A DNA stretch of 64,000 bases from Methyloligella sp. GL2 (lineage in GTDB: Bacteria > Pseudomonadota > Alphaproteobacteria > Rhizobiales > Methyloligellaceae): contig NZ_CP054476.1 in assembly GCF_013341275.1 (NCBI RefSeq), positions 3,088,988 to 3,152,987 on the forward strand. Direction: 5' to 3'. This document shows positions 1 to 64,000 of this stretch, piece after piece (positions within the stretch are counted from its first letter, which is position 1; each line of letters opens with the position of its first letter). The position numbers were made by a program, and so were the translations under genes. Below the pieces are notes generated by a model. The model saw only the letters and a list, made by a program, of their open reading frames with translations. It did not search any database and was not told the origin of the DNA.

Positions 1-1878
1 AAAATCCCCGTCTCGACGGTGACGCGCTCGCTCCGCTCCGGCGATATCAGCCTCGGGGTCGGCGGCTCGACGCTCTCCATGCAGCTTGCCCGCATCTTCT
101 TCAAATCCCCGCCGAGCCCCGACGAGAGCGCGAGCGAGAAGCTGTCGCGCAAGTTCAAGGAATGGTGGCTGGCACCGGTGATCCAGTGGCAGCTGACCCG
201 CGGCGGAGACATCACGCCGATGAAGCGCTGGACCGCCGATCACTTTCCCCTGGCGCAGCGGACCGGCGGGCAGGAGCTCTACGGCGTGGCGCAGACCAGC
301 CTGATCGTGTTCGGCAAGCCGGCATCGGAGCTCTCCACCGCCGAGCAATATGTGCTGGCCGCGGCGGTGAACCGGCCGATCATTCTGTTGGGCGGCTCCG
401 AAGCGCTGGAGCAGCTGCGGGAGCAGAATTGGCACAAGCTGACCCGCGGCCGGGCGGAGGTTTGCGCCAATGCGCTGATCGAAGATGCGGGAAAGCGCGC
501 CGCGGTGATCGCCGAGCTGGAGCGGTTGAGCCAGCGCCCGCCCGATCCGCACCCTCTGCCCTGGGGCGAGGATCTTCTCGCCGAGCTCTCGCCGGCCTTA
601 CGGGACCGGGCCGAGGCGAACCCGGTCTATCGCAGCAATGTGCTGCTGCCTTCGGTGAAATACGGCGTGCGCGAGGAGCTGAAGAGCCGCTTCGGCTTCG
701 GTTGGCGCTCCCATGTCAGCGCGGTGCATCTCAGCTTGGACGCGGCGGAGAATTTCCAATTCCGCGACAAGGAGAAGGCGGCGCTGGCCAAGCTGGATGC
801 GCGCTATCGCGGCCGGATCAACCCGGCCTATAGCCTGGATTTCGATACCGGCGCGGGCGCAGGCAAACGTCATCCGGACGTGATCATCGCCGCGGCGGAC
901 GAACAGGGCCGCCTGGTGCGCTATTTCGAGTCCAACTACAACGCCGCCTATTTCGGCTCGGCGGCGGCGCGAGACAAGAAGACCGGGCGTTACGACCCGG
1001 AGAGGGAGGCACGCGCTATCGCCTCGGTCGGCAAGATGATCGCCGGGATCGCCATCGCCAATGAGGGCAAGGATACGGCGGAAAGCCAGTGGCTGGATAC
1101 GCGCGCGCCAGAAACGGGGCTGGAGGCCTGCGGCCACGGCGATTTGCGGCGCCTGCGCACGGCGGAGGTCTGCTTCGCCTGCTCGCTGAACACGCCGCTG
1201 CTTTGGCGCACCGCACAGGTGCCGAAATCCCAGCTTCTCGATCTCACCAACGAACTCGATATTACGCTGACCGAGCCGGTGACCTCGGCGGCCAATCTGG
1301 CCAAGAGCATCGTGGTCGGCCATGTCGCGGCGAGCCCGCAAGTGGTGCATCGGATGGCCGGTGTCGTGCTGGCCGGGCTTACGGGAGAGGGCGACAAGCC
1401 TTTGGGCCTGCCTGTGCTGACCGAAAAGCTGGATCTCTTGGACGATCAGGCCGAGGTGCCGCCGCCGCTTGCGCCAGTGGTGCCCAACGAGATCGCCAAA
1501 CCGGCAAGCCACGCCGCGCTGCGGTCCTTCCTCACCGCGCCAATCTGCTATCCCCACGGCACCATGCGGCGGCTTTCCGATTGGTGCGCGGAGAAGCGCC
1601 AAGACGTTGCGCTGCACTTCGCCAAGACCGGCACGCGCGGGACGGGGGCGCTCGATCCCGCCGCCGACGATACGGTGGATCTTTGGGTGGCAGGCGGCAT
1701 CCAGTTCGAGACCGGGGCGGCCTATTCCTATGTCGTGGTGGTCGGCACCGGCTCGCCCTCGGAGCCCTGGGCACGAGACCTCTATGCCGGGCAGATCGCC
1801 GAGCCGCTGCTGCGGGTGCTTTTGGAGGACTTGGAGAAGCGTCCGCCGGCGCCGGATGCGGTGACGCAGGCGGAGTAG
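1..1878 (+). CDS. Bifunctional penicillin-binding protein (transglycosylase/transpeptidase), 5' end outside window
   Basis: Peptidoglycan synthase of the PBP1 type acting at the outer face of the inner membrane. The reading frame is already open at base 1 and the visible part begins inside the GT51 glycosyltransferase domain: GGSTLSMQLAR at bases 61-93 matches the family's GGSTxxxQL motif, and the upstream catalytic Glu motif must lie outside the window. The C-terminal half carries penicillin-binding motifs: SVGK (SxxK nucleophile) at 1024-1035, SLN (SxN) at 1183-1191 and KTG at 1624-1632. A GTG at base 19 is in frame but cannot be the true start. The transpeptidase half is divergent from classical PBP1a, so the exact subclass is open. 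It is followed by repeats, not by an operon partner. Confidence 0.85.
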   Translation, partial: KIPVSTVTRSLRSGDISLGVGGSTLSMQLARIFFKSPPSPDESASEKLSRKFKEWWLAPVIQWQLTRGGDITPMKRWTADHFPLAQRTGGQELYGVAQTSLIVFGKPASELSTAEQYVLAAAVNRPIILLGGSEALEQLREQNWHKLTRGRAEVCANALIEDAGKRAAVIAELERLSQRPPDPHPLPWGEDLLAELSPALRDRAEANPVYRSNVLLPSVKYGVREELKSRFGFGWRSHVSAVHLSLDAAENFQFRDKEKAALAKLDARYRGRINPAYSLDFDTGAGAGKRHPDVIIAAADEQGRLVRYFESNYNAAYFGSAAARDKKTGRYDPEREARAIASVGKMIAGIAIANEGKDTAESQWLDTRAPETGLEACGHGDLRRLRTAEVCFACSLNTPLLWRTAQVPKSQLLDLTNELDITLTEPVTSAANLAKSIVVGHVAASPQVVHRMAGVVLAGLTGEGDKPLGLPVLTEKLDLLDDQAEVPPPLAPVVPNEIAKPASHAALRSFLTAPICYPHGTMRRLSDWCAEKRQDVALHFAKTGTRGTGALDPAADDTVDLWVAGGIQFETGAAYSYVVVVGTGSPSEPWARDLYAGQIAEPLLRVLLEDLEKRPPAPDAVTQAE

Positions 1879-1918
1879 GAGCGGCTGCGTTCTCCCCCGC
1901 CCTCTCCCTTCTCTCCTT

Positions 1919-2005
1919 CGTCACCCCCGGGCTTGACCCGGGGGTCCAGGGCCTCAAGCTCGGAGCAAGCCGCCCTGGATTGCCGGGTCAAGCCCGGCAA
2001 TGACG
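1919..2005. repeat. Inverted palindrome doublet, family A (CCAG subtype)
   Basis: Two GC-rich hairpin units face each other. The left one reads cgtcacccccgggcttgac..., the right one is tgccgggtcaagcccggcaatgacg. Each unit is a hairpin with a TTGA/TCAA-type loop, and the units are joined by a linker starting ccag and ending ctgg. It fills most of the gap after the penicillin-binding protein gene. The same arrangement recurs at 40259-40345. Confidence 0.8.
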
Positions 2006-2026
2006 ACGTAATTAGGCAAAGCCCAA

Positions 2027-2428
2027 CCCCACCCACCTTCGTCATGCCCGGACTTGATCCGGGCATCCATGCCGTGACCTATCGGTTGAGCTGGCGATAG
2101 AGATCGAACCACTCAGGGTTTTCTTTCTCGATCAGCGCGATCTTCCACTGGCGCGGCCATGACTTTATGGCCTTCTCCCGCTTGATCGCGCTCGCTGCGG
2201 TGGCGTGCTCTTCCATAAAGACGAGGCGCTTTACTTGATGCCGGTTCGTGAAATCGCTGAGACCTTCGCGATGCTCGAACGCGCGGCGCCGCAGATCGCT
2301 CGTAACGCCAGTGTAAAGCGTTCCGTTCTTGTGGCTGGCCAGGATATAGACAAAGAACGCCCTCATAAGTTGAGAGGTAACGGCATGGACCCCCGGGTCA
2401 AGCCCGGGGGTGACGAAGGTGGGTGGGG
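2027..2428. mobile_element. Putative GIY-YIG mini-element with 54-bp inverted repeats
   Basis: Bases 2027-2080 and 2375-2428 are inverted copies, 47 of 54 positions matching by hand alignment. The arms have exactly equal length and enclose a GIY-YIG nuclease gene (2079-2366) that fills the loop almost exactly. Each arm contains a family A hairpin unit. Four of the seven differences are paired: the left stem has tgcccgg/ccgggca and the right has cccccgg/ccggggg, so each hairpin keeps its own pairing. That the unit moves is inference; the structure is read directly. Confidence 0.55.
2079..2366 (-). CDS. Small GIY-YIG endonuclease-domain protein (COG2827-like)
   Basis: A 95-residue protein made of one GIY-YIG nuclease domain. 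It begins MRAFFVYIL and shows the two short motifs of the family (VYIL near residue 6, LYTGVT near residue 17), the Arg-rich LRRRAFEH helix, a KREKAIK motif and the IEKENPEW segment carrying the catalytic-type Glu and Asn. The ATG at 2366 was chosen because the frame upstream of it only translates the repeat arm. The stop codon overlaps the left repeat arm by two bases. Stand-alone proteins of this family are widespread and largely uncharacterised; the cellular role is unknown. Confidence 0.85.
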   Translation of the reverse strand: MRAFFVYILASHKNGTLYTGVTSDLRRRAFEHREGLSDFTNRHQVKRLVFMEEHATAASAIKREKAIKSWPRQWKIALIEKENPEWFDLYRQLNR

Positions 2429-2452
2429 CTGTGGCCGCGAATTCCGAGCCAG

Positions 2453-2522
2453 CCGCCCTGGATTGCCGGGTCAAGTTTATGCTCGGGCCAGCGAAGCTGG
2501 CCCCGGGTGCCCGGCAATGACG
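2453..2522. repeat. Family A half-unit interrupted by a second palindrome
   Basis: The text ccctggattgccgggtcaag matches the right half of the 1919-2005 doublet, but before the closing cccggcaatgacg there is an extra segment containing the palindrome gggccagc-gaa-gctggccc (2485-2503). This looks like a nested insertion into a repeat unit. Confidence 0.6.
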
Positions 2523-2671
2523 AGCAAAAAAGATGCAAACCCACCCCCATTACCTATGGTTAACAAAGGCTTTAAGGGTTTGTTTCGCGCCGCAGCATCG
2601 ACTAAAACAAGAGCCGTTGACCGGGCGCTGGGGGGCGTGAACCGGTCCGAGGGTCGGGAGTAGTTGACTGA

Positions 2672-4555
2672 ATGGCTGTGCCCCCTAGTCCGCAAGACGA
2701 TGCGGCAACGCGGTTTCAACGCGTGCTCGACCGGATGGATTCCGGCAATGAGCGCTTCGACCGCCTGCGCAAAGCCTATCCCAGCCTGATCAAGATCTTC
2801 CTGATCTTCTGCTTGGCCAGCCTTTCCTGGTACGCCACCTATACCGGCATGCTGCAGCTCATCACCGCCAATACCGGTGATGTGCCCTTCATCCAGAAAA
2901 TCGCCATCGGCTTCGCCGTCGCCACGCTGATGCTGATGGTGCTCTACATCCTGGATTCGCTGTTCTCGCCGATGTCCTGGTGGCTGCGTATTCTCTATCT
3001 CGTCGGCTATGTGTTCCTGACCCTGATCTCGGTCGGGTTCGGCTTTGGCTTCTTCTGGCAGGTGCTGGAATCGCGCGCCGAGGCAACCCGCTCGGCGGAG
3101 GCGGCCATCGGCCAGGTCCAGCAATCGCTGGAGAAGGGCAAGGTGCGGATCAACCAGCTGGGCACCACGCTGGATTCGCTGACCACGCTGTCATCCGAAA
3201 AGGCCGTGCAGGAGCGCGAGCAAGGCGGCACCTGCCCCAACTCGCCGCCGGGCGACGGGCCGCGGCGGCGCTTGCGCGACGCGGACGCGGAGAATTTCGC
3301 CTTCACCTCAAATTTCATCAAATCGCGCTCCGGGAGCATCGAGACCGATATCGCGGCGCTGAACGCCGACCTCGCCAAGGTGCTGTCGCGCGATCCGTCG
3401 ACCTTCAACGCGGCGACGGGTAACCGGAACGAGTTCCTGCGCGGGCTGAACCGCAAGCTCGACCTCACCATCACACGCTTCAACGCGCTGAAATCCGATC
3501 CGCAGCTTGCCGAGCAGCGAGACAGGCTGGCGGCGCGCTCGGAGCAGACCAGCTTCCCCGACGGGCGCGGCGGCACGTTCGCCTGCCCCGATCCGCAGCT
3601 GCAGACGGCGCTTCGCGGCGTGGTGCGGGCGATCGACAGCTTGCCCGTCATCGAGAAGACCGATGTCGCGGCAGTGGAAGGCTCCGAAGCAGTGGTCGAG
3701 GCGTTCCGCCGGCTGACCACCACGATGATCGGCGTCTTGCATTTCAAGCTGCCGCCCTCGCCGGACGAGCTGCGCGACCGCCAGCGCCAGGCGATCCAGA
3801 GCGCGGAGAACCCGCAAAGCGCCAGCGCCGCACAGCCGGAGGAATCCGCAGGTCTTGGCGAGCGCGACTACATTCCGCTGTTCGTCGCCATCTTCGTCGA
3901 TTTCTGCCTGCTGCTGGTCTCGGTCAATCGGCCGATCAACCGCTTCCAGAACCTGCTGCATACGGTGCGCGATGCGCGGGACGGGCCGGTGGGCGAGATC
4001 CTGACGCGGTTCCACGACCGGCATCAGGACGGGCTGGCGCAGGAATTCGAGGTGTTCCAGCACGCGGTGTTCGATTTCCTCGGCGATTACTATGTCGCCG
4101 TGCCGGTGGATGCGCGCAGCATGGAGGCGCTCTACCTGACCAATCTGTTCGTCGGGCTGGAGGGCAAAGGCATCATCGACCGGGCGATGCTGCCGCCGAC
4201 ACCGGTGATCCGCCGCAAGCTCCGCCTGCAGGGCAGCCGCTTCGCCGACGCCTCCGCCTTCCGGCTCTACCGCTTCCGCCATGGCGCCTGGTCGAAGATG
4301 GTGCTGGATGCGATTTTGGGCACGCCAGTGCGGGCGAAGGCCGATACGGCGCAAGCAACCTCGGAGCCGCCTTCCCCCGACATGCCCTCGCCCAATGCCC
4401 CCTCGCCGGAGAGCGGCAATGGCGCGGCCCGCGGTAACGGCCATAGCCTCACCGAGCGCTTGAGCGATATGGGCTCCGAGCCCGATCCCGACGACGAGCC
4501 ACCGGCCCTTCCGGGGCCGACAAACGGCAATGGGCGCCGCCCGCCCGAGGTTTAA
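2672..4555 (+). CDS. Unrecognised 627-aa inner-membrane protein
   Basis: I do not recognise a family. Three strongly hydrophobic segments lie near residues 39-62, 75-98 and 105-127 and a fourth near 400-420. Between the third and fourth is a long hydrophilic region (about 130-395) that begins with a helix-rich, coiled-coil-like stretch and contains two short Cys-bearing segments (GTCPN near 187, FACPDP near 307). A cytoplasmic-type domain follows the last membrane segment, and the tail (from about 550) is Pro/Ser/Asp-rich and probably disordered. Start chosen at the ATG after gttgactga; no strong ribosome site is visible. It stands alone between a repeat-filled gap and another unknown gene, so context gives no function. 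Confidence 0.75.
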   Translation: MAVPPSPQDDAATRFQRVLDRMDSGNERFDRLRKAYPSLIKIFLIFCLASLSWYATYTGMLQLITANTGDVPFIQKIAIGFAVATLMLMVLYILDSLFSPMSWWLRILYLVGYVFLTLISVGFGFGFFWQVLESRAEATRSAEAAIGQVQQSLEKGKVRINQLGTTLDSLTTLSSEKAVQEREQGGTCPNSPPGDGPRRRLRDADAENFAFTSNFIKSRSGSIETDIAALNADLAKVLSRDPSTFNAATGNRNEFLRGLNRKLDLTITRFNALKSDPQLAEQRDRLAARSEQTSFPDGRGGTFACPDPQLQTALRGVVRAIDSLPVIEKTDVAAVEGSEAVVEAFRRLTTTMIGVLHFKLPPSPDELRDRQRQAIQSAENPQSASAAQPEESAGLGERDYIPLFVAIFVDFCLLLVSVNRPINRFQNLLHTVRDARDGPVGEILTRFHDRHQDGLAQEFEVFQHAVFDFLGDYYVAVPVDARSMEALYLTNLFVGLEGKGIIDRAMLPPTPVIRRKLRLQGSRFADASAFRLYRFRHGAWSKMVLDAILGTPVRAKADTAQATSEPPSPDMPSPNAPSPESGNGAARGNGHSLTERLSDMGSEPDPDDEPPALPGPTNGNGRRPPEV

Positions 4556-4682
4556 TGGCGCCCCCGTGCCAAAACGGTACGGGGTCAAACCTTCTTTAAC
4601 TCCCTCCTGCTAATCCTAAGCGTGAACCGCAGCGTTGAGCATAAGCTCTTCGCGCAACCTAAGATTTCCACGAGGGGGAAAG

Positions 4683-5321
4683 ATGCTCGCCAAGGCCGAT
4701 ACAGACCATTGCAAGGATGGCGTAAGCCAGCTCGACAAGCATCTTGATGCGCTGACTCGCTTTCTGGAGCAGGCCGAAGCGACGGCACACCCCGAGACCC
4801 GGGGCTTCACTCTGATCATCCGCTCCGCCGAATCCGATCCGGCCCGCGCTGTGGTCGCCATGGCGCAAGAGCTTGCCGCCGCCGGCATCCGGCCGCGCAT
4901 CGTGCTGGCCAAGCTGGAGCCCTCCGAGGCGCTGCGCGAGCTCGCAGACGCACTCTCCCGTATCTATTCCGACGGCATGGACGATGCCGTGCGTTGGGCC
5001 AAGAACCCGAAGTTGCTCGATGCCCATGAGCAGGCCACCTATGGCGCCGATCTGTGCTGGTCGGGCGATGCCATGGGCCGCGATCCCAGCCGGCGCAATG
5101 CGCTTTCGCTGTTCGCGGAGGGCACACCCGATATGGTGCGCCTGGCCAAGCTGAGCTTCTCGGCGCTGTGGAGCGCTTCTTCGGAAGTCTCCGAGCGGCG
5201 GCTGCGCGCCGGTGCTGCGGAAAAAGCCCTCGAGGCATGCGGCGCCTCTTCGGACAACACGGTCTGGGATGCGGCGCTGGCCCGGCCCGCCGTGCCGGCC
5301 TGGCCGCTGATCCGCCACTAA
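4683..5321 (+). CDS. Unrecognised 212-aa soluble protein
   Basis: Hypothetical protein starting MLAKADTD. The ATG at 4683 is preceded by a good purine-rich site (cacgagggggaaag), which favours it over the in-frame start 48 bases upstream. No signal peptide or membrane segment is visible. The middle part (FTLIIRSAES ... RIVLAKLEP) reads like alternating strands and helices of an alpha/beta fold, perhaps a receiver- or Rossmann-like core, but I cannot name a family. The gene follows the 627-aa membrane protein with a 127-bp gap and is followed by an alcohol dehydrogenase on the same strand. Confidence 0.75.
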   Translation: MLAKADTDHCKDGVSQLDKHLDALTRFLEQAEATAHPETRGFTLIIRSAESDPARAVVAMAQELAAAGIRPRIVLAKLEPSEALRELADALSRIYSDGMDDAVRWAKNPKLLDAHEQATYGADLCWSGDAMGRDPSRRNALSLFAEGTPDMVRLAKLSFSALWSASSEVSERRLRAGAAEKALEACGASSDNTVWDAALARPAVPAWPLIRH

Positions 5322-5371
5322 CTTTCCTTTGCGATTCCCTGCCGCATCCTCTGGCGTATTCGCGCAGAACG

Positions 5372-6394
5372 ATGCAGCATAGCGACATGCATGCCTCGAC
5401 TATGCAGGCCATGGTGCTCGATGCACCCGGAAAAGCCCTGCGCTCGACCAAGATCCCGGTGCCGAAGCCGGGCCCCGGTCAAATTCTTATCAAAGTCGCC
5501 GCTTGCGGCGTTTGCCGCACGGATCTGCATATCTTCGACGGCGAGCTGACCCATCCCAAGCTGCCGCTGGTGATGGGCCACGAGATCGTCGGCTATGTCG
5601 AGGAGATGGGGCCGCAGGTCGGCCAGTTCTCCATCGGCGACCGGGTTGGGGTTCCCTGGCTCGGCTGGACCGACGGCACCTGCCCCTACTGCCTGGCGGG
5701 CCGCGAGAACCTTTGCGACGACCCGCGCTTCACCGGCTACGATATCGATGGCGGCTATGCGGCGTTCACCGTCGCCGATCACCGCTACTGCTTCCCGATT
5801 CCGGATCGTTACACCGATGCCGAAGCCGCGCCGCTGCTCTGCGCCGGGCTGATCGGCTATCGCTCGCTGAAGCTTGCCGGCGGCTATCCGCAGCGGCTCG
5901 GCATTTATGGCTTCGGCGCCGCGGCGCATATCGTGGCGCAAGTCGCCCGCGCCCGCGGCTCGGAGGTCTATGCCTTCACCCGGCCGGGCGATGTGAAGGC
6001 GCAGGATTTCGCCCGCAGCCTCGGCGCAGTCTGGGCCGGCGCATCGGACGAGAAGCCGCCGAAAGTGCTGGATGCGGCGATCATCTTCGCTCCCGTCGGC
6101 GCGCTGATCCCGGCGGCGCTCCAGGCGGTGAAGAAAGGCGGCGTGGTGGTCTCCGGCGGCATCCATATGAGCGAGATCCCGGCCTTCTCCTACGATCTTC
6201 TATGGGAGGAGCGGGTGGTGCGCTCGGTCGCCAATCTCACCCGCGGCGATGCGGAGGAGTTTCTGGCGCTGGCCCCCACCATTCCGGTGAAGACCTCCGT
6301 GGTGGAGATCCCGCTGACCGAGGCCAACGAGGCGCTGCGGCGCTTGCGCGAAGGCGAGCTTTCCGGCGCGGCGGTGCTGATCCCCAGCCACTGA
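5372..6394 (+). CDS. Zinc-dependent alcohol dehydrogenase (AdhA/COG1064 type)
   Basis: Medium-chain dehydrogenase of about 340 residues that oxidises alcohols with NAD(P). CGVCRTDLH carries the catalytic-zinc Cys, GHEIVG the second ligand region, and GIYGFGAAAHIV is the Rossmann nucleotide loop. The structural-zinc lobe reads TDGTCPYCLAGRENLC: three cysteines are in place but the position normally filled by the first Cys is Asp. Length fits the family. The start is uncertain: ATGs at 5372, 5387 and 5402 are all in frame and none has a clear ribosome site. Its position near an aldehyde dehydrogenase suggests alcohol metabolism, but the two genes are separated by repeats and a small opposing gene. 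Confidence 0.88.
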   Translation: MQHSDMHASTMQAMVLDAPGKALRSTKIPVPKPGPGQILIKVAACGVCRTDLHIFDGELTHPKLPLVMGHEIVGYVEEMGPQVGQFSIGDRVGVPWLGWTDGTCPYCLAGRENLCDDPRFTGYDIDGGYAAFTVADHRYCFPIPDRYTDAEAAPLLCAGLIGYRSLKLAGGYPQRLGIYGFGAAAHIVAQVARARGSEVYAFTRPGDVKAQDFARSLGAVWAGASDEKPPKVLDAAIIFAPVGALIPAALQAVKKGGVVVSGGIHMSEIPAFSYDLLWEERVVRSVANLTRGDAEEFLALAPTIPVKTSVVEIPLTEANEALRRLREGELSGAAVLIPSH

Positions 6395-6449
6395 CGCATT
6401 CGCGCCGAATATCCGGTTCGATTCCTAAAAACGCTGAGTGGGCGCCCTG

Positions 6450-6600
6450 CACCCCCTCCCCCTGAAAGCGGGAGGACGGGGTTAGGGGGCAAGCGGCCGT
6501 GCATACACTCTTTCGCCGAATGACGACCCCCCTCTAGCTCCCCCCTTTTAGGGGGGAGGATCCGGCCGCGCATAGCTTCCCGCTTCCCCTAAAAGGGCGA
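6450..6600. repeat. Family B C-run/G-run hairpins (ccccctttta type)
   Basis: The gap after the alcohol dehydrogenase contains several C-run/G-run hairpins. The clearest is ctcccccc-tttta-ggggggag at 6538-6558; a looser copy ccctccccctgaaagcgggagg lies near 6450-6475 and a degraded one near 6583-6602. Related copies occur at 41226-41246 and 46830-46950. No gene is seen in this stretch. Confidence 0.7.
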
Positions 6601-6640
6601 GGATGGACGTGCCTTTCTCCCGGCCGAAGCCCGAAAAAAC

Positions 6641-6805
6641 CTATCTGTCTTTCTTGAGCTCGCCCTTGAAGCCGGGCACGTCGATCTTCACGACGTCGCG
6701 CTGGGTCGCGTCGTAATAGAGGTAACCGAGCACGGCGAGCCCGACCAGGGCGGCCCCCAGCAGGAAGGCCAGAACCGTGTTAATGCCGCCGCTCCGATTT
6801 GCCAT
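6641..6805 (-). CDS. Small single-pass membrane protein (54 aa)
   Basis: Short open frame on the minus strand, beginning MANRSGG. A membrane segment of about 20 residues (TVLAFLLGAALVGLAVLGYLY) is followed by a basic, charged tail ending GELKKDR. Two adjacent ATG codons follow a ggaggg ribosome site; the second (6805) has the better spacing, the first would add one Met. The clear Shine-Dalgarno and membrane topology argue that it is real. Function unknown; the topology resembles small inner-membrane proteins with a short N-terminus outside and a charged tail. Confidence 0.6.
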   Translation of the reverse strand: MANRSGGINTVLAFLLGAALVGLAVLGYLYYDATQRDVVKIDVPGFKGELKKDR

Positions 6806-6885
6806 CATCCCTCCAATCGAGCTTTCAACTCCGCCCGCTGCGTCGAATTGCGCTTGGCAGCGATGCCCAAACTTTGGCTCACTCC

Positions 6886-6903
6886 CTATCTACTAATAGA
6901 TGG
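6886..6903. promoter_or_regulatory. Possible operator dyad upstream of exaC
   Basis: The sequence ctatcta-ctaa-tagatgg is an imperfect inverted repeat (7-bp arms, one mismatch) about 80 bp upstream of the aldehyde dehydrogenase start, in an AT-richer patch of an otherwise GC-rich gap. It is a candidate regulator site only. Confidence 0.25.
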
Positions 6904-6984
6904 GCTGTCTGCCCCGGAAGGTATAAACTCGCCTTCCCAATAAAAAAGCATAATCAAACCGCTTAGACGGACGGAGGAATCGTC

Positions 6985-8505
6985 ATGTTGCATGAGGTCA
7001 TTGAAACCCTGAATTCGCGGGTCGCTCTACGCGCCCGATATGACAACTTTATCGGCGGCGAATGGGTCCCGCCGGCAGATGGGCGGTATTTCGACAATAT
7101 CAGCCCGATTACCGGCAAGCCGGTCTGCCAGGTGGCCCGTTCGAGCGAAGCCGATGTCGAAAAGGCGCTGGATGCGGCCCACGCGGCGAAGGACGCCTGG
7201 GGCAAGAAATCGCCGGCTGCGCGGGCGGAGATCCTGAACAAGATCGCCGACCGGATGCAGGAGAATCTGGAGATTCTCGCCCAGATCGAGACCATCGATA
7301 ACGGCAAGCCGATCCGCGAGACGCGGCTCGCCGACATCCCGCTGGCGATCGACCATTTCCGCTATTTCGCCGCCTGCGTCCGCACTCAGGAAGGCACCAT
7401 CTCCGAGATCGACGACCAGACCCAGGCCTATCATTATCACGAGCCGCTGGGCGTCGTGGGCCAGATCATTCCCTGGAACTTCCCCATCCTGATGGCGGTC
7501 TGGAAGCTGGCGCCGGCGCTTGCCGCAGGCAACTGCGTGGTGCTGAAGCCCGCGGAGCAGACGCCGATGTCGATCATGGTGATGATGGACCTGATCGGCG
7601 ACCTTCTGCCTGCCGGCGTGGTCAATGTGGTCAACGGTTTCGGCGTCGAGACCGGCAAGCCGCTGGCCCAGAGCAAGCGCATCGCCAAGGTGGCGTTCAC
7701 CGGCGAGACCACCACCGGCCGCCTGATCATGCAGTACGCGTCGGAGAACCTGATCCCGGTGACGCTGGAGCTCGGCGGCAAATCGCCGAACATCTTCTTC
7801 GCCGATGTGATGGCCGAGGATGACGACTTCTTCCAGAAATGCCTGGAAGGCTTCGCCATGTTCGCGCTGAACCAGGGCGAGGTCTGCACCTGCCCCTCGC
7901 GCGCGCTGGTGCAGAAGTCGATCTACGAGCGCTTCATGGAGCAGGCGCTCAAGCGGGTGGAGCGCATCCGCCAGGGCGATCCGCTCGATCCGAAGACCAT
8001 GATCGGCGCCCAGGCCTCCAACGATCAGCTGGAGAAGATCCTCTCCTATATCGATATCGGCAAGAACGAAGGCGCCAAGGTGCTGACCGGCGGCGGGCGT
8101 GCCTCGCTCGAAGGCGAGCTGGCCGACGGCTACTACGTCACGCCGACGGTTCTGGAAGGCAACAATAAGATGCGCGTGTTCCAGGAGGAGATCTTCGGTC
8201 CCGTCCTCGCCGTCACCACCTTCGAGGATGAGGACGAGGCGCTGGAGATCGCCAACGACACGCTGTACGGCCTCGGCTCCGGCATCTGGACCCGCGACAT
8301 CAACCGGGCCTATCGCTTCGGCCGCGGCATCCAGGCGGGCCGGGTGTGGACCAATTGCTACCACCTCTACCCGGCGCATGCGGCCTTCGGCGGCTACAAG
8401 AAATCGGGTATCGGGCGCGAGAACCACAAGATGATGCTCGACCATTACCAGCAGACCAAGAACGTGCTGGTGAGCTACAGCCCCAAGCCGATGGGCTTCT
8501 TCTAG
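6985..8505 (+). CDS. exaC: NAD-dependent acetaldehyde dehydrogenase, ExaC/AldB type
   Basis: 506-residue aldehyde dehydrogenase that oxidises acetaldehyde and similar aldehydes to the acid with [11 protein letters not shown] marks the cofactor-binding region, [11 protein letters not shown] carries the general-base Glu, and [11 protein letters not shown] contains the catalytic Cys. GEVCTCPSR rather than the usual GQxC is characteristic of the ExaC/AldB subgroup of ethanol- and stress-linked enzymes. The start at 6985 has a strong ribosome site (gacggaggaatcgtc). A DUF779 gene lies downstream on the same strand, the pairing commonly seen for this subgroup. No adjacent quinoprotein ethanol dehydrogenase is in the window; the Zn alcohol dehydrogenase at 5372 could supply the aldehyde. 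Confidence 0.93.
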
Positions 8506-8520
8506 GCCGATTGGAGCCTG

Positions 8521-8545
8521 CGGGAGGAGGTCTTACCTCCTCCCG
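8521..8545 (+). terminator. Strong hairpin after exaC
   Basis: A perfect 10-bp stem, cgggaggagg-tctta-cctcctcccg, starts 16 bp after the exaC stop. There is no long T-run, so it may act as a weak terminator or a 3' end stabiliser, reducing read-through to the DUF779 gene. Its right arm abuts the repeat doublet at 8544. Confidence 0.5.
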
Positions 8546-8667
8546 TCATTGCCGGGCTTGACCCGGCAATCCATGCCGTTTCATTGCCGCGTTCTCTGAC
8601 CATCGCGTGCCCCGGAGCACATCGACGGGTAACGGCGTGGATGCCCGGATCAAGTTCGGGCATGACG
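8544..8667. repeat. Inverted doublet, family A (TGCCGT subtype)
   Basis: The left unit cgtcattgccgggcttgac... ends ccatgccgt; the right unit begins acggcgtgg and ends gggcatgacg. About 50 bp of unrelated sequence separate the two. This is the same outward arrangement as the GIY-YIG element at 2027-2428 but with no gene in the loop. Confidence 0.8.
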
Positions 8668-8729
8668 ACGGAATGTGACGCAGACCCTACCTTCCTTTCC
8701 GCGAGGCGGAGTGAAAGGAGATCGCGAAC

Positions 8730-9095
8730 ATGGTCGAAAGAGTGATCGCCACCGACGCCGCGCTCGATCTGATCGAGACGCTGAAGAAGACCCACGGGGA
8801 CTTGATGTTCCATCAATCCGGCGGGTGCTGCGACGGCTCGGCGCCGATGTGCTATCCGGCCGGCGAATTCAAGACCGGCACCAACGACGTCTATCTCGGC
8901 GAGATCGGCGGCGCGCCGGTCTATATCGACGGCGACCAGTTCGAATACTGGAAGCACACCCAGCTGATCATCGACGTGGTGCCGGGGCGCGGCTCGGGCT
9001 TCTCGCTGGAAGCGCCGGAAGGCTTGCGTTTCCTGACCCGCGGCCGGGTGTTCTCCGACGAAGAAGCCGACCAGCTCGAAGCGACAGGCTCTTAA
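8730..9095 (+). CDS. DUF779 family protein
   Basis: 121-residue soluble protein of the DUF779 family, usually encoded next to ExaC-type aldehyde dehydrogenases; biochemical role not established. MFHQSGGCCDGSAPMC holds a conserved cysteine cluster that may bind metal, and PVYIDGDQFEYWKHTQL and GRGSGFSLEAPEG are family-typical. The start has a good ribosome site (gaaaggagatcgcgaac). The last 73 bp of conserved sequence (9011-9083) are repeated at 9830-9902. Here the protein ends LEATGS, whereas the downstream copy ends LEAAD, indicating that the 3' end of this gene was replaced when the adjacent insert arrived. Confidence 0.9.
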   Translation: MVERVIATDAALDLIETLKKTHGDLMFHQSGGCCDGSAPMCYPAGEFKTGTNDVYLGEIGGAPVYIDGDQFEYWKHTQLIIDVVPGRGSGFSLEAPEGLRFLTRGRVFSDEEADQLEATGS

Positions 9096-9112
9096 GCGAC
9101 TCCCCCGGCTAG

Positions 9113-9772
9113 CTAGTCCGAATCTGATTCATCAGATTCGGTCAAATCCGGCAGCCCAAGAGCATCTGGTGGAGGAAGCTGTGGTTTTGCGTCTTGTTCC
9201 GACCGGCGGAGGCCGGATAAGGCTCCAGCGAGTTTTTCAAGCAGCTTCACAGCAGGCTCAAGATTCTTCGCTCCTTTTCCAACAGCCTCTGTCACAACGA
9301 GCAGTGCGTCAACGACGGCATCAAGTTTTGCCCGGTTGCGACCAATTTCGCGTTGGAGGTCATTCAAACGCTTGAGAATCGCCTCTCTTAGACGTTCTTC
9401 AACATCAGCGTTTTGCACGACTTTCCGGATATGAGCGATATAGCTTGACGCCTTATCCCTCCAGTCTTCGTCAAGCGAGACAAATTTTTGAGCGAGTTCT
9501 CCATCTAGATCGAATATGTGAGCGGCATAAACTGCATTTAAAAAATCATCAACTTGGTAGAGCTTTCCAAGAACAGAATCTCTACCTATAGATGACGGAT
9601 CTCCATCAACTCTTGCGACAGAGAAATCTTCAATCTCCAGCGCTTTTGCTAACTCGCAAACACTATTAATATAGGAAGCTGCACGCAACACTTCAGTTTC
9701 CGACCCTCTAAGATCGCTTAACCGCATTCTATGCTGCTGCGCCAATCTAAAGAACTCGACCATTCGGTTCAT
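9113..9772 (-). CDS. Unrecognised 219-aa protein in an inserted segment
   Basis: I do not recognise a family. Soluble, no signal peptide or membrane segment; the region about 122-190 is rich in charged heptad-like helices (ERLREAILKRLNDL) and probably forms a coiled coil; the tail ends in an acidic TESDESDSD stretch. The ATG is preceded by ggag at suitable spacing. Base composition is plainly lower in GC than the neighbours (close to even, with many A/T third positions), and the gene lies alone within the 73-bp direct repeats, both signs of recent transfer. Helix-rich accessory proteins of this kind occur among phage and defence cargo, but nothing here proves such a role. Confidence 0.8.
   Translation of the reverse strand: MNRMVEFFRLAQQHRMRLSDLRGSETEVLRAASYINSVCELAKALEIEDFSVARVDGDPSSIGRDSVLGKLYQVDDFLNAVYAAHIFDLDGELAQKFVSLDEDWRDKASSYIAHIRKVVQNADVEERLREAILKRLNDLQREIGRNRAKLDAVVDALLVVTEAVGKGAKNLEPAVKLLEKLAGALSGLRRSEQDAKPQLPPPDALGLPDLTESDESDSD
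9119..9140. repeat. Near-perfect 22-bp palindrome at the insert edge
   Basis: cgaatctgat-tc-atcagattcg has perfect 10-bp arms. It lies inside the last codons of the inserted gene (encoding the Glu-Ser-Asp repeats) and 36 bp from the left direct repeat. It could be a recombinase or terminator structure, or a by-product of the ESD codon repeat; there is no T-run. Confidence 0.5.
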
Positions 9773-9830
9773 AATCTGTGCTCCGTGCGGTGATTCAAGC
9801 TAGAACCTACCAGATCGTGCCCCCGCCGCA

Positions 9831-9911
9831 GCACCGGAAGGCTTGCGCTTCCTGACCCGCGGCCGGGTGTTCTCCGACGAAGAAGCCGACCAGCTCGAAG
9901 CGGCGGACTAG
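9831..9911 (+). pseudogene. 3' remnant of the DUF779 gene
   Basis: 27 codons in the original frame (APEGLRF ... LEAAD, stop TAG at 9909-9911) with no start, duplicating the end of the gene at 8730-9095. It represents the original gene end displaced by the insert. Confidence 0.75.
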
Positions 9912-9932
9912 CCGGCACCTCGCCGGCTCGCG

Positions 9933-11723
9933 CTATTCCCCATTCCCCGCCGGCGCCGGCCGGGTGGGCTGTTTCGGCCCGCGCAGCGAGGTCTGCACGA
10001 ATTCGGTGGAAGGCGGGGCTCCGGCAGCGCGCGCCATGGCCTCGGCGATGGGCGTGACGGAATTCAGCATCGCCTTGGCGATCTCATGCTCGCCCATCAC
10101 CACGATGCTGGCGCCGTGCTTGATCAGATGCTCGATCTCGGCCTCCGAATGAGCCCGGGCCACGATCAGCAGGTTCGGATTGATGTCGCGCGCCTGCTGC
10201 ACCACCTGGCCGCCTTCGAACGCATCGGGAATGGCGACGAGAAGACAGCGCGCGTCTTTCAGATTGGCGGCGGCCACCACCTCCGGATCCGCCGCATTGC
10301 CCTGGATGGCTTCGATGCCCTGGTCGTTCAGCTCCTTCACCGCATCGGGGTTGTCCTCGACGACGAAGAGCGCCGGCGCGCCGGGCGGCAGGCTCTCGGT
10401 GATGTAGGTGCCGACCCGGCCATGGCCGATCAGCACGATGTGGCCGGTGAGCTCGGTCGGAGCGATGGGCTCGCGGGTGAGTGCCTCCTCCTCGATCTCC
10501 TCGCTCGTCGGCGGCTGATCGGGGCGGCTGCGCTCTTTGCGGCGGAGCAGCTCCTCGATGCCGGCGAAGAGCAGCGGATTGATCAGGATGGAGAGGATCG
10601 CCCCGGCGAGGATCAGGTCGCGCCCGTCCTCGGGAAGCATATCCAGGCGCACACCGAGATTGGCGAGGATGAAGGAGAACTCGCCGATCTGCGCCAGGCA
10701 GGCCGTGACCACCAGGGAAGTGTTCAGATTGTGGTGGAACAAGCGCACCACGAGAAAGGCCGCCACGGATTTGCCGAACACGATCAGCGCCACGGTGGCG
10801 AGCAGCGCAAGCGGGGCGTCGGTGACGATGGTCGGATCGAACAGCATGCCGACCGAGACGAAGAACAGCACGGCGAAGGCGTCGCGCAGCGGCAGGGATT
10901 CCTGCGCGGCTTGCTGGCTGAGCTGGGACTCCGACAAGAGCATGCCGGCGAAGAAGGCGCCGAGCGCCAGGGAGACGCCGAACAGCTCGGCCGCGACGAA
11001 GGCGGCGCCGAGCGCGATGGCGAGCACCGCGAGGCGGAACAGCTCGCGATTGCCGGTATGGGCGACGTAATGCAGCGCGCCGGGGATCACCTTCTTGCCG
11101 ACGACGAACATCAGCAGCGTGAAGGCGGTGATCTTGGCCAAGGTCAGCCCGACCGGCCAGGCGAGCTCGGAGACGGACAGGCTCTCTGCGCTGCCCTTTA
11201 TCAGCGGAGCGAGCGCCGGCAGCAGCACCAGGACCAGCACCATGGCGATATCCTGCACGATGAGCCAGCCGACGGAGATGCGGCCGCGCTCGGTATCGAG
11301 CAGTCTTCGCTCCTGCAAGATGCGCAAGACGACGACGGTACTGGCCACGGAAAGACACAGGCCGAGGATCAGCCCGGCGCCGACGCTCCAGCCGAGGCTC
11401 CAGCTCAGCAGCATGGCCAGAGGGATCGAGATGGCGATCTGGGCCAGGGCGCCGGAGATGGCGATGGCACGGACCGAGAGCAGATCCTCGAGCGAGAAAT
11501 GCAGTCCGACGCCGAACATCAGCAAGATGATGCCGACCTCGGCGAGCTGCATGGCGAGGTTGATATCGGCGACGAAGCCGGGGGTGAACGGGCCAACGCA
11601 GATACCGGCGACCAGATAGCCGATGAGCGGCGGCAGCTTCAGCCGCTGGGCCAGCACGCCGAACACGAAGGCCAGCAAGAGGCCAAGGGTGATCGTATAG
11701 ATCAGTGGCGTGGAGTGGGGCAT
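9933..11723 (-). CDS. YbaL/KefC-type monovalent cation:proton antiporter (CPA2), copy 1
   Basis: 596-residue inner-membrane antiporter with about 12 hydrophobic segments (residues 7-385) typical of the CPA2 exchanger domain, including GYLVAGICVGPFTPG and LLMFGVGLHFS, followed by a cytoplasmic TrkA-N/RCK-type nucleotide-binding domain (HIVLIGHGRVGTYI near 417; VVEDNPDAVKEL). Such proteins exchange K+ or Na+ for H+ under control of NAD(H) or thiol ligands. The Pro-rich C-terminus (PKQPTRPAPAG) looks disordered. It lies 31 bp downstream of a same-strand paralogue of almost identical layout, so the two are probably co-transcribed. The substrate ion cannot be fixed from sequence. Confidence 0.9.
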   Translation of the reverse strand: MPHSTPLIYTITLGLLLAFVFGVLAQRLKLPPLIGYLVAGICVGPFTPGFVADINLAMQLAEVGIILLMFGVGLHFSLEDLLSVRAIAISGALAQIAISIPLAMLLSWSLGWSVGAGLILGLCLSVASTVVVLRILQERRLLDTERGRISVGWLIVQDIAMVLVLVLLPALAPLIKGSAESLSVSELAWPVGLTLAKITAFTLLMFVVGKKVIPGALHYVAHTGNRELFRLAVLAIALGAAFVAAELFGVSLALGAFFAGMLLSESQLSQQAAQESLPLRDAFAVLFFVSVGMLFDPTIVTDAPLALLATVALIVFGKSVAAFLVVRLFHHNLNTSLVVTACLAQIGEFSFILANLGVRLDMLPEDGRDLILAGAILSILINPLLFAGIEELLRRKERSRPDQPPTSEEIEEEALTREPIAPTELTGHIVLIGHGRVGTYITESLPPGAPALFVVEDNPDAVKELNDQGIEAIQGNAADPEVVAAANLKDARCLLVAIPDAFEGGQVVQQARDINPNLLIVARAHSEAEIEHLIKHGASIVVMGEHEIAKAMLNSVTPIAEAMARAAGAPPSTEFVQTSLRGPKQPTRPAPAGNGE

Positions 11724-11754
11724 TGCTCGGGTCTCATTCTACTCTTCAGGTGCC

Positions 11755-13569
11755 TCACGCTTTGCTCCCCGGCGGGGTCTTCTCGCGCCCTGACGGGGTC
11801 TTCGCGCTGCGGCGCTTGGCCGGACCGGCCGGTCTCGATCGGGTGCCGGATTTCGGCTGCGTCTTGCGGCTCGTCTTGGCGGGCAGCTTCTTCGGGCGCG
11901 CCACTGCGGAGCGGATCATCGCTTCGTGCAGCATAGCCTTAGCGACCTCGTCCTTGTCGGTCACCACCACATCGGCGCCAAGCTTAGCGAGGTGTTCCAC
12001 CTCGTCCTCCGAATGGGCGCGGGCGACGACGACGAGCTTGGGGTTGATGGCCTTGGCCTGCTCCACCACCTGGCCGCCCTCGAACCCGTCGGGGATGGCG
12101 ATCAGCAGGCTGCGGGCCTTGTTCAGATTGGCAGCGGCGATCACCTCCGGATCGGCGGCATTGCCCTGGATGGCCTCGGTGCCCCGCTCCTTCAAGGCGG
12201 CGACATCCTCCGGATCGTCCTCAATGACCAGCACCGGACTGTCGGTCTCGCGCAGCAGATCGCCGATCACGCCGCCGACCTCGCCATGGCCGATCAGCAC
12301 GACATGATCCTTCAGCGTGGTGTGGGGGACGGGCTCGCGCACCGCGGTGGCAGCCTCCTCGCCACTTGCCGCCTGTTCGCGGCGTGCCAAGAGCCGGTCG
12401 AGCCCGGCGAAGATCAGCGGGTTCAGCAGGATGGAGATGATGGCGCCGGCGACAATCAGGTCGCTGCCCTGGCGCGGCAGGATCTCCAGCGTCAGGCCGA
12501 GGGTGGCGAGGATGAAGGAGAACTCGCCGATCTGCGCCAGCGAGGCGGCAATGGTGAGGCCGATAGTGTTGGAATAGCCGAAGGCGCGGACGATGGCGTA
12601 AGCGGCGAGCGACTTGCCGACAACGATGATGCCGACCGTGGCCAGCACGGGCAGCGGCTCGCGCAGCAGGATCGCCGGATCGAACAGCATGCCGGCGGCG
12701 ACGAAGAACAGCACCGCAAAGGCATCGCGCAAGGGAAGCGTCTCCTCGGCGGCGTGCTGGCTGAGGGCGGATTCGCTCAAGATCACCCCGGCGAAGAAGG
12801 CGCCAAGCGCGAAGGAGACATCGAACAGCTCGGCGGCGCCGAACGCGGTGCCGAGCGCGATCACCAGCACCGAGAGGCGGAACAACTCGCGGCTTCCGGT
12901 ATGGGCGATGTAATGCAGCAGCCAGGGGATCACCTGCTTGCCGACGAGCAGCATAGTGGCGATGAAGGCGGCGATCTTGGCCAGTGCGATAGCGAGATCG
13001 CGCACCACCGCGACGGCGCTGGGGGCCGCGCCGCCAGAGTCTGCCAGAGCGCCGGCCATGGCAGGGAGCAGCACCAGCGCCAACACCATGGCCAGGTCTT
13101 CGACGATGAGCCAGCCGACGGCGATGCGGCCGCGCTCGGTCTCCACCAGCCGGCGCTCCTGCAACGCGCGCAAAAGGACGACGGTGCTGGCGACGGAAAG
13201 CGCAAGACCGAAGACGAGACCCGCGCCGGGCGTCCAGCCGAGCCAATGGCCAAGCCCCATACCGAGCAGCGTGGCGAAAGCGATCTGCACCACGGCACCG
13301 GGGATGGCGATGTTGCGCACCGAGAGCAGGTCTTTGAGCGAGAAATGCATGCCGACGCCGAACATCAGCAGGATGACGCCCATCTCGGCGAGCTCGGCGG
13401 CGAGGTCCTGATCGGCGACATAGCCCGGCGTGAACGGGCCGACGAGGATGCCGGCGACGAGATAGCCGATAAGTGGTGGGAGCTTGATGCGCTGGGCAAT
13501 GACGCCAAAGACAAATGCAAGCAGCAAGCCGAGCGTGATCGTGGAGATCAGCGGTGTTGCATGCGGCAT
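11755..13569 (-). CDS. YbaL/KefC-type monovalent cation:proton antiporter (CPA2), copy 2
   Basis: 604-residue paralogue of the neighbouring antiporter. It has the same membrane exchanger domain (GYLVAGILVGPFTPG, LLMFGVGMHFS) and nucleotide-binding domain (HVVLIGHGEVGGVIG near 420). The C-terminal tail differs: it is Lys/Arg/Pro-rich (KKLPAKTSRKTQPK), a basic extension absent from copy 1. Both begin MPHxTPLI and keep the conserved exchanger motifs, so the pair arose by duplication and has diverged mainly in the tail. It precedes copy 1 in the transcript and starts about 130 bp from the MFS gene. Confidence 0.9.
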   Translation of the reverse strand: MPHATPLISTITLGLLLAFVFGVIAQRIKLPPLIGYLVAGILVGPFTPGYVADQDLAAELAEMGVILLMFGVGMHFSLKDLLSVRNIAIPGAVVQIAFATLLGMGLGHWLGWTPGAGLVFGLALSVASTVVLLRALQERRLVETERGRIAVGWLIVEDLAMVLALVLLPAMAGALADSGGAAPSAVAVVRDLAIALAKIAAFIATMLLVGKQVIPWLLHYIAHTGSRELFRLSVLVIALGTAFGAAELFDVSFALGAFFAGVILSESALSQHAAEETLPLRDAFAVLFFVAAGMLFDPAILLREPLPVLATVGIIVVGKSLAAYAIVRAFGYSNTIGLTIAASLAQIGEFSFILATLGLTLEILPRQGSDLIVAGAIISILLNPLIFAGLDRLLARREQAASGEEAATAVREPVPHTTLKDHVVLIGHGEVGGVIGDLLRETDSPVLVIEDDPEDVAALKERGTEAIQGNAADPEVIAAANLNKARSLLIAIPDGFEGGQVVEQAKAINPKLVVVARAHSEDEVEHLAKLGADVVVTDKDEVAKAMLHEAMIRSAVARPKKLPAKTSRKTQPKSGTRSRPAGPAKRRSAKTPSGREKTPPGSKA

Positions 13570-13698
13570 CTATCGGCTCACCTTCGTGTTTCGAGCTTTG
13601 CGCTCGCCGGAGCCTCTACCGTGACAACGAAACGGAAGGCGGACAAGCGCTTTGGCTTCGTTTTCGCCGGTCTCGCGACGAAATATCGGGAAGCGTGC

Positions 13699-15141
13699 TT
13701 AATCGACGGGCGGGGTGAGCAGCGGCGGCTTGCGCCCGCGCGGGCCGCGGCCGAAGCGGCCGATGATCACCGCAAGGGCGATGGCGATGATCAGCGCGAT
13801 GGTAAGCGAGATGCTGGAGAGCGCCACGACGCCCGGCCAGTGATAGGCCGACCAGGCGAGCCCGCCCAGGAACCCCATCAGGCTGGAGCCGGTGTAATAG
13901 GCGAAGAGATAGAGCGAGGAGGCCTGGGCCTTGGCGTGCTCGGCGCGCACGGCCACCGAGCTCGCCAGCACCGAATGGGCGCCATAGAAGGCGAAGGTGA
14001 GCAGGGTGAGCCCGGCAAGGATCATCCAAAGCCCCTCGGCAAGCGTCATCAGCACGCCGGCAAAGATCATGGCGACGAGAGCCCAGAGCACCCGCGCCCG
14101 GCCGAGCTTGGCGGCGAAGTCGCTGACGAAAGCGGAGGTGAGAATGCCGATCACCGAGATGCCGAAGATCAGGCTGACCGCAGTCTGGCTGAAATTATAG
14201 GGGGGCTCCATCAGCCGGTAGCTGGAATAATTGTACATCGAGACGAAGACGCCCATCAGCAGGAAGCCTTCGACGAACAGGCTGACCAGCACCGGCTCCT
14301 TCAGATGGCGTGCGAAAGAGGAGAGGATGGTGTTCAGCCGCGGCGCGCTTTCGCGGAAATGGCGCGAGGCGGGTAGCGCCTTCCAGAACACCACGCTGGA
14401 GATCAGCGCCAGCACGCCGATGACGAAAAGCCCGATGCGCCAATGGCCGAAATCGGCGGCGAAGCCGGCGATGAAGCGGCCGCCCAGAGCGCCAAGCCCG
14501 GTGCCGGCGATATAGAGCCCCATGGCGAGGCCGGAGGATTTGGCGTCGATCTCCTCGCCGACATAAGCCATGGCGGCGGGCGGCAGGCCGGAGAAGGTGA
14601 TGCCGGCCAGCGCGCGCAAGATGAGCAGCGTGTTCCAGTCCGGCGCGAAGGCGGTCGCCATCATCAAGGCGGAGGAGGCGAACAGCGAAGCGATCATCAC
14701 CGGCTTTCGCCCGAACACTTCCGACAGCGAGCTGGCCGCCAGCATGGAGACGGCGAGAAACTGGGTGGTGACCGAAAGCGATAGGCTCGCCTCGGCGGGG
14801 GTGACGCCAAAATCGTCGGAGAAGACGGGGAGGATCGGCTGCACGCAGTAGATCAGCGCGAAGGTGGTGAAGCCCGCGGCGAACAGCGCGATATTGACCT
14901 TCACGAAGTCGCCGCTGCCGCGGACGATCTTCGCCGCAGGCGGTGCATCGGTGGCGTCGGAAGGCTTATGAGGAATGCGGGCGATGGTGCGAGGTCTCGC
15001 AAGACGTGGACGGTTACAAGCGGAGCATGCCGCAGAGAGCCCATCAAGCGACTTAACGTTTCTACGATTTTTGTAGGATGTGCGCCATGCGACGGTTATC
15101 GGCGGCGGCCCAAAAGCGAAACGCGCCTGGCGGTGAGCCAA
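13699..15141 (-). CDS. MFS transporter, drug:H+ antiporter-like
   Basis: Major facilitator with 12 hydrophobic segments, starting after about residue 75 (VNIALFAAGFTTFALIYCVQPILP). SEVFGRKPVMI is the MFS motif A loop between helices 2 and 3, and the fold resembles YnfM/YdhP-type exporters. The substrate is unknown. The start is uncertain: the ATG at 15141 would give a long, poorly conserved cationic N-terminus, while a GTG just before KVNIALF (about 14905) would give a normal-sized transporter of about 400 residues. AT-rich sequence near 15060-15080 looks promoter-like, supporting a shorter protein. Confidence 0.85.
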   Translation of the reverse strand: MAHRQARFAFGPPPITVAWRTSYKNRRNVKSLDGLSAACSACNRPRLARPRTIARIPHKPSDATDAPPAAKIVRGSGDFVKVNIALFAAGFTTFALIYCVQPILPVFSDDFGVTPAEASLSLSVTTQFLAVSMLAASSLSEVFGRKPVMIASLFASSALMMATAFAPDWNTLLILRALAGITFSGLPPAAMAYVGEEIDAKSSGLAMGLYIAGTGLGALGGRFIAGFAADFGHWRIGLFVIGVLALISSVVFWKALPASRHFRESAPRLNTILSSFARHLKEPVLVSLFVEGFLLMGVFVSMYNYSSYRLMEPPYNFSQTAVSLIFGISVIGILTSAFVSDFAAKLGRARVLWALVAMIFAGVLMTLAEGLWMILAGLTLLTFAFYGAHSVLASSVAVRAEHAKAQASSLYLFAYYTGSSLMGFLGGLAWSAYHWPGVVALSSISLTIALIIAIALAVIIGRFGRGPRGRKPPLLTPPVD

Positions 15142-15182
15142 GCGCGTTTCAATTGCTGAAGCTGATCTTCCAGACCAATCGT

Positions 15183-15698
15183 CTAGTGATCGCCGTGATC
15201 GTGCTGGTGATCTTCCATCGCGTCGTCGCTTGAGGACGGGGCCCCGATCGCCTCCACCTTGAAGGTCACCTCGACATCGCCGGCCTTTTCGAAATGCAGC
15301 ACCGCCTTGAACGGCTCGCCTTTGACGATGGGCTGCTTCAGCCCCATCAGCATCAGGTGATTGCCGCCGGGCTTCAGCTCCACCGTCTTGCCGGCCGGGA
15401 TCTCCAGACCGTCCTTCAGATGGCGCATCTTCATGACGCCGTCGGTCATGGTCATCTGATGCACTTGCAGCATCTTGGCGATGGGGGTGGTGCCGCCGGT
15501 CAGGCGGTCGGCCTCCGCCCCCTTATTCTCGATCTTCAGATAGCCGACGCCGACCTCGACGCCGCCGGGAGTGGCCCGCGACCAGGGGTGGACGATCTTC
15601 AGACCGTCTTTGGTAACGTCATGGGCGATGGCGCCCGTGCCAGCGAAGGCGGCGAGCGCGAAAGTGAGCGCCAATGCGCCGCGAAGGATCCAAGACAT
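15183..15698 (-). CDS. Periplasmic copper chaperone PCuAC
   Basis: Secreted Cu(I)-binding chaperone that delivers copper to the CuA site of cytochrome oxidase or scavenges periplasmic copper. The signal peptide starts MSWILRGALALTF and ends near IAHDV. The family's copper site is visible as the His/Met pairs VHQMTM ... MKMRH and NHLMLMG (Hx10Mx21HxM pattern), and a His/Asp-rich tail (DHQHDHGDH) may add metal sites. The ATG at 15698 is preferred because aggaag lies nine bases upstream; an in-frame ATG at 15716 lies immediately after the stop of the preceding outer-membrane gene. Last gene of a three-gene copper module. Confidence 0.92.
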   Translation of the reverse strand: MSWILRGALALTFALAAFAGTGAIAHDVTKDGLKIVHPWSRATPGGVEVGVGYLKIENKGAEADRLTGGTTPIAKMLQVHQMTMTDGVMKMRHLKDGLEIPAGKTVELKPGGNHLMLMGLKQPIVKGEPFKAVLHFEKAGDVEVTFKVEAIGAPSSSDDAMEDHQHDHGDH

Positions 15699-15716
15699 TT
15701 CCTTGCTCTTCCTCAT

Positions 15717-16886
15717 CTAGAAGCTCTTCTGCCAGCCGACGGTCATGGTCCAGTCGGTCTCCATCTGCGGGCCGTTCAGGTCCTGATAGACGGGCAGGCC
15801 GAATTCGAAAGCCAGGCGCTGGCCGCGCAAGACGCCGCGCTGGCCGACCATATTGGCGCCGAGCAGAAGCTGCACCTCGTCGCCGCCATAGAAGGCGGGG
15901 TTGGCGGTCTGCACCGGGGCCACGATGTTGGGATCGATGCCGTCGATCGGATCTTGGGTCGAGGCATCGATCCGGAACGAGGTGCTGATCCAGGGTGCCC
16001 ATTCATAGGCCGCCCAGGCGGTCACCTCATGCTTGTCGCCCCAGGCATAGCCTTCGTCATTGGCACTCTCCAGCGGAAGCGTGGCGATATATTGCGCGCC
16101 CCAGGAGACGCTGCCCTTGCGGCCGGTATAGGTGATGCCCGGCATCAGATCGTAGGTGCCGGTGCCGAGCTGCATGGAATAGGGCAGCCGCATTGTGGGC
16201 CGCATGCCCATGGGCGTCAGCACCCTGCCCTCCTCGTCGATACTGCCGGTGGGCAGGCTCAGGCCGAGATTGAGATGCAGGTGATTCACCGCATCGTCAT
16301 GCAGCCGGTAGAGCGCGGAGATCTTGGTGTCGCCGATGCCGCTCGCCCCGGTCGAGAAGGTGCCGAGCCGGGTGGTGCCCATCATCCCCTGATAGGTGAG
16401 GAGGTCCATGTTCTTGTCGAGATAGGTGACCATGGCCATCAGGGTGAGGTTATCGGTCGGTGCATACATGGCCCCGAACATGTGCATGTCCATGTTCATC
16501 TCGGTGGGCACGACGCGCAATGTCGGCGGCTGCATCGGCGCGCCGAAGAAGCGGTTCGGCACCGTGGTGACGATATGGTCGGGCGAGACGCTGTCGTCGC
16601 CGATCCGGTTCCCCTCCATGCCCATATGCATATAGCGGTAGGAGAGCATCCACTCGCCGGCATGATGCATATGATCGCCCATCACGCCGATGGGGCCGTG
16701 GCTGTCGGCGCGGATGGCATGCTCGTTTCCGATGCTCAAAGCGGTGCCGGGCGGCAGGCTATAGTCGTGGGCTTTGGCATCGTCGGGCGCAAAAAAGGCG
16801 CCGAGCGAAAGGGTGATAGCCGCCGCGAGCTCGGCTGGGCTCACGCGGCGCCGGTCCATGGAGGCCGGCAATTTTCCAACAAGCAT
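15717..16886 (-). CDS. Met/His-rich outer-membrane beta-barrel protein (transporter-like)
   Basis: 389 residues with a signal peptide (cleavage near AKAHD) and alternating aromatic/hydrophobic strands ending in Trp-Gln-Lys-Ser-Phe, a C-terminal Phe typical of outer-membrane barrels. It resembles the Phenol_MetA_deg-like group usually labelled 'transporter'. The N-terminal third is unusually rich in Met and His (GDHMHHAGEWMLSYRYMHMG; TEMNMDMHMFG), consistent with copper contact. It sits between a DUF2946 gene and the PCuAC gene and its stop codon adjoins the next gene, so the three are very probably one operon. Whether it moves copper or only binds it cannot be told. Confidence 0.82.
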   Translation of the reverse strand: MLVGKLPASMDRRRVSPAELAAAITLSLGAFFAPDDAKAHDYSLPPGTALSIGNEHAIRADSHGPIGVMGDHMHHAGEWMLSYRYMHMGMEGNRIGDDSVSPDHIVTTVPNRFFGAPMQPPTLRVVPTEMNMDMHMFGAMYAPTDNLTLMAMVTYLDKNMDLLTYQGMMGTTRLGTFSTGASGIGDTKISALYRLHDDAVNHLHLNLGLSLPTGSIDEEGRVLTPMGMRPTMRLPYSMQLGTGTYDLMPGITYTGRKGSVSWGAQYIATLPLESANDEGYAWGDKHEVTAWAAYEWAPWISTSFRIDASTQDPIDGIDPNIVAPVQTANPAFYGGDEVQLLLGANMVGQRGVLRGQRLAFEFGLPVYQDLNGPQMETDWTMTVGWQKSF

Positions 16887-16986
16887 TGTTCTTCGATCCT
16901 TGAAATCCGAACGTAAAAATACAGCCGTCCGAACCGGCTTGGCGCGAAGCTTGCGCGGGTCGGGAGAGACGGCAGGTGATCAGACG

Positions 16987-17406
16987 TCAGGACGAGAAAG
17001 GCGGATCGTGGCCCTTGCGGATGAACGGACGGCGCCCTTGGCTCGTCGCCGTTTCGGCATCGAAGTGAAGCGCGATCCAGACTTTGGGCCCCTCGAGGGC
17101 CGGCGCATCGGGCAGGAGCGGGGTGACCGCACCGGCGACGCCCTGGCAGACCGGGCAGGATTTGCCCGGGTCCGGCAGATGCGAATTCTCGATCGGCTGG
17201 CCGTCCTGATCGACGGCGACGACGCGCGGGCCGCTCGAGGTGCACAGCACGATGGTCTGGGCGGCGAGCTCCGGCGCCAGCAGCCGGGCGAGCGCCATGG
17301 CCGGCACCTGCCAGGCAAGCAGGCAGGTATAGAAAACCAGCGTGGCGATCATCGAGAGGACGACCGGGCGCTGGCGCATGGCCCTTAAGCGCTTCATGGC
17401 CGGCAT
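16987..17406 (-). CDS. DUF2946 family protein
   Basis: 139-residue exported or membrane-anchored protein. An N-terminal hydrophobic helix (VVLSMIATLVFYTCLLAWQ) is followed by a small periplasmic domain with the CPVCQG motif (CxxC, near residue 84) typical of DUF2946. The family is repeatedly found with copper-resistance and copper-chaperone genes and probably handles copper through its cysteines; this is association, not proof. It is the first gene of the copper module and is followed 100 bp later by the outer-membrane gene. A set of GATGT repeats lies 44-69 bp upstream. Confidence 0.82.
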   Translation of the reverse strand: MPAMKRLRAMRQRPVVLSMIATLVFYTCLLAWQVPAMALARLLAPELAAQTIVLCTSSGPRVVAVDQDGQPIENSHLPDPGKSCPVCQGVAGAVTPLLPDAPALEGPKVWIALHFDAETATSQGRRPFIRKGHDPPFSS

Positions 17407-17449
17407 ATTGGCAAAACCGCATCCCGCAGGCTAGAAGATGCGAACAGGT

Positions 17450-17475
17450 GATGTATAAAACATCATTCATGATGT
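17450..17475. promoter_or_regulatory. Triple GATGT/ACATC half-site operator candidate
   Basis: The intergenic region between the divergent DUF2946 and XRE genes contains gatgt (17450-17454), acatc (17460-17464) and gatgt (17471-17475). The last two form a perfect 16-bp dyad, acatcat-tc-atgatgt (17460-17475). The position suits an operator controlling the copper module, the regulator itself, or both. Confidence 0.5.
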
Positions 17476-17513
17476 CGCATACCAAAATAGCCATGGATGA
17501 GATATAGATCGCT

Positions 17514-17762
17514 GTGATTACAGCCGCTCAAATGCGTGCCGCCCGGGCACTGCTCAAGCTCGATCAACGGGGCTTGGCGAAGCTTTCCGGCGTCTCGCTC
17601 CCCACGATCCAGCGCATGGAGGCCAGCGAAGGCACGGTGCGCGGGGTGGTGGACAGCCTCACCAAGGTGGCGGAGGCGCTGGACCGTGCCGGAATCGAGC
17701 TGATCGGCGAAGGTGCGGCGAGCATGGGCGGCGGCCGCGGCGTGCGGCTCAAGGGCGAATAA
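17514..17762 (+). CDS. Small XRE-family helix-turn-helix regulator
   Basis: 82-residue DNA-binding protein consisting almost entirely of a Cro/C1-type HTH: QMRAARALLKLDQRGLAKLSG followed by the recognition helix SLPTIQRME. Starts at a GTG with a weak ribosome site. It is divergent from the copper module, with the GATGT dyad between them, and 43 bp upstream of the SulP gene on the same strand. It is therefore a natural candidate for local autoregulation or control of the copper genes; there is no direct evidence for the ligand. Confidence 0.8.
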   Translation: MITAAQMRAARALLKLDQRGLAKLSGVSLPTIQRMEASEGTVRGVVDSLTKVAEALDRAGIELIGEGAASMGGGRGVRLKGE

Positions 17763-17805
17763 CGGCCGGACCCCGGCCTCAAGGGACGACGAAGCGGCAA
17801 CAGAC

Positions 17806-19557
17806 ATGGCGAGCCCCGCGCAGGAGCCGAGCTTCAAAGCGCTCTTCACACCGAAGCTGATCACGGTGCTGAGGGAAGGCTATGGGCTGTCCGATTTCCG
17901 CGCCGACGCCATTGCCGGGCTCACCGTCGCCATTGTCGCCCTGCCGCTTTCCATGGCCATCGCCATCGCCTCCGGGGTGACGCCGGATCGCGGGCTTTAT
18001 ACGGCGATCATCGGCGGGTTTCTGATTTCCGCACTCGGCGGCAGCCGGTTCCAGATCGGCGGCCCGGCCGGCGCCTTCATCGTGGTGGTGGCGACCACCG
18101 TGGCGGTGCACGGGGTGGAGGGGCTGCTGCTCGCCACCATGATCTCCGGCGTATTTCTGATGCTCGCCGGTTTCCTGCGCCTCGGCACCTTCGTGAAGTT
18201 CATCCCCTACCCCGTCACCGTCGGCTTCACTGCGGCCATCGCGCTGATCATCTTCGCAAGCCAGATCAAGGAGCTTCTGGGCCTCGCCATGCCGAATGGA
18301 GAGCCGGGCCCGCTTCTGCCCAAGCTGGTGGCGCTGTGGGACGCACTGCCCAGCATCAGCGTCTCGGCCGTGGTGCTGAGCCTCGCCAGCATCGTCGTCA
18401 TCATGGGCTTGCGCCGCACCCGGCCGGGCTGGCCTTCCATGCTGATCGCTGTGGTCGGCGCCTCGCTCGCCGCCTGGGGGCTGGGGCTGGATGTGGAGAC
18501 CATCGGCACGCGCTTCGGCGGCATTCCGGCCTCGCTGCCGAGCCCGGCCTTGCCGGAAATCAGCCTTGCCAAGGCCATCGCGGTGCTGCCGGCGGCGGCC
18601 TCCTTCGCGCTGCTCGGCAGTATCGAGAGCCTGCTCTCCGCCGTGGTCGCCGACAGCATGACCGGGCGGCGGCACCGCTCCAATTGCGAGCTGGTGGCGC
18701 AAGGCATCGCCAATATCGCCGCACCGCTGTTCGGCGGATTCTGCGTCACCGGCACCATCGCGCGCACGGCAACCAATATCCGCTCCGGGGCACGGGGCCC
18801 CGTCTCCGGCATGCTGCATTCGGGCTTCCTGCTGCTGTTCCTGGTGGTGGCCGCGCCGCTTGCCGCCTTCATTCCGCTGGCGGCACTGGCCGGCGTGCTC
18901 GCCACCGTCGCCTGGAACATGTCGGAGCGGCATGCTTTCGCAACGCTGCTCAAGGCCAGCCGGGGCGATGCGGTGGTGCTGCTGGTCACCTTCCTGCTCA
19001 CCGTGTTCGTCGACCTCACCACCGGCATTCTGGTCGGCTTCGCCGCCGCCTCGCTGCTCTTCCTGCACCGCATGTCGCAATCGGTGGAGGTGGAGGCGGG
19101 GCTCGCCTTGGAGGATAAGGCCGACCGGATCGAGGGGGAGGCGCGGGAGGCGTACGATCCTTCCGAGGCGGGCGGGCGCGAGATCGCGGTCTGCCGCATC
19201 TCCGGCGCGTTCTTCTTCGGCGCTGCGGCGAGCGTCGCCAATGCGCTGGAGCGGATCGCCGCCAAGCCCAAAGCCTATGTCATCGACGTCTCGGCAGTGC
19301 CGTTCCTGGATTCCACCGCGGCGGCGACCATCGAAGGCTTCCTGCGCAAAGGACTGCAGCGGGGCACGGCGATCTTCATCTCCGGCGCCAATCCGGCGAT
19401 CCGCAAGATGCTGCACGCGCAAGGGCTGAAGCCGCCGGAGGTGCATTTCCGAAAAGACCTGCCCACCGCCATGACGGCGGCACGCAAGGCGATCGACGAA
19501 GCCAAGGCGGCATCCGCCGTGGCCGCCGCGGAGAGCGCCGACGACGCCGCATTCTGA
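17806..19557 (+). CDS. SulP family anion permease with STAS domain
   Basis: Inner-membrane anion transporter of about 583 residues. The membrane part contains the SulP signatures GLYTAIIGGFLIS and GGSRFQIGGPAGAF, with about 10-14 hydrophobic segments. It ends in a cytoplasmic STAS domain (from about residue 463, AVCRISGAFFFG) with the DVSAVPFLDSTA motif whose Ser is the phosphorylatable position in anti-sigma antagonists. SulP proteins carry sulfate, bicarbonate or other anions; the substrate is not evident. Start at the ATG 17806. It may be co-transcribed with the XRE gene, and its sequence is not obviously linked to copper. Confidence 0.92.
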   Translation: MASPAQEPSFKALFTPKLITVLREGYGLSDFRADAIAGLTVAIVALPLSMAIAIASGVTPDRGLYTAIIGGFLISALGGSRFQIGGPAGAFIVVVATTVAVHGVEGLLLATMISGVFLMLAGFLRLGTFVKFIPYPVTVGFTAAIALIIFASQIKELLGLAMPNGEPGPLLPKLVALWDALPSISVSAVVLSLASIVVIMGLRRTRPGWPSMLIAVVGASLAAWGLGLDVETIGTRFGGIPASLPSPALPEISLAKAIAVLPAAASFALLGSIESLLSAVVADSMTGRRHRSNCELVAQGIANIAAPLFGGFCVTGTIARTATNIRSGARGPVSGMLHSGFLLLFLVVAAPLAAFIPLAALAGVLATVAWNMSERHAFATLLKASRGDAVVLLVTFLLTVFVDLTTGILVGFAAASLLFLHRMSQSVEVEAGLALEDKADRIEGEAREAYDPSEAGGREIAVCRISGAFFFGAAASVANALERIAAKPKAYVIDVSAVPFLDSTAAATIEGFLRKGLQRGTAIFISGANPAIRKMLHAQGLKPPEVHFRKDLPTAMTAARKAIDEAKAASAVAAAESADDAAF

Positions 19558-19566
19558 GCGGAGCGT

Positions 19567-19710
19567 CTATCCCGCGTCGGCAAGATAGGCGCCGAGTTGA
19601 TCCATCGTTCCGCTCCAGCCCTGCACCATGCTTCCGCTGTTCTCCTCGAAGGCCTTGCCGCTAGGCACATCGGCAAAGCTGAAAGTGGAAAGCAGGGTCA
19701 ACGGCGATCC
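19567..19710 (-). pseudogene. C-terminal fragment of an SRPBCC/AHSA1-like protein
   Basis: On the minus strand 47 codons read GSPLTLLSTFSFADV ... GWSGTMDQLGAYLA and end in TAG. The TLLSTFSF strand and the GW-x-x-x-MDQL helix are the usual C-terminus of SRPBCC/AHSA1 proteins, but the frame upstream is closed by a TGA soon after (GL stop) and no complete gene is present. It fills most of the 280-bp gap between SulP and ChrA. Confidence 0.5.
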
Positions 19711-19837
19711 GGAGCAGCTTCGCGAAGAGCTCAGAGCCCTGTCATAAATGTCATAGAGGCTTCACCGGGTTTCGCCATGGTCCGGCTCCCAGCATCACGG
19801 CGTTTGCCGTAAACTGACGCGTCGAGGCAACGGACGG

Positions 19838-21067
19838 GTGAGCATGACCAGCACAGCGGACGCTCCCTCTGGCGCATCGCGCGGATCGGCGGGCGAAGTC
19901 TTCGGCGCCTTTCTCAAGCTCGGGCTGACCTCATTCGGCGGACCCGTCGCGCATCTCGGCTATTTCCGCGACGAGCTGATCCTGCGACGGCGCTGGATGG
20001 ATGACGGCGCCTATGCCGATCTGATCGCGCTTTGCCAATTCCTGCCCGGCCCGGCGAGCAGCCAGGTGGGGTTTGCGCTCGGGCTTTACCGGGCGAAGAC
20101 CTTGGGCGCTTTGGCGGCTTGGTGCGCCTTCACGCTTCCCTCGGCCATCGCGCTCGTGATCTTCGCATTCGGCGCGGCGGCGTTCGGCGGGCCTGTCGGG
20201 GAGAGTATCCTGCACGGGCTGAAGCTGGTGGCCGTCGCGGTGGTGGCGCAAGCGGTTTACGGCATGGCACGGAGCCTTTGCCCCGATGCTGTGCGCGCCG
20301 GGATCGCAGTCGCCGCCGCGGTGCTGGTGCTATTCCTCGCCAGCGCACTGGGGCAGATCGCGGCCATCGTTCTCGGCGTCCTCGCGGGACTCGCGCTTTG
20401 CCGGGGGGAAACGGTGCAGCCGAGCGCCACGCTGGGCTTCCCGGTCTCGCGGGGCGTTGGCGTTCTCGCGCTCATCGCCTTCTTCGGGCTTTTGATTGGC
20501 CTCCCCTTCGCGGCGAGCCTTTCGGGCGCACAAGGCGTCGCCTATGCGGATGCGTTCTACCGCGCAGGCGCGCTGGTGTTCGGCGGCGGCCATGTGGTGC
20601 TGCCGCTGCTGCAGGCGGAAGTCGTGCCGCCTGGCTGGGTCAGCGAGGATGCGTTCCTCGCCGGTTACGGTGCGGCGCAGGCCGTGCCCGGACCGCTCTT
20701 CACCTTCGGCGCCTATCTCGGCGCGGCCGTGGGGCCGGAACCCAACGGCATCGCCGGCGCCGCGCTCTGCCTGGTGGCGCTGTTTCTGCCCGGCATGCTG
20801 CTTCTGGTCGGCGCGCTTCCGTTTTGGGATGCGCTTCGCGGCCGCCCGCTAGTGCAGGCGGGCATGCGCGGGGCCAATGCGGCTGTGGTCGGTATCCTCG
20901 CCGCTGCGCTCTATCATCCGGTCTGGCAAAGCGCGGTGCTGGGACCGAAGGATTTCGCCCTGGCGCTCGCCGCCTTCGTCGCGCTCACCGTGTGGAAACT
21001 CCCGCCCTGGATCGTCGTCGTGCTGACGGCGCTTGGCGCCGCGGGAATTGCCGCGTTTGCCGGCTAG
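19838..21067 (+). CDS. chrA: Chromate transporter ChrA (two CHR domains)
   Basis: 409-residue inner-membrane protein with two CHR domains in tandem: the first begins near residue 24 (FLKLGLTSFGGPVAHLGYFRDE) with the FLPGPASSQ motif, and the second near residue 235 (YRAGALVFGGGHVVLPLL, then GPLFTFGAYLG). The family exports chromate and gives chromate resistance, though many members are uncharacterised. Start: GTG at 19838, with an ATG two codons later also possible. The stop codon region overlaps the convergent AraC gene by four bases, the ctag being shared as the stop of both. No chrB regulator is adjacent. Confidence 0.9.
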   Translation: MSMTSTADAPSGASRGSAGEVFGAFLKLGLTSFGGPVAHLGYFRDELILRRRWMDDGAYADLIALCQFLPGPASSQVGFALGLYRAKTLGALAAWCAFTLPSAIALVIFAFGAAAFGGPVGESILHGLKLVAVAVVAQAVYGMARSLCPDAVRAGIAVAAAVLVLFLASALGQIAAIVLGVLAGLALCRGETVQPSATLGFPVSRGVGVLALIAFFGLLIGLPFAASLSGAQGVAYADAFYRAGALVFGGGHVVLPLLQAEVVPPGWVSEDAFLAGYGAAQAVPGPLFTFGAYLGAAVGPEPNGIAGAALCLVALFLPGMLLLVGALPFWDALRGRPLVQAGMRGANAAVVGILAAALYHPVWQSAVLGPKDFALALAAFVALTVWKLPPWIVVVLTALGAAGIAAFAG

Positions 21068-22020
21068 CGGCGGAGGACGGCGCTGGGCGGGACGCCGAAG
21101 CGGCTGCGGAAGGCGTGGGTGAAGCTCGCCTGATGGGTATAGCCGATGCGCCAGGCGATCTCCTTGATCGAAGCGCGTCCTTCAAGCAGCGCGGCCTTGG
21201 CGTAATCGAGCCGGGCATTCTGCAAGGCTTGGAACAGGCTCACGCCGAAGCGGGCTCGGAAGGCCGCCTGGAGCCGGCGCGGCGCCATGCCGGCCTCTGC
21301 GGCGAGGACGATCAAATCGGGGGGATTGCGCAAGTCGGCGAGCAGCTTCTCGCGCACCCGGTCGAGAGCGCGCTCCTCCTGAACGGTCAGACCGCGGGTC
21401 TCCCCCCTGCCATCTTCGGCCAGCCCCTCCAAGGTCGCAGAGACGGCTTGCAGGGCCGCACCTTCAATCGCCATACGGCGGATGCTGCTCTTTCGCCTTG
21501 TGCCGGCGACCTCGGCCGCGAGGCTATTGAGGTAGGCGGCAGCGGCGGGCGGCACAGGAAGCGCGCCCGGCTCTTGCGACAGAAGCAGCCGGCGCAGGCG
21601 GCGCGGCACGCTCCCCCCGAACCATTCGGCGAGTTGAGCCTCCGATAGGTCGATGCTGACGATCTTCAGCGGCGTATCGGCCGGGGCGGCCCAGCCGGTG
21701 ATGCCGCCGGAAGCGAACAGAAAGGCGGCGGGCCTGGCCGGATCGAGCGCCAGATCGCGGCTCCTCTGCCCGGAATAGAAGGTGCAGGCGCCGGAAGCGA
21801 GGCATTGCAGGTAAAGCGCAGCCTCGCCGTTTGGCGGCGCTTCGAATGCGGTCTCCGCCTCGCAGCACGCCTCGACGCCGCACACCGCAAACCCATCGCT
21901 GAAGGAGAGCCGTTCGCATGCGGCGGCATAGCTCGGCGATTGGAACGTCGCCGCCCCTTCGCGCGGGGCACGGACGCGGGCTTGCTCTTTATCGAGCTGC
22001 CAATCGGTGCTGGGTTGCAT
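21064..22020 (-). CDS. AraC-family transcriptional regulator
   Basis: 318-residue regulator. The C-terminal third carries the two AraC helix-turn-helices: PPDLIVLAAEAGMAPRRLQAAFRARFG and RASIKEIAWRIGYTHQASFTHAFRSRFG. The N-terminal 210 residues form an effector-binding region that includes a Cys cluster (VCGVEACCEAE) unlike a sugar-binding cupin; PchR-like or redox/metal sensing are possible. The gene converges on chrA and starts 158 bp from the OmpA gene on the other strand, so it could control either its own promoter or the OmpA gene. Target unknown. Confidence 0.87.
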   Translation of the reverse strand: MQPSTDWQLDKEQARVRAPREGAATFQSPSYAAACERLSFSDGFAVCGVEACCEAETAFEAPPNGEAALYLQCLASGACTFYSGQRSRDLALDPARPAAFLFASGGITGWAAPADTPLKIVSIDLSEAQLAEWFGGSVPRRLRRLLLSQEPGALPVPPAAAAYLNSLAAEVAGTRRKSSIRRMAIEGAALQAVSATLEGLAEDGRGETRGLTVQEERALDRVREKLLADLRNPPDLIVLAAEAGMAPRRLQAAFRARFGVSLFQALQNARLDYAKAALLEGRASIKEIAWRIGYTHQASFTHAFRSRFGVPPSAVLRR

Positions 22021-22178
22021 TGACGCCTCTATACTCGGAAAATCACAAACGATTGTGCATTCTCATAAGGAATTTGCGTGGAAACAATGGCGCTACGTCG
22101 TCCAAGACTCCAGCGAGACTCCTTGCGGGCCCGCGGCGGACCGACGACTTGCACCAAAATCGAGGGACGAATTCAGTG

Positions 22179-23183
22179 ATGAGACGCATTGCCAGCTTTC
22201 TGATCGCCGGAATGATGCTCGTTCTCGGCACCTTTCCTGCCACTGCCCAAGAGGCCTGCCAGGACGCCGAAGGCGTCTCCGACTATCCGGGCATTCCCCG
22301 CTACGAGGGCTCCTGTCTGATCGGCTACGAGCATAAGAGCTTCGATGCCTACGATCTGCCATTGGGGCCGGCGGTGAAGAAGGACGGCAAGTGGACCGCC
22401 GAGACGGTGCAGGAACTGGAAGGCGAGATGACCCGGCTGCTCTACGTGGCGCCGAAGGGCCGCTCTACCCTGGAGGTCTACCGCAACTACCAAAAGGCAC
22501 TAAAGGAGCGCGGCTTCGAGACCCTGTTCGCTTGCTCGGGCGAGGAGTGCGGCACGTGGAACAGAGCTTTCGGTCAGTGGGTGATCTATCCGCGCGAGCG
22601 GCAGCTCGCCACCAGCGGCCAGGTTTCGGGCATGGCTTTCTCCGGCCTGTCGGACGATCACTATCTGGCCGTGCGCAACAAGGAGGGCACGCTCTATGTC
22701 GGGCTCTACGTGGCGCAGAACAATTTCAGCTATTTCAAGCAGACCTTCGAGCACGCCATCGTGCATCTCGACATCATGCAGGTCGCTGCCATGGAAGAGA
22801 AGATGGTGGACGCCGATGCGATGGCGAAGAGCATCGCCGAGACCGGCAAGGTGGCGCTGAACAATATCTATTTCGACTTCGCCAAGGCGACTTTGAAGCC
22901 GGAATCGAACGAAGCGCTGACCGAGATGGCGAAGCTGCTTTCCCAGCACCCCGATATGTCGGTCTATATCGTCGGCCATACCGACAGTGTCGGCTCTTAC
23001 GAAGCGAACCTCGCCTTGTCGCGCGCCCGCGCCGAGGCGGTGGTGGCGGCGCTCTCCGGCCAGCACGGCATCGCGCAGGGGCGGATCATTCCGGCAGGGG
23101 TCGGACCGCTGGCGCCGGTCGCAAGCAACAGCTCGGACTCGGGCCGGGCGCAGAACCGGCGCGTGGAGCTGGTGCAGCGCTAA
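22179..23183 (+). CDS. OmpA-family outer-membrane/peptidoglycan-binding lipoprotein-like protein
   Basis: 334-residue secreted protein. Signal peptide (MRRIASFLIAGMMLVLG, cleavage near TAQEA), then a DUF4892-like domain (about 30-215) with Cys pairs (CSGEECG), and a C-terminal OmpA domain (about 222-334) with the peptidoglycan-binding motif IVGHTDSVGS ... LSRARAEAV and final NRRVELVQR. It anchors the outer membrane to the cell wall; the N-terminal domain's role is not known. ATG 22179 directly follows an in-frame GTG at 22176 that could also initiate; gagg lies upstream. Confidence 0.88.
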   Translation: MRRIASFLIAGMMLVLGTFPATAQEACQDAEGVSDYPGIPRYEGSCLIGYEHKSFDAYDLPLGPAVKKDGKWTAETVQELEGEMTRLLYVAPKGRSTLEVYRNYQKALKERGFETLFACSGEECGTWNRAFGQWVIYPRERQLATSGQVSGMAFSGLSDDHYLAVRNKEGTLYVGLYVAQNNFSYFKQTFEHAIVHLDIMQVAAMEEKMVDADAMAKSIAETGKVALNNIYFDFAKATLKPESNEALTEMAKLLSQHPDMSVYIVGHTDSVGSYEANLALSRARAEAVVAALSGQHGIAQGRIIPAGVGPLAPVASNSSDSGRAQNRRVELVQR

Positions 23184-23406
23184 GCCCTGCCCCGCGCGGT
23201 TTCGCATCTGCCCTCCTGGCGCTTCGGGAGACATGTCTCACGCGCGTTCATTTTACCGTGACCTGAGGCCTTTCAAGCTTGCCTTCCGCCTGCGAGAGCG
23301 CGAGCCTTGTTGCACGTCATGCTGGTGCCGGAAGAGACGGCGCAACGCTCATAAGCCCGCAGCCGGCATCGGCTTCTGCTGAGATGAGATATGGGAGAAG
23401 CGTTCG

Positions 23407-24549
23407 ATGCCGTGCATTTCATTCCGGGGCTTCGCTCCGGCATTTCGCGTTGGGGCAATTGCCCTGACGACGTGTTTTCTCTTCGCCTTTGCCCTCGCCC
23501 TGCCCGCCGCGGCCGAGGACGGCGAATTCGACAATCTTTGCGCCATGGGGCTCGCCACCGGTCAGGTGGTGGAGACCGATTGCTCGATCAATTGGACGAA
23601 TCCCGCCGGCAAGACCTATTGCTTCGGCTCGGAGGGCTCGAAGACCGCCTTCCTGGAGAACCCGGACGAAAACCTGGAAAAGGCCAAGGAGTTCTTCATC
23701 GCCAAGGACCTGGCGGCCAACGGCGCTGAAGAAGGCGCCGCGGTGGGGATGGGCGAGCATGACGCGATGGGCCATCAGGCCAGCCCGATGAGCGCCAAGC
23801 CGCAGACCCTCTCCAAGGAATTCACCGAGGAGGATGTGAACCAGGCGGTGAAGCAGGTGATGGATGCCCGCAGCGAAGACGGGGTGTTCCAATTCCACGA
23901 TCCGCGCATCAACCAGGATTTGGATCTGGTGTTCGAGAAGACCCGTATCGTCCGCGGCATGGCGGGCTATGGCTGGTTCGCCAATCTGATCTTCCACGAC
24001 GAGGCCGAACCGAAGAAGCAATACGCGCTCGACTTCTGGTTCAAGCCGGAGGGCGAAAAGCTCAAGCTGATGGATATCCGGGTTCAGAAGGGGCCGAAGC
24101 GCGACGGCGACGGCTGGATCATGGTCACCCGGCTTCCCGTGGCCTGGTGGTGGCTGCCGGTCTCCGAGCATCCCGGCGAGACGGAGGTGATCCGCGCCTG
24201 GCACGTGATGAGCGCGGTGCATAACTACATCGCCGATCACAAGGAGAAGGGCGGCGCGCTGATGGTCGAGAACGAGGAAACCGGCCAATCGGTACCGCTG
24301 GAATTCGTCGAGATCCACCAGCCGGTGCGCCGGCTGAAGAAGGACGGCGAGTATTTCATCTGCACCGACTTCCGAAAGAAGGGCACCCAGAACGAGTACT
24401 ACGACATCGATTTCTGGGTCGACGACAAGACCGGCGAGCTGAAGGTCAACAAGATCAAGATGCACAAGGTGCCGGTGGAGGAAGACGGCATCTGGCAGCA
24501 GAAGATGCTCTACGACTTCAAGGACATGGATTTCGACATCACCAATTGA
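23407..24549 (+). CDS. Secreted YHS-domain protein with an unknown C-terminal domain
   Basis: 380 residues. A signal sequence (hydrophobic core at about 16-34, cleavage near AAAED) leads to a YHS domain (about 39-98): DNLCAMG ... TDCSINWTNPAGKTYCFGSEGSKTAFLENPD, with Cys residues in the positions used for metal in YHS/TRASH folds. A short Gly/His/Met stretch (MGEHDAMGHQASPM) follows, then a 230-residue domain rich in Trp, Lys and Asp that I do not recognise. Ribosome site gggagaagcg precedes the ATG. Extracytoplasmic placement of a YHS domain suggests metal or substrate sensing or binding. Confidence 0.75.
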   Translation: MPCISFRGFAPAFRVGAIALTTCFLFAFALALPAAAEDGEFDNLCAMGLATGQVVETDCSINWTNPAGKTYCFGSEGSKTAFLENPDENLEKAKEFFIAKDLAANGAEEGAAVGMGEHDAMGHQASPMSAKPQTLSKEFTEEDVNQAVKQVMDARSEDGVFQFHDPRINQDLDLVFEKTRIVRGMAGYGWFANLIFHDEAEPKKQYALDFWFKPEGEKLKLMDIRVQKGPKRDGDGWIMVTRLPVAWWWLPVSEHPGETEVIRAWHVMSAVHNYIADHKEKGGALMVENEETGQSVPLEFVEIHQPVRRLKKDGEYFICTDFRKKGTQNEYYDIDFWVDDKTGELKVNKIKMHKVPVEEDGIWQQKMLYDFKDMDFDITN

Positions 24550-24569
24550 TGGTGCGTCTCTCGCGTAGG

Positions 24570-24605
24570 GCCCCGGCGCCGCACGCGTCGGGGCTTGCCG
24601 TTTTT
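24570..24605 (+). terminator. Rho-independent terminator after the YHS protein
   Basis: gccccg ... cggggc stem (24570-24575 with 24589-24594) is followed by ttgccgttttt, placed 20 bp after the stop of the YHS-domain gene. Confidence 0.7.
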
Positions 24606-24660
24606 CTCTCTATCCATCGCCAACGCTGAGACCGGGCCGCCGAGCGAAATTTAACGCCGG

Positions 24661-26160
24661 CTATTTGTCGCCGTCATCCCCGTCATAGCCTTCGTCGCCT
24701 TGCGCCACCGCGGTCGCCGCATCGGTTTTGACGCGGGGGGACGGTGCGGAGCTTTCCGGCGCTGCCGGCAGCGACCGGCCATAGACGTGCAAGTCCCGCT
24801 GCGGGAAGGGAATGGAGATGCCGTTGCGGTCGAAGGCTTCCTTCACCTGGCGGGTCAAATCCCACAACACGGTCCAGTAATTCTCGCTGCGCACCCAGGG
24901 GCGGGCGATGAAGTTCACCGCACTGTCGCCGAGCTCGGAGACGCGGATGATCGGCACCGGATCGATCAGCACCAGAGGATGGGCGGCGATGGTCTCCTCC
25001 AGCACCTTCTGGGCCTTCTCGATACTGTCGCCGTAGCCGATGCCGAAGACCAGATCGACGCGCCGCGTGGTGGAGCCGGTGACATTGGTGATGACCTGGC
25101 CCCAGACCTGCTTGTTGGGAATGACAATGATCTGATTGTCGGGGGTCACGACGGTGGTGGCGACGATGCTCACGGCCGTTACCGTGCCGGCCACGCCGCC
25201 GACATCGACATAGTCGCCCTCGTCGAAGGGGCGGTTGATCATGATCATCAGACCGGAGGCGAGATTGCTGAGCGTGTCCTGGAAGGCGAAGGCCATGATG
25301 AAGGAGGCACCGCCGATCAGGGCGAAGATCGGCGTGATGTCGATGCCGAGCGCGGCGATCACCACGAGCAAACCGAAGGCCAGAACCAGCCAATAGACAA
25401 ACTTCACGATGAAGCTCTGCAGCAGCTTGGAGAGCTGGCGGGCGTGGCGGATCCAGCCTTTCACGGCGCGCCGTACCAGGCGCGCGACCACGAGGAGCGT
25501 TAGACCGGCGATCACAATGATCAGAAGATTGCTGCCGACTTTGACGCCGCCATCCCACGCGACCAGCCAGCTGCGCAGCCGCGTTACGATGGTCTCGAAA
25601 TCGCTGGAGCGTGCTTCCTCCACGAGGATGGCATCGCGGAAGGAGCGGTATTCCTGAATCAGATCCTTGTTGCCGCCTTTCTGCTCGAGGGCGTCGACGA
25701 CGATATTGAACTTGTTGAACAGCGCATTCCGCTTGTTGATGAACTCGATCAGCGTGTCACGGCTGGCATCCTCCAGCGGACCCTCCGCGCGAAGCACCTC
25801 CAACTGCTTCTCCACCACCATGTTGGTCCAGCGTTGGACGATCAGCAGCCACTCGCCGGCAACCTTGGTCAGTTGGTCCTTGGTGAGCGGTGCGAGCCGC
25901 ATCTTCAGCTCGTTGGCGGGGATGTCGGGATCGACCACCTCTTTTGGAATGGAAAGCGGCGCTGCAGAGGCATCGTTCTTCTCCGCCTCGGGTGCCTTCT
26001 CTTCCGGCGCGGCTTCCGCCTTCTTCTCTTGCGCTGCAGCCGGATCGGTAAAGGGGAAGCCCAGCGTCTGGGCGCTTGCGGGGCCGAGTCCAGCGGCAAG
26101 AGCACTAATAAGGGCGCAGAGCAGACAGAAGACGGTCAGGAGGTCGCGAACGAGGCGCAT
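24661..26160 (-). CDS. Mechanosensitive channel, MscS family
   Basis: 499-residue channel that releases solutes on hypo-osmotic shock. Signal peptide (about 1-30), then a periplasmic Glu/Ala/Lys-rich region (35-65), a helical domain (about 85-200), and three membrane segments (about 215-240, 255-280 and 285-320). The pore helix ends FQDTLSNLASGLMIMINRPF, then the beta domain GDYVDVGGVAGTVTAVS ... DNQIIVIPN. The C-terminus (GDEGYDGDDGDK) is acidic. It is convergent with the YHS gene and has no operon partner. Confidence 0.92.
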   Translation of the reverse strand: MRLVRDLLTVFCLLCALISALAAGLGPASAQTLGFPFTDPAAAQEKKAEAAPEEKAPEAEKNDASAAPLSIPKEVVDPDIPANELKMRLAPLTKDQLTKVAGEWLLIVQRWTNMVVEKQLEVLRAEGPLEDASRDTLIEFINKRNALFNKFNIVVDALEQKGGNKDLIQEYRSFRDAILVEEARSSDFETIVTRLRSWLVAWDGGVKVGSNLLIIVIAGLTLLVVARLVRRAVKGWIRHARQLSKLLQSFIVKFVYWLVLAFGLLVVIAALGIDITPIFALIGGASFIMAFAFQDTLSNLASGLMIMINRPFDEGDYVDVGGVAGTVTAVSIVATTVVTPDNQIIVIPNKQVWGQVITNVTGSTTRRVDLVFGIGYGDSIEKAQKVLEETIAAHPLVLIDPVPIIRVSELGDSAVNFIARPWVRSENYWTVLWDLTRQVKEAFDRNGISIPFPQRDLHVYGRSLPAAPESSAPSPRVKTDAATAVAQGDEGYDGDDGDK

Positions 26161-26491
26161 TCAATACTCACTTCGTGGCGCTTGAGCGATTGCCGAGCCT
26201 TCCGCACGGCAAGGCGTAGCCGACAGCTAAGTCGCAACGATCATTAGAGAAATTTCGGCAAGACGGTGTCTGAGCCGCCGTCTCGCGCGCGCAAGGAACA
26301 AAATGTCTATGCAGATATTGTGGCAGGGCCGATGCCTTGCGCGTTTGTGCCTCAGGAAAGGCGGCACTCAGAGGCGAAGCTGAGAGCTGAAACTTGCGTT
26401 TTTTGCCAATTAGGGCTTTCGCCGTCCGGGTTTTGGCGGAATCCTTGGGTCGTCCAAGCCTTTCACTCTCAAGCGGATTGCCCTCGGCCCC
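26161..26491. other. 331-bp gap without a recognisable gene
   Basis: Region between the divergent MscS and HAD genes. The lower-GC stretch 26390-26420 (gcgttttttgccaatt) could hold promoters for either gene, but I find no clear -35/-10 pair, no repeat family member and no convincing small gene. Confidence 0.4.
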
Positions 26492-27259
26492 ATGACGAAA
26501 TCTGTGCTGCTCGATCTGGCAGGCGTTGTCTATCAGGGCGAAGCCGCAATTCCTGGCGCCATCGAGGCCATTGCACGCTTACGCGACGCCGGGCTCGGGG
26601 TGCGCTTTCTCACCAACACGACCCGGACGCCGAAAGGCGTGCTGGTCCAGCGGCTGCAGGCTATGGGCTTCGATATCGCCCCCGACGAGGTCTACACCCC
26701 GGCGAAGGCGGCCTGCGACTGGCTGAATGCCCACAAGCTGGCGCCGCATCTCCTGGTGCACGAGGATCTGAAACCGGAGTTTTCCGGCTGCGGCGGCGAT
26801 GCGGGCGAAGCGGTGATCGTCGGCGATGCCGGGCACGACTTCACCTATGAGGCGCTGAATGCCGCCTTCCGCAGCCTGATCGGCGGGGCGGAATTTCTGG
26901 CGCTGGCCCGCAACCGCACCTTCAAGGATATCGACGACGAGTTGAGCCTGGATGCCGGCGCCTTCGTGGCGGCGCTGGAATACGCCACCCAGCGGCAGGC
27001 GCATGTGCTCGGCAAGCCCTCGCCGGAGTTCTTCCACTTGGCGCTGGAGACGCTGTCCTGCCCGCCGGAGGAGGCGGTGATGGTGGGTGACGATGCGGAA
27101 TCCGACGTTGCCGGCGCGCTCGCCGCCGGGATCGGTGCCGGGCTCCTGGTGCGCACCGGCAAATACCGCGAGGGCGACGAGGATGCAGTCGAGCCGAGAC
27201 CGACCGCGGTGGTGGACGATCTCCCCGCCGCGGTCGATTGGATCCTCAGGCCGCGCTGA
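26492..27259 (+). CDS. HAD-superfamily subfamily IIA phosphatase (LHPP/TIGR01458-like)
   Basis: 255-residue cytoplasmic phosphatase-like protein. Motif I is LLDLAGVVYQG: the nucleophile Asp is present but the usual second Asp is Ala, as in the LHPP group (which has DISG). Then TNTTRTPK (motif II), and GKPSPEFF with MVGDDAESDV (motifs III and IV, the metal-binding Asp pair). Family members hydrolyse small phosphoesters, and LHPP acts on pyrophosphate-type bonds. Substrate here unknown. It stands alone, convergent with aguB. Confidence 0.87.
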   Translation: MTKSVLLDLAGVVYQGEAAIPGAIEAIARLRDAGLGVRFLTNTTRTPKGVLVQRLQAMGFDIAPDEVYTPAKAACDWLNAHKLAPHLLVHEDLKPEFSGCGGDAGEAVIVGDAGHDFTYEALNAAFRSLIGGAEFLALARNRTFKDIDDELSLDAGAFVAALEYATQRQAHVLGKPSPEFFHLALETLSCPPEEAVMVGDDAESDVAGALAAGIGAGLLVRTGKYREGDEDAVEPRPTAVVDDLPAAVDWILRPR

Positions 27260-27266
27260 GGCGAAC

Positions 27267-27326
27267 GACCTTGGCGCCGACTTGGCCCGCTATTTGGCCC
27301 GTTACTTCACCCGCTACTTGGCCGGC
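27267..27326. repeat. Five degenerate 12-bp tandem repeats across the aguB stop codon
   Basis: Units of 12 bp based on tacttggcccgc run in register at 27267, 27279, 27291, 27303 and 27315. They span the aguB 3' end and its stop (27314-27316), the last one entering the coding region. Confidence 0.6.
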
Positions 27327-28192
27327 CGGCCGGTCATCGTGGCGATGGGACCGTAATGCTCCGGGCGCCGGTCACGGAAGATATGCCAATAGTCGCGATG
27401 GCGCGCGATCTCGTCGAGATCGAAGCTGTGGGTCAGCACGGCCTCCGCTGTGCTGTCGGCCTCCTGCACCTTTTCGCCGAACTGATCGGCGATGAAGGAC
27501 GAGCCGTAAAAGGTCATCTCCGTGCCGGCCTTGCCTTCCTCGGTGCCGACGCGGTTGGAAGCCACCAGCGGCACCAGATTGGCGCCGGCATGGCCCTGCT
27601 GCACCCGCTGCCAATGGGGCGCGGAATTCCACTGCTCGTTGCCGACTTCGGAGCCGATGGCGGTGGGGAAGAACAGGATCTCGGCCCCCATCAGCGCCAT
27701 GGATCTGGCGCTTTCGGGAAACCACTGATCCCAGCAGATGCCGGCGCCGATGCGGCCGAAGGCGGTATCCCAGACGCGGAAGCCGGTATCGCCCGGGGAG
27801 AAGTAGAACTTCTCCTGATAGCCGAAACCATGGGGAATATGGGTCTTGCGGTAGGTGCCGAGATTGCTGCCGTCGGCATCGATGATCGCGATCGAGTTGA
27901 AGCGGGCATTGCCGGCATGCTCGTAAAACGAGACCGGCAGGACGATGCCCAGCTCCTTCGCCAGGGCGCTGAAATGCTCCAGCGTCGAGTGGCCTTCGAC
28001 GGGCTTCGCCCGCTTCAGGTTCTCGGCCAGCTCGTCCTGGCAAAAATAATGCCCCTCGAAGAGCTCCTGCAGCAGCACGATATTGGCGCCGCGTTCCGCC
28101 GCCTCGCGGATGAGCTTCTCCCCCTTGGCAACATTCTCTTCGACGACATCGCTACAGGCCATCTGAGTGGCGGCAACGGTCACTTCGCGCAT
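27314..28192 (-). CDS. aguB: N-carbamoylputrescine amidase
   Basis: 292-residue nitrilase-superfamily enzyme that converts N-carbamoylputrescine to putrescine, CO2 and ammonia, the second step of the agmatine route. Catalytic triad: Glu in LLQELFEG, Lys in YRKTHIPHG, Cys in GAGICWDQWFPE. The long stretch TAIGSEVGNEQWNSAPHWQ is typical of the carbamoylputrescine group. The start ATG at 28192 overlaps the end of aguA by 13 bases, so translation is probably coupled. It is the last gene of the module. Confidence 0.95.
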   Translation of the reverse strand: MREVTVAATQMACSDVVEENVAKGEKLIREAAERGANIVLLQELFEGHYFCQDELAENLKRAKPVEGHSTLEHFSALAKELGIVLPVSFYEHAGNARFNSIAIIDADGSNLGTYRKTHIPHGFGYQEKFYFSPGDTGFRVWDTAFGRIGAGICWDQWFPESARSMALMGAEILFFPTAIGSEVGNEQWNSAPHWQRVQQGHAGANLVPLVASNRVGTEEGKAGTEMTFYGSSFIADQFGEKVQEADSTAEAVLTHSFDLDEIARHRDYWHIFRDRRPEHYGPIATMTGRPAK

Positions 28193-29241
28193 CGGTCTTC
28201 GTCCTTGTCGTTCTTCGCTACCGGAACCTGCTGGGTCACGCAGCCGATCCCGCCGCCGCCCACAGCCTGCCATTCGCTGCGGCAGGTGACGATTTCGCGG
28301 CCCGGATAGGCTTCCTGTAGAATCGCGAACCCGCGATCGTCCAGCGCCGGATCGACCTCGGGCGCGACAATCGCGCCGTTGAGCACGTAGGCGTTGGTGT
28401 AGGGAATAGCCAGACGCTTTCCTGGCGGTTCGGTGCTGTAAGGCAGAACATCCATTTCGATGATCTCGAGCTGTCGGCCCCGCGCATCGCGGGCCGTGCG
28501 CAATATATCAAGGTTCTCCCGCAACAGGTCGTAGTTCGGATTGGATTTGTCCCGCACCACCTGGGCCAGCACTTTGCCGGGCGCGACGTATTCCACGACA
28601 TTGTCGACATGGCCGTCGGTCCCGCTGTCCTCATAGAGCCCCAAGGGCAGCCAGATCACCTTCTCGATGCCGAGATATTCGTGCAGGTGTTCCTCGATAG
28701 TCTGGCGGCTCATGCCGGCATAGCGGTTGACGTTGCGCATGTTCTGCGCCGTGGTGATCAAGGTCCCCTCTCCGTCGACGCTCATGCCGCCGCCCTCGCC
28801 GATGAACGAGGTGCGGAAGCATTTCACCCCGAGATGCTCGGCGATCTTCGAGGGCATCTCCTGGGTCTTCGGGCATGCGAATCGTTCGCCCCAGCCATTG
28901 AAGCCGAAATGCACCGCGGCCACCTCGCCGATCTCATTGCGGACGAAGACCGGGCCGTTGTCGCGGATCCAGCAGACATCAATCGGGATCTCCACGACCT
29001 CCGCCACGTCGCCGCAACGCGCCCTCGCCTCGGCAATATCGGCCGGATCGGCAATGAGAGTGACCGGCTCGAAAGCGGCGATGCCGCGCACCAGAGATTC
29101 GATCTCGTTGCGGAAACCAGGGACGTCGGTGCCGGCGCCTTCTTCGATAGGCGGCCAGCTCACCAGAGTGCGGGCGTGCTCGTCGAACCGCGGCGGCATG
29201 CGGTAGCCTTCGGCGAAAGGCGTGCTTGGGGTATCGCTCAC
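28180..29241 (-). CDS. aguA: Agmatine deiminase
   Basis: 353-residue guanidino-modifying enzyme that turns agmatine into N-carbamoylputrescine and ammonia. Family motifs: WIRDNGPVF, FGFNGWGERF, TSFIGEGGGMSVDGEG, EDSGTDGHVDNVV (catalytic His), and GGGGIGCVTQQ near the C-terminus with the nucleophilic Cys. Start chosen at GTG 29241 because aagga lies seven bases upstream; this gives the usual family length, whereas the longer frame adds an Arg-rich leader. The gene is followed by aguB (13-bp overlap) and preceded by the putrescine-binding protein gene, 123 bp upstream across a strong hairpin. Confidence 0.95.
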   Translation of the reverse strand: MSDTPSTPFAEGYRMPPRFDEHARTLVSWPPIEEGAGTDVPGFRNEIESLVRGIAAFEPVTLIADPADIAEARARCGDVAEVVEIPIDVCWIRDNGPVFVRNEIGEVAAVHFGFNGWGERFACPKTQEMPSKIAEHLGVKCFRTSFIGEGGGMSVDGEGTLITTAQNMRNVNRYAGMSRQTIEEHLHEYLGIEKVIWLPLGLYEDSGTDGHVDNVVEYVAPGKVLAQVVRDKSNPNYDLLRENLDILRTARDARGRQLEIIEMDVLPYSTEPPGKRLAIPYTNAYVLNGAIVAPEVDPALDDRGFAILQEAYPGREIVTCRSEWQAVGGGGIGCVTQQVPVAKNDKDEDRCAK

Positions 29242-29316
29242 GATCGTGTCCTTTCCGACAGTGGAGACGAGAGAGGGACGGCGTGATGCCGTCCGGTTTT
29301 CAGCTGGGATGGGAGC

Positions 29317-29356
29317 CGAGGCGCCAGCCGACAAGCTGTCCGGCCGGCGCCTCGGT
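29317..29356 (-). terminator. Strong hairpin between the binding-protein gene and aguA
   Basis: Perfect 10-bp arms ccgaggcgcc and ggcgcctcgg (29317-29326, 29347-29356), with further partial pairing in the loop, lie directly after the stop of the putrescine-binding protein gene. No T-run follows, so it may be a partial terminator or an mRNA-stabilising stem that lets the binding protein be made in excess of AguA/AguB. Confidence 0.45.
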
Positions 29357-29364
29357 TGCCGGCT

Positions 29365-30492
29365 TTAATTGCCGGTCTTGAAGCGGCTCCAGGTCCGGGT
29401 GGTCATGCGAAGCGTCTTCGGGTCGCGCGGCAGGTTGGGGAACAGCTTCGCCATCAGATCCTCCGGCGGATAGACGTTCGGGTCGCTCTTTACCGCCTCG
29501 TCGACATAGTCCAGCGAGGCCGCGTTGCCGTTGGGATAGAAATAGCTGTTGGTCACGGTGGCGATCACCTCCGGCTCCATCAGATAGTTCAGGAAGGCGT
29601 AAGCGTTGTCCGGATCGGGCGCATCGGCCGGGATCGACAGGAAATCGAAGAAGATGTCGGTGCCCTGTTTCGGGATCGAATAGTAGACCTCGACACCGTT
29701 GCCCGCCTCTTCGGCGCGGGCGTAAGCAAGCCCGGCATCGCCGCTCCATCCAAGCGCCAGGCAGAGATTGCCTTGCGCCATATCGTTGATCATGGCGGCG
29801 GTGTTGAAGTTCGTAATGTAGGGGCGGATCTTCGCGAACAGCGCGTCGACCTTCTTAAAATCCTCCGGGTCGGTGCTGTAGGGATCGAGGCCGAGATAGT
29901 TCAGGGCGATGGAGACGATCTCTTCCGGCGAGTCGATAATCGCCACGCCGCAATCGGCGAATTTGGAGACGATCTTGGGATCGAAGATCATCGCCAGGCT
30001 ATCCACCGGCGCATCCTTCATGCGCTCTTCGATCAGCGCCGGATTGTACATGATCCCGGTGGTGCCCCAGAGATAGGGCACGCCATAGCGGTTGCCCTTA
30101 TCGTGGCGGGCGAGCAGCGCCATGATCTTGGGATCGAGATTGCCGCTATTGGGCAGCTTGTCCTGATCGAGCGGCGAGAGCGCCCCGATCTTGATCAGCC
30201 GGTCGGCCATAAAGGCGCTGGGGAAGATGACGTCGTAGCCGCTATCCCCGGTCAGCATCTTGGTCTCAAGGGTCTCCAGCGTGTCGAACGGGTTATAGAT
30301 GACCTTGATCCCGGTCTTGTTCTCGAACCCGTCGATCACCTCTTGCGGGATGTATTCCGCCCATGCCGAGACGGTGACGACATTGTCCTCCGCGGCGGCG
30401 GGCAGCGGTGCGGCCGTTCCCACCATGGCGAGCGCGATCAGCGCACCGGCGGCGCGGCGTACAAGCATCGTATCCAGCAGTCGTTCAAACAT
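29365..30492 (-). CDS. potF: Spermidine/putrescine-binding periplasmic protein (PotF type)
   Basis: 375-residue ABC-transporter solute-binding protein for polyamines. A signal peptide (about 1-34, cleavage after AAAED) precedes NVVTVSAWAEYIPQEVIDGFENKTG, GYDVIFPSAFMADRL and the GLDPYSTDPEDFKK region, all family-typical. Start ATG 30492 is preceded by aggggcgacaccgat. The window has no associated permease or ATPase genes, so the cognate transporter is elsewhere or the protein works with another system. It heads a same-strand run with aguA and aguB and faces the divergent LysR gene. Confidence 0.9.
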   Translation of the reverse strand: MFERLLDTMLVRRAAGALIALAMVGTAAPLPAAAEDNVVTVSAWAEYIPQEVIDGFENKTGIKVIYNPFDTLETLETKMLTGDSGYDVIFPSAFMADRLIKIGALSPLDQDKLPNSGNLDPKIMALLARHDKGNRYGVPYLWGTTGIMYNPALIEERMKDAPVDSLAMIFDPKIVSKFADCGVAIIDSPEEIVSIALNYLGLDPYSTDPEDFKKVDALFAKIRPYITNFNTAAMINDMAQGNLCLALGWSGDAGLAYARAEEAGNGVEVYYSIPKQGTDIFFDFLSIPADAPDPDNAYAFLNYLMEPEVIATVTNSYFYPNGNAASLDYVDEAVKSDPNVYPPEDLMAKLFPNLPRDPKTLRMTTRTWSRFKTGN

Positions 30493-30598
30493 ATCGGTGT
30501 CGCCCCTATAGATCCTGGAAAGCTGCCAACGGCGTCGCAGCTCAAGTTGATTTCCAGCGATGCTGTCCCGGAACTGCTGCATTGCACAAACGATGTTT

Positions 30599-30618
30599 AT
30601 CGATCTGTTCGGATCGAT
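30599..30618. promoter_or_regulatory. LysR-type operator candidate
   Basis: atcgatc-tgttcg-gatcgat, perfect 7-bp arms, lies between the divergent potF-like and LysR genes, 19 bp before the LysR start. Location and dyad fit a LysR-family binding site. Confidence 0.5.
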
Positions 30619-30636
30619 TACATTCATCTGAAAGAC

Positions 30637-31605
30637 ATGAAGAAGACGCTGCCACATCTGATCGCGCTCAGGGCTTTCGAAGCGGCCGCGCGGCATGGAA
30701 GCTTCAAGAGCGCCGCCGAAGAGCTCTGCGTCACGCCGTCTTCGGTGAGCCATCAGATCGCCAAGCTGGAGGATTGGCTGGGCGTCCCGCTATTCCGCAG
30801 GCTGAATCGCAAGGTCGTTCTGACCGACGCCGGCCGCACCTATTTCCACACGGTGTCCAACGCCTTCGAGGAGATCGCGGCGGTGACCGACCTGGTCAGC
30901 CAGCGCCACCGGACGGTCTCGGCCAGGAAGCGGCTGAAGATCGTCGCCGATCCGGGCTTCATCGAGACCTGGCTCGGGCCGCGGTTCGACAAGATGCAGT
31001 CGGTGATGCCGGAGGTTCAGCTCGATATCGCCTTCGGCGAAGATATCGACGATTTTCTCAAGGCCGATGCGGATGTCGCGATCCATTATGGCCGGGGCAA
31101 CTGGCCGGAGTTCGACTCCATCCTGTTGCGGACGGGCTACGAGTTTCCCGTCTGCAGCCCAAGGCTGCTGCGGAACGGAACAGTGCTGTCCGAGCCGAAG
31201 GATCTGGCCGGCTTCACGCTGCTGCATGAGCGGGACCCATCGGGTTGGACGGCCTGGCTGACGAGTGCGGGCACGCGCCATCCCGGTCTGCTGGAGGGGC
31301 CGATCTTCCATTCCACCCAGACCATCTTCAACAAGGTGCGGGCGCTAGAAGGCATCGCGCTCGGCGATGACATCGTCGCGGCCGATCTGCTGCAGGCCGG
31401 CGAGCTGGTCAAACCGATCGGCAAGGTGCGGAAGTCCAACTCCTCGCTGTATTTCATGCAGTTCAAGACCGGGGGCGAGCCGGAATTGCGCAACGCCTTC
31501 AAGGCTTGGCTGATGCAAGAGCTGGAGGTGCATAGCCGGGCGACGGCGATGCTGCGCGAGGACCTGCCCTACGCGGCGGAGAGCTTAGGCTCTCTCGACA
31601 CCTGA
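30637..31605 (+). CDS. LysR-family regulator (GcvA-like)
   Basis: 322-residue regulator. The N-terminal winged HTH (GSFKSAAEELCVTPSSVSHQIAKLEDWLGVPLFRR, residues 22-56) is followed by a periplasmic-binding-like effector domain (about 95-300); the style (RAFEAAARHGSFKSAAEEL) is that of the GcvA group. Start ATG 30637. Divergent from the putrescine-binding/agmatine module with an inverted repeat between, so it probably regulates that module and itself; the inducer is unknown but a polyamine or agmatine is plausible. Confidence 0.9.
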   Translation: MKKTLPHLIALRAFEAAARHGSFKSAAEELCVTPSSVSHQIAKLEDWLGVPLFRRLNRKVVLTDAGRTYFHTVSNAFEEIAAVTDLVSQRHRTVSARKRLKIVADPGFIETWLGPRFDKMQSVMPEVQLDIAFGEDIDDFLKADADVAIHYGRGNWPEFDSILLRTGYEFPVCSPRLLRNGTVLSEPKDLAGFTLLHERDPSGWTAWLTSAGTRHPGLLEGPIFHSTQTIFNKVRALEGIALGDDIVAADLLQAGELVKPIGKVRKSNSSLYFMQFKTGGEPELRNAFKAWLMQELEVHSRATAMLREDLPYAAESLGSLDT

Positions 31606-31626
31606 TCTCGCATGGAAAAGGGGAAG

Positions 31627-31703
31627 TGGCGCGCCGGGGAAGATTCGAACTCCCGACCCCCAGATTCGTAGTCTGGTGCTCTATCCAGCTGAGCTACCGG
31701 CGC
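31627..31703 (-). tRNA. tRNA-Arg(ACG)
   Basis: The minus strand folds as a standard cloverleaf: acceptor arms gcgccgg and ccggcgc, T-arm ggttcgaat-type, anticodon stem ccaga/tctgg with loop ctacgaa giving anticodon ACG. Discriminator G and an encoded CCA end (31627-31629) are visible. Confidence 0.95.
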
Positions 31704-31808
31704 TTAAGGATTTCGGCCGCAGATTTGCGGAAACCGCATGATGCGGTCCGCCGGTGGAACGGCGGCCCGAGCCGCCCTACCTAATACCTTGTTGGCAGGA
31801 AGGCAAGG
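31704..31808. other. Short gap before the 13-bp repeats
   Basis: I see no gene or repeat family member in this stretch upstream of tRNA-Arg; it probably contains the tRNA promoter. Confidence 0.3.
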
Positions 31809-31873
31809 CCTCCTATCAAGGCTTCGTATTGAGCCTTCGTATCGGCGCTTCGTATTGAAGCTTCGCATGAGAC
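31809..31873. repeat. Five 13-bp tandem repeats
   Basis: Units of 13 bp based on cttcgtattgagc start at 31822, 31835, 31848 and 31861, with a degraded first unit at 31809. The spacing is exact. They end 84 bp before the start of a small secreted-protein gene. Confidence 0.75.
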
Positions 31874-31956
31874 TCGGTTGCGAAGCTTGGAACCCAAACC
31901 CGCCGACGCGGTTGTTGCCATAATAAGTGCGCTTCAAATCCGGAGGAGAAGCAGCC

Positions 31957-32319
31957 ATGCAAGCGTATTTCTCTTTTCATAGAGTTTTTGCGGCGGTTTG
32001 CGCCGCGCTTATCGCGGTCGCCATTTCGGCGGGCGCCGCTTTTGCCGCGAGCGACTATGTCGGCAAATACGAGACCAAGGACACCCAGGGCAAGCCGATG
32101 ACCATCACGCTGGCCGATGACGGCAGCGCCTCGGGTCAACGCACCGACGAGGCCCTGAAGGGCACCTGGAAAGAGAAGAAGAATATCGCGGTGATCGACT
32201 GGGGCGACGGTTGGACCACCAAGATCAAGAAGAAGGGCGAGGTCTATCGGAAGATCGCCTTCGAGGGCAAGAAGCCGGAAGGCAAGCCCGCCAGGGCCAA
32301 AGCCAAGAAGGTCGAGTAG
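31957..32319 (+). CDS. Small secreted protein, unrecognised (120 aa)
   Basis: Signal peptide (VFAAVCAALIAVAISAG, cleavage near AFAAS), then a mature domain of about 85 residues (SDYVGKYETKDTQGKPMTITLADDGSAS) reading like a lipocalin-like small beta-barrel: short alternating strands, many Lys/Asp, a Trp-Gly-Asp turn (DWGDGW). The tail (PEGKPARAKAKKVE) is basic. The ATG has a strong ribosome site (cggaggagaagcagcc). Function unknown. It converges with the sensor kinase gene, with 18 bp between them. Confidence 0.8.
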   Translation: MQAYFSFHRVFAAVCAALIAVAISAGAAFAASDYVGKYETKDTQGKPMTITLADDGSASGQRTDEALKGTWKEKKNIAVIDWGDGWTTKIKKKGEVYRKIAFEGKKPEGKPARAKAKKVE

Positions 32320-32337
32320 CGCACGGGCGCCTGCGGC

Positions 32338-33825
32338 CTAGGCCGCACGCCGGCCGGCTTTGCCGCCGGCAACATAATCGGGGATCGCCACCTGGAAGGT
32401 GGCGCCCCCCTCATTTCCCGTCAGCTCGATACTGCCGCCATGGGCCTGGACCAGCTCCGCCGCGATCGCGAGGCCGAGCCCGGCGCCGCCCTTGCGCGCC
32501 ACGCTCTGGAAGGGCTGAAACAGATGCGCCGCGGCGCGCTCCGAAACGCCGGGACCGGTATCGGCAAGCTCGATCACGCTGCTCTCGCCGTCGCGCCAGG
32601 CGCGCACCGAAATCGCTCCCTTATTAGCTCCCTTGCCAGCCCCTGTGCCGCCATTGGCGGTCTCGATGGCCTGGAGCGCATTCTTCGCCAGATTGCTCAA
32701 CACGCGGAAGAGCTGATCGCGGTCCGCGTCTACCTCCAAATCGTCCGGCACGTCGATGCTCCAGTCGACCGTCCCGGCCCGGGGGAGGCCTAGGCTCTCG
32801 CCGATCTCCACGACCAAGGGACGTAAGGCGAGGCGCTCGCGCTCCGGCGCGGCTTCCTCCGCCTGGCCGTAATCGAGGGTGCGGGCGCAGAGCCGGATGG
32901 CCCGCTCCAGCGAAGCCAGCAGCTTGGGCAGTACGCGCTGCACGGTCGGATCTTCGACCGCGCCGAGACGGTCGGAAAGAAGCTGGGCGCTGGACAGCAT
33001 GTTGCGCAAATCGTGGTTCACCTTGCTGACGCCGAGGCCGAGGGCGGCAAGCCGCCGCTTCTGGCCCAGCGTATTGGCCAGCTCGTGCTCCATCGCAGCC
33101 AGGGTATGCTCGGCCTGGCCGATCTCGTCCTTGCGGTTGGAGGGGCGGATGATGCTGGACGGGCTCTCCGGATCGTCGCGGAAATTCACGATGTTGCGGG
33201 TGAGCCGCATCATCGGCCGCACCAGGAGCCAGATCAGCGCCAGATAGACCAAGGTGCCGGTGATGACGGAGATCAGGATCGACAGGCCCAAAATATCCAG
33301 GCTGTAACGGATCACCGCGGCGCGGAGCGGCCCCTCCTCCATCACCACCATCATGGTGTCGCCATCGGCCATGCCGGGATCGCCGATCACCCGGATCACC
33401 CGGTCGTCGCTTTGGAAATAGAGCGCCATGGTCTCGGCGATCATCATCGGCCAGGACCTGGTCCTCAGATCGTAGGTGGCGTCGATCACCCGCGGCGCCG
33501 TCATATTGAGGACCAGCTTCCTTGCGTTCGGCCGGCGCAGCAGCACGGCGAGCACGCCGGCATTCATCAGAAGCTCGTCGCGCAGGCTCATCGGCACTTC
33601 GCCATTGGGGGCGGCCTCGGCGGCCAGCGCCGCAATCTCCGCGGCGGCCAGCCGGTCGACCAGCCATTGGTGGCGGAAATTGGAGACCGAGGGCACGAAG
33701 ACCAGCACTTCGGCCAGCATCACGAAGACGATGGTGAGGAACAGAAGCTTGGCGGAAAGGCCGGGACGCCAGACGAGGCGGCGCCTCTCTTTCCGCTTGC
33801 CGGTTTTTGCAGCGTGCTCGTTCAC
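32338..33825 (-). CDS. Sensor histidine kinase
   Basis: 495-residue membrane-bound kinase. Two membrane segments (about 24-45 and 177-205) flank a periplasmic sensor region of about 130 residues; a HAMP-like linker follows (RPMMRLTRNIVNF). H-box NHDLRNMLSSAQ (phospho-His), N-box NLAKNALQAIE, G1 DTGPGVSE and G2 GGAGLGLAIA are all present. There is no response-regulator gene on either side, so it is an orphan in this window. The start ATG 33825 opens an Arg/Lys-rich cytoplasmic leader. Confidence 0.9.
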   Translation of the reverse strand: MNEHAAKTGKRKERRRLVWRPGLSAKLLFLTIVFVMLAEVLVFVPSVSNFRHQWLVDRLAAAEIAALAAEAAPNGEVPMSLRDELLMNAGVLAVLLRRPNARKLVLNMTAPRVIDATYDLRTRSWPMMIAETMALYFQSDDRVIRVIGDPGMADGDTMMVVMEEGPLRAAVIRYSLDILGLSILISVITGTLVYLALIWLLVRPMMRLTRNIVNFRDDPESPSSIIRPSNRKDEIGQAEHTLAAMEHELANTLGQKRRLAALGLGVSKVNHDLRNMLSSAQLLSDRLGAVEDPTVQRVLPKLLASLERAIRLCARTLDYGQAEEAAPERERLALRPLVVEIGESLGLPRAGTVDWSIDVPDDLEVDADRDQLFRVLSNLAKNALQAIETANGGTGAGKGANKGAISVRAWRDGESSVIELADTGPGVSERAAAHLFQPFQSVARKGGAGLGLAIAAELVQAHGGSIELTGNEGGATFQVAIPDYVAGGKAGRRAA

Positions 33826-33865
33826 AACGGGCTCCGAAGCTGACGACAGGGTCTTTCTGCCCGGT

Positions 33866-35293
33866 CTAGCCGAACTTGCGCAGAAAGCCGGCGATACGAC
33901 GCAAATAGGGTTTACGCAAGAGCGGTTGATAATAGGTGATGGCGGCTCGCTTCGCGAGTTCGGAGAGGGTCGGGTAAGGCAGGATCAGCCCGGCGATATC
34001 GCCGATCTTCAGCGCCTTGGCGATGGCCAGGATCCAAAGCCCGATCAGCTCGCCGGCATCCGCCCCGACGATGACGCAGCCGAGGATGCTGCCCTTCTCC
34101 GAGGTAATCACCTTGATGAAGCCCGCCGTCTTGTGCTCGGCCTGCGCCCTGTCGTTATCGGCATAGGGCCAGCGCAGGATGCGGATCCTGCCGCCATATT
34201 GCTTGCGGGCTTCGCTCTCGGTCAGACCGATCTCGGCCAGCTCCGGATCGGTATAGAGGCTGCGCGGCACGGCACTGAGATCGAGCTTCGGCCGCAGCCG
34301 GAACAGCGCATTCTTCACCACCAGCTCGGCGTGATGAGACGCCATATGGGTGAATTGCGGCGGGCCAGTCACGTCGCCTATGGCGTAGACGCGGCCATTC
34401 CTTGTCTTCAGCCGGCGGTTCACCTTGATGCCGGTCTCGTCATGGCGGATGCGCGCCTTGTCGAGGCCGAGCCCCTCCACATTGGGCTTTCGCCCGGTGG
34501 CGACAAGAAGATGGCTGCCGGTAATCTCCTGGCTGTCATCGGTATTGGCGACGGTGACGGTCAGGCCGCGCGCGCCGAGCGCAACATTCTCCACCTTGGC
34601 GGCCGTGTGGAAGGCGATGCCCTCGCCCTTCAGTGCCTCGATCACGACGCGGGCGGCCTCCGGATCGCTTTTGGCCAGCGGCTTGCCCTGATCGACGATG
34701 GTGACCTCGGCGCCGAGCCGGCGATAGGCCTGGCCGAGCTCGAGCCCGACGGGACCGGCCCCCAGCACAATGAGATGGGAGACCTTTTCGGTGAGGTCGA
34801 AGATGGTCTCGTTGGTGAGATAGGGCACCGTATCGAGCCCGGGGATTTCCGGGACCTTCGGCGAAGAGCCAGTTGCGATGATGAAGCGGCGCGCCTTGAT
34901 GATCTGCTCGCCCGCCTCCACGGTGCGCTTATTGGTGAAGCGTGCCTCGCCCTGAATCACGGTGACGCCGAGCCCGGTGAAGCGGGCAGCGGAATCGTTG
35001 GGTGCGATATCGGCGATGACGCTGTGGATGTAATCGTGCAGGCGCCCGAAATCGACATGCGGGTGGTTTGGCGAGATGCCGAACGTACTCCCCTGGCGCA
35101 TCCCCTCGGCCAGCTTGGCGGCCGACAGCAGCGCCTTGGAGGGCACGCAGCCATAGTTCAGGCAATCGCCGCCCATGCGCCCGCGCTCGATCAGCACGAC
35201 GGAAACGCCGAACGCCGCCGCTCCGGCGGCAACCGACAACCCGCCCGAGCCTGCGCCAATCACGCAAAGATCCGGCCGCAATACTTCGTTCAT
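33866..35293 (-). CDS. FAD-dependent pyridine nucleotide-disulfide oxidoreductase (MerA/Lpd-like)
   Basis: 475-residue flavoenzyme with the two-Cys redox centre GGDCLNYGCVPSK (residues near 42-54), FAD-binding VIGAGSGGLSVA and NAD-binding LGAGPVGLELGQAYRRLG, and a C-terminal dimer domain. In dihydrolipoamide dehydrogenase the active-site base is the His of HPHPTLSE; here the corresponding stretch is LPYPTLSELAKRAA with Tyr, so it is unlikely to be a true Lpd. The gene is followed, 51 bp upstream on the same strand, by a TVP38/TMEM64 gene, the common neighbour of this variant. Electron acceptor unknown. Confidence 0.87.
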   Translation of the reverse strand: MNEVLRPDLCVIGAGSGGLSVAAGAAAFGVSVVLIERGRMGGDCLNYGCVPSKALLSAAKLAEGMRQGSTFGISPNHPHVDFGRLHDYIHSVIADIAPNDSAARFTGLGVTVIQGEARFTNKRTVEAGEQIIKARRFIIATGSSPKVPEIPGLDTVPYLTNETIFDLTEKVSHLIVLGAGPVGLELGQAYRRLGAEVTIVDQGKPLAKSDPEAARVVIEALKGEGIAFHTAAKVENVALGARGLTVTVANTDDSQEITGSHLLVATGRKPNVEGLGLDKARIRHDETGIKVNRRLKTRNGRVYAIGDVTGPPQFTHMASHHAELVVKNALFRLRPKLDLSAVPRSLYTDPELAEIGLTESEARKQYGGRIRILRWPYADNDRAQAEHKTAGFIKVITSEKGSILGCVIVGADAGELIGLWILAIAKALKIGDIAGLILPYPTLSELAKRAAITYYQPLLRKPYLRRIAGFLRKFG

Positions 35294-35343
35294 TCAATCC
35301 GTCCGATTTGCCGCTAGCTGCTTCTGGCTCCGGTGCCGCCCGA

Positions 35344-36123
35344 TCAATACGGCGTTTTGCGCAACCGTTTTACGATAACCGGCACAAAAGCCAGTAACCC
35401 GAGGGCGACGAAGCCTGCAACGAGCTGGGGCGTGAGAAAAGAGGAAGCGTCCAGTTGCAGGCAAGTTTTTGCCGCTTCGGTGCCGGTTTCGGCGGCGCAG
35501 CGGGCGGTTTGGGCGGCAATCACGCTGTCGAGCCCGGCGCCGGCGATGGAGAAGGCGAAGGTGCCGGGAATGATGCCGATCACGGTGGCCAGGGTGTAGG
35601 TGCGAAACGAAACGCCGAGAAGACCCGGCGCCAGATTGACCAGCCAGAACGGAAAGACCGGCACCAGGCGCAAGAACAGCAGGTAGCTGAACGCGTCTTC
35701 CTGGAAATTCTTGCGGAACTTGTCGAGCGGCGTGTCCACCTTGGGGATCAGCGCTTCGCCGAGCGCGCCCTTGGCGATCAGGAACACGATCACCGCGCCG
35801 ATGCTGGCGGCGACCAGCGCCGCCATGCCGCCCCAGAACCAGCCGAACAGGAAACCGCCGGCCAGGGTCAGAACCGCGCCGCCGGGAAGCGACAGCGCCA
35901 CGCTCACCGCATAGACGGCGATATAGGCGGCAAGGGTGAGGGCCAGATGGTCGGAGAGCATACCGCGCAAGGCCTCGCGATGAGCGGCGAGCTGCTGCAA
36001 TGTCAGATAGCGGTGGCCGCCGAGGGCAAAGACGAGCCCGGCCGCGGCGACCAGCAAGATCAGGGGCCAGAGCCGCTTCAGGGACAGCTTGCCGGAGGAG
36101 GCCGGCTCGGTGAGCATAGGCAT
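35344..36123 (-). CDS. TVP38/TMEM64-family (DedA-like) membrane protein
   Basis: 259-residue membrane protein with a central DedA/SNARE-associated-type domain (about 80-200) including the GGFLFGWFWGGMAALVAASIGA stretch broken by a re-entrant loop and FLRLVPVFPFWLVNLAPGLLGV. Such proteins are proposed lipid scramblases or transporters. A second start at 36117 (third residue, Met) has better spacing from aggag. It is co-directional with the disulfide oxidoreductase, with which it is commonly paired, suggesting a shared role. Confidence 0.87.
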   Translation of the reverse strand: MPMLTEPASSGKLSLKRLWPLILLVAAAGLVFALGGHRYLTLQQLAAHREALRGMLSDHLALTLAAYIAVYAVSVALSLPGGAVLTLAGGFLFGWFWGGMAALVAASIGAVIVFLIAKGALGEALIPKVDTPLDKFRKNFQEDAFSYLLFLRLVPVFPFWLVNLAPGLLGVSFRTYTLATVIGIIPGTFAFSIAGAGLDSVIAAQTARCAAETGTEAAKTCLQLDASSFLTPQLVAGFVALGLLAFVPVIVKRLRKTPY

Positions 36124-36285
36124 GGCTCCTAGATAGGCGCGCTTCGCCGCTTCCGAAAATGCCAAGTCGCAGGGTTGTGATAAGGCGTCAGCAATTGTGA
36201 TGCGAGAAAGTCGTTTGCCGCTCTTGCCGGTTGCGTCATGCTTCCTGGCGGATTCGACCGCCAACTCATAAAAGGAGACGTTCCT

Positions 36286-36588
36286 ATGGATATGCGCATC
36301 ATCACCGCCGCGGTTGCGGGCAGTTTCGCCGCCTTTTCCTTCGCCGTACCGGTCAGTGCCGACTCGCTTTCCGAGCAGCGGGAAGCCGGCATGATCATCC
36401 TTGCCGAAGAGATCGAGATGAAGGGCGAGGAAAAGATGATCGAGAACGACGATTTCGACGGCGGAGAGGACGACCGCTACGACCTGACCGACGGCGAGCC
36501 GCCGATCGACGACGCCTTTAGCGATGAGCCCGGCGACGACATGATGGGCGATGGCGGCATGGCCTCCGAAGGCGAGGCGATGGACTAG
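36286..36588 (+). CDS. Secreted acidic Met-rich peptide 1 (100 aa)
   Basis: First of three consecutive genes for short secreted acidic proteins. Signal peptide residues 1-25 (ending PVSAD), then the motif MIILAEE at 36-42, followed by an acidic tail rich in Asp, Glu and Met (FDGGEDDRYDLTDG ... GDDMMGDGGM). ATG 36286 follows aaaggag. No known domain. See the two following entries; the shared IILA motif, length, order and tail composition argue a common origin. Confidence 0.75.
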   Translation: MDMRIITAAVAGSFAAFSFAVPVSADSLSEQREAGMIILAEEIEMKGEEKMIENDDFDGGEDDRYDLTDGEPPIDDAFSDEPGDDMMGDGGMASEGEAMD

Positions 36589-36778
36589 GCCAAAGCGGAC
36601 CGCGAGGAGGCGGACCCGCGCACGTTTTCTCTCGATCTCGTGAACGGCCGTCACCAATTGTGATCCGCCAAAATCTTCCTAAAACCTGGGGGTTAGGCCA
36701 GACTTTGACTGGCTTCTCGGCCCGCCGAGACAGCCTTTTGAACGCACACCAACCACGTGACCTTAGGGAGTTTTTCCA

Positions 36779-37075
36779 ATGGAAAACCGCAACTGTCTGA
36801 CCGCCACCGCCTTTATCTTCGCCGCTGCGCTGTTTGCAGCCCCCGCCGCCGTTTCGGCATCCCCGGCAGCGCTGTTCGCCAGCCAGGGCGCCAATGCCGC
36901 GCCGCAGATCATCCTCGCCGCCGACGACATGATGGAAGGCGACGAAGGTATGATGGACGACGGCATGAAAAACGACGGGATGAAGACCGACGACATGATG
37001 GAAGGCGACGACGACATGATGGAAGGCGACGGGATGAAGGATGAGGGCATGATGGAAGGCGACGACAAGATGTAG
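36779..37075 (+). CDS. Secreted acidic Met-rich peptide 2 (98 aa)
   Basis: Second member. Signal peptide residues 1-27, the motif QIILAADD at 43-50, then a low-complexity tail of repeated Asp/Glu-Met-Met-Glu-Gly-Asp blocks (DDMMEGD appears several times) mixed with Gly-Met-Lys-Asn-Asp. Such spacing of Met and acidic groups resembles copper or calcium binding, but this is inference. ATG 36779 follows the AT-rich leader gagtttttcca. 190 bp separate it from gene 1 and 176 bp from gene 3. Confidence 0.75.
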   Translation: MENRNCLTATAFIFAAALFAAPAAVSASPAALFASQGANAAPQIILAADDMMEGDEGMMDDGMKNDGMKTDDMMEGDDDMMEGDGMKDEGMMEGDDKM

Positions 37076-37251
37076 CCGCCCCGCCGCGAAGGATCGTCGC
37101 CTGCCGGGCTGTTTTTTAGATTTATGCAACCCAAATTTGCGGTTTGTGTGAAACTTATCCCGGCGAGACTTCCAAATATGGCAAGTTTCGGGCAAGAATG
37201 ATTCGCGTTTTGCCGAGGAACTGAACAGCTGATCAACTAGGAGGATCCGCC

Positions 37252-37584
37252 ATGGAATTTCGTCTGACTTTGACTGCCGTTGCAGCTCTTTTTTCCGCAA
37301 TGGCGCTTGCGGCGCCGGCCTCTGCCTGCCCGATGGGCGCCTCGAATAAGGAAGCCAACGCCAAGCCGATGATCATCCTGGCTGCGGATGAGACCATGGG
37401 CGAAGCCGAGAATGCAGACGGTGCCATGACCTCGGGCGACGAGATGGACGATTCCACTGCCGGCAGCGAAGAGCCGATGGAGGAATCGGAGACGTCCGAC
37501 AGCAAGATGCTGGAAGGCGAGTCCACCGACGAAGGCATGGGCGAGCAAGGGGACATGATCGAAAAGGACGAGATGTCCGAGTAA
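37252..37584 (+). CDS. Secreted acidic Met-rich peptide 3 (110 aa)
   Basis: Third member. Signal peptide residues 1-25 (ending PASAC), then the motif MIILAADE at 40-47, followed by an acidic Met/Ser/Thr tail (DEMDDSTAGSEEPMEES). A Cys after the predicted cleavage site (ASAC) could make it a lipoprotein, unlike genes 1 and 2. ATG 37252 has a good site (aggaggatccgcc). A strong terminator at 37633 closes the region before rpmH. Confidence 0.75.
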   Translation: MEFRLTLTAVAALFSAMALAAPASACPMGASNKEANAKPMIILAADETMGEAENADGAMTSGDEMDDSTAGSEEPMEESETSDSKMLEGESTDEGMGEQGDMIEKDEMSE

Positions 37585-37632
37585 ATCGAAGGTCCCATCC
37601 GCGTCCCATTTCGGGCGCGATGCGAAAACGAG

Positions 37633-37664
37633 GCCCCTTTGCCTTAACGGCAAGGGGGCTTTTT
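37633..37664 (+). terminator. Rho-independent terminator before rpmH
   Basis: gcccctttgcc-ttaac-ggcaagggggc stem (one G-T-type pair) followed by ttttt at 37660-37664. It separates the acidic-peptide genes from the rpmH operon. Confidence 0.88.
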
Positions 37665-37679
37665 GTTGCGCCGCGTCCG

Positions 37680-37708
37680 TTGACTTGCGGCCAAGCGCAA
37701 CCTATAAG
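37680..37708 (+). promoter_or_regulatory. Sigma70-type promoter of rpmH
   Basis: ttgact (37680-37685), 17-bp spacer, tataag (37703-37708), 29 bp before the rpmH GTG. A near-consensus housekeeping promoter, as expected for a ribosomal protein gene. Confidence 0.75.
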
Positions 37709-37737
37709 CCGGCCAAGTTTTTGATTGGAGAACGGCA

Positions 37738-37872
37738 GTGAAGCGCACTTTTCAGCCCAGCAAGATCGTCCGCAAGCGGCGCCACGGTTTCCGCGCCCGC
37801 ATGGCGACCAAGGCTGGCCGCCAGGTTCTGGCACGGCGGCGCGCCAAGGGCCGCAAGCGCCTTTCGGCGTAG
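37738..37872 (+). CDS. rpmH: 50S ribosomal protein L34
   Basis: 44-residue highly basic protein, start codon [27 protein letters not shown] with the family's Arg/Lys clusters and ending GRKRLSA. Too short for most automatic frame lists but unmistakable. 27 bp before the rnpA GTG, as in most bacteria; the 37680 promoter serves the pair. Confidence 0.97.
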
Positions 37873-37899
37873 CGCCCCCAGGCGGCTGCCTCAGCCCCT

Positions 37900-38268
37900 G
37901 TGACAGCAATAGAACGGCTCAAAAAACGTTCCGAATTCTTGCGGGTACGCGGCGGGGCGCGTTTTGTCACGCCTGGACTTATCCTGCAGGCGCGGGCGCG
38001 AAAGCCCGAGACCGAAGCGCCTGAGGATGCGGGCATCCGGTTCGGATTTACCGCCAGCAAGAAGGTCGGCGGAGCGGTGCAGCGCAACCGCGCACGGCGC
38101 CGGCTGAAGGAGCTGGTGCGGCTGCATGGGCAAGCTCATGCGGCAAAAGGCTTTGATTATGTCTTGATCGCCCGGTCAGGAACGCTACAACGGCCCTTCA
38201 TCGAGCTTATCAGCGACCTTGAGCGGGCGTTTCTCAGGGTCCACCGGCCGCGACATGAGAAGCGCTGA
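37900..38268 (+). CDS. rnpA: Ribonuclease P protein component
   Basis: 122-residue basic protein that binds the catalytic RNA to mature tRNA 5' ends. The motif RFGFTASKKVGGAVQRNRARRRLKELVR contains the family RNR signature. GTG start at 37900. A 12-residue insert around residues 32-43 (RKPETEAPEDAG) precedes the conserved part. It sits between rpmH and yidC, the usual order. Confidence 0.95.
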   Translation: MTAIERLKKRSEFLRVRGGARFVTPGLILQARARKPETEAPEDAGIRFGFTASKKVGGAVQRNRARRRLKELVRLHGQAHAAKGFDYVLIARSGTLQRPFIELISDLERAFLRVHRPRHEKR

Positions 38269-38409
38269 GGCTCAAAAAATCCAAGGGCAACAACGATAAA
38301 GCCCTGATTCAAGGGGATCGACCTTCCCGGCCGGATGGCCTGCAATGGCTGGCGGCAGCGGGGCAAGACGGCATTTTTTCGGACCAGGATCAGGCTTCGG
38401 CAGACGGAC

Positions 38410-40245
38410 ATGGACGATAACAACCGCAATTTTATCCTGGCGATCATCCTTTCCATCGGCGTATTGTTCGCCTGGCAATTCTTCTTCGCCCTGCCACAGC
38501 AGGAAGAGCAGAAGGCTCAGCAGGAGAAGATCGAGAACCCGAGCCAGCCGGGACCGCAAAAGCCCGATAGCGAGGTGGCGCTGGATGGACAGGTCTCCCC
38601 TGGCCCCGGCAATACCGAGCCGCAGCGCAGCCGCGAAGCGGCGATCGCCGCATCCAAGCGCATCGAGATCGATACGCCGAGCCTGAAGGGCTCGATCGCG
38701 CTGAAAGGCGCCCGCATCGACGATCTGACCCTGAAGCGCTACCGGGTGACGGTGGAGAAGGACAGCCCCGATGTGATCCTGCTGTCCCCTGCCGGCACGC
38801 CGCATGCCTATTACGTCGAATCCGGCTGGGTGGCCGGCAGCAAGACGCAAACGCTGAAGCTGCCCGATGCGGAGACCGTGTGGACGCCTGAGAGCGAGGC
38901 GCCGCTGACCCCCGATCATCCGCTGGTGCTGACTTACGATAACGGCGAAGGGCTGACCTTCACCCGCACCATCTCGCTTGACGACGACTACATGTTCAGC
39001 GTGAAGGAAGAGATCGCCAATGCCGGCGATCAGGACGTCACCCTGCACCGCTATGCGCTGGTCTCGCGTCACGAGCTGCCGGAGACGGAAGGCTTCTACA
39101 TCCTGCATGAGGGGCTGATCGGCGTCACCGACGACGGTCTGGAGGAAATCTCCTACAAGGATGCGCTGGAGGATCCGGAAGTCAGCATGAAGAGCCAGAA
39201 TGGCTGGCTCGGCATCACCGACAAATATTGGGCGACCACCGTCATCCCGCAGCAGGGCAAGGAATTCACCGCCCGTTTTGCCGGGGTGGACAATAACGGC
39301 AAGGACCGCTTCCAGACCGACTATCTGGAGTCCGGGCTGACGGTTCCGGCCGGCGGCACCGCCGAGGCCGAGGGCCACGTCTTCGCCGGCGCCAAGGAGG
39401 TCGGGCTTCTCGACCACTACTCGGACGAATTCGGCATCGTGAAATTCGACCGGCTGATCGACTGGGGCTGGTTCTACTTCCTCACCCGGCCGATGTTCTA
39501 TTCGCTGGATTTCTTTTTCAAGCTGGTGGGGAATTTCGGCGTCGCCATCCTGCTGGTCACGCTCTGCATCAAGCTGATCCTGTTCCCGCTGGCGAACAAA
39601 TCCTACGTCTCCATGAGCAAGATGAAGAAGCTCCAGCCGGAGCTTGCGAAGCTCAAGGAGCGCTATGGCGACGACAAGATGCGCCAGCAGCAGGAGATGA
39701 TGGCGCTGTACAAGAAGGAGAAGGTGAACCCAGCCGCGGGCTGCCTGCCGATCCTGGTGCAGATCCCGGTGTTCTTCTCGCTGTACAAGGTGCTGTTCGT
39801 CACCATCGAAATGCGCCACGCGCCGTTCTTCGGCTGGATCCGGGACCTTTCGGCGCCCGATCCGACCACCGTCTTCAACCTGTTCGGGCTGATCCCCTGG
39901 GATCCGCCGAGCTTCCTGATGATCGGCATCTGGCCGCTGATCATGGGCTTCACCATGTTCGTGCAGATGAAGCTGAACCCGTCTCCGCCGGACCCGGTGC
40001 AGCAGAAGATCTTCACCTGGATGCCGGTGTTCTTCACCTTCCTGCTGGCAAGCTTCCCGGCCGGTCTGGTGATCTACTGGGCCTGGAACAACACGCTCTC
40101 GGTGCTGCAGCAATCGGTGATCATGGCCCGCCAGGGCGTGGAAATTCCGCTTCTGGAAAATCTCGGCATCAAGCCGAAGGCGGCCGAGAAGGATAGCGGC
40201 AAGGGCAGCTCCAAGTCTGACGCAAAGGGCGGCAGCAAGGGGTAG
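38410..40245 (+). CDS. yidC: Membrane protein insertase YidC
   Basis: 611-residue Sec-linked insertase. Starts MDDNNRNFILAIILSIGVLFAWQFFF with the first transmembrane helix, has a long periplasmic domain (about 60-340) and the conserved C-terminal membrane block from about 370 (NFGVAILLVTLCIKLILFPLANKSY; LPILVQIPVFFSLYKVL). The tail is Lys/Ser/Gly-rich (KDSGKGSSKSDAKGG), usual for binding ribosomes. In operon-like order after rnpA. ATG 38410 chosen as the natural family start; no yidD (short ORF) is seen between rnpA and yidC. Confidence 0.96.
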   Translation: MDDNNRNFILAIILSIGVLFAWQFFFALPQQEEQKAQQEKIENPSQPGPQKPDSEVALDGQVSPGPGNTEPQRSREAAIAASKRIEIDTPSLKGSIALKGARIDDLTLKRYRVTVEKDSPDVILLSPAGTPHAYYVESGWVAGSKTQTLKLPDAETVWTPESEAPLTPDHPLVLTYDNGEGLTFTRTISLDDDYMFSVKEEIANAGDQDVTLHRYALVSRHELPETEGFYILHEGLIGVTDDGLEEISYKDALEDPEVSMKSQNGWLGITDKYWATTVIPQQGKEFTARFAGVDNNGKDRFQTDYLESGLTVPAGGTAEAEGHVFAGAKEVGLLDHYSDEFGIVKFDRLIDWGWFYFLTRPMFYSLDFFFKLVGNFGVAILLVTLCIKLILFPLANKSYVSMSKMKKLQPELAKLKERYGDDKMRQQQEMMALYKKEKVNPAAGCLPILVQIPVFFSLYKVLFVTIEMRHAPFFGWIRDLSAPDPTTVFNLFGLIPWDPPSFLMIGIWPLIMGFTMFVQMKLNPSPPDPVQQKIFTWMPVFFTFLLASFPAGLVIYWAWNNTLSVLQQSVIMARQGVEIPLLENLGIKPKAAEKDSGKGSSKSDAKGGSKG

Positions 40246-40258
40246 CCCTGCTCCGCTT

Positions 40259-40345
40259 CGTCATCGCCGGGCTTGACCCGGCGATCCAGAGCGGCAAGCT
40301 CCGAGATCGTAGCCCTGGATGCCCGGGTCAAGCCCGGGCATGACG
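40259..40345. repeat. Inverted doublet, family A (CCAG subtype)
   Basis: Left unit cgtcatcgccgggcttgac..., right unit ends gcccgggcatgacg; linker begins ccag and ends ctgg. Same arrangement as at 1919-2005. It lies between yidC and yihA. Confidence 0.8.
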
Positions 40346-40362
40346 TGACCCCATCACCGCCC

Positions 40363-41022
40363 ATGACAGATACAGAGATCGAAGAGCCCGACGCCGAAGC
40401 CGCCGCAGCGCTTGCCGCGGGCGAAAGGCTGTTCGCTCAGGGGTGCGACTTCGTCAAAGGCGTGGTCAAGATCGACGGGCTTCCGGCCGACGGGCGCAAC
40501 GAGGTGGCCTTCGCCGGACGCTCCAATGTCGGCAAATCCAGCCTGATCAACGCTCTGACGGGGCGCAAGGCGCTGGCCCGGGTCTCGGTCACACCGGGCC
40601 GCACGCGGGAGCTGAACTTCTTCACCCTCGGTAAGGACGACACGCTCTATCTCGTCGATATGCCCGGCTATGGCTACGCCAAGGCGGCAAAGTCTGAGAT
40701 CAAAGGCTGGAACCGGCTGATCGAGGATTATCTGAAAGGCCGGCAAGAGCTGCGCCGCCTCTTCCTCTTGGTCGACAGCCGGCATGGGCTGAAAGATTCC
40801 GACCGCGCCACCATGGCGCTGATGGACGAATCCGCGGTCTCCTATCAGGTGGTGCTGACCAAGGCGGACAAGCCGAAATCGCAAGAGCTGGCCAAGGTGA
40901 TGGAGAAGCTCGCCGCGGAGCTCGCCAAGCATCCGGCGGCGCATCCGGAGATCCTGATCACCTCGTCGCGGGAGGGCTACGGCCTGCCGGAGCTGCGCGC
41001 CGCCATCGCCGCGCTGGCTTAG
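40363..41022 (+). CDS. yihA: Ribosome biogenesis GTPase YihA/YsxC (EngB)
   Basis: 219-residue GTPase: G1 AGRSNVGKSSLIN, G3 DMPGYGYA, G4 LTKAD and G5 TSSREGYG motifs are all present. Essential for late 50S ribosome assembly and cell division. Start ATG 40363 lies directly after the repeat doublet; upstream context carries no clear ribosome site but the protein begins MTDTEIEEPD, typical alphaproteobacterial acidic leader. Confidence 0.95.
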   Translation: MTDTEIEEPDAEAAAALAAGERLFAQGCDFVKGVVKIDGLPADGRNEVAFAGRSNVGKSSLINALTGRKALARVSVTPGRTRELNFFTLGKDDTLYLVDMPGYGYAKAAKSEIKGWNRLIEDYLKGRQELRRLFLLVDSRHGLKDSDRATMALMDESAVSYQVVLTKADKPKSQELAKVMEKLAAELAKHPAAHPEILITSSREGYGLPELRAAIAALA

Positions 41023-41079
41023 CGCGATCCATTTCCCTTCGACTTTGCTCTTGGCCGGACGTGCGGGCCGCACGGACTG

Positions 41080-41300
41080 CTCCCTCTCCCCGGCGGGGAG
41101 AGGGCTGGGGTGAGGGGGTGCCGTGCTATCGCGAGTCCCTAACCTCTCACCCGGTCCTTCGGACCGACCTCTCCCTGAGGGAGAGGTGACACCACCATTC
41201 AGCCGCCTTTTAGACCCCCCTCCTGCTCCCCCCTTTCAGGGGGGAGAGTCCCGACGTGCCAGGTTCCCTCCCCCTGCAAGGGGGAGGGTTGGGGTGGGGG
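41080..41300. repeat. Repeat-filled gap: family C doublet and family B units
   Basis: The 351-bp gap between yihA and argB holds no gene. From 41080 to about 41190 two units face each other (ctctccccggcggggagag with gggtgaggggg; ctctcaccc with ctctccctgagggagag), then family B hairpins at 41226-41246 (ctcccccc/ggggggag) and around 41265-41300 (cctccccctgcaagggggagg). Confidence 0.75.
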
Positions 41301-41373
41301 TCAGGCCGATCAGCCGGCAGGCGCATGCACTTCGGCAGTTTCCCCTTAACGCCTCCCCGGCTATAAAGCGGCG

Positions 41374-42612
41374 GTGAGCAAGAACAAAGACACCCTGCCC
41401 GATCTGCAGAACGACCCGGAGGCGCCCGCCTCGACGGGGGAGTCGCGCCTGCCCGATCTTCAGAACGATCCGGAAGGCCCGACCGGTCATCCCCACGACG
41501 GCAAGCCGGGAGACGGCCCCTCGCATCTGCCGGGCGTGCAGGACGACCCCGAAGCGCCGCATGGCGAAGGGAAATCCCATCTGCCGGAGCTGCAGGACGA
41601 CCCGGAAGGCCCGTCCGGCAAGCCGCATCACGCCGCGCCGAAGGCGGAAGCCCCGCATCCGGCCAAGCCGGAGCTGCCCGGCCTGAAGGACGATCCGGAG
41701 GCGCCGCGCAAGGCGAGCGACCCGGTGCACGATCAGGCCAAGCTGCTGTCCGAGGCGCTGCCCTTCATGCAGCGCTACGACAAGGCGACGGTGGTGATCA
41801 AATATGGCGGCCACGCCATGGGCGATCCGGAGCTTGCCAAGCAATTCGCCCGCGACGTGGTGCTTTTGAAGCAGGCCGGGGTGAACCCGGTGATCGTGCA
41901 TGGCGGCGGACCGCAGATCGGCAAGCTGCTGGACCGGCTCAACATCCGCTCCGAGTTCAAGGACGGGCTTCGCGTCACCGACCGGCAGACGGTCGATGTG
42001 GTGGAGATGGTGCTGGCCGGCTCGGTGAATAAGGAAATCGTCGCCGGCATCAATGCCGCGGGCGGCCGCGCGGCCGGCATCTCCGGCAAGGACGGTAATC
42101 TGATGCGCGCGCAGAAGCTGACGCGCAGCGCCCGCGATCCGGAATCGAATATCGAGAAGGTGGTGGATCTGGGCTTCGTCGGCGAACCGGTGGCGGTCGA
42201 TCCGCATATCGTCGATGTGATCATCCGTTCCGATCTGATCCCGGTGGTGGCGCCGATCGCCTTCGGCCCCGAGGGCGAGACGCTGAACATCAATGCCGAC
42301 ACGTTTGCCGCCTCGCTGGCCGCAGCGCTGCGGGCCAAGCGGCTGTTGCTGCTGACCGACGTGGAAGGCGTGCTGGACAAGGACGGCAAGCTGCTGAAGT
42401 CGCTGACCACCAAGGAGGTGGAAGAGCTGATCGAGGACGGCACCATTTCGGGCGGCATGATCCCCAAGATCGAAAGCTGCATGGCGGTGGTGAGCCAGGG
42501 CGTCGAGGCGGTGGTGATCATCAACGGCAAGGTGCCGCATGCGGTGCTGCTGGAGCTGTTCACCCGGCATGGTGCGGGCACGCTGATCGAGCGGCCGGGA
42601 GCGCGCAGCTGA
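41374..42612 (+). CDS. argB: Acetylglutamate kinase with a repeat-bearing N-terminal extension
   Basis: Phosphorylates N-acetylglutamate in arginine synthesis. The core (about 117-412) has [22 protein letters not shown] and [10 protein letters not shown]. The first 116 residues, absent from ordinary ArgB (about 295 aa), hold five units that begin at residues 8, 26, 52, 70 and 101 and share LPxLQ(N/D)DPE(A/G)P, alternating A and G, with His/Pro/Gly-rich spacers. GTG 41374 is the start of the whole frame; an in-frame GTG at 41725 (residue 118) could give a normal-sized ArgB as well. Next gene overlaps the stop by one base (TGATG). Confidence 0.93.
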
Positions 42613-43358
42613 TGGCCGGGCCTGCTGCCGGATCCGGCTTCGAGACCACCAAAGCCTGGGTGTTCGATCTCGACAACACGCTGTATCCGGCCGACTGCAA
42701 TCTGTTCAGCCAGATCGACACCCGCATGGGTGCGTTCATCTCAGAGCATCTGGGGCTTTCCCACGAGGAAGCCCACACGCTGCGCAAGCATTACTACTAC
42801 ACTTACGGCACCACGCTGGCGGGGCTGATGAAGCTGCACGACGTGCCGCCGCAGCTGTTCCTCGACTATGTGCACGATATCGACCTCTCCGCGGTGCCGC
42901 GCGCGCCGGAGCTGGCCGCGGCGGTGAAGGCGCTGCCAGGGGAGAAATACGTCTTCACCAACGGCTCGCGCGAGCATGCCGAGCGGGTGCTGACCCGGCT
43001 GGGGCTGACCGATCTGTTCGACGATATGTTCGATATCCGCTCCGCCGATTACATCCCCAAGCCGCAGCCGGAGACCTATGACCGGTTCTTGCGCGCCCAT
43101 GGCGTGGCGCCGGAGCGGGCGGCGATGTTCGACGACCTGCCGCATAATTTGAAGCCGGCGCATCAGCTGGGTATGACCACGGTGCTGGTGGCGTGCGGGG
43201 CGACGGATCACCCCGAGCATCAGGCCATCGCCGGGTGGGATGCGCTGCCGCCGTTCATCCATCACTGGACCGATGCGCTGGATCAATTTTTGAGCGAGAT
43301 TTCGCCCGCAGCGCTGGCGGCGGGCTCTCTCACCGTTACCGAAGACACCAAACTGTAG
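42612..43358 (+). CDS. HAD-family pyrimidine 5'-nucleotidase
   Basis: 248-residue HAD phosphatase of the SDT1/pyrimidine 5'-nucleotidase group. Motif I WVFDLDNTLYP, motif II VFTNGSREH, and motif IV MFDDLPHNLKPAHQLGMTTV. It dephosphorylates pyrimidine nucleotides. Start ATG overlaps the argB stop by one base, so translation is probably coupled to it. The argB-nucleotidase-dapD order is common in Hyphomicrobiales. Confidence 0.9.
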   Translation: MAGPAAGSGFETTKAWVFDLDNTLYPADCNLFSQIDTRMGAFISEHLGLSHEEAHTLRKHYYYTYGTTLAGLMKLHDVPPQLFLDYVHDIDLSAVPRAPELAAAVKALPGEKYVFTNGSREHAERVLTRLGLTDLFDDMFDIRSADYIPKPQPETYDRFLRAHGVAPERAAMFDDLPHNLKPAHQLGMTTVLVACGATDHPEHQAIAGWDALPPFIHHWTDALDQFLSEISPAALAAGSLTVTEDTKL

Positions 43359-43370
43359 GCGTAAGCAATT

Positions 43371-44213
43371 ATGAGCACAGCGGAACTGAAACCGGTCATC
43401 GAGGCCGCCTTCGAGAAGGCCGCCGATATCGGACCCGACACCAAGGGCGAAGTGCGCGATGCGGTGGAGACCACGCTCGCCATGATGGATAAGGGCGAGC
43501 TGCGCGTCGCGGAAAAGAAGGACGGCGACTGGGTCGTCAACGAATGGGCCAAGAAGGCGATCCTGCTCTCCTTCCGGCTGGAAGATTCCAAGAAGGTGAG
43601 CGGCGGGCCGGATGACGGCGCCTGGTGGGACAAGGTGCCCAGCAAGTTTGCCGATTGGAAGAGCAAGGATTTCAAGGCGGCGGGCTTCCGCGCCGTGCCG
43701 GGCGCCTTTGCGCGCTATTCGGCCTATATCGCGCCGGGCGTCGTTCTGATGCCCTCCTTCGTCAATCTCGGCGCCTATGTCGATAGCGGCACCATGGTGG
43801 ATACCTGGGCGACGGTCGGCTCCTGCGCCCAGATCGGCAAGGACGTACATCTTTCCGGCGGCGCCGGCATCGGCGGCGTGCTGGAGCCTTTGCAGGCGAA
43901 CCCGGTGATCATCGAGGATCACTGCTTCATCGGCGCGCGCGCCGAGGTGGCCGAAGGCGTGATCGTCGGCGAGGGCTCGGTGCTTTCCATGGGCGTCTAT
44001 CTCGGCCAGTCGACCAAGATCGTGAACCGGGAGACCGGCGAGATCTTCTATGGCCGCGTGCCGCCCTATTCGGTGGTGGTTTCGGGCACGCTGCCCGGCA
44101 AGCCGCTGCCCGACGGCTCGCCCGGCCCCTCGCTCTACTGCGCGGTGATCGTAAAAACGGTGGACGAAAAAACCCGCGCCAAGACCTCGATCAACGATCT
44201 CCTGCGCGCCTAG
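43371..44213 (+). CDS. dapD: 2,3,4,5-tetrahydropyridine-2,6-dicarboxylate N-succinyltransferase
   Basis: 280-residue hexapeptide-repeat enzyme of the succinylase branch of lysine/diaminopimelate synthesis; transfers succinyl from succinyl-CoA. The left-handed beta-helix region ([36 protein letters not shown]) and the C-terminal [14 protein letters not shown] are diagnostic. It follows the nucleotidase by 12 bp and works with DapE downstream. Confidence 0.97.
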
Positions 44214-44244
44214 CCAAGTGCGCAGCGGAAAGGCACTTTTCGCG

Positions 44245-44724
44245 ATGGATTTGAAGTTTCTCTATCTCGCCTCGAAGGGCCGCATCTCGCGGAAAACCTT
44301 TCTGCTGGCGCTGATCGGTCTGATGGCAGCCGCCTATGCGGCGAGCTTCATCGTGCAGTGGATGGCGGGAACGCTGGCCGGCAACGAGCTGATGGGCCGC
44401 CTCGCCTCTGGCATGATGATGGTGATCGTCGTTGCCTTCCTGGTGGGGCTGATCTCCATCTGCGTGAAGCGGTTTCACGATCGGAACCGCTCGGCCTGGT
44501 GGATGGCGCCGCTCTATGTGGTCAGCATCGTCAGTGTGTTCGCCCTCTCCGCCAACCAGGGCGTTCCGGCGGAGGGAATCGCGAATTTCGGCATGGCCGT
44601 GCACGCCCTCTGGCTCGGCATCGTGCTTTGGATGCTGCTGGAGCTCGGCATTCTCAAAGGCACGGCGGGGCCCAATCAATTCGGTCCCGACCCGCTTGCG
44701 CGCCCGGAAGACGACGCGGGCTGA
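44245..44724 (+). CDS. DUF805 family inner-membrane protein
   Basis: 159-residue protein with about four hydrophobic segments; MDLKFLYLASKGRISRKTF is the typical DUF805 opening, and KRFHDRNRSAWW is the family signature between helices. Start at ATG 44245 because this is where family similarity begins; an in-frame GTG at 44218 would add nine residues. Function unknown. Lies between dapD and dapE on the same strand. Confidence 0.87.
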   Translation: MDLKFLYLASKGRISRKTFLLALIGLMAAAYAASFIVQWMAGTLAGNELMGRLASGMMMVIVVAFLVGLISICVKRFHDRNRSAWWMAPLYVVSIVSVFALSANQGVPAEGIANFGMAVHALWLGIVLWMLLELGILKGTAGPNQFGPDPLARPEDDAG

Positions 44725-44747
44725 GGAGCGGAGAAAGGTCTGGCCTT

Positions 44748-45941
44748 ATGAGTGGACATAAAGGCGGGCTTGGCGAGAAGACGATCGAGATCGCCCAGAC
44801 GCTGATCCGCTGCAAGAGCATCACGCCGGAGGATGCCGGCGCGCTGACCGCGCTGGAGCAGGCGCTGGGCGGGGCGGGCTTCTCCTTCGAGCGGCTGATG
44901 TTCGAAGATCAGGACACGCCCGCGATCGACAATCTGTTCGCCCGCGCCGGGCATCAGGGCCCGCATCTTTGCTTTGCCGGACACACGGATGTTGTGCCGC
45001 CAGGAGACGAGGCCGATTGGAGCCATGCGCCCTTCTCCGCCGATATCGCCGACGGCTTTCTCTATGGGCGCGGCTCATCCGACATGAAGGGGGCGATTGC
45101 GGCCTTTGCCGCCGCGGCGCTGGATTTCATCGCCGCCAAGGGCGATGCCCTGCCCGGCTCGATCAGCTTCCTGATCACCGGTGACGAGGAAGGACCGGCC
45201 GTCAACGGCACGGTGAAGGTGCTCTCTTGGATGGCCGAACACGGCCATACGCCGAGCCACGCGCTTGTCGGCGAGCCAACCAACTCCACCAAGCTCGGCG
45301 AGACCATCAAGATCGGCCGGCGCGGCAGCCTCAACGGCACGCTGACGGTGAAGGGCATTCAGGGCCATGTCGCCTATCCGGCGCTGGCCCGGAACCCGGT
45401 CAAAGGTCTGATCGCGGTGCTGGCGAAGTTCTATGAGAGCCCGCTGGATCAGGGGAACGATCATTTCACGCCCTCGAACCTCGAGGTGACCAGCATCGAT
45501 GTCGGCAACCCGGCGACCAATGTGATCCCGGCCAAGGCGACCGCCTCGTTCAATATCCGCTTCAACGACAATCACACGGCGGACAGCCTGCAAACCCTGC
45601 TGCGCGAGCAAGCGCTCGCGGTTCTGAAGGACACCGGGCTGGAAGCGGCGTTCGAGTTCCCGCCGGCCCATCCGGCTTTCGTCACCGCGCAAGGCGAGCT
45701 TTCCACGCTTCTCAGCCAGGCGGTGAGCGATATCACCGGCGAGACGCCGCAGCTTTCCACCGAGGGCGGCACCTCGGATGCCCGCTTCATCAAGGACTAT
45801 TGCCCCGTGGTGGAGTTCGGGCTTACCACCGAGACCATCCACAAGGTCGACGAGCGGGCGAGCATCGCCGATCTGGAGCAGCTTGCGGTGATCTACCGGC
45901 GCTTCCTCGACCTCTATTTCCAGGTCTTCGCCAAGGCGTGA
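44748..45941 (+). CDS. dapE: Succinyl-diaminopimelate desuccinylase
   Basis: 397-residue M20 metallopeptidase removing succinate from N-succinyl-LL-diaminopimelate. GHTDVVPPGD (metal His/Asp), YGRGSSDMKG, TGDEEGPA (catalytic Glu pair) and LSTEGGTSDARFI are visible. ATG 44748 chosen; longer frames upstream only overlap DUF805. Part of the dapD-DUF805-dapE-murI run on the plus strand. Confidence 0.95.
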   Translation: MSGHKGGLGEKTIEIAQTLIRCKSITPEDAGALTALEQALGGAGFSFERLMFEDQDTPAIDNLFARAGHQGPHLCFAGHTDVVPPGDEADWSHAPFSADIADGFLYGRGSSDMKGAIAAFAAAALDFIAAKGDALPGSISFLITGDEEGPAVNGTVKVLSWMAEHGHTPSHALVGEPTNSTKLGETIKIGRRGSLNGTLTVKGIQGHVAYPALARNPVKGLIAVLAKFYESPLDQGNDHFTPSNLEVTSIDVGNPATNVIPAKATASFNIRFNDNHTADSLQTLLREQALAVLKDTGLEAAFEFPPAHPAFVTAQGELSTLLSQAVSDITGETPQLSTEGGTSDARFIKDYCPVVEFGLTTETIHKVDERASIADLEQLAVIYRRFLDLYFQVFAKA

Positions 45942-45979
45942 ATCGCTTTGGCGGGGCGGCGATCCTGAAGGATTTTGGC

Positions 45980-46813
45980 ATGAGCGATCAGCGGCCGATC
46001 GGCGTTTTCGATTCCGGCATGGGCGGGCTGACGGTGCTGCGCGCCATGGCCGAGCGGCTGCCGAACGAGCGCTTCATCTATCTCGGCGATACGGCGCGGC
46101 TGCCGTACGGCACCAAGAGCCCGGCGACGATCCAGGCCTATGCCCTGCAAGCCACCAAGCTGCTGATCGACGAGGGGGTGAAGATGGTGGTGATCGCCTG
46201 CAACACCGCCTCGGCTGTCGCCATCGAGCCGCTGTCGAAGGCACTCGCGCCGGTCCCGGTGCTCGGGGTGATCGAGCCTGGTGCGGCGGCCGGCGTCGCG
46301 GCGACCCACAACAAGCATATCGCCGTGCTGGCGACGGAGAGCACGGTGAAGGGCAACGCCTATGCCAAGGCCATCACCGCGCTGAACGGCGATATCCGCG
46401 TGTTGCAGCAGCCCTGCCAAGTCTTCGTGGCGCTGGCCGAGGAGGGCTGGATTTCCGGCGGGGCGGCGGAGGCGGCGGCGCAGCGCTATCTGGCGCCGCT
46501 CTTTGCGCGGGACGATGCGCCCGATACGCTGGTCTTGGGTTGCACGCATTTTCCTGCGCTGGCGGCGACCATTGCCGCGGTGGCCGGGCCTTCGGTCCAA
46601 ATCGTCGATTCGGCCAAGACCACGGCGGAGGCTGTGGCCGGCGAGCTGGCGCGGCTTGGCTTAGAGAGCGACGGTCCCCGCGGCAAGACGCGGATCCTGG
46701 CGACAGATTCTCCGGAGCGCTTCGCCCGGGTCGGCGAGATCTTTCTGGGGCGGAAGCTCGCGGCATCCGAGATCGAGCCGGTCGACCTCGCCATGGGCAA
46801 GGTCGGGGGCTGA
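45980..46813 (+). CDS. murI: Glutamate racemase
   Basis: 277-residue cofactor-independent racemase supplying D-glutamate for peptidoglycan. FDSGMGGLTVLR opens the protein; the two catalytic Cys are in VVIACNTASA and LVLGCTHFPAL; GDTARLPYGTKS is also conserved. Start ATG 45980, 38 bp after dapE. Fits with diaminopimelate genes upstream as a cell-wall precursor cluster. Confidence 0.96.
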   Translation: MSDQRPIGVFDSGMGGLTVLRAMAERLPNERFIYLGDTARLPYGTKSPATIQAYALQATKLLIDEGVKMVVIACNTASAVAIEPLSKALAPVPVLGVIEPGAAAGVAATHNKHIAVLATESTVKGNAYAKAITALNGDIRVLQQPCQVFVALAEEGWISGGAAEAAAQRYLAPLFARDDAPDTLVLGCTHFPALAATIAAVAGPSVQIVDSAKTTAEAVAGELARLGLESDGPRGKTRILATDSPERFARVGEIFLGRKLAASEIEPVDLAMGKVGG

Positions 46814-46829
46814 GGCGTCCGGCAGTTAC

Positions 46830-47048
46830 ACCTCCCCCTAAAAGGGGGAGGTCGGCTTGGGGCTTCCCCCAAGCCGGGTGGGGGTCAAACGACGACCCTA
46901 AGCCAACATAAGCCGACCCCCTCCCAACCTCCCCCTTTTAGGGGGAGGGGTCAGTCCGTGCTCGCGTCCCACCACCTTCGTCGTGGAAGACTTCCGCATC
47001 TGCTGCGCGGTAACGGCGTGGATGCCCGGATCGAGTCCGGGCATGACG
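46830..47048. repeat. Family B doublet and a family A single unit
   Basis: The gap between murI and murJ has family B hairpins at 46830-46852 (acctcccccta/agggggaggt) and 46926-46950 (cctcccccttttagggggagg) facing each other, and a single family A unit at 47010-47048 (gtaacggcgtgg ... gggcatgacg). No gene. Confidence 0.75.
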
Positions 47049-47101
47049 ATTGAGAGCTTGGCGGGCGAAACGCGAAATCTCCGTCTCCGGAGATTTCCGC
47101 C

Positions 47102-48727
47102 CTACCCCTTGCCTTCCGTTCCCTCGCCGGTCGGCACGCCGGAGATGCTGCTCTCCTCCTCTTCCTCGGAAAGTTCCGTGGCGGTGAGGGGCGCGGTGCT
47201 GCCGCGCATCAGGCTACGCAACCAGGGGCGGCCGAGCAGCAGAAGCACCGCAGCGCCATAGACGATGCCGCCGATGCCGATCAGCAGCACCAGCTCCGTC
47301 TCATCGCGGAAGGCGGGAAGACCGGCGAGCAGCCCGGGCAGAACCAGGCTCGCGCCATAGATGGCGGCGGCGAGCACCAGCCCTGCGAGGAGCAGCTTGC
47401 TAACGGGCGTGAACAGGGCCCAGCCGGGCGGGGCAAAGCCTCGGCGGCGGGCAAACCAGGAGAGCAGGCCGAGATTGATCCAGGCGCCGATGGCGGTGGC
47501 GAGCGCCAGGCCGACTTGGGCGAGCGGTCCCATGAGCACGAATTTCAGCCCGATATTGATGGCGGCGGCGCTGAGCGCGGCCATCACCGGGGTTGCGGTA
47601 TCGCCGCGGGCGAAGAACGGCGCGGTGAAGCTGCGCATCAAGACGAAGGGGATCAGCCCGATGGCATAGGCGCTCAAGGTGATGCCGGCCGCGGCGGCAT
47701 CTTCGGCGGTGAAAGCGCCGCGGCCGAACAGCGCCCGCATCATCAGATCGGGGATGGTGAGGGCGGCGGCGAGCACCGGCAAGGTGAGCAGCAGCGCCAG
47801 CTGGATGCCGCGGGACTGGGCCGAAGCCGCCCCTTCGTCGTCTCCGGCCGCGATGCGCTTGGACATCTCCGGCAGCAGCACGATGCCGATGGCGATGCCG
47901 ACCACGCCGATGGGAAGCTGGTTGATGCGGTCGGCATAGTAGAGCGCCGAAAGCGCACCCGCGGGGAGGAAGGAGGCGATCAGCGTATCGGCGAAGAGGG
48001 CGAGCTGCACCCCGCCCGCCCCGACGATGGCCGGGCCGAGCGCCTTGAGGAAGCGGCGGGTCGGCTGGTCTAGAACGGGAAGACGGAGGCGCAGGCCGAA
48101 ACCGTGGCGCTCCGCATCGATCCCGACGAGAAGCAGCTGGGCGATTCCGGCCACCAGGACGCCCCAGGCCGCGGCATGGCCTGCGGTGGGGAACCAGGCG
48201 GAGAGCGCCAGCGCCGCAATCATCGAAAGATTGAGCAGGATCGGCGCGCCGGCCGCGGCGGCGAACCGGTTATTGGCGTTGAGCTCGCCGGAGATCAGGG
48301 TTTGCAGCGAGACCAGAAGCAGCGCCGGGAAGGTGATGCGGGTCAGCGTCACGGCGAGCTGGAAGCGCTCCGGGTCTTCTTTCAGACCGTGCGCCAGCAG
48401 GCCGACCAGCGCCGGCGTATAGAGCAGCGCAATCGCGAGGATGACGAGATTGACGGCGAGCAGTGCCGCGGCGACCCGGTCGGCAAACAGCCGCGCGCGC
48501 TTCGGCCCTGCCTGTTCCAGCTCCCGGGCATAGGCCGGCACGAAGGCGGCATTGAACGCCCCCTCGGCGAGAATGGCGCGAAAATGGTTGGGCAGGCGGA
48601 AGGCGACGAAGAAGGCATCGGCCACCGGCCCGGCGCCGAGCACGGCGGCGAGCACCACATCGCGGAAGAATCCGGTGATGCGCGAAAGCAGGGTGAAGCC
48701 GCCGACGGTCGCGATATTGCGGATCAT
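47102..48727 (-). CDS. murJ: Lipid II flippase MurJ (MviN)
   Basis: 541-residue MOP-superfamily flippase with about 14 membrane segments. It begins MIRNIATVGGFTLLSRITGFFRDVVLAAVLGAG and has FVAFRLPNHFRAILAEGAFNAAFVP, both signatures of the family. ATG 48727 is chosen over an in-frame TTG 18 bases upstream because gagg sits at good spacing before it. The tail (ELSEEEEESSISGVP) is acidic. Follows truA on the minus strand with 28 bp between. Confidence 0.96.
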   Translation of the reverse strand: MIRNIATVGGFTLLSRITGFFRDVVLAAVLGAGPVADAFFVAFRLPNHFRAILAEGAFNAAFVPAYARELEQAGPKRARLFADRVAAALLAVNLVILAIALLYTPALVGLLAHGLKEDPERFQLAVTLTRITFPALLLVSLQTLISGELNANNRFAAAAGAPILLNLSMIAALALSAWFPTAGHAAAWGVLVAGIAQLLLVGIDAERHGFGLRLRLPVLDQPTRRFLKALGPAIVGAGGVQLALFADTLIASFLPAGALSALYYADRINQLPIGVVGIAIGIVLLPEMSKRIAAGDDEGAASAQSRGIQLALLLTLPVLAAALTIPDLMMRALFGRGAFTAEDAAAAGITLSAYAIGLIPFVLMRSFTAPFFARGDTATPVMAALSAAAINIGLKFVLMGPLAQVGLALATAIGAWINLGLLSWFARRRGFAPPGWALFTPVSKLLLAGLVLAAAIYGASLVLPGLLAGLPAFRDETELVLLIGIGGIVYGAAVLLLLGRPWLRSLMRGSTAPLTATELSEEEEESSISGVPTGEGTEGKG

Positions 48728-48755
48728 CGCGGGCGCCTCGCGCAAAACATGCCGT

Positions 48756-49493
48756 TCAATAGTCGACCCGGGTGAGATAGAGGCCGCAAGGGGGCGCCAG
48801 CCCGCCGCATTGGGCGCGGTCGGCGCTTTCCAGCGCCGCCTTCAGATCTTGTGGCTGCCATGTTCCCTCGCCAACCAGTTTGAGCGACCCGACCATAGAG
48901 CGGACTTGGGTATGCAGGAAGGACCGGGCGCTGGCCCGGATCTCGATCAGCTCGCCGCTCCGCTGGACGGTCAGAACGTCCAGCGTCTTCTCCGGCGAAT
49001 TTGCCTGGCATTCGGCGGCCCGGAAGGTGGAAAAATCATGGCGCCCGACGAGGTGCTTCGCGGCCTCGGCCATGGCGTCGGCATCCAGCGGACGATGCAC
49101 CAGCCAGGCGCGGTGCTTCTCCAGGGTCAGCGGGCTGCGGCGGTTGATAATGCGATAGAGATAATGCCGCGCCTTGGCCGAAAACCGTGCGTCGAATTCT
49201 TCATCGACCTGCTCGCACGCCACCACGGCGATCGGATCGGGGCGGAGATGGGCATTCAGCGCATCGCGCACTTTCTGCGCCCCCCAATCGCGCGACAGGT
49301 CCAAATGCGCCACCTGAGCCAAGGCATGCACGCCGGCATCGGTGCGGCCCGCGCCGCGTGGGATGAACTCTTCGCCGGAGAAAGCCGTTACAGCTTCGGC
49401 GAGACGCCCTTGCACGGAAGGCACAGTCTCCTGCGCCTGCCAGCCGCAATAGGGCGTGCCGTCATATTCGATTGTCAGCTTATAGCGGGGCAT
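48756..49493 (-). CDS. truA: tRNA pseudouridine(38-40) synthase TruA
   Basis: 245-residue enzyme. [12 protein letters not shown] opens the fold, [12 protein letters not shown] carries the catalytic Asp, and [13 protein letters not shown] is the RNA-binding region. Start at ATG 49493, since the upstream extension is not conserved. In most relatives truA adjoins fmt; here a plus-strand PNPOx gene lies between. Confidence 0.95.
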
Positions 49494-49606
49494 AGTTGAT
49501 CGCGGCGGCGTCCTGCTCAATGCTTGGGTCAAGATCTCGGCTTGGGCGCGGGTCTCGGCAAGCTCGGCTCAAATCCAAATCTCGAACCCCAAAGGCGGAT
49601 AGGGTT

Positions 49607-50065
49607 ATGGAAAATTCTCTGAAGCAGAAAGCACTCTCCATTCTCGGCGACAACCGCATCATGAGCGTCGCCACCATAAGGCCCGATGGCTGGCCGCAAA
49701 ACACCACGGTGGGTTTCGGCAATAGCGGGCTGACGCTGTATTTCGTCTGCGACCGCGGCAGCCAAAAGGCCGCCAATCTCGCCCATGACAACCGGGTTTC
49801 GGTGACCATCGATCACGACGTCACCGATATGCATTCCATCGAAGGCCTCTCCATGGCGGCGCATGCCTTTGTGGACGAGAGCAGCATGGAGAATGCGGCG
49901 GCGCTGATGGCCCAGAAATATCCCGGGGTGATCGATTTTCCCGTTCCCGATCCGAGCCAAGTGCATCTCGTCCGCCTGGTGCCCAAGGTGATCTCGGTGA
50001 TCGATTACAGCAAGGGCTTCGGCCATGCCGATACGGTGGAGATCGGGCCGGACGATCTGAGCTGA
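49607..50065 (+). CDS. Pyridoxamine 5'-phosphate oxidase-family protein (PNPOx-like)
   Basis: 152-residue split-barrel flavin-binding-type protein, short form of the PNPOx family (LSILGDNRIMSVATIRPDGWPQN; VTIDHDVTDMHSIEGLSM). Such short proteins bind FMN or F420 and have varied roles; this one is not the vitamin B6 enzyme by size. Start ATG 49607. It is inserted in plus orientation within the minus-strand fmt/truA cluster, overlapping neither gene. Confidence 0.87.
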   Translation: MENSLKQKALSILGDNRIMSVATIRPDGWPQNTTVGFGNSGLTLYFVCDRGSQKAANLAHDNRVSVTIDHDVTDMHSIEGLSMAAHAFVDESSMENAAALMAQKYPGVIDFPVPDPSQVHLVRLVPKVISVIDYSKGFGHADTVEIGPDDLS

Positions 50066-50067
50066 GC

Positions 50068-50997
50068 TCAATTGAGACGGCTGCCGGCGGCAAGCGGCAT
50101 GCCGCGCAGGAAATCCTCCGCCTGCATCGCCTTCTTGCCGGCGCGCTGAACCTGAAGCAGACGCAGCGCCCCTTCCCCGCAGGCAACCGTTAGCGTGTCG
50201 TCGAGCAGCGTGCCAGGCGTACCCTGGCCCTTGCCAAGCTCGGCGCGCAGCACCTTCACCCGCTCGCGCTTGCCGTCGCGCTCCAGCTCGAACCAGGCGC
50301 CGGGGCGGGGTGCGAGGCCGCGGATCTGGTTGTGGATCTCTGCCGCCGGTTTCGACCAATCGATACGCCCGTCCTCCGGCTTGATTTTCGCCGCATAGGT
50401 GACGCCTTCGGCGCTTTGGGAAACGCAGTCCAGCGTTCCGGCTTCGGCGCGGGACAGCGCCTCGACCATGAGCCGCGCGCCATCTTCGGCCAGTGCATCG
50501 TGCAATTCGCCGACGCTCATCGCGAGCGGAATCGGGATGTGGGATTGCAGACAGACATCACCGGTATCCAGCCCTTCATCCATGCGCATGATGGAATTGC
50601 CGCTCTCGGCATCGCCGGCCATGATCGCGCGCTGGATCGGGGCGGCGCCGCGCCAGCGCGGCAGCAGCGAGGCATGCAGGTTGAAGCAGCCGAGGCGTGG
50701 GGCTTCCAGGATCGGCTTCGGCAGGATCAGCCCATAGGCGACGACCACGGCGAGATCGGCGTGAAACGCCTTGAATCGCGCCTGCTCTTCTTCCGATTTC
50801 AGGCTTTCGGGGGTGAGCACGGTGAGGCCTTGGCTCTCGGCGAAGGCGTGCACAGGGGTCTTGCGCAGATCCATGCCGCGGCCGGCGGCGCGGGGCGGCT
50901 GGCTATAGACCGCCACCACATCGTGGCCGGCATCGAGAATGGCTTTGAGGGTGGGCACGGAGAAATCCGGCGTGCCCATAAAGACGATACGCATCAT
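50068..50997 (-). CDS. fmt: Methionyl-tRNA formyltransferase
   Basis: 309-residue enzyme making fMet-tRNA. Starts [17 protein letters not shown], active-site segment [21 protein letters not shown] with His, and C-terminal OB-fold region after about 205. Two adjacent Met codons; either could be used. The conserved fmt-def pair is separated here by pncB. Confidence 0.96.
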
Positions 50998-51042
50998 GGC
51001 GGGGTGTTTAGCACGAGTTTCCGATAAGCGGTGCGCTAAGCG

Positions 51043-52428
51043 CTAGGCCGCGTTCTCTTCCTCGATCTCGTTGCGGATCTCGTCCTGATAGGCCTGCAGC
51101 GCGGGGCTGATCTCGACCGTATAGGGCGGATCGGCCGGCTCCAGTCCGCGCAAGGCCGGCGGCAGCTTGGCGCATTCGATGGCGGCATAGTCGCGCCTTC
51201 GATCGAGGCTCAGAGCGGGGTTAAGGCGCTTGCCGCCGCGCATGACCGGCTCGAGCAGCGGCTGGCCGCCGAGGGTTTCGCCTTCGCGGGCAATGATATC
51301 GCGGCGGGCGATGCCGCCCTCCTCGATGCGGAAGACCTGCTTGCGCCCGGGCAGAACCGGCTTTCCGGTGGCGAGCTTGATGCGCCCCTCGCCGGCATAG
51401 GATGTCAGCTTATAGACCAGGTCGAGACCGGGCGCATCGCTCGACAGCCCCATGGCAGTGCCAACGCCGAACCCGTCGATCGGCGCACCGGCGGCAACCA
51501 GTTCGGCGATGGCATATTCGTCCAGCCCGCCGCTGGCGAAGATTTCCACTTGGCCGAGCCCTGCCGCATCGAGGCGACGGCGCGCCTGTTTGGCAAGCTC
51601 CGCCAGATCGCCGGAATCCAGTCTTATGGCGCGAACACCGAAGTCTTCGCCCAGCTCGCGTGCCAACGCGATGACCTTATCGACGCCGGCCAGGGTGTCG
51701 TAGGTATCGACGAGGAGAATGGTCTCGGGAAAGATCTTGGTGAAGGCGCGGAAGGCCTCCATCTCGTCGTCATGGGCCTGGATATAGCTATGGGCCATGG
51801 TGCCGGAGAGGGGCACGCCGTAGAGCTTGCCGGCCAGGACGTTGGAGGTGCCGGCGACGCCGGCGACATGAAAGGCGGGCACCGCTTTCAGCGCCGCGTC
51901 GATCCCCTGCATGCGGCGGGGCGCGAAATCGACGACCGCCCGCCCGTCCGCCGCATCGACCACGCGCACCGCCTTGGAGGCCAGCGTTGTGGCCAGATTG
52001 ATCTGGTTCATCACCAGGGTCTCGATGAGCTGGGCCTGCGGCAGCGGGGCGACGATCTCCAGGATCGGCTCATTGGCGAAGACCGGCGTTCCTTCGGCTA
52101 TCGCATAAACATCGCCGCGGAAGCGGAAATCGGCGAGATGGCGGAGGAAGGGCTCGGAGAACAGACCGAGCGTTTCGAGATAAGCGAGATCGCTATCACT
52201 GAAGGCGAGGCTTTCCAAATAGTCCAGCACCGTCTCCTGGCCGCAAGCCAGCAGATAGTTGCGCGTCTTCGGCAGGCGCCGGACGAACAGGCTGAACACC
52301 GCCTCATGCTCCAGGGCCTCGTCGAAATAGGCCTGGAGCATGGTGAGCTCGTAAAGATCGGTGAACAGCGCCAGGGCGCTTCCCGGAACGAGCGTGGCGT
52401 CGTCGGATATCGGCTTTAAGCTATCCAA
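51043..52428 (-). CDS. pncB: Nicotinate phosphoribosyltransferase
   Basis: 461-residue enzyme joining nicotinate and PRPP in NAD salvage. Family features: LALFTDLYELTMLQAYF, DFAPRRMQGIDAALKAVPAFHVAG-like region (His/Ser/Asn active-site loop AGTSNVLAGKLYGVPLSGTMAHS), and SGGLDEYAIAELVAAGAPIDGFGVGT phosphate site. Start ATG 52428. It lies only nine bases after def and 45 bp before fmt, so all three are probably co-transcribed. Confidence 0.95.
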   Translation of the reverse strand: MDSLKPISDDATLVPGSALALFTDLYELTMLQAYFDEALEHEAVFSLFVRRLPKTRNYLLACGQETVLDYLESLAFSDSDLAYLETLGLFSEPFLRHLADFRFRGDVYAIAEGTPVFANEPILEIVAPLPQAQLIETLVMNQINLATTLASKAVRVVDAADGRAVVDFAPRRMQGIDAALKAVPAFHVAGVAGTSNVLAGKLYGVPLSGTMAHSYIQAHDDEMEAFRAFTKIFPETILLVDTYDTLAGVDKVIALARELGEDFGVRAIRLDSGDLAELAKQARRRLDAAGLGQVEIFASGGLDEYAIAELVAAGAPIDGFGVGTAMGLSSDAPGLDLVYKLTSYAGEGRIKLATGKPVLPGRKQVFRIEEGGIARRDIIAREGETLGGQPLLEPVMRGGKRLNPALSLDRRRDYAAIECAKLPPALRGLEPADPPYTVEISPALQAYQDEIRNEIEEENAA

Positions 52429-52437
52429 GCGCGGCCT

Positions 52438-52953
52438 CTAAAGCACCTCGGCCTTTTTCGACTTGGTGAGCTTGCGTACGATCATGTCGCGCTTCAGCCG
52501 CGAGAGATAATCGATGAACAGCACGCCGTTCAGATGGTCGACCTCATGCTGCACCAAGGTGGACCAGAGATCCTCGAAGCTGCCCTCTTGCGGCTTGCCT
52601 TCCGCGTCGAGATAGGAGACGCGGATGATCGCCGGGCGCTCGATCTCGGCGGTCTGCTCGGGGATGGAGAGGCAGCCCTCCTCGTGGCTGCGCATCGCCT
52701 CGGAGCGCTCCAGAATGGTCGGGTTGATCATCACCAGCGGCTCGGGCTCGTCGTCGTCCCGCGCCGGATCCATGACGACAAGCCGGCGCAGCACGCCGAT
52801 CTGCGGCGCGGCCAGGCCGATGCCGGGCGCCTCGTACATGGTGTCGAACATGTCGTCGATCAGACGCTTCAGATCGTCGTCGATACGCTCGACCTGCTCC
52901 GCCTCCTGGCGCAGCACCGGATCGGGGATGGTGATGATGGGTAACGTGCTCAT
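52438..52953 (-). CDS. def: Peptide deformylase
   Basis: 171-residue Fe/Zn hydrolase that removes formyl from nascent proteins. Motif 1 GIGLAAPQIG, motif 2 EEGCLSIPE (metal Cys) and motif 3 VQHEVDHLNGVLF (HExxH-type HEVDH) are intact. Cotranslational partner of Fmt; in-frame ATG 52953 begins MSTLPIITIPDP, the usual start. Confidence 0.97.
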   Translation of the reverse strand: MSTLPIITIPDPVLRQEAEQVERIDDDLKRLIDDMFDTMYEAPGIGLAAPQIGVLRRLVVMDPARDDDEPEPLVMINPTILERSEAMRSHEEGCLSIPEQTAEIERPAIIRVSYLDAEGKPQEGSFEDLWSTLVQHEVDHLNGVLFIDYLSRLKRDMIVRKLTKSKKAEVL

Positions 52954-53030
52954 ATGCGGCTGAGATAAGGCGGCGCGGCCCGGCGGTCAACTGGAAGGGC
53001 TGTGGCCCAGGCTCCCGCTGCAAACACCAT

Positions 53031-53193
53031 CGTCATGCCCGGACCGCGCTCAAGTAGCGCCGAGCGCGATAGCGCATAGAAGAGGCCGGGCATCCACGCC
53101 GTTTCCGTGACGCAAGTTCAGCGCTTGCTAGCAGGGACCATTCGTTGCCGAGGGGTAACGGCATGGACCCCCGGGTCAAGCCCGGGGGTGACG
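53031..53193. repeat. Inverted doublet, family A (TGCCGT subtype), left arm interrupted
   Basis: The left unit starts cgtcatgcccgg but its loop is replaced by about 35 bp before ccgggcatccacgccgt; the right unit is gtaacggcatggacccccgggtcaagcccgggggtgacg, nearly identical to the right arm of the GIY-YIG element at 2375-2415. It fills most of the 341-bp gap between def and rmuC; the remaining 100 bp probably hold the rmuC promoter. Confidence 0.75.
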
Positions 53194-53294
53194 AAGGAGA
53201 GGGAGTGACGTCCGGCACCGATTGCTGGGGAGAGTGCCGTGCAAATGTTCCCGTTTTGGTCTTGAGCAGCGTCCGAATCGGATACAGTGCGCCG

Positions 53295-54479
53295 ATGTTT
53301 TCCGAACCCATTCAAATCGGCACGCTGTCCCTCGATCCGATGCTGGTGCTGCTGGGCATCGCAGGGCTCGGCGTTTTGATCCTGCTCGCACTGCTGATCA
53401 CCTTCATCGTGATGCTGTCGCGGCGAAAATCCGAGGCCCGCAGCTCGGACGAGCAGATGACGGAGCTGAAGGTGCGGCTGCAGACCCTGGCCGAGGTCTC
53501 GGTCAACCGCCATGGCGAGCTTGCCCGCGCCGTCAACGAGCGGCTGGACCGGATGAGCCACCGGGTCGGCGCCGACCTCACCGAGACCAGCCGCAAGACC
53601 CATGAGAGCATCGCCAAGCTGAACGAGCGGCTGGCGGTGATCGACACGGCGCAGAAGAACCTGACCGATCTCTCCTCCAACATGGTGAGCCTGCAGCAGA
53701 TCCTGGCCAACAAGCAGGCGCGCGGCGCCTTCGGCCAGATGCGCATGGAGACCATCATCACCGATGGGCTGCCCAAGGGCTCCTACAGCTTCCAGCCGAC
53801 CCTCTCCAACGGCCGCCGGCCCGACTGCATGCTGCATATGCCCAACACCGAGGCCGGCGTGGTGGTGGATGCGAAATTCCCGCTGGAAGGCTTCGAAGCC
53901 TTCCGGGTGGCGCGTTCCGAAGCCGAGCGCAAAGAGGCGGCGCGGCGTATCAAGACCGATGTCGCCAAGCATATCGACGATATCGCGGCGCGCTATTTCA
54001 TCCCCGGCGAGACCCAGGATACGGCGATTCTTTTCGTGCCCTCCGAATCCATCTATGCCGATCTGGCGGAGCATTTCTCCGATCTGGTGCAGAAGGCGCA
54101 CCGGTCCCGCGTGGTGATCTGCGCGCCGAACATGCTGATGCTGGCGGTGCAGACCATGCAGGCGATCCTGAAGGACGTGCAGATGCGCGAGCAGGCAGGG
54201 CTGATCCAGAAGGAAGTGGCGATGCTGGCCGCCGATATCGGCAGGCTGGGCGACCGGGTTTTGAACCTGCAAAGCCATTTCGCGCAAGCCAACAAGGATA
54301 TCGACCAGATCGTCACCTCGTCGGAGAAGATCGCCAAGCGCGGGCGCAAGATCGAGAACTTAGAGTTCGATCAGAGCCCTTCGGAGATTTCACAACCTGC
54401 CCGCGCCGCAGGACCGCGCATCCAGCGCGAGGACACGCCGAAGCCGCGCGCGCAGGCCGACTTTCTGGCGGGGGAATAG
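53295..54479 (+). CDS. rmuC: DNA recombination protein RmuC
   Basis: 394-residue RmuC-family protein. A single N-terminal membrane helix (about 15-38), a coiled coil (about 55-130), and a nuclease-like core from about 150 (LPKGSYSFQPTLSNGRRPDCMLHMPNTEAGVVVDAKFPLE, with the D-x-K type residues) are visible. The family limits inversion between inverted repeats and is linked to recombination; the coil-plus-core layout is typical. ATG 53295. Next gene, an ion channel, is seven bases downstream. Confidence 0.92.
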   Translation: MFSEPIQIGTLSLDPMLVLLGIAGLGVLILLALLITFIVMLSRRKSEARSSDEQMTELKVRLQTLAEVSVNRHGELARAVNERLDRMSHRVGADLTETSRKTHESIAKLNERLAVIDTAQKNLTDLSSNMVSLQQILANKQARGAFGQMRMETIITDGLPKGSYSFQPTLSNGRRPDCMLHMPNTEAGVVVDAKFPLEGFEAFRVARSEAERKEAARRIKTDVAKHIDDIAARYFIPGETQDTAILFVPSESIYADLAEHFSDLVQKAHRSRVVICAPNMLMLAVQTMQAILKDVQMREQAGLIQKEVAMLAADIGRLGDRVLNLQSHFAQANKDIDQIVTSSEKIAKRGRKIENLEFDQSPSEISQPARAAGPRIQREDTPKPRAQADFLAGE

Positions 54480-54486
54480 AGGCGCG

Positions 54487-54990
54487 ATGCTGACACCGGG
54501 GGTGGGACTGGAAGCGACCTGGGACGAGCTGATGGTCGGCGGGGGCACCAGCGCGGTCAATCTGGTGATCCATTCGGTGCTGCTGGCCGTCATCGTGCAC
54601 ACCGCCGAGCGCATCGCCAACAGATCCTGGACGCTCTATGGCTGGGGGTTTTCCGACCTGATCCAGCGTTCGGCCGTGATCATCACCACCGGCGTGCTTC
54701 TGGTCATCGCCCACTACGTGGAGGTGCGGGTCTGGGCGCTCACCTATGAATGGGTGGACGCCGCGCCGCCCAACACGCCGCTGGTCTATTTCGCCTTCTC
54801 CAACTACACGACGCTCGGCTATGGCGACATCGTGCCGGTGGATGAGTGGCGGCTTCTGGGACCGATCACGGCGCTGAACGGCGTGATGCTGATCAGCTGG
54901 TCCACGGCATTGGTCTACGCCGTCCTGCAAGGAACCGGCGTGATGAAGATCCGGGGCGGGGCAACGAGCAAACGCGACCAGGCGCCATAA
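54487..54990 (+). CDS. Two-pore-type potassium channel subunit (Ion_trans_2)
   Basis: 167 residues with three hydrophobic segments, of which the last two flank a K+-selectivity loop: TTLGYGDIVP near residue 108 (TxGYG motif). This makes it a small potassium channel pore protein; first helix (about 24-42) precedes the core. No RCK domain, so it is likely controlled by membrane state. Follows rmuC by seven bases, so probably co-transcribed. Confidence 0.88.
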   Translation: MLTPGVGLEATWDELMVGGGTSAVNLVIHSVLLAVIVHTAERIANRSWTLYGWGFSDLIQRSAVIITTGVLLVIAHYVEVRVWALTYEWVDAAPPNTPLVYFAFSNYTTLGYGDIVPVDEWRLLGPITALNGVMLISWSTALVYAVLQGTGVMKIRGGATSKRDQAP

Positions 54991-54994
54991 TTGC

Positions 54995-55420
54995 TCAAGC
55001 CTCGCCCCCGGTCCTTTCGCCCCATTTCATGCCTTCCAGCTTGAGCCCGTCGGGATCGAGAAAGAACACGGCGTAATAATCGTCGTAATACTCATCGGCC
55101 GGATCGACGATGGTCGCGCCCTGGGCTTTCAGGAAATCCTGCAATTCGTCGACATCGTTGCGGTTGCGCAGCTCGAAAGCGTAGTGGTGGAAGCCGACAT
55201 CGCCAATGCGGTGCTTGTGCTTCTTGCCCTCCGCGTCGGCCTGGCCGATCCAAAACCGCGTCTTGCCGTTGGTCCAGCCGATCATGTCGCCATATTCCGC
55301 CAGCACTTCGAAGCCGAGAAAGGCGAACAGCGCGCCATAGAAGCGCTTGGATTTTTCGTAATCACTGACGCGGATCACCAGATGGTCGATGCCGACGACG
55401 CGGCATTCGGGCTTCGCCAT
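54995..55420 (-). CDS. VOC-family (glyoxalase/bleomycin-resistance-like) protein
   Basis: 141-residue vicinal-oxygen-chelate protein: starts MAKPECRVVGIDHLVIRVSDYEKS and has IGDVGFHHYAFELRNR (metal His), and ends FFLDPDGLKLEGMKW (metal Glu). Substrate unknown; such small members range from glyoxalase to antibiotic-binding. Its stop is four bases from the channel's; convergent. A purine-rich aggagcc lies before the ATG. Confidence 0.9.
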   Translation of the reverse strand: MAKPECRVVGIDHLVIRVSDYEKSKRFYGALFAFLGFEVLAEYGDMIGWTNGKTRFWIGQADAEGKKHKHRIGDVGFHHYAFELRNRNDVDELQDFLKAQGATIVDPADEYYDDYYAVFFLDPDGLKLEGMKWGERTGGEA

Positions 55421-55522
55421 AACGCAAGGCTCCTGTTTTAAGTTTGCCTGTGGCGGGACAAACGTGGCAGCCAGGGAAACGTTGCGGACGGGCGCCGCGG
55501 CGAAGGACCGCGAAGGGCGAGG

Positions 55523-56845
55523 ATGATGACGGGGACCGGAGAAACGGACGAGCAGCCGAGCCTGGCGGATATCCGCCGCAGCTGGACCGAGATTCTGTTC
55601 AGCCGCAAGATGCTGGCCTGCGTCTTCCTCGGCTTCAGCTCCGGCCTGCCGCTCTATGTGCTGATTTCGCTGGTGCCGGCATGGCTGCGCAGCAACGACG
55701 TGGACCTCGCCACCATCGGCCTGTTCGCCCTGGTCGGGCTTCCCTATACCTGGAAATTCCTGTGGTCGCCCCTGATGGACCGCTACAAGCTGCCGTTTCT
55801 CGGCCGGCGGCGGGGCTGGGCGCTTCTGGTGCAGCTCGTTCTGCTCATCTCCATCGGCGTGCTCGGCGGGTTCAATCCGGCCACCTCGCTGCAAAGCATC
55901 GTCGCGGTGGTCTTCATCGTCGCCCTGTTCAGCGCCAGCCAGGACATCGTGATCGATGCCTATCGGCGCGAGCTCCTGGCCGATGACGAGCTCGGGACCG
56001 GCACCTCGATTTTCGTCAATGCCTACCGGCTCTCCGGCCTGGTGCCCGGAGCGCTGGCCCTGATCCTCGCCGACCATCAGCCCTGGTCGGTGGTGTTCTG
56101 GGTCACTGGCGGCTTCATGCTGATCGGCATCGCCACCACCATGCTGATCAAGGAGGTGAGCGACGATGCGCTGGCGCCGCATACATTGCGCGAGGCGGTG
56201 GTCGATCCCTTCGTGGAGTTCTTCAGCCGCGACGGCGGGCTCAAGACAGGGCTGGCCATCCTGGCCTTCCTGTTCCTCTACAAGCTGGGGGACAACATGG
56301 CCACGGCGCTGGCGACGCCGTTCTATATCGATATGGGCTACAGCCTGACCGAGATCGGCTCGGTGGCCAAGGTGGCAGGGCTGTGGGCCAGCATCGCCGG
56401 CGGGGTGCTCGGCGGCATCATCATGCTGAAGGTGAGCATCAACCGGGCGCTGTGGCTGTTCGGCTTCGTGCAGCTCGGCACCATCGTGCCCTATATCTGG
56501 CTGAGCCAGGCGGGGCATTCGCTCCCCGGGCTGTTCGTGGTGGTGAGCGGGGAATATCTCGGCGTCGGGCTCGGCACCATCGCGCTGACCGCCTTCATGG
56601 CGCGGGAGACCAGCAAGGCCTTCACCGCCACCCAGTTCGCGCTGTTCTCAAGCTTCATCGCCGTGCCGCGCACTTTGGCCAATGCCTCGACGGGCTTTAT
56701 CGTCGATGCAGTGGGCTGGACGCAGTTCTTCATCCTCTGCGCCTTCATCGCCATTCCCGGCATGCTGCTTTTGTTCAAGGTGGCGCCGTGGACGGAAAAA
56801 CCGCCGGTGGAGGCGCCGCCGGCTCCAGCGCCGCGGGTTCCCTAG
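55523..56845 (+). CDS. ampG: AmpG-like muropeptide permease (MFS)
   Basis: 440-residue MFS transporter of the AmpG group, which imports anhydro-muropeptides for cell-wall recycling. Features: MLACVFLGFSSGLPLYVLISL, SPLMDRYKLPFLGRRRGWALL, SASQDIVIDAYRRELL (the AmpG signature), and NMATALATPFYIDMGYSL. Twelve membrane segments; Pro-rich C-terminus (PPVEAPPAPAPRVP). Its neighbours are not recycling genes, but the signature motifs are clear. Confidence 0.92.
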   Translation: MMTGTGETDEQPSLADIRRSWTEILFSRKMLACVFLGFSSGLPLYVLISLVPAWLRSNDVDLATIGLFALVGLPYTWKFLWSPLMDRYKLPFLGRRRGWALLVQLVLLISIGVLGGFNPATSLQSIVAVVFIVALFSASQDIVIDAYRRELLADDELGTGTSIFVNAYRLSGLVPGALALILADHQPWSVVFWVTGGFMLIGIATTMLIKEVSDDALAPHTLREAVVDPFVEFFSRDGGLKTGLAILAFLFLYKLGDNMATALATPFYIDMGYSLTEIGSVAKVAGLWASIAGGVLGGIIMLKVSINRALWLFGFVQLGTIVPYIWLSQAGHSLPGLFVVVSGEYLGVGLGTIALTAFMARETSKAFTATQFALFSSFIAVPRTLANASTGFIVDAVGWTQFFILCAFIAIPGMLLLFKVAPWTEKPPVEAPPAPAPRVP

Positions 56846-56901
56846 ACAGCCACGCCTTTGGTACCAACCAAGCGGCGCGCACAGATCGGCAAGGAAAGCC
56901 C

Positions 56902-57099
56902 ATGAGTACGACTGCGAAATGGATCTTGGCGATGATCGGCGCCACCGTCGCCAGCTTCGTTGCCGGCGCCTTCAGCGGTAGCGAGATCGAACGCGGCGTC
57001 TGGCTGGAGATGATGGGCAAGCTGCAACTGTCGCCCGCCTGTTTCGACGAGATGAAGGCCGGCTTCGAAGGCCTGCTGGACGAGATGGAGGAGGAATAA
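56902..57099 (+). CDS. Small membrane-anchored protein, unrecognised (65 aa)
   Basis: N-terminal hydrophobic helix (WILAMIGATVASFVAGAFSG), then a helical, acidic tail (SEIERGVWLEMMGKL ... EGLLDEMEEE). Starts at ATG 56902 after aaggaaagcc, 56 bp after ampG. Unknown function; the gene is convergent with recR three bases downstream. Confidence 0.7.
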   Translation: MSTTAKWILAMIGATVASFVAGAFSGSEIERGVWLEMMGKLQLSPACFDEMKAGFEGLLDEMEEE

Positions 57100-57102
57100 C
57101 CC

Positions 57103-57708
57103 CTAAACCGCCTTGCGGGCCTTGATGGCCGCGGCGAGGGTGCCGTCGTCGAGATAGTCGAGCTCGCCGCCGACGGGAACGCCATGGGCAAGGCGCGATA
57201 TGGAGACGCCGGCCCCTTGCAATTGCTCGGAGATGAAATGGGCGGTGGATTGGCCCTCGACCGTGGCGTTGAGCGCCAGCAGCACTTCGGTGACGCGCGG
57301 ATCCTTGGCGCGCTCGATCAGGCTGCCGATGGCGAGGTCTTCGGGGCCGATGCCGTCGAGCGGCGATAAGGTGCCGCCGAGCACATGGTAGAGGCCGCGC
57401 AGCACGCCGGCCCGCTCCAGCGCCCACAGATCGCCGACCTCCTCCACCACGCAGATCAGCGAGCGGTCGCGGGTCTCGTCGGTACAGATGCTGCAGGGAT
57501 TGGCGGTGTCGATATTGCCGCAAACCTCGCAGGTGACGATGGTGTCCTTGGCGACGTTGAGGGCGGAGGCGAGCGGCTCTAACAGCTGCTCTTTCTTCTG
57601 CACCAGATTGAGCGCCGCACGCCGGGCCGAGCGGGGGCCGAGCCCCGGCAGCCGCGCCAGAAGCTGAATCAGATGCTCGATTTCGGGACTTGCAGTGCCG
57701 CGCGCCAT
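57103..57708 (-). CDS. recR: Recombination mediator RecR
   Basis: 201-residue RecFOR-pathway protein. N-terminal HhH ([17 protein letters not shown]), zinc finger [16 protein letters not shown], Toprim [17 protein letters not shown], and C-terminal [19 protein letters not shown] region are complete. Start [13 protein letters not shown] at 57708, since upstream residues are not conserved. Near ybaB and dnaX as in most bacteria, with a peroxiredoxin gene between. Confidence 0.95.
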
Positions 57709-57825
57709 CGCTTGCTTGCCAACAAAGGATTTGCCGAGAAAAGCCGGAGGCCAGGCGGGAATCACCGCCTCGCCTCCATGCCGGTCACGTTAGCACGCGG
57801 GCCGAGCCTTGTTGATGCCGAACGC

Positions 57826-58374
57826 TTACGCGGCGGCGGACTCGTCGGCCTTTTCGAGATACTCGGTCAGGGTCTCCGGCGAGCTTACGCCGTAAGGGTC
57901 CTCGGGGTGGTTGTCGCCGAGACCCGGCTCCTCGAACCACGCCTCGATCACGCCGTCATTGACGATGGCGGCGTAGCGCCAGGAGCGCATGCCGAAGCCG
58001 AGATTGCTCTTGTCGACCAGCATGCCCATGCGGCGGGTGAACTCGCCCGAGCCGTCCGGAATCACCTTGACGTTCTCCAGCTCCTGCGCCTGGGCCCATT
58101 TGTTCATCACGAAGCTGTCGTTGACCGACAGGCAGTAGATGTCGTCGACGCCGAGCTCCTTGAACGTGTCGAAGGCTTTCTCGAAGCCGGGCAGCTGATA
58201 GGTGGAGCAGGTGGGGGTGAAGGCGCCGGGCAGCGAAAACAGGATGACGCGCTTGCCGGCGAAATAATCATCGGTGGTCTTGTCTTCCCAGCGGAACGGG
58301 TTCGGTCCTTCGATGGACTCGTCACGCACGCGGGTGCGGAACGTGACCTTGGGGAGTTTGGTGCCAGTCTTCAT
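57826..58374 (-). CDS. Peroxiredoxin, Prx5-type
   Basis: 182-residue thiol peroxidase of the Prx5 group. The peroxidatic Cys is in PGAFTPTCS (about residue 53) preceded by KRVILFSL; a further Cys occurs in DIYCLSVND. The Arg of FGMRSWRYAAIVNDG completes the site. Reduces H2O2 or alkyl peroxides, probably with glutaredoxin/glutathione. Start ATG 58374 (MKTGTKLPKVTF), upstream frame is not conserved. Confidence 0.92.
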   Translation of the reverse strand: MKTGTKLPKVTFRTRVRDESIEGPNPFRWEDKTTDDYFAGKRVILFSLPGAFTPTCSTYQLPGFEKAFDTFKELGVDDIYCLSVNDSFVMNKWAQAQELENVKVIPDGSGEFTRRMGMLVDKSNLGFGMRSWRYAAIVNDGVIEAWFEEPGLGDNHPEDPYGVSSPETLTEYLEKADESAAA

Positions 58375-58665
58375 TTTAAAACCTTGGACTCTTCTTAGCG
58401 TTGGAACTTCAGTGCGCCGACTGCTTGAGCGTCCCAATCCCTATGGATGCCGCGGGCAAGGCGAGCCTCGTGGCAAAGCCTCATGGCAAGCTCGACCGTT
58501 TGCTGCGGCGACGTTTTTTGTTTGCCGAGCATTTTTCGGCCGGCCTTGAGCTTTCGCGGTGGGGCCGGCTCAACTTCGGAAAGTCGGGATTATAGGCGGT
58601 TTTCGCCGCGCGATCTTTGCGTCATATCGCGGCACGCTGGGGGCCGCGGCGGCGCGGGCGGCAGG
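58375..58665. other. 291-bp gap without a recognisable gene
   Basis: Between the peroxiredoxin and ybaB genes. Contains a T-rich patch (gacgttttttgtttgcc near 58510) and short direct repeats gcctc(g/a)tggcaa near 58466-58485, but no gene or known repeat family member. Confidence 0.4.
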
Positions 58666-58992
58666 CTAGCCGCCGAAGGGATTCATTCCCGGCGGGAGCG
58701 ACAGGCCGCCGGTGAGGCCCTTCATCTTCTCCTGCATCATCGCCTCGACCTTGGCCTTGGCGTCGTTATGGGCGGCGACGATGAGGTCTTCGACGATCTC
58801 GGCCTCGTCGGGCTTCATCAGCGAGGGATCGAGCTTCACGCCGGTCATCTCGCCCTTGCCGTTCAAGGTGACGGTGACCATGCCGCCGCCGGAGACGCCG
58901 TCCACGGTCGCATCGGCAAGCTCGGCCTGCAGCTCGGCCATGCGGCCTTGCAGCTCCTGGGCCTGCTTCATCATGCCCATCAAGTTCTTCAT
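58666..58992 (-). CDS. ybaB: Nucleoid-associated protein YbaB/EbfC
   Basis: 108-residue DNA-binding dimer: [27 protein letters not shown] with family spacing, [23 protein letters not shown], and an Asn/Pro/Gly-rich end ([10 protein letters not shown]). Its start overlaps the dnaX stop by four bases (ATGA), so the two are translationally coupled. The dnaX-ybaB-recR order is the usual one. Confidence 0.96.
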
Positions 58993-60812
58993 CCGCTTCT
59001 TCCATCCTCTTTGCGCCGTTCATCGGCGAATGGCTGATCCATATCGGTTTCCGGTTCCGGCTCGCCGGTTTCTTCGGAGAGCGGCCGGATATCCTCAATT
59101 TTCGCATCCGGGAAGTGGGCAAACACCTCCTTGATCGCCGGATGGCTGCTGATCTCGGCAATCTCGGCGGCACGCGCCTCGCGGCGCTTCTCGCCGAGGG
59201 TCGCCTCGCCTTCGGCCTCCATATCGACGATCACCGCCCAGCTCGAGCCGGTCCAGATCTCAAGCCAGCGCTTGATCTCCTGGGCCAGCTCCTTGGGCGC
59301 CGTCGGCGTCGGCTTGATCACGATCTTGCCCGGCGCGAAACGCACCAGGCGCACCTCCTCCATCAGCTTGCGCTTCAAGATCAGGTCGCGATTCTCCTCG
59401 GCGAGCGAGATCACATCCTCGAAGCTTTTGGGCTGCGGCAGGGCGGGACCGGGATCGGCCTCTTGCGGCGGCTGGTAAGGCGGCGGCTCTTCGGCCTGCG
59501 GCGGTGGGGCTTTGCGGCGTTCCGCCTCCTCCCGCAAGCTGGCGACAGGGGCCGGATCGCGCTGCGGCGCGGCAGGCTGGCCGCCCGATCCGCTCTTACC
59601 GCTATTCGGCGCGGCGCCGCCCTCCCCCTTCTCAATCCGGCCGACGAGATCGCCGGGGGTGGGAAGGTCGGCGGTATAGGCGATGCGCACCAGCACCATA
59701 TCGGCGGCAGCCAAAGGCCGGGGCGCGTTCTGCACCTCCTCATGACCTTTCAGCAGCATCTGCCAGGCGCGAGCGAGAACGGGAATGGAAAGCGTCTTGG
59801 CCAGCGCCACCGCGCGCTCGGTCTCCGCCTCCGGCATGGCGCCGTCGGCGATCTTGCCGCCGGTCGCCTTGATGCGGGTGACGGCATGCACCGCCTCGGC
59901 GAGATCGGCGATCACCTGAGCCGGCTCGGCACCGTCGCGGTTGAGGCCGGCAAGCTGCTCCAGCGCAGCCCCGGTCTCGCCCTTCAGCACGGTCTCCAGC
60001 AAATCGAAGATGCGGCCGCGATCGGCGAGGCCCAAAAGCCCGCTGACGTCTTGGGCGGTGAGCTCGCCGGTGGCGAAGGCCAGTGCCCGGTCCAGAATAG
60101 AGAGCGCATCGCGCACCGAGCCTTCCGCCGATTTTGCGATCAGGGCCAAAGCCGGTTCGGCGGCCTTGGCGTTCTCGGCTGCCGCCACCTTGGCGAGATG
60201 GCCGGTGAGCGGCTCGATATCGATGCGTTTCAGATCGAAGCGCTGACAGCGGGACAGCACGGTCACCGGGACTTTGCGCACCTCGGTGGTGGCGAAGATG
60301 AACTTCACGTGCTCCGGCGGCTCCTCCAAGGTCTTGAGCAGGCCGTTGAAGGCCGCCTTGGAGAGCATGTGCACCTCGTCGATGATGTAGACCTTGTAGC
60401 GCGCCGTGTTGGGCTTGTAGTGGGCGCTGTCGATGAGATCGCGGATATCGTCGATGCCGGTATGGGAGGCGGCGTCCATCTCGATCACGTCGAGATGACG
60501 GCCTTCCAGAATGGCCCGGCAATGCTCGCCCTCCTGCGCCAGATCGATGGTCGGGCCGCCCTCGCCGTCGGCGCCGACGTAATTCAGCCCGCGGGCGATG
60601 AGCCGCGCGGTGGTGGTCTTGCCGACGCCGCGCACGCCAGTGAGCATATAGGCTTGCGCGATGCGGCCCTGCGCGAAGGCGTTCTTCAGGGTCTGCACCA
60701 TCGCATCCTGGCCGATCAGCTCGGCGAAGGTGTTGGGGCGGTATTTGCGGGCGAGCGCGGTGTGGCTCTCGGGAGCGGGCTTTGCGGGGTCTATCTCTCC
60801 GGCTCCGGCCAT
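58989..60812 (-). CDS. dnaX: DNA polymerase III subunit gamma/tau
   Basis: 607-residue clamp-loader ATPase. Walker [48 protein letters not shown], and [11 protein letters not shown] are conserved. The zinc-binding segment of gamma proteins (several Cys) is replaced by [15 protein letters not shown] with a single Cys, as in many relatives of this order. Proline-rich linker about 405-475, then a C-terminal tau-type domain with charged tail. Start at ATG 60812; a longer TTG-initiated frame up to 60863 adds an unlikely leader. Confidence 0.96.
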
Positions 60813-60917
60813 AGGGGCAAAAATCCCAAACGAACCGCTCGCAAGCCCGATAATGCCCTTCAAAAGACCTTGGGCGCGGCGGAATTAAAGAACGTCACGC
60901 GAGGTGGGCGGTAGAAG

Positions 60918-61023
60918 CGGGAGGCTGGACGAGCAACCCGCGAAACGCTCGTTAGGGCTGCTTCCTTCCGGACCTGACCCGGTTGGCGAGGCACGCGCCT
61001 GCTGCCAACCTCCCTAACGGCAG
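60918..61023 (-). ncRNA. ffs: SRP RNA (4.5S-type, ffs)
   Basis: The minus strand reads ggtcaggtccggaaggaagc, the hallmark of the SRP RNA domain IV loop, flanked by the paired arms gttaggg and ccctaac (61012-61018 and 60951-60957 on the plus strand), and by a further stem cgagc/gctcg. The exact ends are estimated. It lies just upstream of dnaX on the same strand, the common location. Confidence 0.92.
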
Positions 61024-61080
61024 TATATCGGCTATCGGACCGTCCTTAGCAACCCTCAACCCGGGCTGCGGGGGCTGCGG

Positions 61081-61575
61081 TCACGCGACGCGGCCGGAAA
61101 ATCCGCCTTCGCGCCAATACAGAAACAGCAGCAAAAGCAGCCAGAGCGCGATGAATCCGTCGGAAAAGATCATCAGGAAATTGTAGGGCGCGTAATTGCC
61201 GTGGGCGACGGTCTGGTAGACATGGCCGATGGTGGCGCCGAGCATGAACAGCGCCCAGCCGAGCCCCGTCGCCAGCCAGAACGTGCCGCCGATCCAGATA
61301 CAGAGGAAGCCGAGCACACCCCAGGCACCGTCATGGATGCCGACCTCGGTCTGGAACGGGCTTCCCGGCGCCCAGCCGATTTCCTTGGCGGTCTCGGCAG
61401 CGAAGAAAATATGGGGAATGAAGCCGAAGATCAGCCCCATGACGCCGACGCCGAGGACCAGGGCGTAGAGCAGGAGAATGCGCAGCACGCGGAGCTTGCC
61501 GCGCGGCTGCTTGCTCAAGAAAAGATGGAGTAGCGGCAAAGCCACGCTTAAGGCAGCGACAGTCAGGCCGATCAT
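61081..61575 (-). CDS. DUF6790-like integral membrane protein
   Basis: 164-residue membrane protein with four to five hydrophobic segments (about 2-20, 30-55, 83-110, 112-128 and 135-155). ETAKEIGWAPGSPFQTEVGIHDGAWGVLGF is close to the DUF6790 signature; assigned by memory of that family. Starts ATG 61575 with gaggg upstream. No functional data. Located between the SRP RNA and pheA. Confidence 0.75.
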   Translation of the reverse strand: MIGLTVAALSVALPLLHLFLSKQPRGKLRVLRILLLYALVLGVGVMGLIFGFIPHIFFAAETAKEIGWAPGSPFQTEVGIHDGAWGVLGFLCIWIGGTFWLATGLGWALFMLGATIGHVYQTVAHGNYAPYNFLMIFSDGFIALWLLLLLFLYWREGGFSGRVA

Positions 61576-61632
61576 CTTCGCCCTCCTTCGGCAGCAACGG
61601 GCAAAGGATACGCGATTCGGGGCGAAACGGAC

Positions 61633-62508
61633 CTAGTCGCTTTGCGCGTTGATCTTGGCGCGGAAGGGGCTGGCCGGATAGGTGCCGAGGATCTTCAGCT
61701 CCGCCGAGAAGAAGGCCAGCTCCTCCAAAGCGAGCTTGACCAGGCGGTCTTCCGGATGGCCCTCGATATCGGCATAGAACTGGCTGGCATTGAACGAGCC
61801 GCCGAGCTGATAGGATTCCAGCTTGGTCATGTTGATGCCGTTGGTGGCGAAACCGCCCAGCGCCTTATAGAGCGCCGCCGGCACGTTGCGCACCCGGAAC
61901 ACGAAGGTGGTGATGACGGGCCCGTTTCCGGGCTCGGGCGTCTTGAATTCTGGCGTCTTGGGTTCGGTGGCCAGGATCACAAAACGCGTGGTGTTGTGCT
62001 CGGCATCCTCGATATCGGAGCGGGCGACCTTGAGACCGTAGATCTCCGCGGCCAGGCCGGAGGCGATGGCGGCGCGGGTCTTGTCCTTGGATTCGGCCAG
62101 ATCCTTGGCGGCACCGGCGGTATCGGCCTCGGTCACCGGTTTCAGCTTCAGCTCGCGGATCACCTTGCGGCATTGGCCGAGCGCCATGGTGTGGCTGTGC
62201 ACGGTCTTCAGCCCGTCCAGCGGCGCATCGGGCAGGGTGAGGAGCTGGTGGCGCACCCGCTCGAAATGCTCGCCGATGATGAACAGGCCGGACTCGGGAA
62301 GAAGATGATGGATATCGGCGACGCGGCCGGCCACCGAATTCTCAATCGGGATCATGGCAAGCGCCGCCTCGCCCGATTTCACCGCGGTGAGCGCATCCTC
62401 GAAGGTGGCGCAGGCCAGCGGCTCCATATCGGGATAGGCATCGACGCAGGCGAGGTGCGAATTGGCGCCCGGCTCGCCCTGATAGGCGATGTAAGGACTT
62501 TTGCTCAT
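61633..62508 (-). CDS. pheA: Prephenate dehydratase
   Basis: 291-residue enzyme converting prephenate to phenylpyruvate for phenylalanine synthesis. Catalytic domain: [23 protein letters not shown], and [13 protein letters not shown] (TRF motif); C-terminal ACT regulatory domain (from about 203) with [21 protein letters not shown]. No chorismate mutase domain. Start overlaps kdsB end by four bases (ATGA). Confidence 0.95.
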
Positions 62509-63269
62509 GATTGTCCGGAAGTGCTGAGAAAGGCCCGCGCCCGCTCAAGATCGGCCGGAGTATCGACACCGAGCGGAACGGTGTCAACGAGCGCCACATT
62601 GATGCGCATGCCCGCTTCAAGGGCGCGCAGCTGCTCAAGCTTCTCGCGCTGCTCTAGGGCCGATTGCGGCATGGCGACGAAGCGCTCCAGCGCCTGGCGG
62701 CGATAGGCATAAATTCCGATGTGATGATAATGCGGCCCTTCGCCATGGGGGGCGGTGGCGCGGGTGAAATACAGCGCCCGAAGCACGTCCGGGGTGGCCG
62801 TGGCGGCGCCCACCACCTTGACCACGTTGGGATTCTCGCGCTCCTCCTCCTCGGTGATCTCGGCGGCGAGCGTGGCGATATCGGCCTCGCCCTCGTGCAA
62901 GGCGCCAAGGCAGGCTTCCACCAGATGGGGGTCGAGGGTCGGCAAATCGCCCTGCAGATTGACGATGGCCTCGACCTGGTTTTCCGGATCAATCTCTTGC
63001 AGCGCCTCGAAAATCCGGTCCGAACCGCTCTGGTGATGGCCGCCGGTCATCACCGCCTTGCCGCCGGCTCCCAGAATCGCTTGCCGGATTTCCTCAGAAT
63101 CGGTTGCCACAAACACCTCACCGCAGCGGGCTTCCGCCGCGCGGCGCCAAACATGAACGATCATCGGGGCATCTCCGATCATCGCCATGGGTTTATCGGG
63201 CAAACGGCTTGCTTTAAGCCGCGCAGGAATAACAATGAGAGTCTTGCACATATTGGATTTGCTCGACAT
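62505..63269 (-). CDS. kdsB: 3-deoxy-manno-octulosonate cytidylyltransferase
   Basis: 254-residue nucleotidyltransferase activating KDO for lipopolysaccharide. [19 protein letters not shown] (nucleotide loop), [24 protein letters not shown], and [11 protein letters not shown] with the metal Asp. Two starts possible: ATG 63269 or ATG 63251 ([12 protein letters not shown]), of which the second matches family beginnings better. Presence of the gene means a lipopolysaccharide-bearing outer membrane. Confidence 0.95.
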
Positions 63270-63418
63270 AACAGGCCGTCGACAATTCGGTGTAGCGGCT
63301 TTTTGGCTCGTTTGCTGTGTTCATCGCTTTAGTTGCCATGGCGTGGGGCGCCCATTAGTCTCAGCCGCCGCCGCAAAAGGTCATAAGACGCCTTTGTATC
63401 CCGGGGGGAAGAACCAAG

Positions 63419-63982
63419 ATGAATAGTTACCGCCTCAATCAAATCGCGATGGCCGTATTGGCCGCTTTAGTCCTATTTTTCGGTACGCGCACGATGATTA
63501 ACATCATCACCGCAGAACACGAGACCGATACTGCCGGTATGCATGTGGAAGGCGGCAAGGAAGAAGGCGCCAAGGCCGAGGCCGAAGCGCCCGCCGACGC
63601 CGGGCCGGATCCTGTCCTGGCTATGCTGGCCGATGCCAGCGTGTCAAAGGGCGAAGCTGCGGCCGGCATCTGCAAGGGCTGCCACACTGTGGATAAGGGC
63701 GGCCCCAACACGGTCGGCCCGAACCTCTGGAACATCGTGGATCGTCCGGTCGGCAGCCATGAGGGCTACGACTACTCCACGGCGGTGAAGGACCATGGCG
63801 GCGATTGGACCTACGCTGCGCTCGACGACATGATCGAGCATCCGGCGGTGCATATTCCGGGCACCAAGATGGCCATGTTCCCGGGCATTCCCGATGCCAA
63901 AAAGCGCGCCGACATCATCGTTTACCTGCGCACGCTGAGCGACGATCCGAAGCCGCTGCCTGAAGAAGGCGGCTCCGAGTAA
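63419..63982 (+). CDS. Membrane-anchored cytochrome c (CycM-like)
   Basis: 187-residue c-type cytochrome held in the inner membrane by an uncleaved N-terminal helix (about 8-30). An Ala/Glu/Gly-rich linker (about 35-62) leads to the heme domain: CKGCH (heme attachment) near residue 85 and TKMAMF (axial Met) near residue 144. Likely an electron shuttle to cytochrome oxidase, as CycM. Divergent from kdsB; ATG 63419 has gggggaagaacc before it. Confidence 0.9.
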   Translation: MNSYRLNQIAMAVLAALVLFFGTRTMINIITAEHETDTAGMHVEGGKEEGAKAEAEAPADAGPDPVLAMLADASVSKGEAAAGICKGCHTVDKGGPNTVGPNLWNIVDRPVGSHEGYDYSTAVKDHGGDWTYAALDDMIEHPAVHIPGTKMAMFPGIPDAKKRADIIVYLRTLSDDPKPLPEEGGSE

Positions 63983-64000
63983 GGCTCGCGCCTCTTCTCA

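Follow-up and report, generated by a model that had tools for sequence, protein, structure and literature searches.

A nuclease gene between inverted CGTC-tagged hairpins

The window that we analysed is a stretch of 64,000 nt from Methyloligella sp. GL2 (NZ_CP054476.1, positions 3,088,988-3,152,987, forward strand), in which a 95-codon GIY-YIG nuclease gene (2079-2366, reverse strand) is enclosed by two inverted arms (2027-2080 and 2375-2428). The arms are identical at 47 of 54 positions, against a maximum of 33 when the 1.5 kb around them was shuffled 100 times, and they lengthen to 60 nt at 85% in an inverted-repeat search. These results bear out the initial annotation, which had described an equal-armed 54-nt inverted repeat around a GIY-YIG gene whose stop codon runs two bases into one arm; the gene is complete, and the arm in question is the left one. 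The nuclease domain was identified as PF01541 (49.4 bits, E = 5.6e-13), and residues Y7, G15, Y18, G20, R28, H32, and E64 are invariant in an alignment of 16 homologues; among them, Y7, Y18, R28, H32, and E64 represent the active-site Y, Y, R, H/Y, and E of the GIY-YIG superfamily. This is the sole gene between the arms, and no Y1 HUH transposase gene accompanies it.

Each arm contains a hairpin composed of a CGTC tag, a 9-bp stem, a CTTGA loop, the second strand of the stem, and a tail, CCATGCCGT. At the 3' end of the gene, this CGTC REP occupies positions 2040-2066 on the forward strand (stem ATGCCCGGA) and is followed on the same strand by the inner tail CCATGCCGTGACC (2067-2079); at the 5' end, it occupies positions 2389-2415 on the reverse strand (stem ACCCCCGGG), and the inner tail was read from the repeat as CCATGCCGTTACC (2376-2388, reverse strand). 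Measured from tag to tag, the whole unit spans 376 bp (2040-2415, reverse strand). Six of the seven differences between the arms, rather than the four counted previously, are compensatory and alter three hairpin base pairs (2045/2065, 2046/2064, and 2052/2058), while the seventh (2076) falls on an unpaired base. The arm ends read GTC-ACCCC at the 5' end of the gene and GTC-ATG at its 3' end, and the same readings return in a number of homologues outside this genome (L007, L008, L009, L011, L036, L115, and L129). Judging from these recurrent ends, the two arms are not interchangeable and their ends do not drift freely.

Related elements and short dimers in the same genome

Five GIY-YIG genes are present in the genome, including one UvrC-like gene (a 647-codon frame) and one without REPs (L001). 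The remaining three are intact, small, and of the same group as the window gene, and all lie between inverted, outward-tagged CGTC REPs, the distance from tag to tag being 375, 376, and 376 bp. The two outside the window, L002 and L003, occupy unrelated loci and are 75% identical across approximately 380 bp, with the similarity stopping a few bases from the tags. A fourth, decayed element lies between sdhA-like and sdhB genes (G000:C1:486419-489532; L068, L331), where an internal deletion has removed most of the gene and fused the left REP to its C-terminal part; the sdhA-sdhB element is intact in two relatives.

The CGTC REP pattern has at least 167 matches in the genome, compared with none for a reversed control, and the repeats sit in short intergenic stretches. 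They have the features of the CGTC REP class, namely the CGTC tag, stems of 8-9 bp, loops of 4-5 nt, a CCA tail, high copy number, and an arrangement as dimers. Approximately 165 REPs, collected from stretches of the genome, were sorted into about 60 dimers, which form families of fixed span and fixed tail. Family A, with the same tail as the window element, comprises 11 short dimers of 124-129 bp (about 126 bp) in addition to the 376-bp element itself. Family B (tail CCATGAACAC; 8 dimers of 95-100 bp) matches the decayed sdh element, and family C (tail CCACG; 12 dimers of 83-95 bp) includes the L002 and L003 elements. Family D (tail CCAGRGC; 10 dimers of 87-88 bp) is an orphan, as no corresponding nuclease was found in the genome. 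Families A, B, and C thus have loops and inner tails in common with the window element, the sdh element, and L002/L003, respectively, and the last loop base separates families A and D from B and C almost perfectly (p = 6e-31). The family A pattern was matched 51 times in this genome and 39 times in G005, where a close relative of the nuclease is encoded; in G001, a genome of the same genus that is without a family A nuclease, it was matched 3 times. Across 14 hand-picked genomes, family A counts were higher with the nuclease than without it (p = 0.008), a comparison that is suggestive only.

Further repeats of these families occur within the window. A family D dimer of 87 bp (1919-2005) adjoins the nuclease element and a second lies at 40259-40345; other dimers of this family were observed at L255, L260, L265, and L273. 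A 124-bp family A dimer (8544-8667) has the tails and loops of the window element, and from this resemblance we read it as a probable non-autonomous relative, while lone family A REPs were read at 47022-47048 and 53167-53193, both on the reverse strand. At 2457-2524, a REP is broken by about 30 bases (tttatgctcgggccagcgaagctggccccgggt), and the insert holds a short palindrome. Elsewhere in the genome, dimers of yet another type, 77-81 bp long and built on 8-bp stems (ATACCGGC-AACA and ATTCCGGC-GTCA), were often found beside CCACG dimers, and occur without a nuclease at L312, L313, L336, L303, L322, and L307.

Association of the nuclease with REPs in other genomes

A scan of genomes from one order, from the phylum, and across phyla yielded 174 strong homologues. 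In 113 of these, an inverted repeat brackets the gene at a score that was reached in 0.5% of same-locus control windows. Tagged hairpins flank the gene on both sides in 61 of the 174 and in none of 2486 controls, and on at least one side in 109, compared with 1.8% of controls. The expectation of the initial annotation that inverted palindromes would flank such genes elsewhere was thus realised, and homologues from Omnitrophota and Patescibacteria, among others, have the same arrangement. The median tag-to-tag span over the 61 loci with both REPs is again 376 bp. Approximately 60 of the 174 homologues have no detectable inverted pair. When the tag was reversed or turned inward, none of the 174 had hairpins on both sides, which excludes an artefact of tag orientation.

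Since CGTC REPs are common and are found in short intergenic stretches, ordinary intergenic repeats or terminators might have piled up by chance around small accessory genes. This is hardly credible, given the outward tags and the near-constant span, and chance accumulation or co-location of REPs with the gene is refuted by the same-locus controls. In addition, four UPF0213-type GIY-YIG genes, a small control sample, had no REP flanks.

The association extends to whole genomes, as the nuclease was found in 35 of 45 genomes rich in CGTC REPs and in 45 of 254 other genomes (odds 16 times higher; p = 5e-15). Genomes rich in REPs and devoid of the nuclease also exist, including G003 with 49 REPs and G051 with 62, indicating that REPs persist without the nuclease and ruling out their strict dependence on it. 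The G051 genome is complete, its dimers are approximately 180 bp apart, and its sole GIY-YIG gene is UvrC-like. In the window's order, the nuclease is present in 36 of 61 genomes, in up to several copies per genome. The contexts of two individual homologues were also observed: in Azospirillum lipoferum AZO_p3 (L280), a REP-flanked nuclease gene splits sufB from sufC, and in Planktothrix agardhii p1 (L279), a homologue has an MmeI-type restriction gene on one side and drmA of DISARM on the other.

Empty sites in close relatives

Empty sites, which the initial annotation had proposed to seek in close relatives, were found for the window, L002, L003, and sdhA-sdhB elements. At the window site, the same-genus genome G001 has a 159-bp spacer without REPs in place of 809 bp here. 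None of the five relatives searched has an element at the L003 site, which lies between ubiB-like and coaBC-like genes, and in G001 the aligned flanks of this site are only 12 bp apart. The L002 element is likewise absent from 5 of 5 relatives searched, and most relatives have short, REP-free spacers between sdhA and sdhB. The exact junction is unreadable at the present divergence of the compared relatives. Among about 60 dimers, no target-site duplication above chance was detected, and the element in this respect does not resemble an IS element; outside the tag, loosely conserved bases, roughly CYCCKT, precede CGTC.

These sites bear on the possibility of homing, whereby the nuclease would cut REP-containing sites and gene conversion would carry it into REPs already present, in place of integration at virgin sites. 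In favour of homing, GIY-YIG domains are known in homing enzymes, and several REPs form a mosaic at the window site. However, the empty window and L003 sites of G001 contain no REP, nor do the clean sdhA-sdhB spacers, and we consider homing very improbable. No intron or intein is apparent at the nuclease gene.

Co-divergence of nuclease and repeat, and selection on the protein

By their loops, the flanking REPs divide into a CTTGA/T class, which has 9-bp stems, and a GNAN class, which has 8-bp stems, and the distribution of these classes follows the nuclease tree. On this tree, which was built from few alignment columns and leaves many forks open, the loop class changes 7 times, compared with 33 times in shuffles, and within the window's order it changes 2 times, compared with 10.7. 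In the CTTG class, stem distance also tracks tree distance (Mantel rho = 0.33, p = 0.001). Because the signal is retained inside one order, host taxonomy is ruled out as the cause of this co-divergence.

Co-divergence also helps in weighing a scenario in which another enzyme spreads the REPs and a flanking pair carries the nuclease gene as a passenger, in the manner of a composite transposon. The REP-rich genomes without the nuclease, together with the orphan dimer families of the Methyloligella genome, would be explained by such an enzyme. However, one gene family would then be the passenger in many phyla, while the four UPF0213-type genes are without REPs, and neither the tracking of the nuclease tree by REP type nor the inner tails that differ by nuclease would be expected of passive cargo. 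We therefore regard a passenger gene as quite improbable.

A second GIY-YIG subgroup, with the C-terminal signature ERQ-K-W-SR-KK-ALI (L238, L069, L239, L071, L074, and L075), adjoins another palindrome family (CCTCA...TGAGG / CTCGAAGG), L238 having a strong inverted pair with a score of 32. This may be a separate nuclease-repeat pairing, and would suggest that the pairing of enzyme and repeat arose or diversified more than once.

Among ten homologue pairs with estimable dS, dN/dS ranges from 0.015 to 0.14, with the window gene at 0.10 against L007 and 0.14 against L008; dS was saturated in three pairs. Such low ratios indicate that the protein has been kept functional, and count against a merely decaying insertion. 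Strong purifying selection would also be consistent with a resident host enzyme of the Ssn type, which would cut single-stranded DNA at these repeats, using them as its marks, and thereby control DNA uptake or recombination, with mobility of the gene being incidental. Ssn of Neisseria, a member of the GIY-YIG family, reportedly cuts single-stranded repeats and modulates transformation, and the group includes a N. gonorrhoeae homologue (L274), a putative Ssn, with CGTC-type palindromes on both sides. Its protein shares 53% identity with that of the window gene and up to 76% with other members of the group. Conversely, the patchy presence of the nuclease in the order and its several copies per genome, the empty sites within one genus, the insertion of copies into operons (sdhA-sdhB and sufB-sufC), and the nuclease-specific dimer families are all unexpected for a plain host gene, and a host enzyme of this kind therefore appears unlikely to us. 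Separately, we observed that two chromosome-sized N. gonorrhoeae records of 2.17 Mb (NZ_CP119140.1 and NZ_CP119142.1) are filed as plasmids in the plasmid collection.

A proposed mechanism

We hypothesize that the window feature is an autonomous nuclease-REP element of 376 bp with short non-autonomous dimers, working much as a RAYT-REPIN system does by means of an unrelated enzyme, and we consider this reading probable. The element would be delimited by two inverse CGTC-REP hairpins with outward tags and an inner, family-specific tail, with one nuclease gene between them. The family A dimers of 124-129 bp would be its non-autonomous derivatives, equivalent to REPINs, while the two further nuclease elements and the decayed fourth have their own dimer families, one for L002/L003 and another for the sdh element.

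Most likely, the nuclease would recognise its cognate REP in single-stranded, folded form, by tag, stem, loop, and tail. This is suggested by the tags facing outward, by the maintenance of the hairpin and of the loop, and by a tail that is specific to each enzyme, and it agrees with the cutting of single-stranded repeats reported for Ssn. Recognition could take place during replication or DNA uptake, whereupon the nuclease would cut within the REP. Starting from the cut ends, host repair or recombination might then copy the unit, with or without its gene, or join it to another site, a role that we assume for them. GIY-YIG enzymes hydrolyse DNA and are not known to join ends. This hydrolytic chemistry counts against an autonomous element, as do the missing target-site duplication, the REP-rich genomes without the nuclease, the orphan dimer types, and the approximately 60 homologues with no detectable inverted pair, which may reflect either decay or independence from REPs.

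More generally, GIY-YIG nucleases could be the enzymes, missing until now, that mobilise the CGTC-REP superfamily. Autonomous elements and their derivatives would then spread because folded single strands are cut hydrolytically, and without a strand-transferring transposase. We judge the chances of this broader proposal to be evenly balanced.

Comparison with known systems

CGTC REPs reach copy numbers of up to hundreds in many bacteria. The superfamily was defined by Di Nocera, De Gregorio and Rocco in 2013, who found no dedicated transposase and did not settle how the repeats spread; that the enzyme has perhaps disappeared was one suggestion (PMC3733652). The repeats described here share with that superfamily the CGTC tag, a stem of 8-9 bp starting with AT, a loop of 4-5 nt, the CCA tail, the formation of heterodimers, and a distribution mostly among Alphaproteobacteria (PMC3733652). 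They differ in that the dimer encloses a GIY-YIG nuclease gene and that nucleases have their own dimer families. The nuclease is thus a strong candidate for the partner that these widespread bacterial hairpin repeats have long been missing, and with a conserved nuclease inside the element and a cognate dimer family, the question of what spreads CGTC REPs becomes directly testable.

Ssn, reportedly described in 2025 (Nat Commun), is the nearest known kind, being likewise a small GIY-YIG protein tied to a repeat of hundreds of copies, and a neisserial homologue belongs to the group. The repeat superfamily is already known, and for Ssn a GIY-YIG enzyme has reportedly been linked to a repeat. Set beside Ssn, cutting by the present nuclease is a prediction, and the element structure, the empty sites, and the non-autonomous dimers would be the additions of this analysis. 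Among the papers searched, there was no earlier link between GIY-YIG nucleases and CGTC REPs, and no fixed-border element, nuclease-specific dimer families, or empty sites. If our reading is correct, enzymes of the Ssn type, which are useful single-strand cutters, would be tied to readable targets, and the flanking hairpins would predict their specificity. UPF0213 proteins (PDB 1ywl, 1zg2) share the GIY-YIG domain and are distantly related (phmmer E = 0.0012), but the UPF0213-type genes that we examined are without the C-terminal signature [KR]E[KR]-x2-K-x3-R-x-WK and without REP flanks.

A parallel in organisation is the RAYT-REPIN system, in which an IS200/IS605-like TnpA-REP is likewise encoded by a single small gene, with inverted REPs and short non-autonomous dimers (PMC3116915, PMC2817692, PMC8266576). 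The initial annotation had proposed an autonomous element in which a GIY-YIG nuclease replaces the RAYT, and the arrangement fits this proposal; however, the palindromes are CGTC REPs rather than the GTAG repeats linked to RAYTs, and movement catalysed by the nuclease would still be a prediction. As RAYT-REPIN systems combine the GTAG tag with a Y1 HUH transposase, and both the enzyme and the tag are unrelated here, the window element is not a member of the RAYT-REPIN family; it would instead, if our reading is correct, represent a second, independently evolved solution to the same arrangement.
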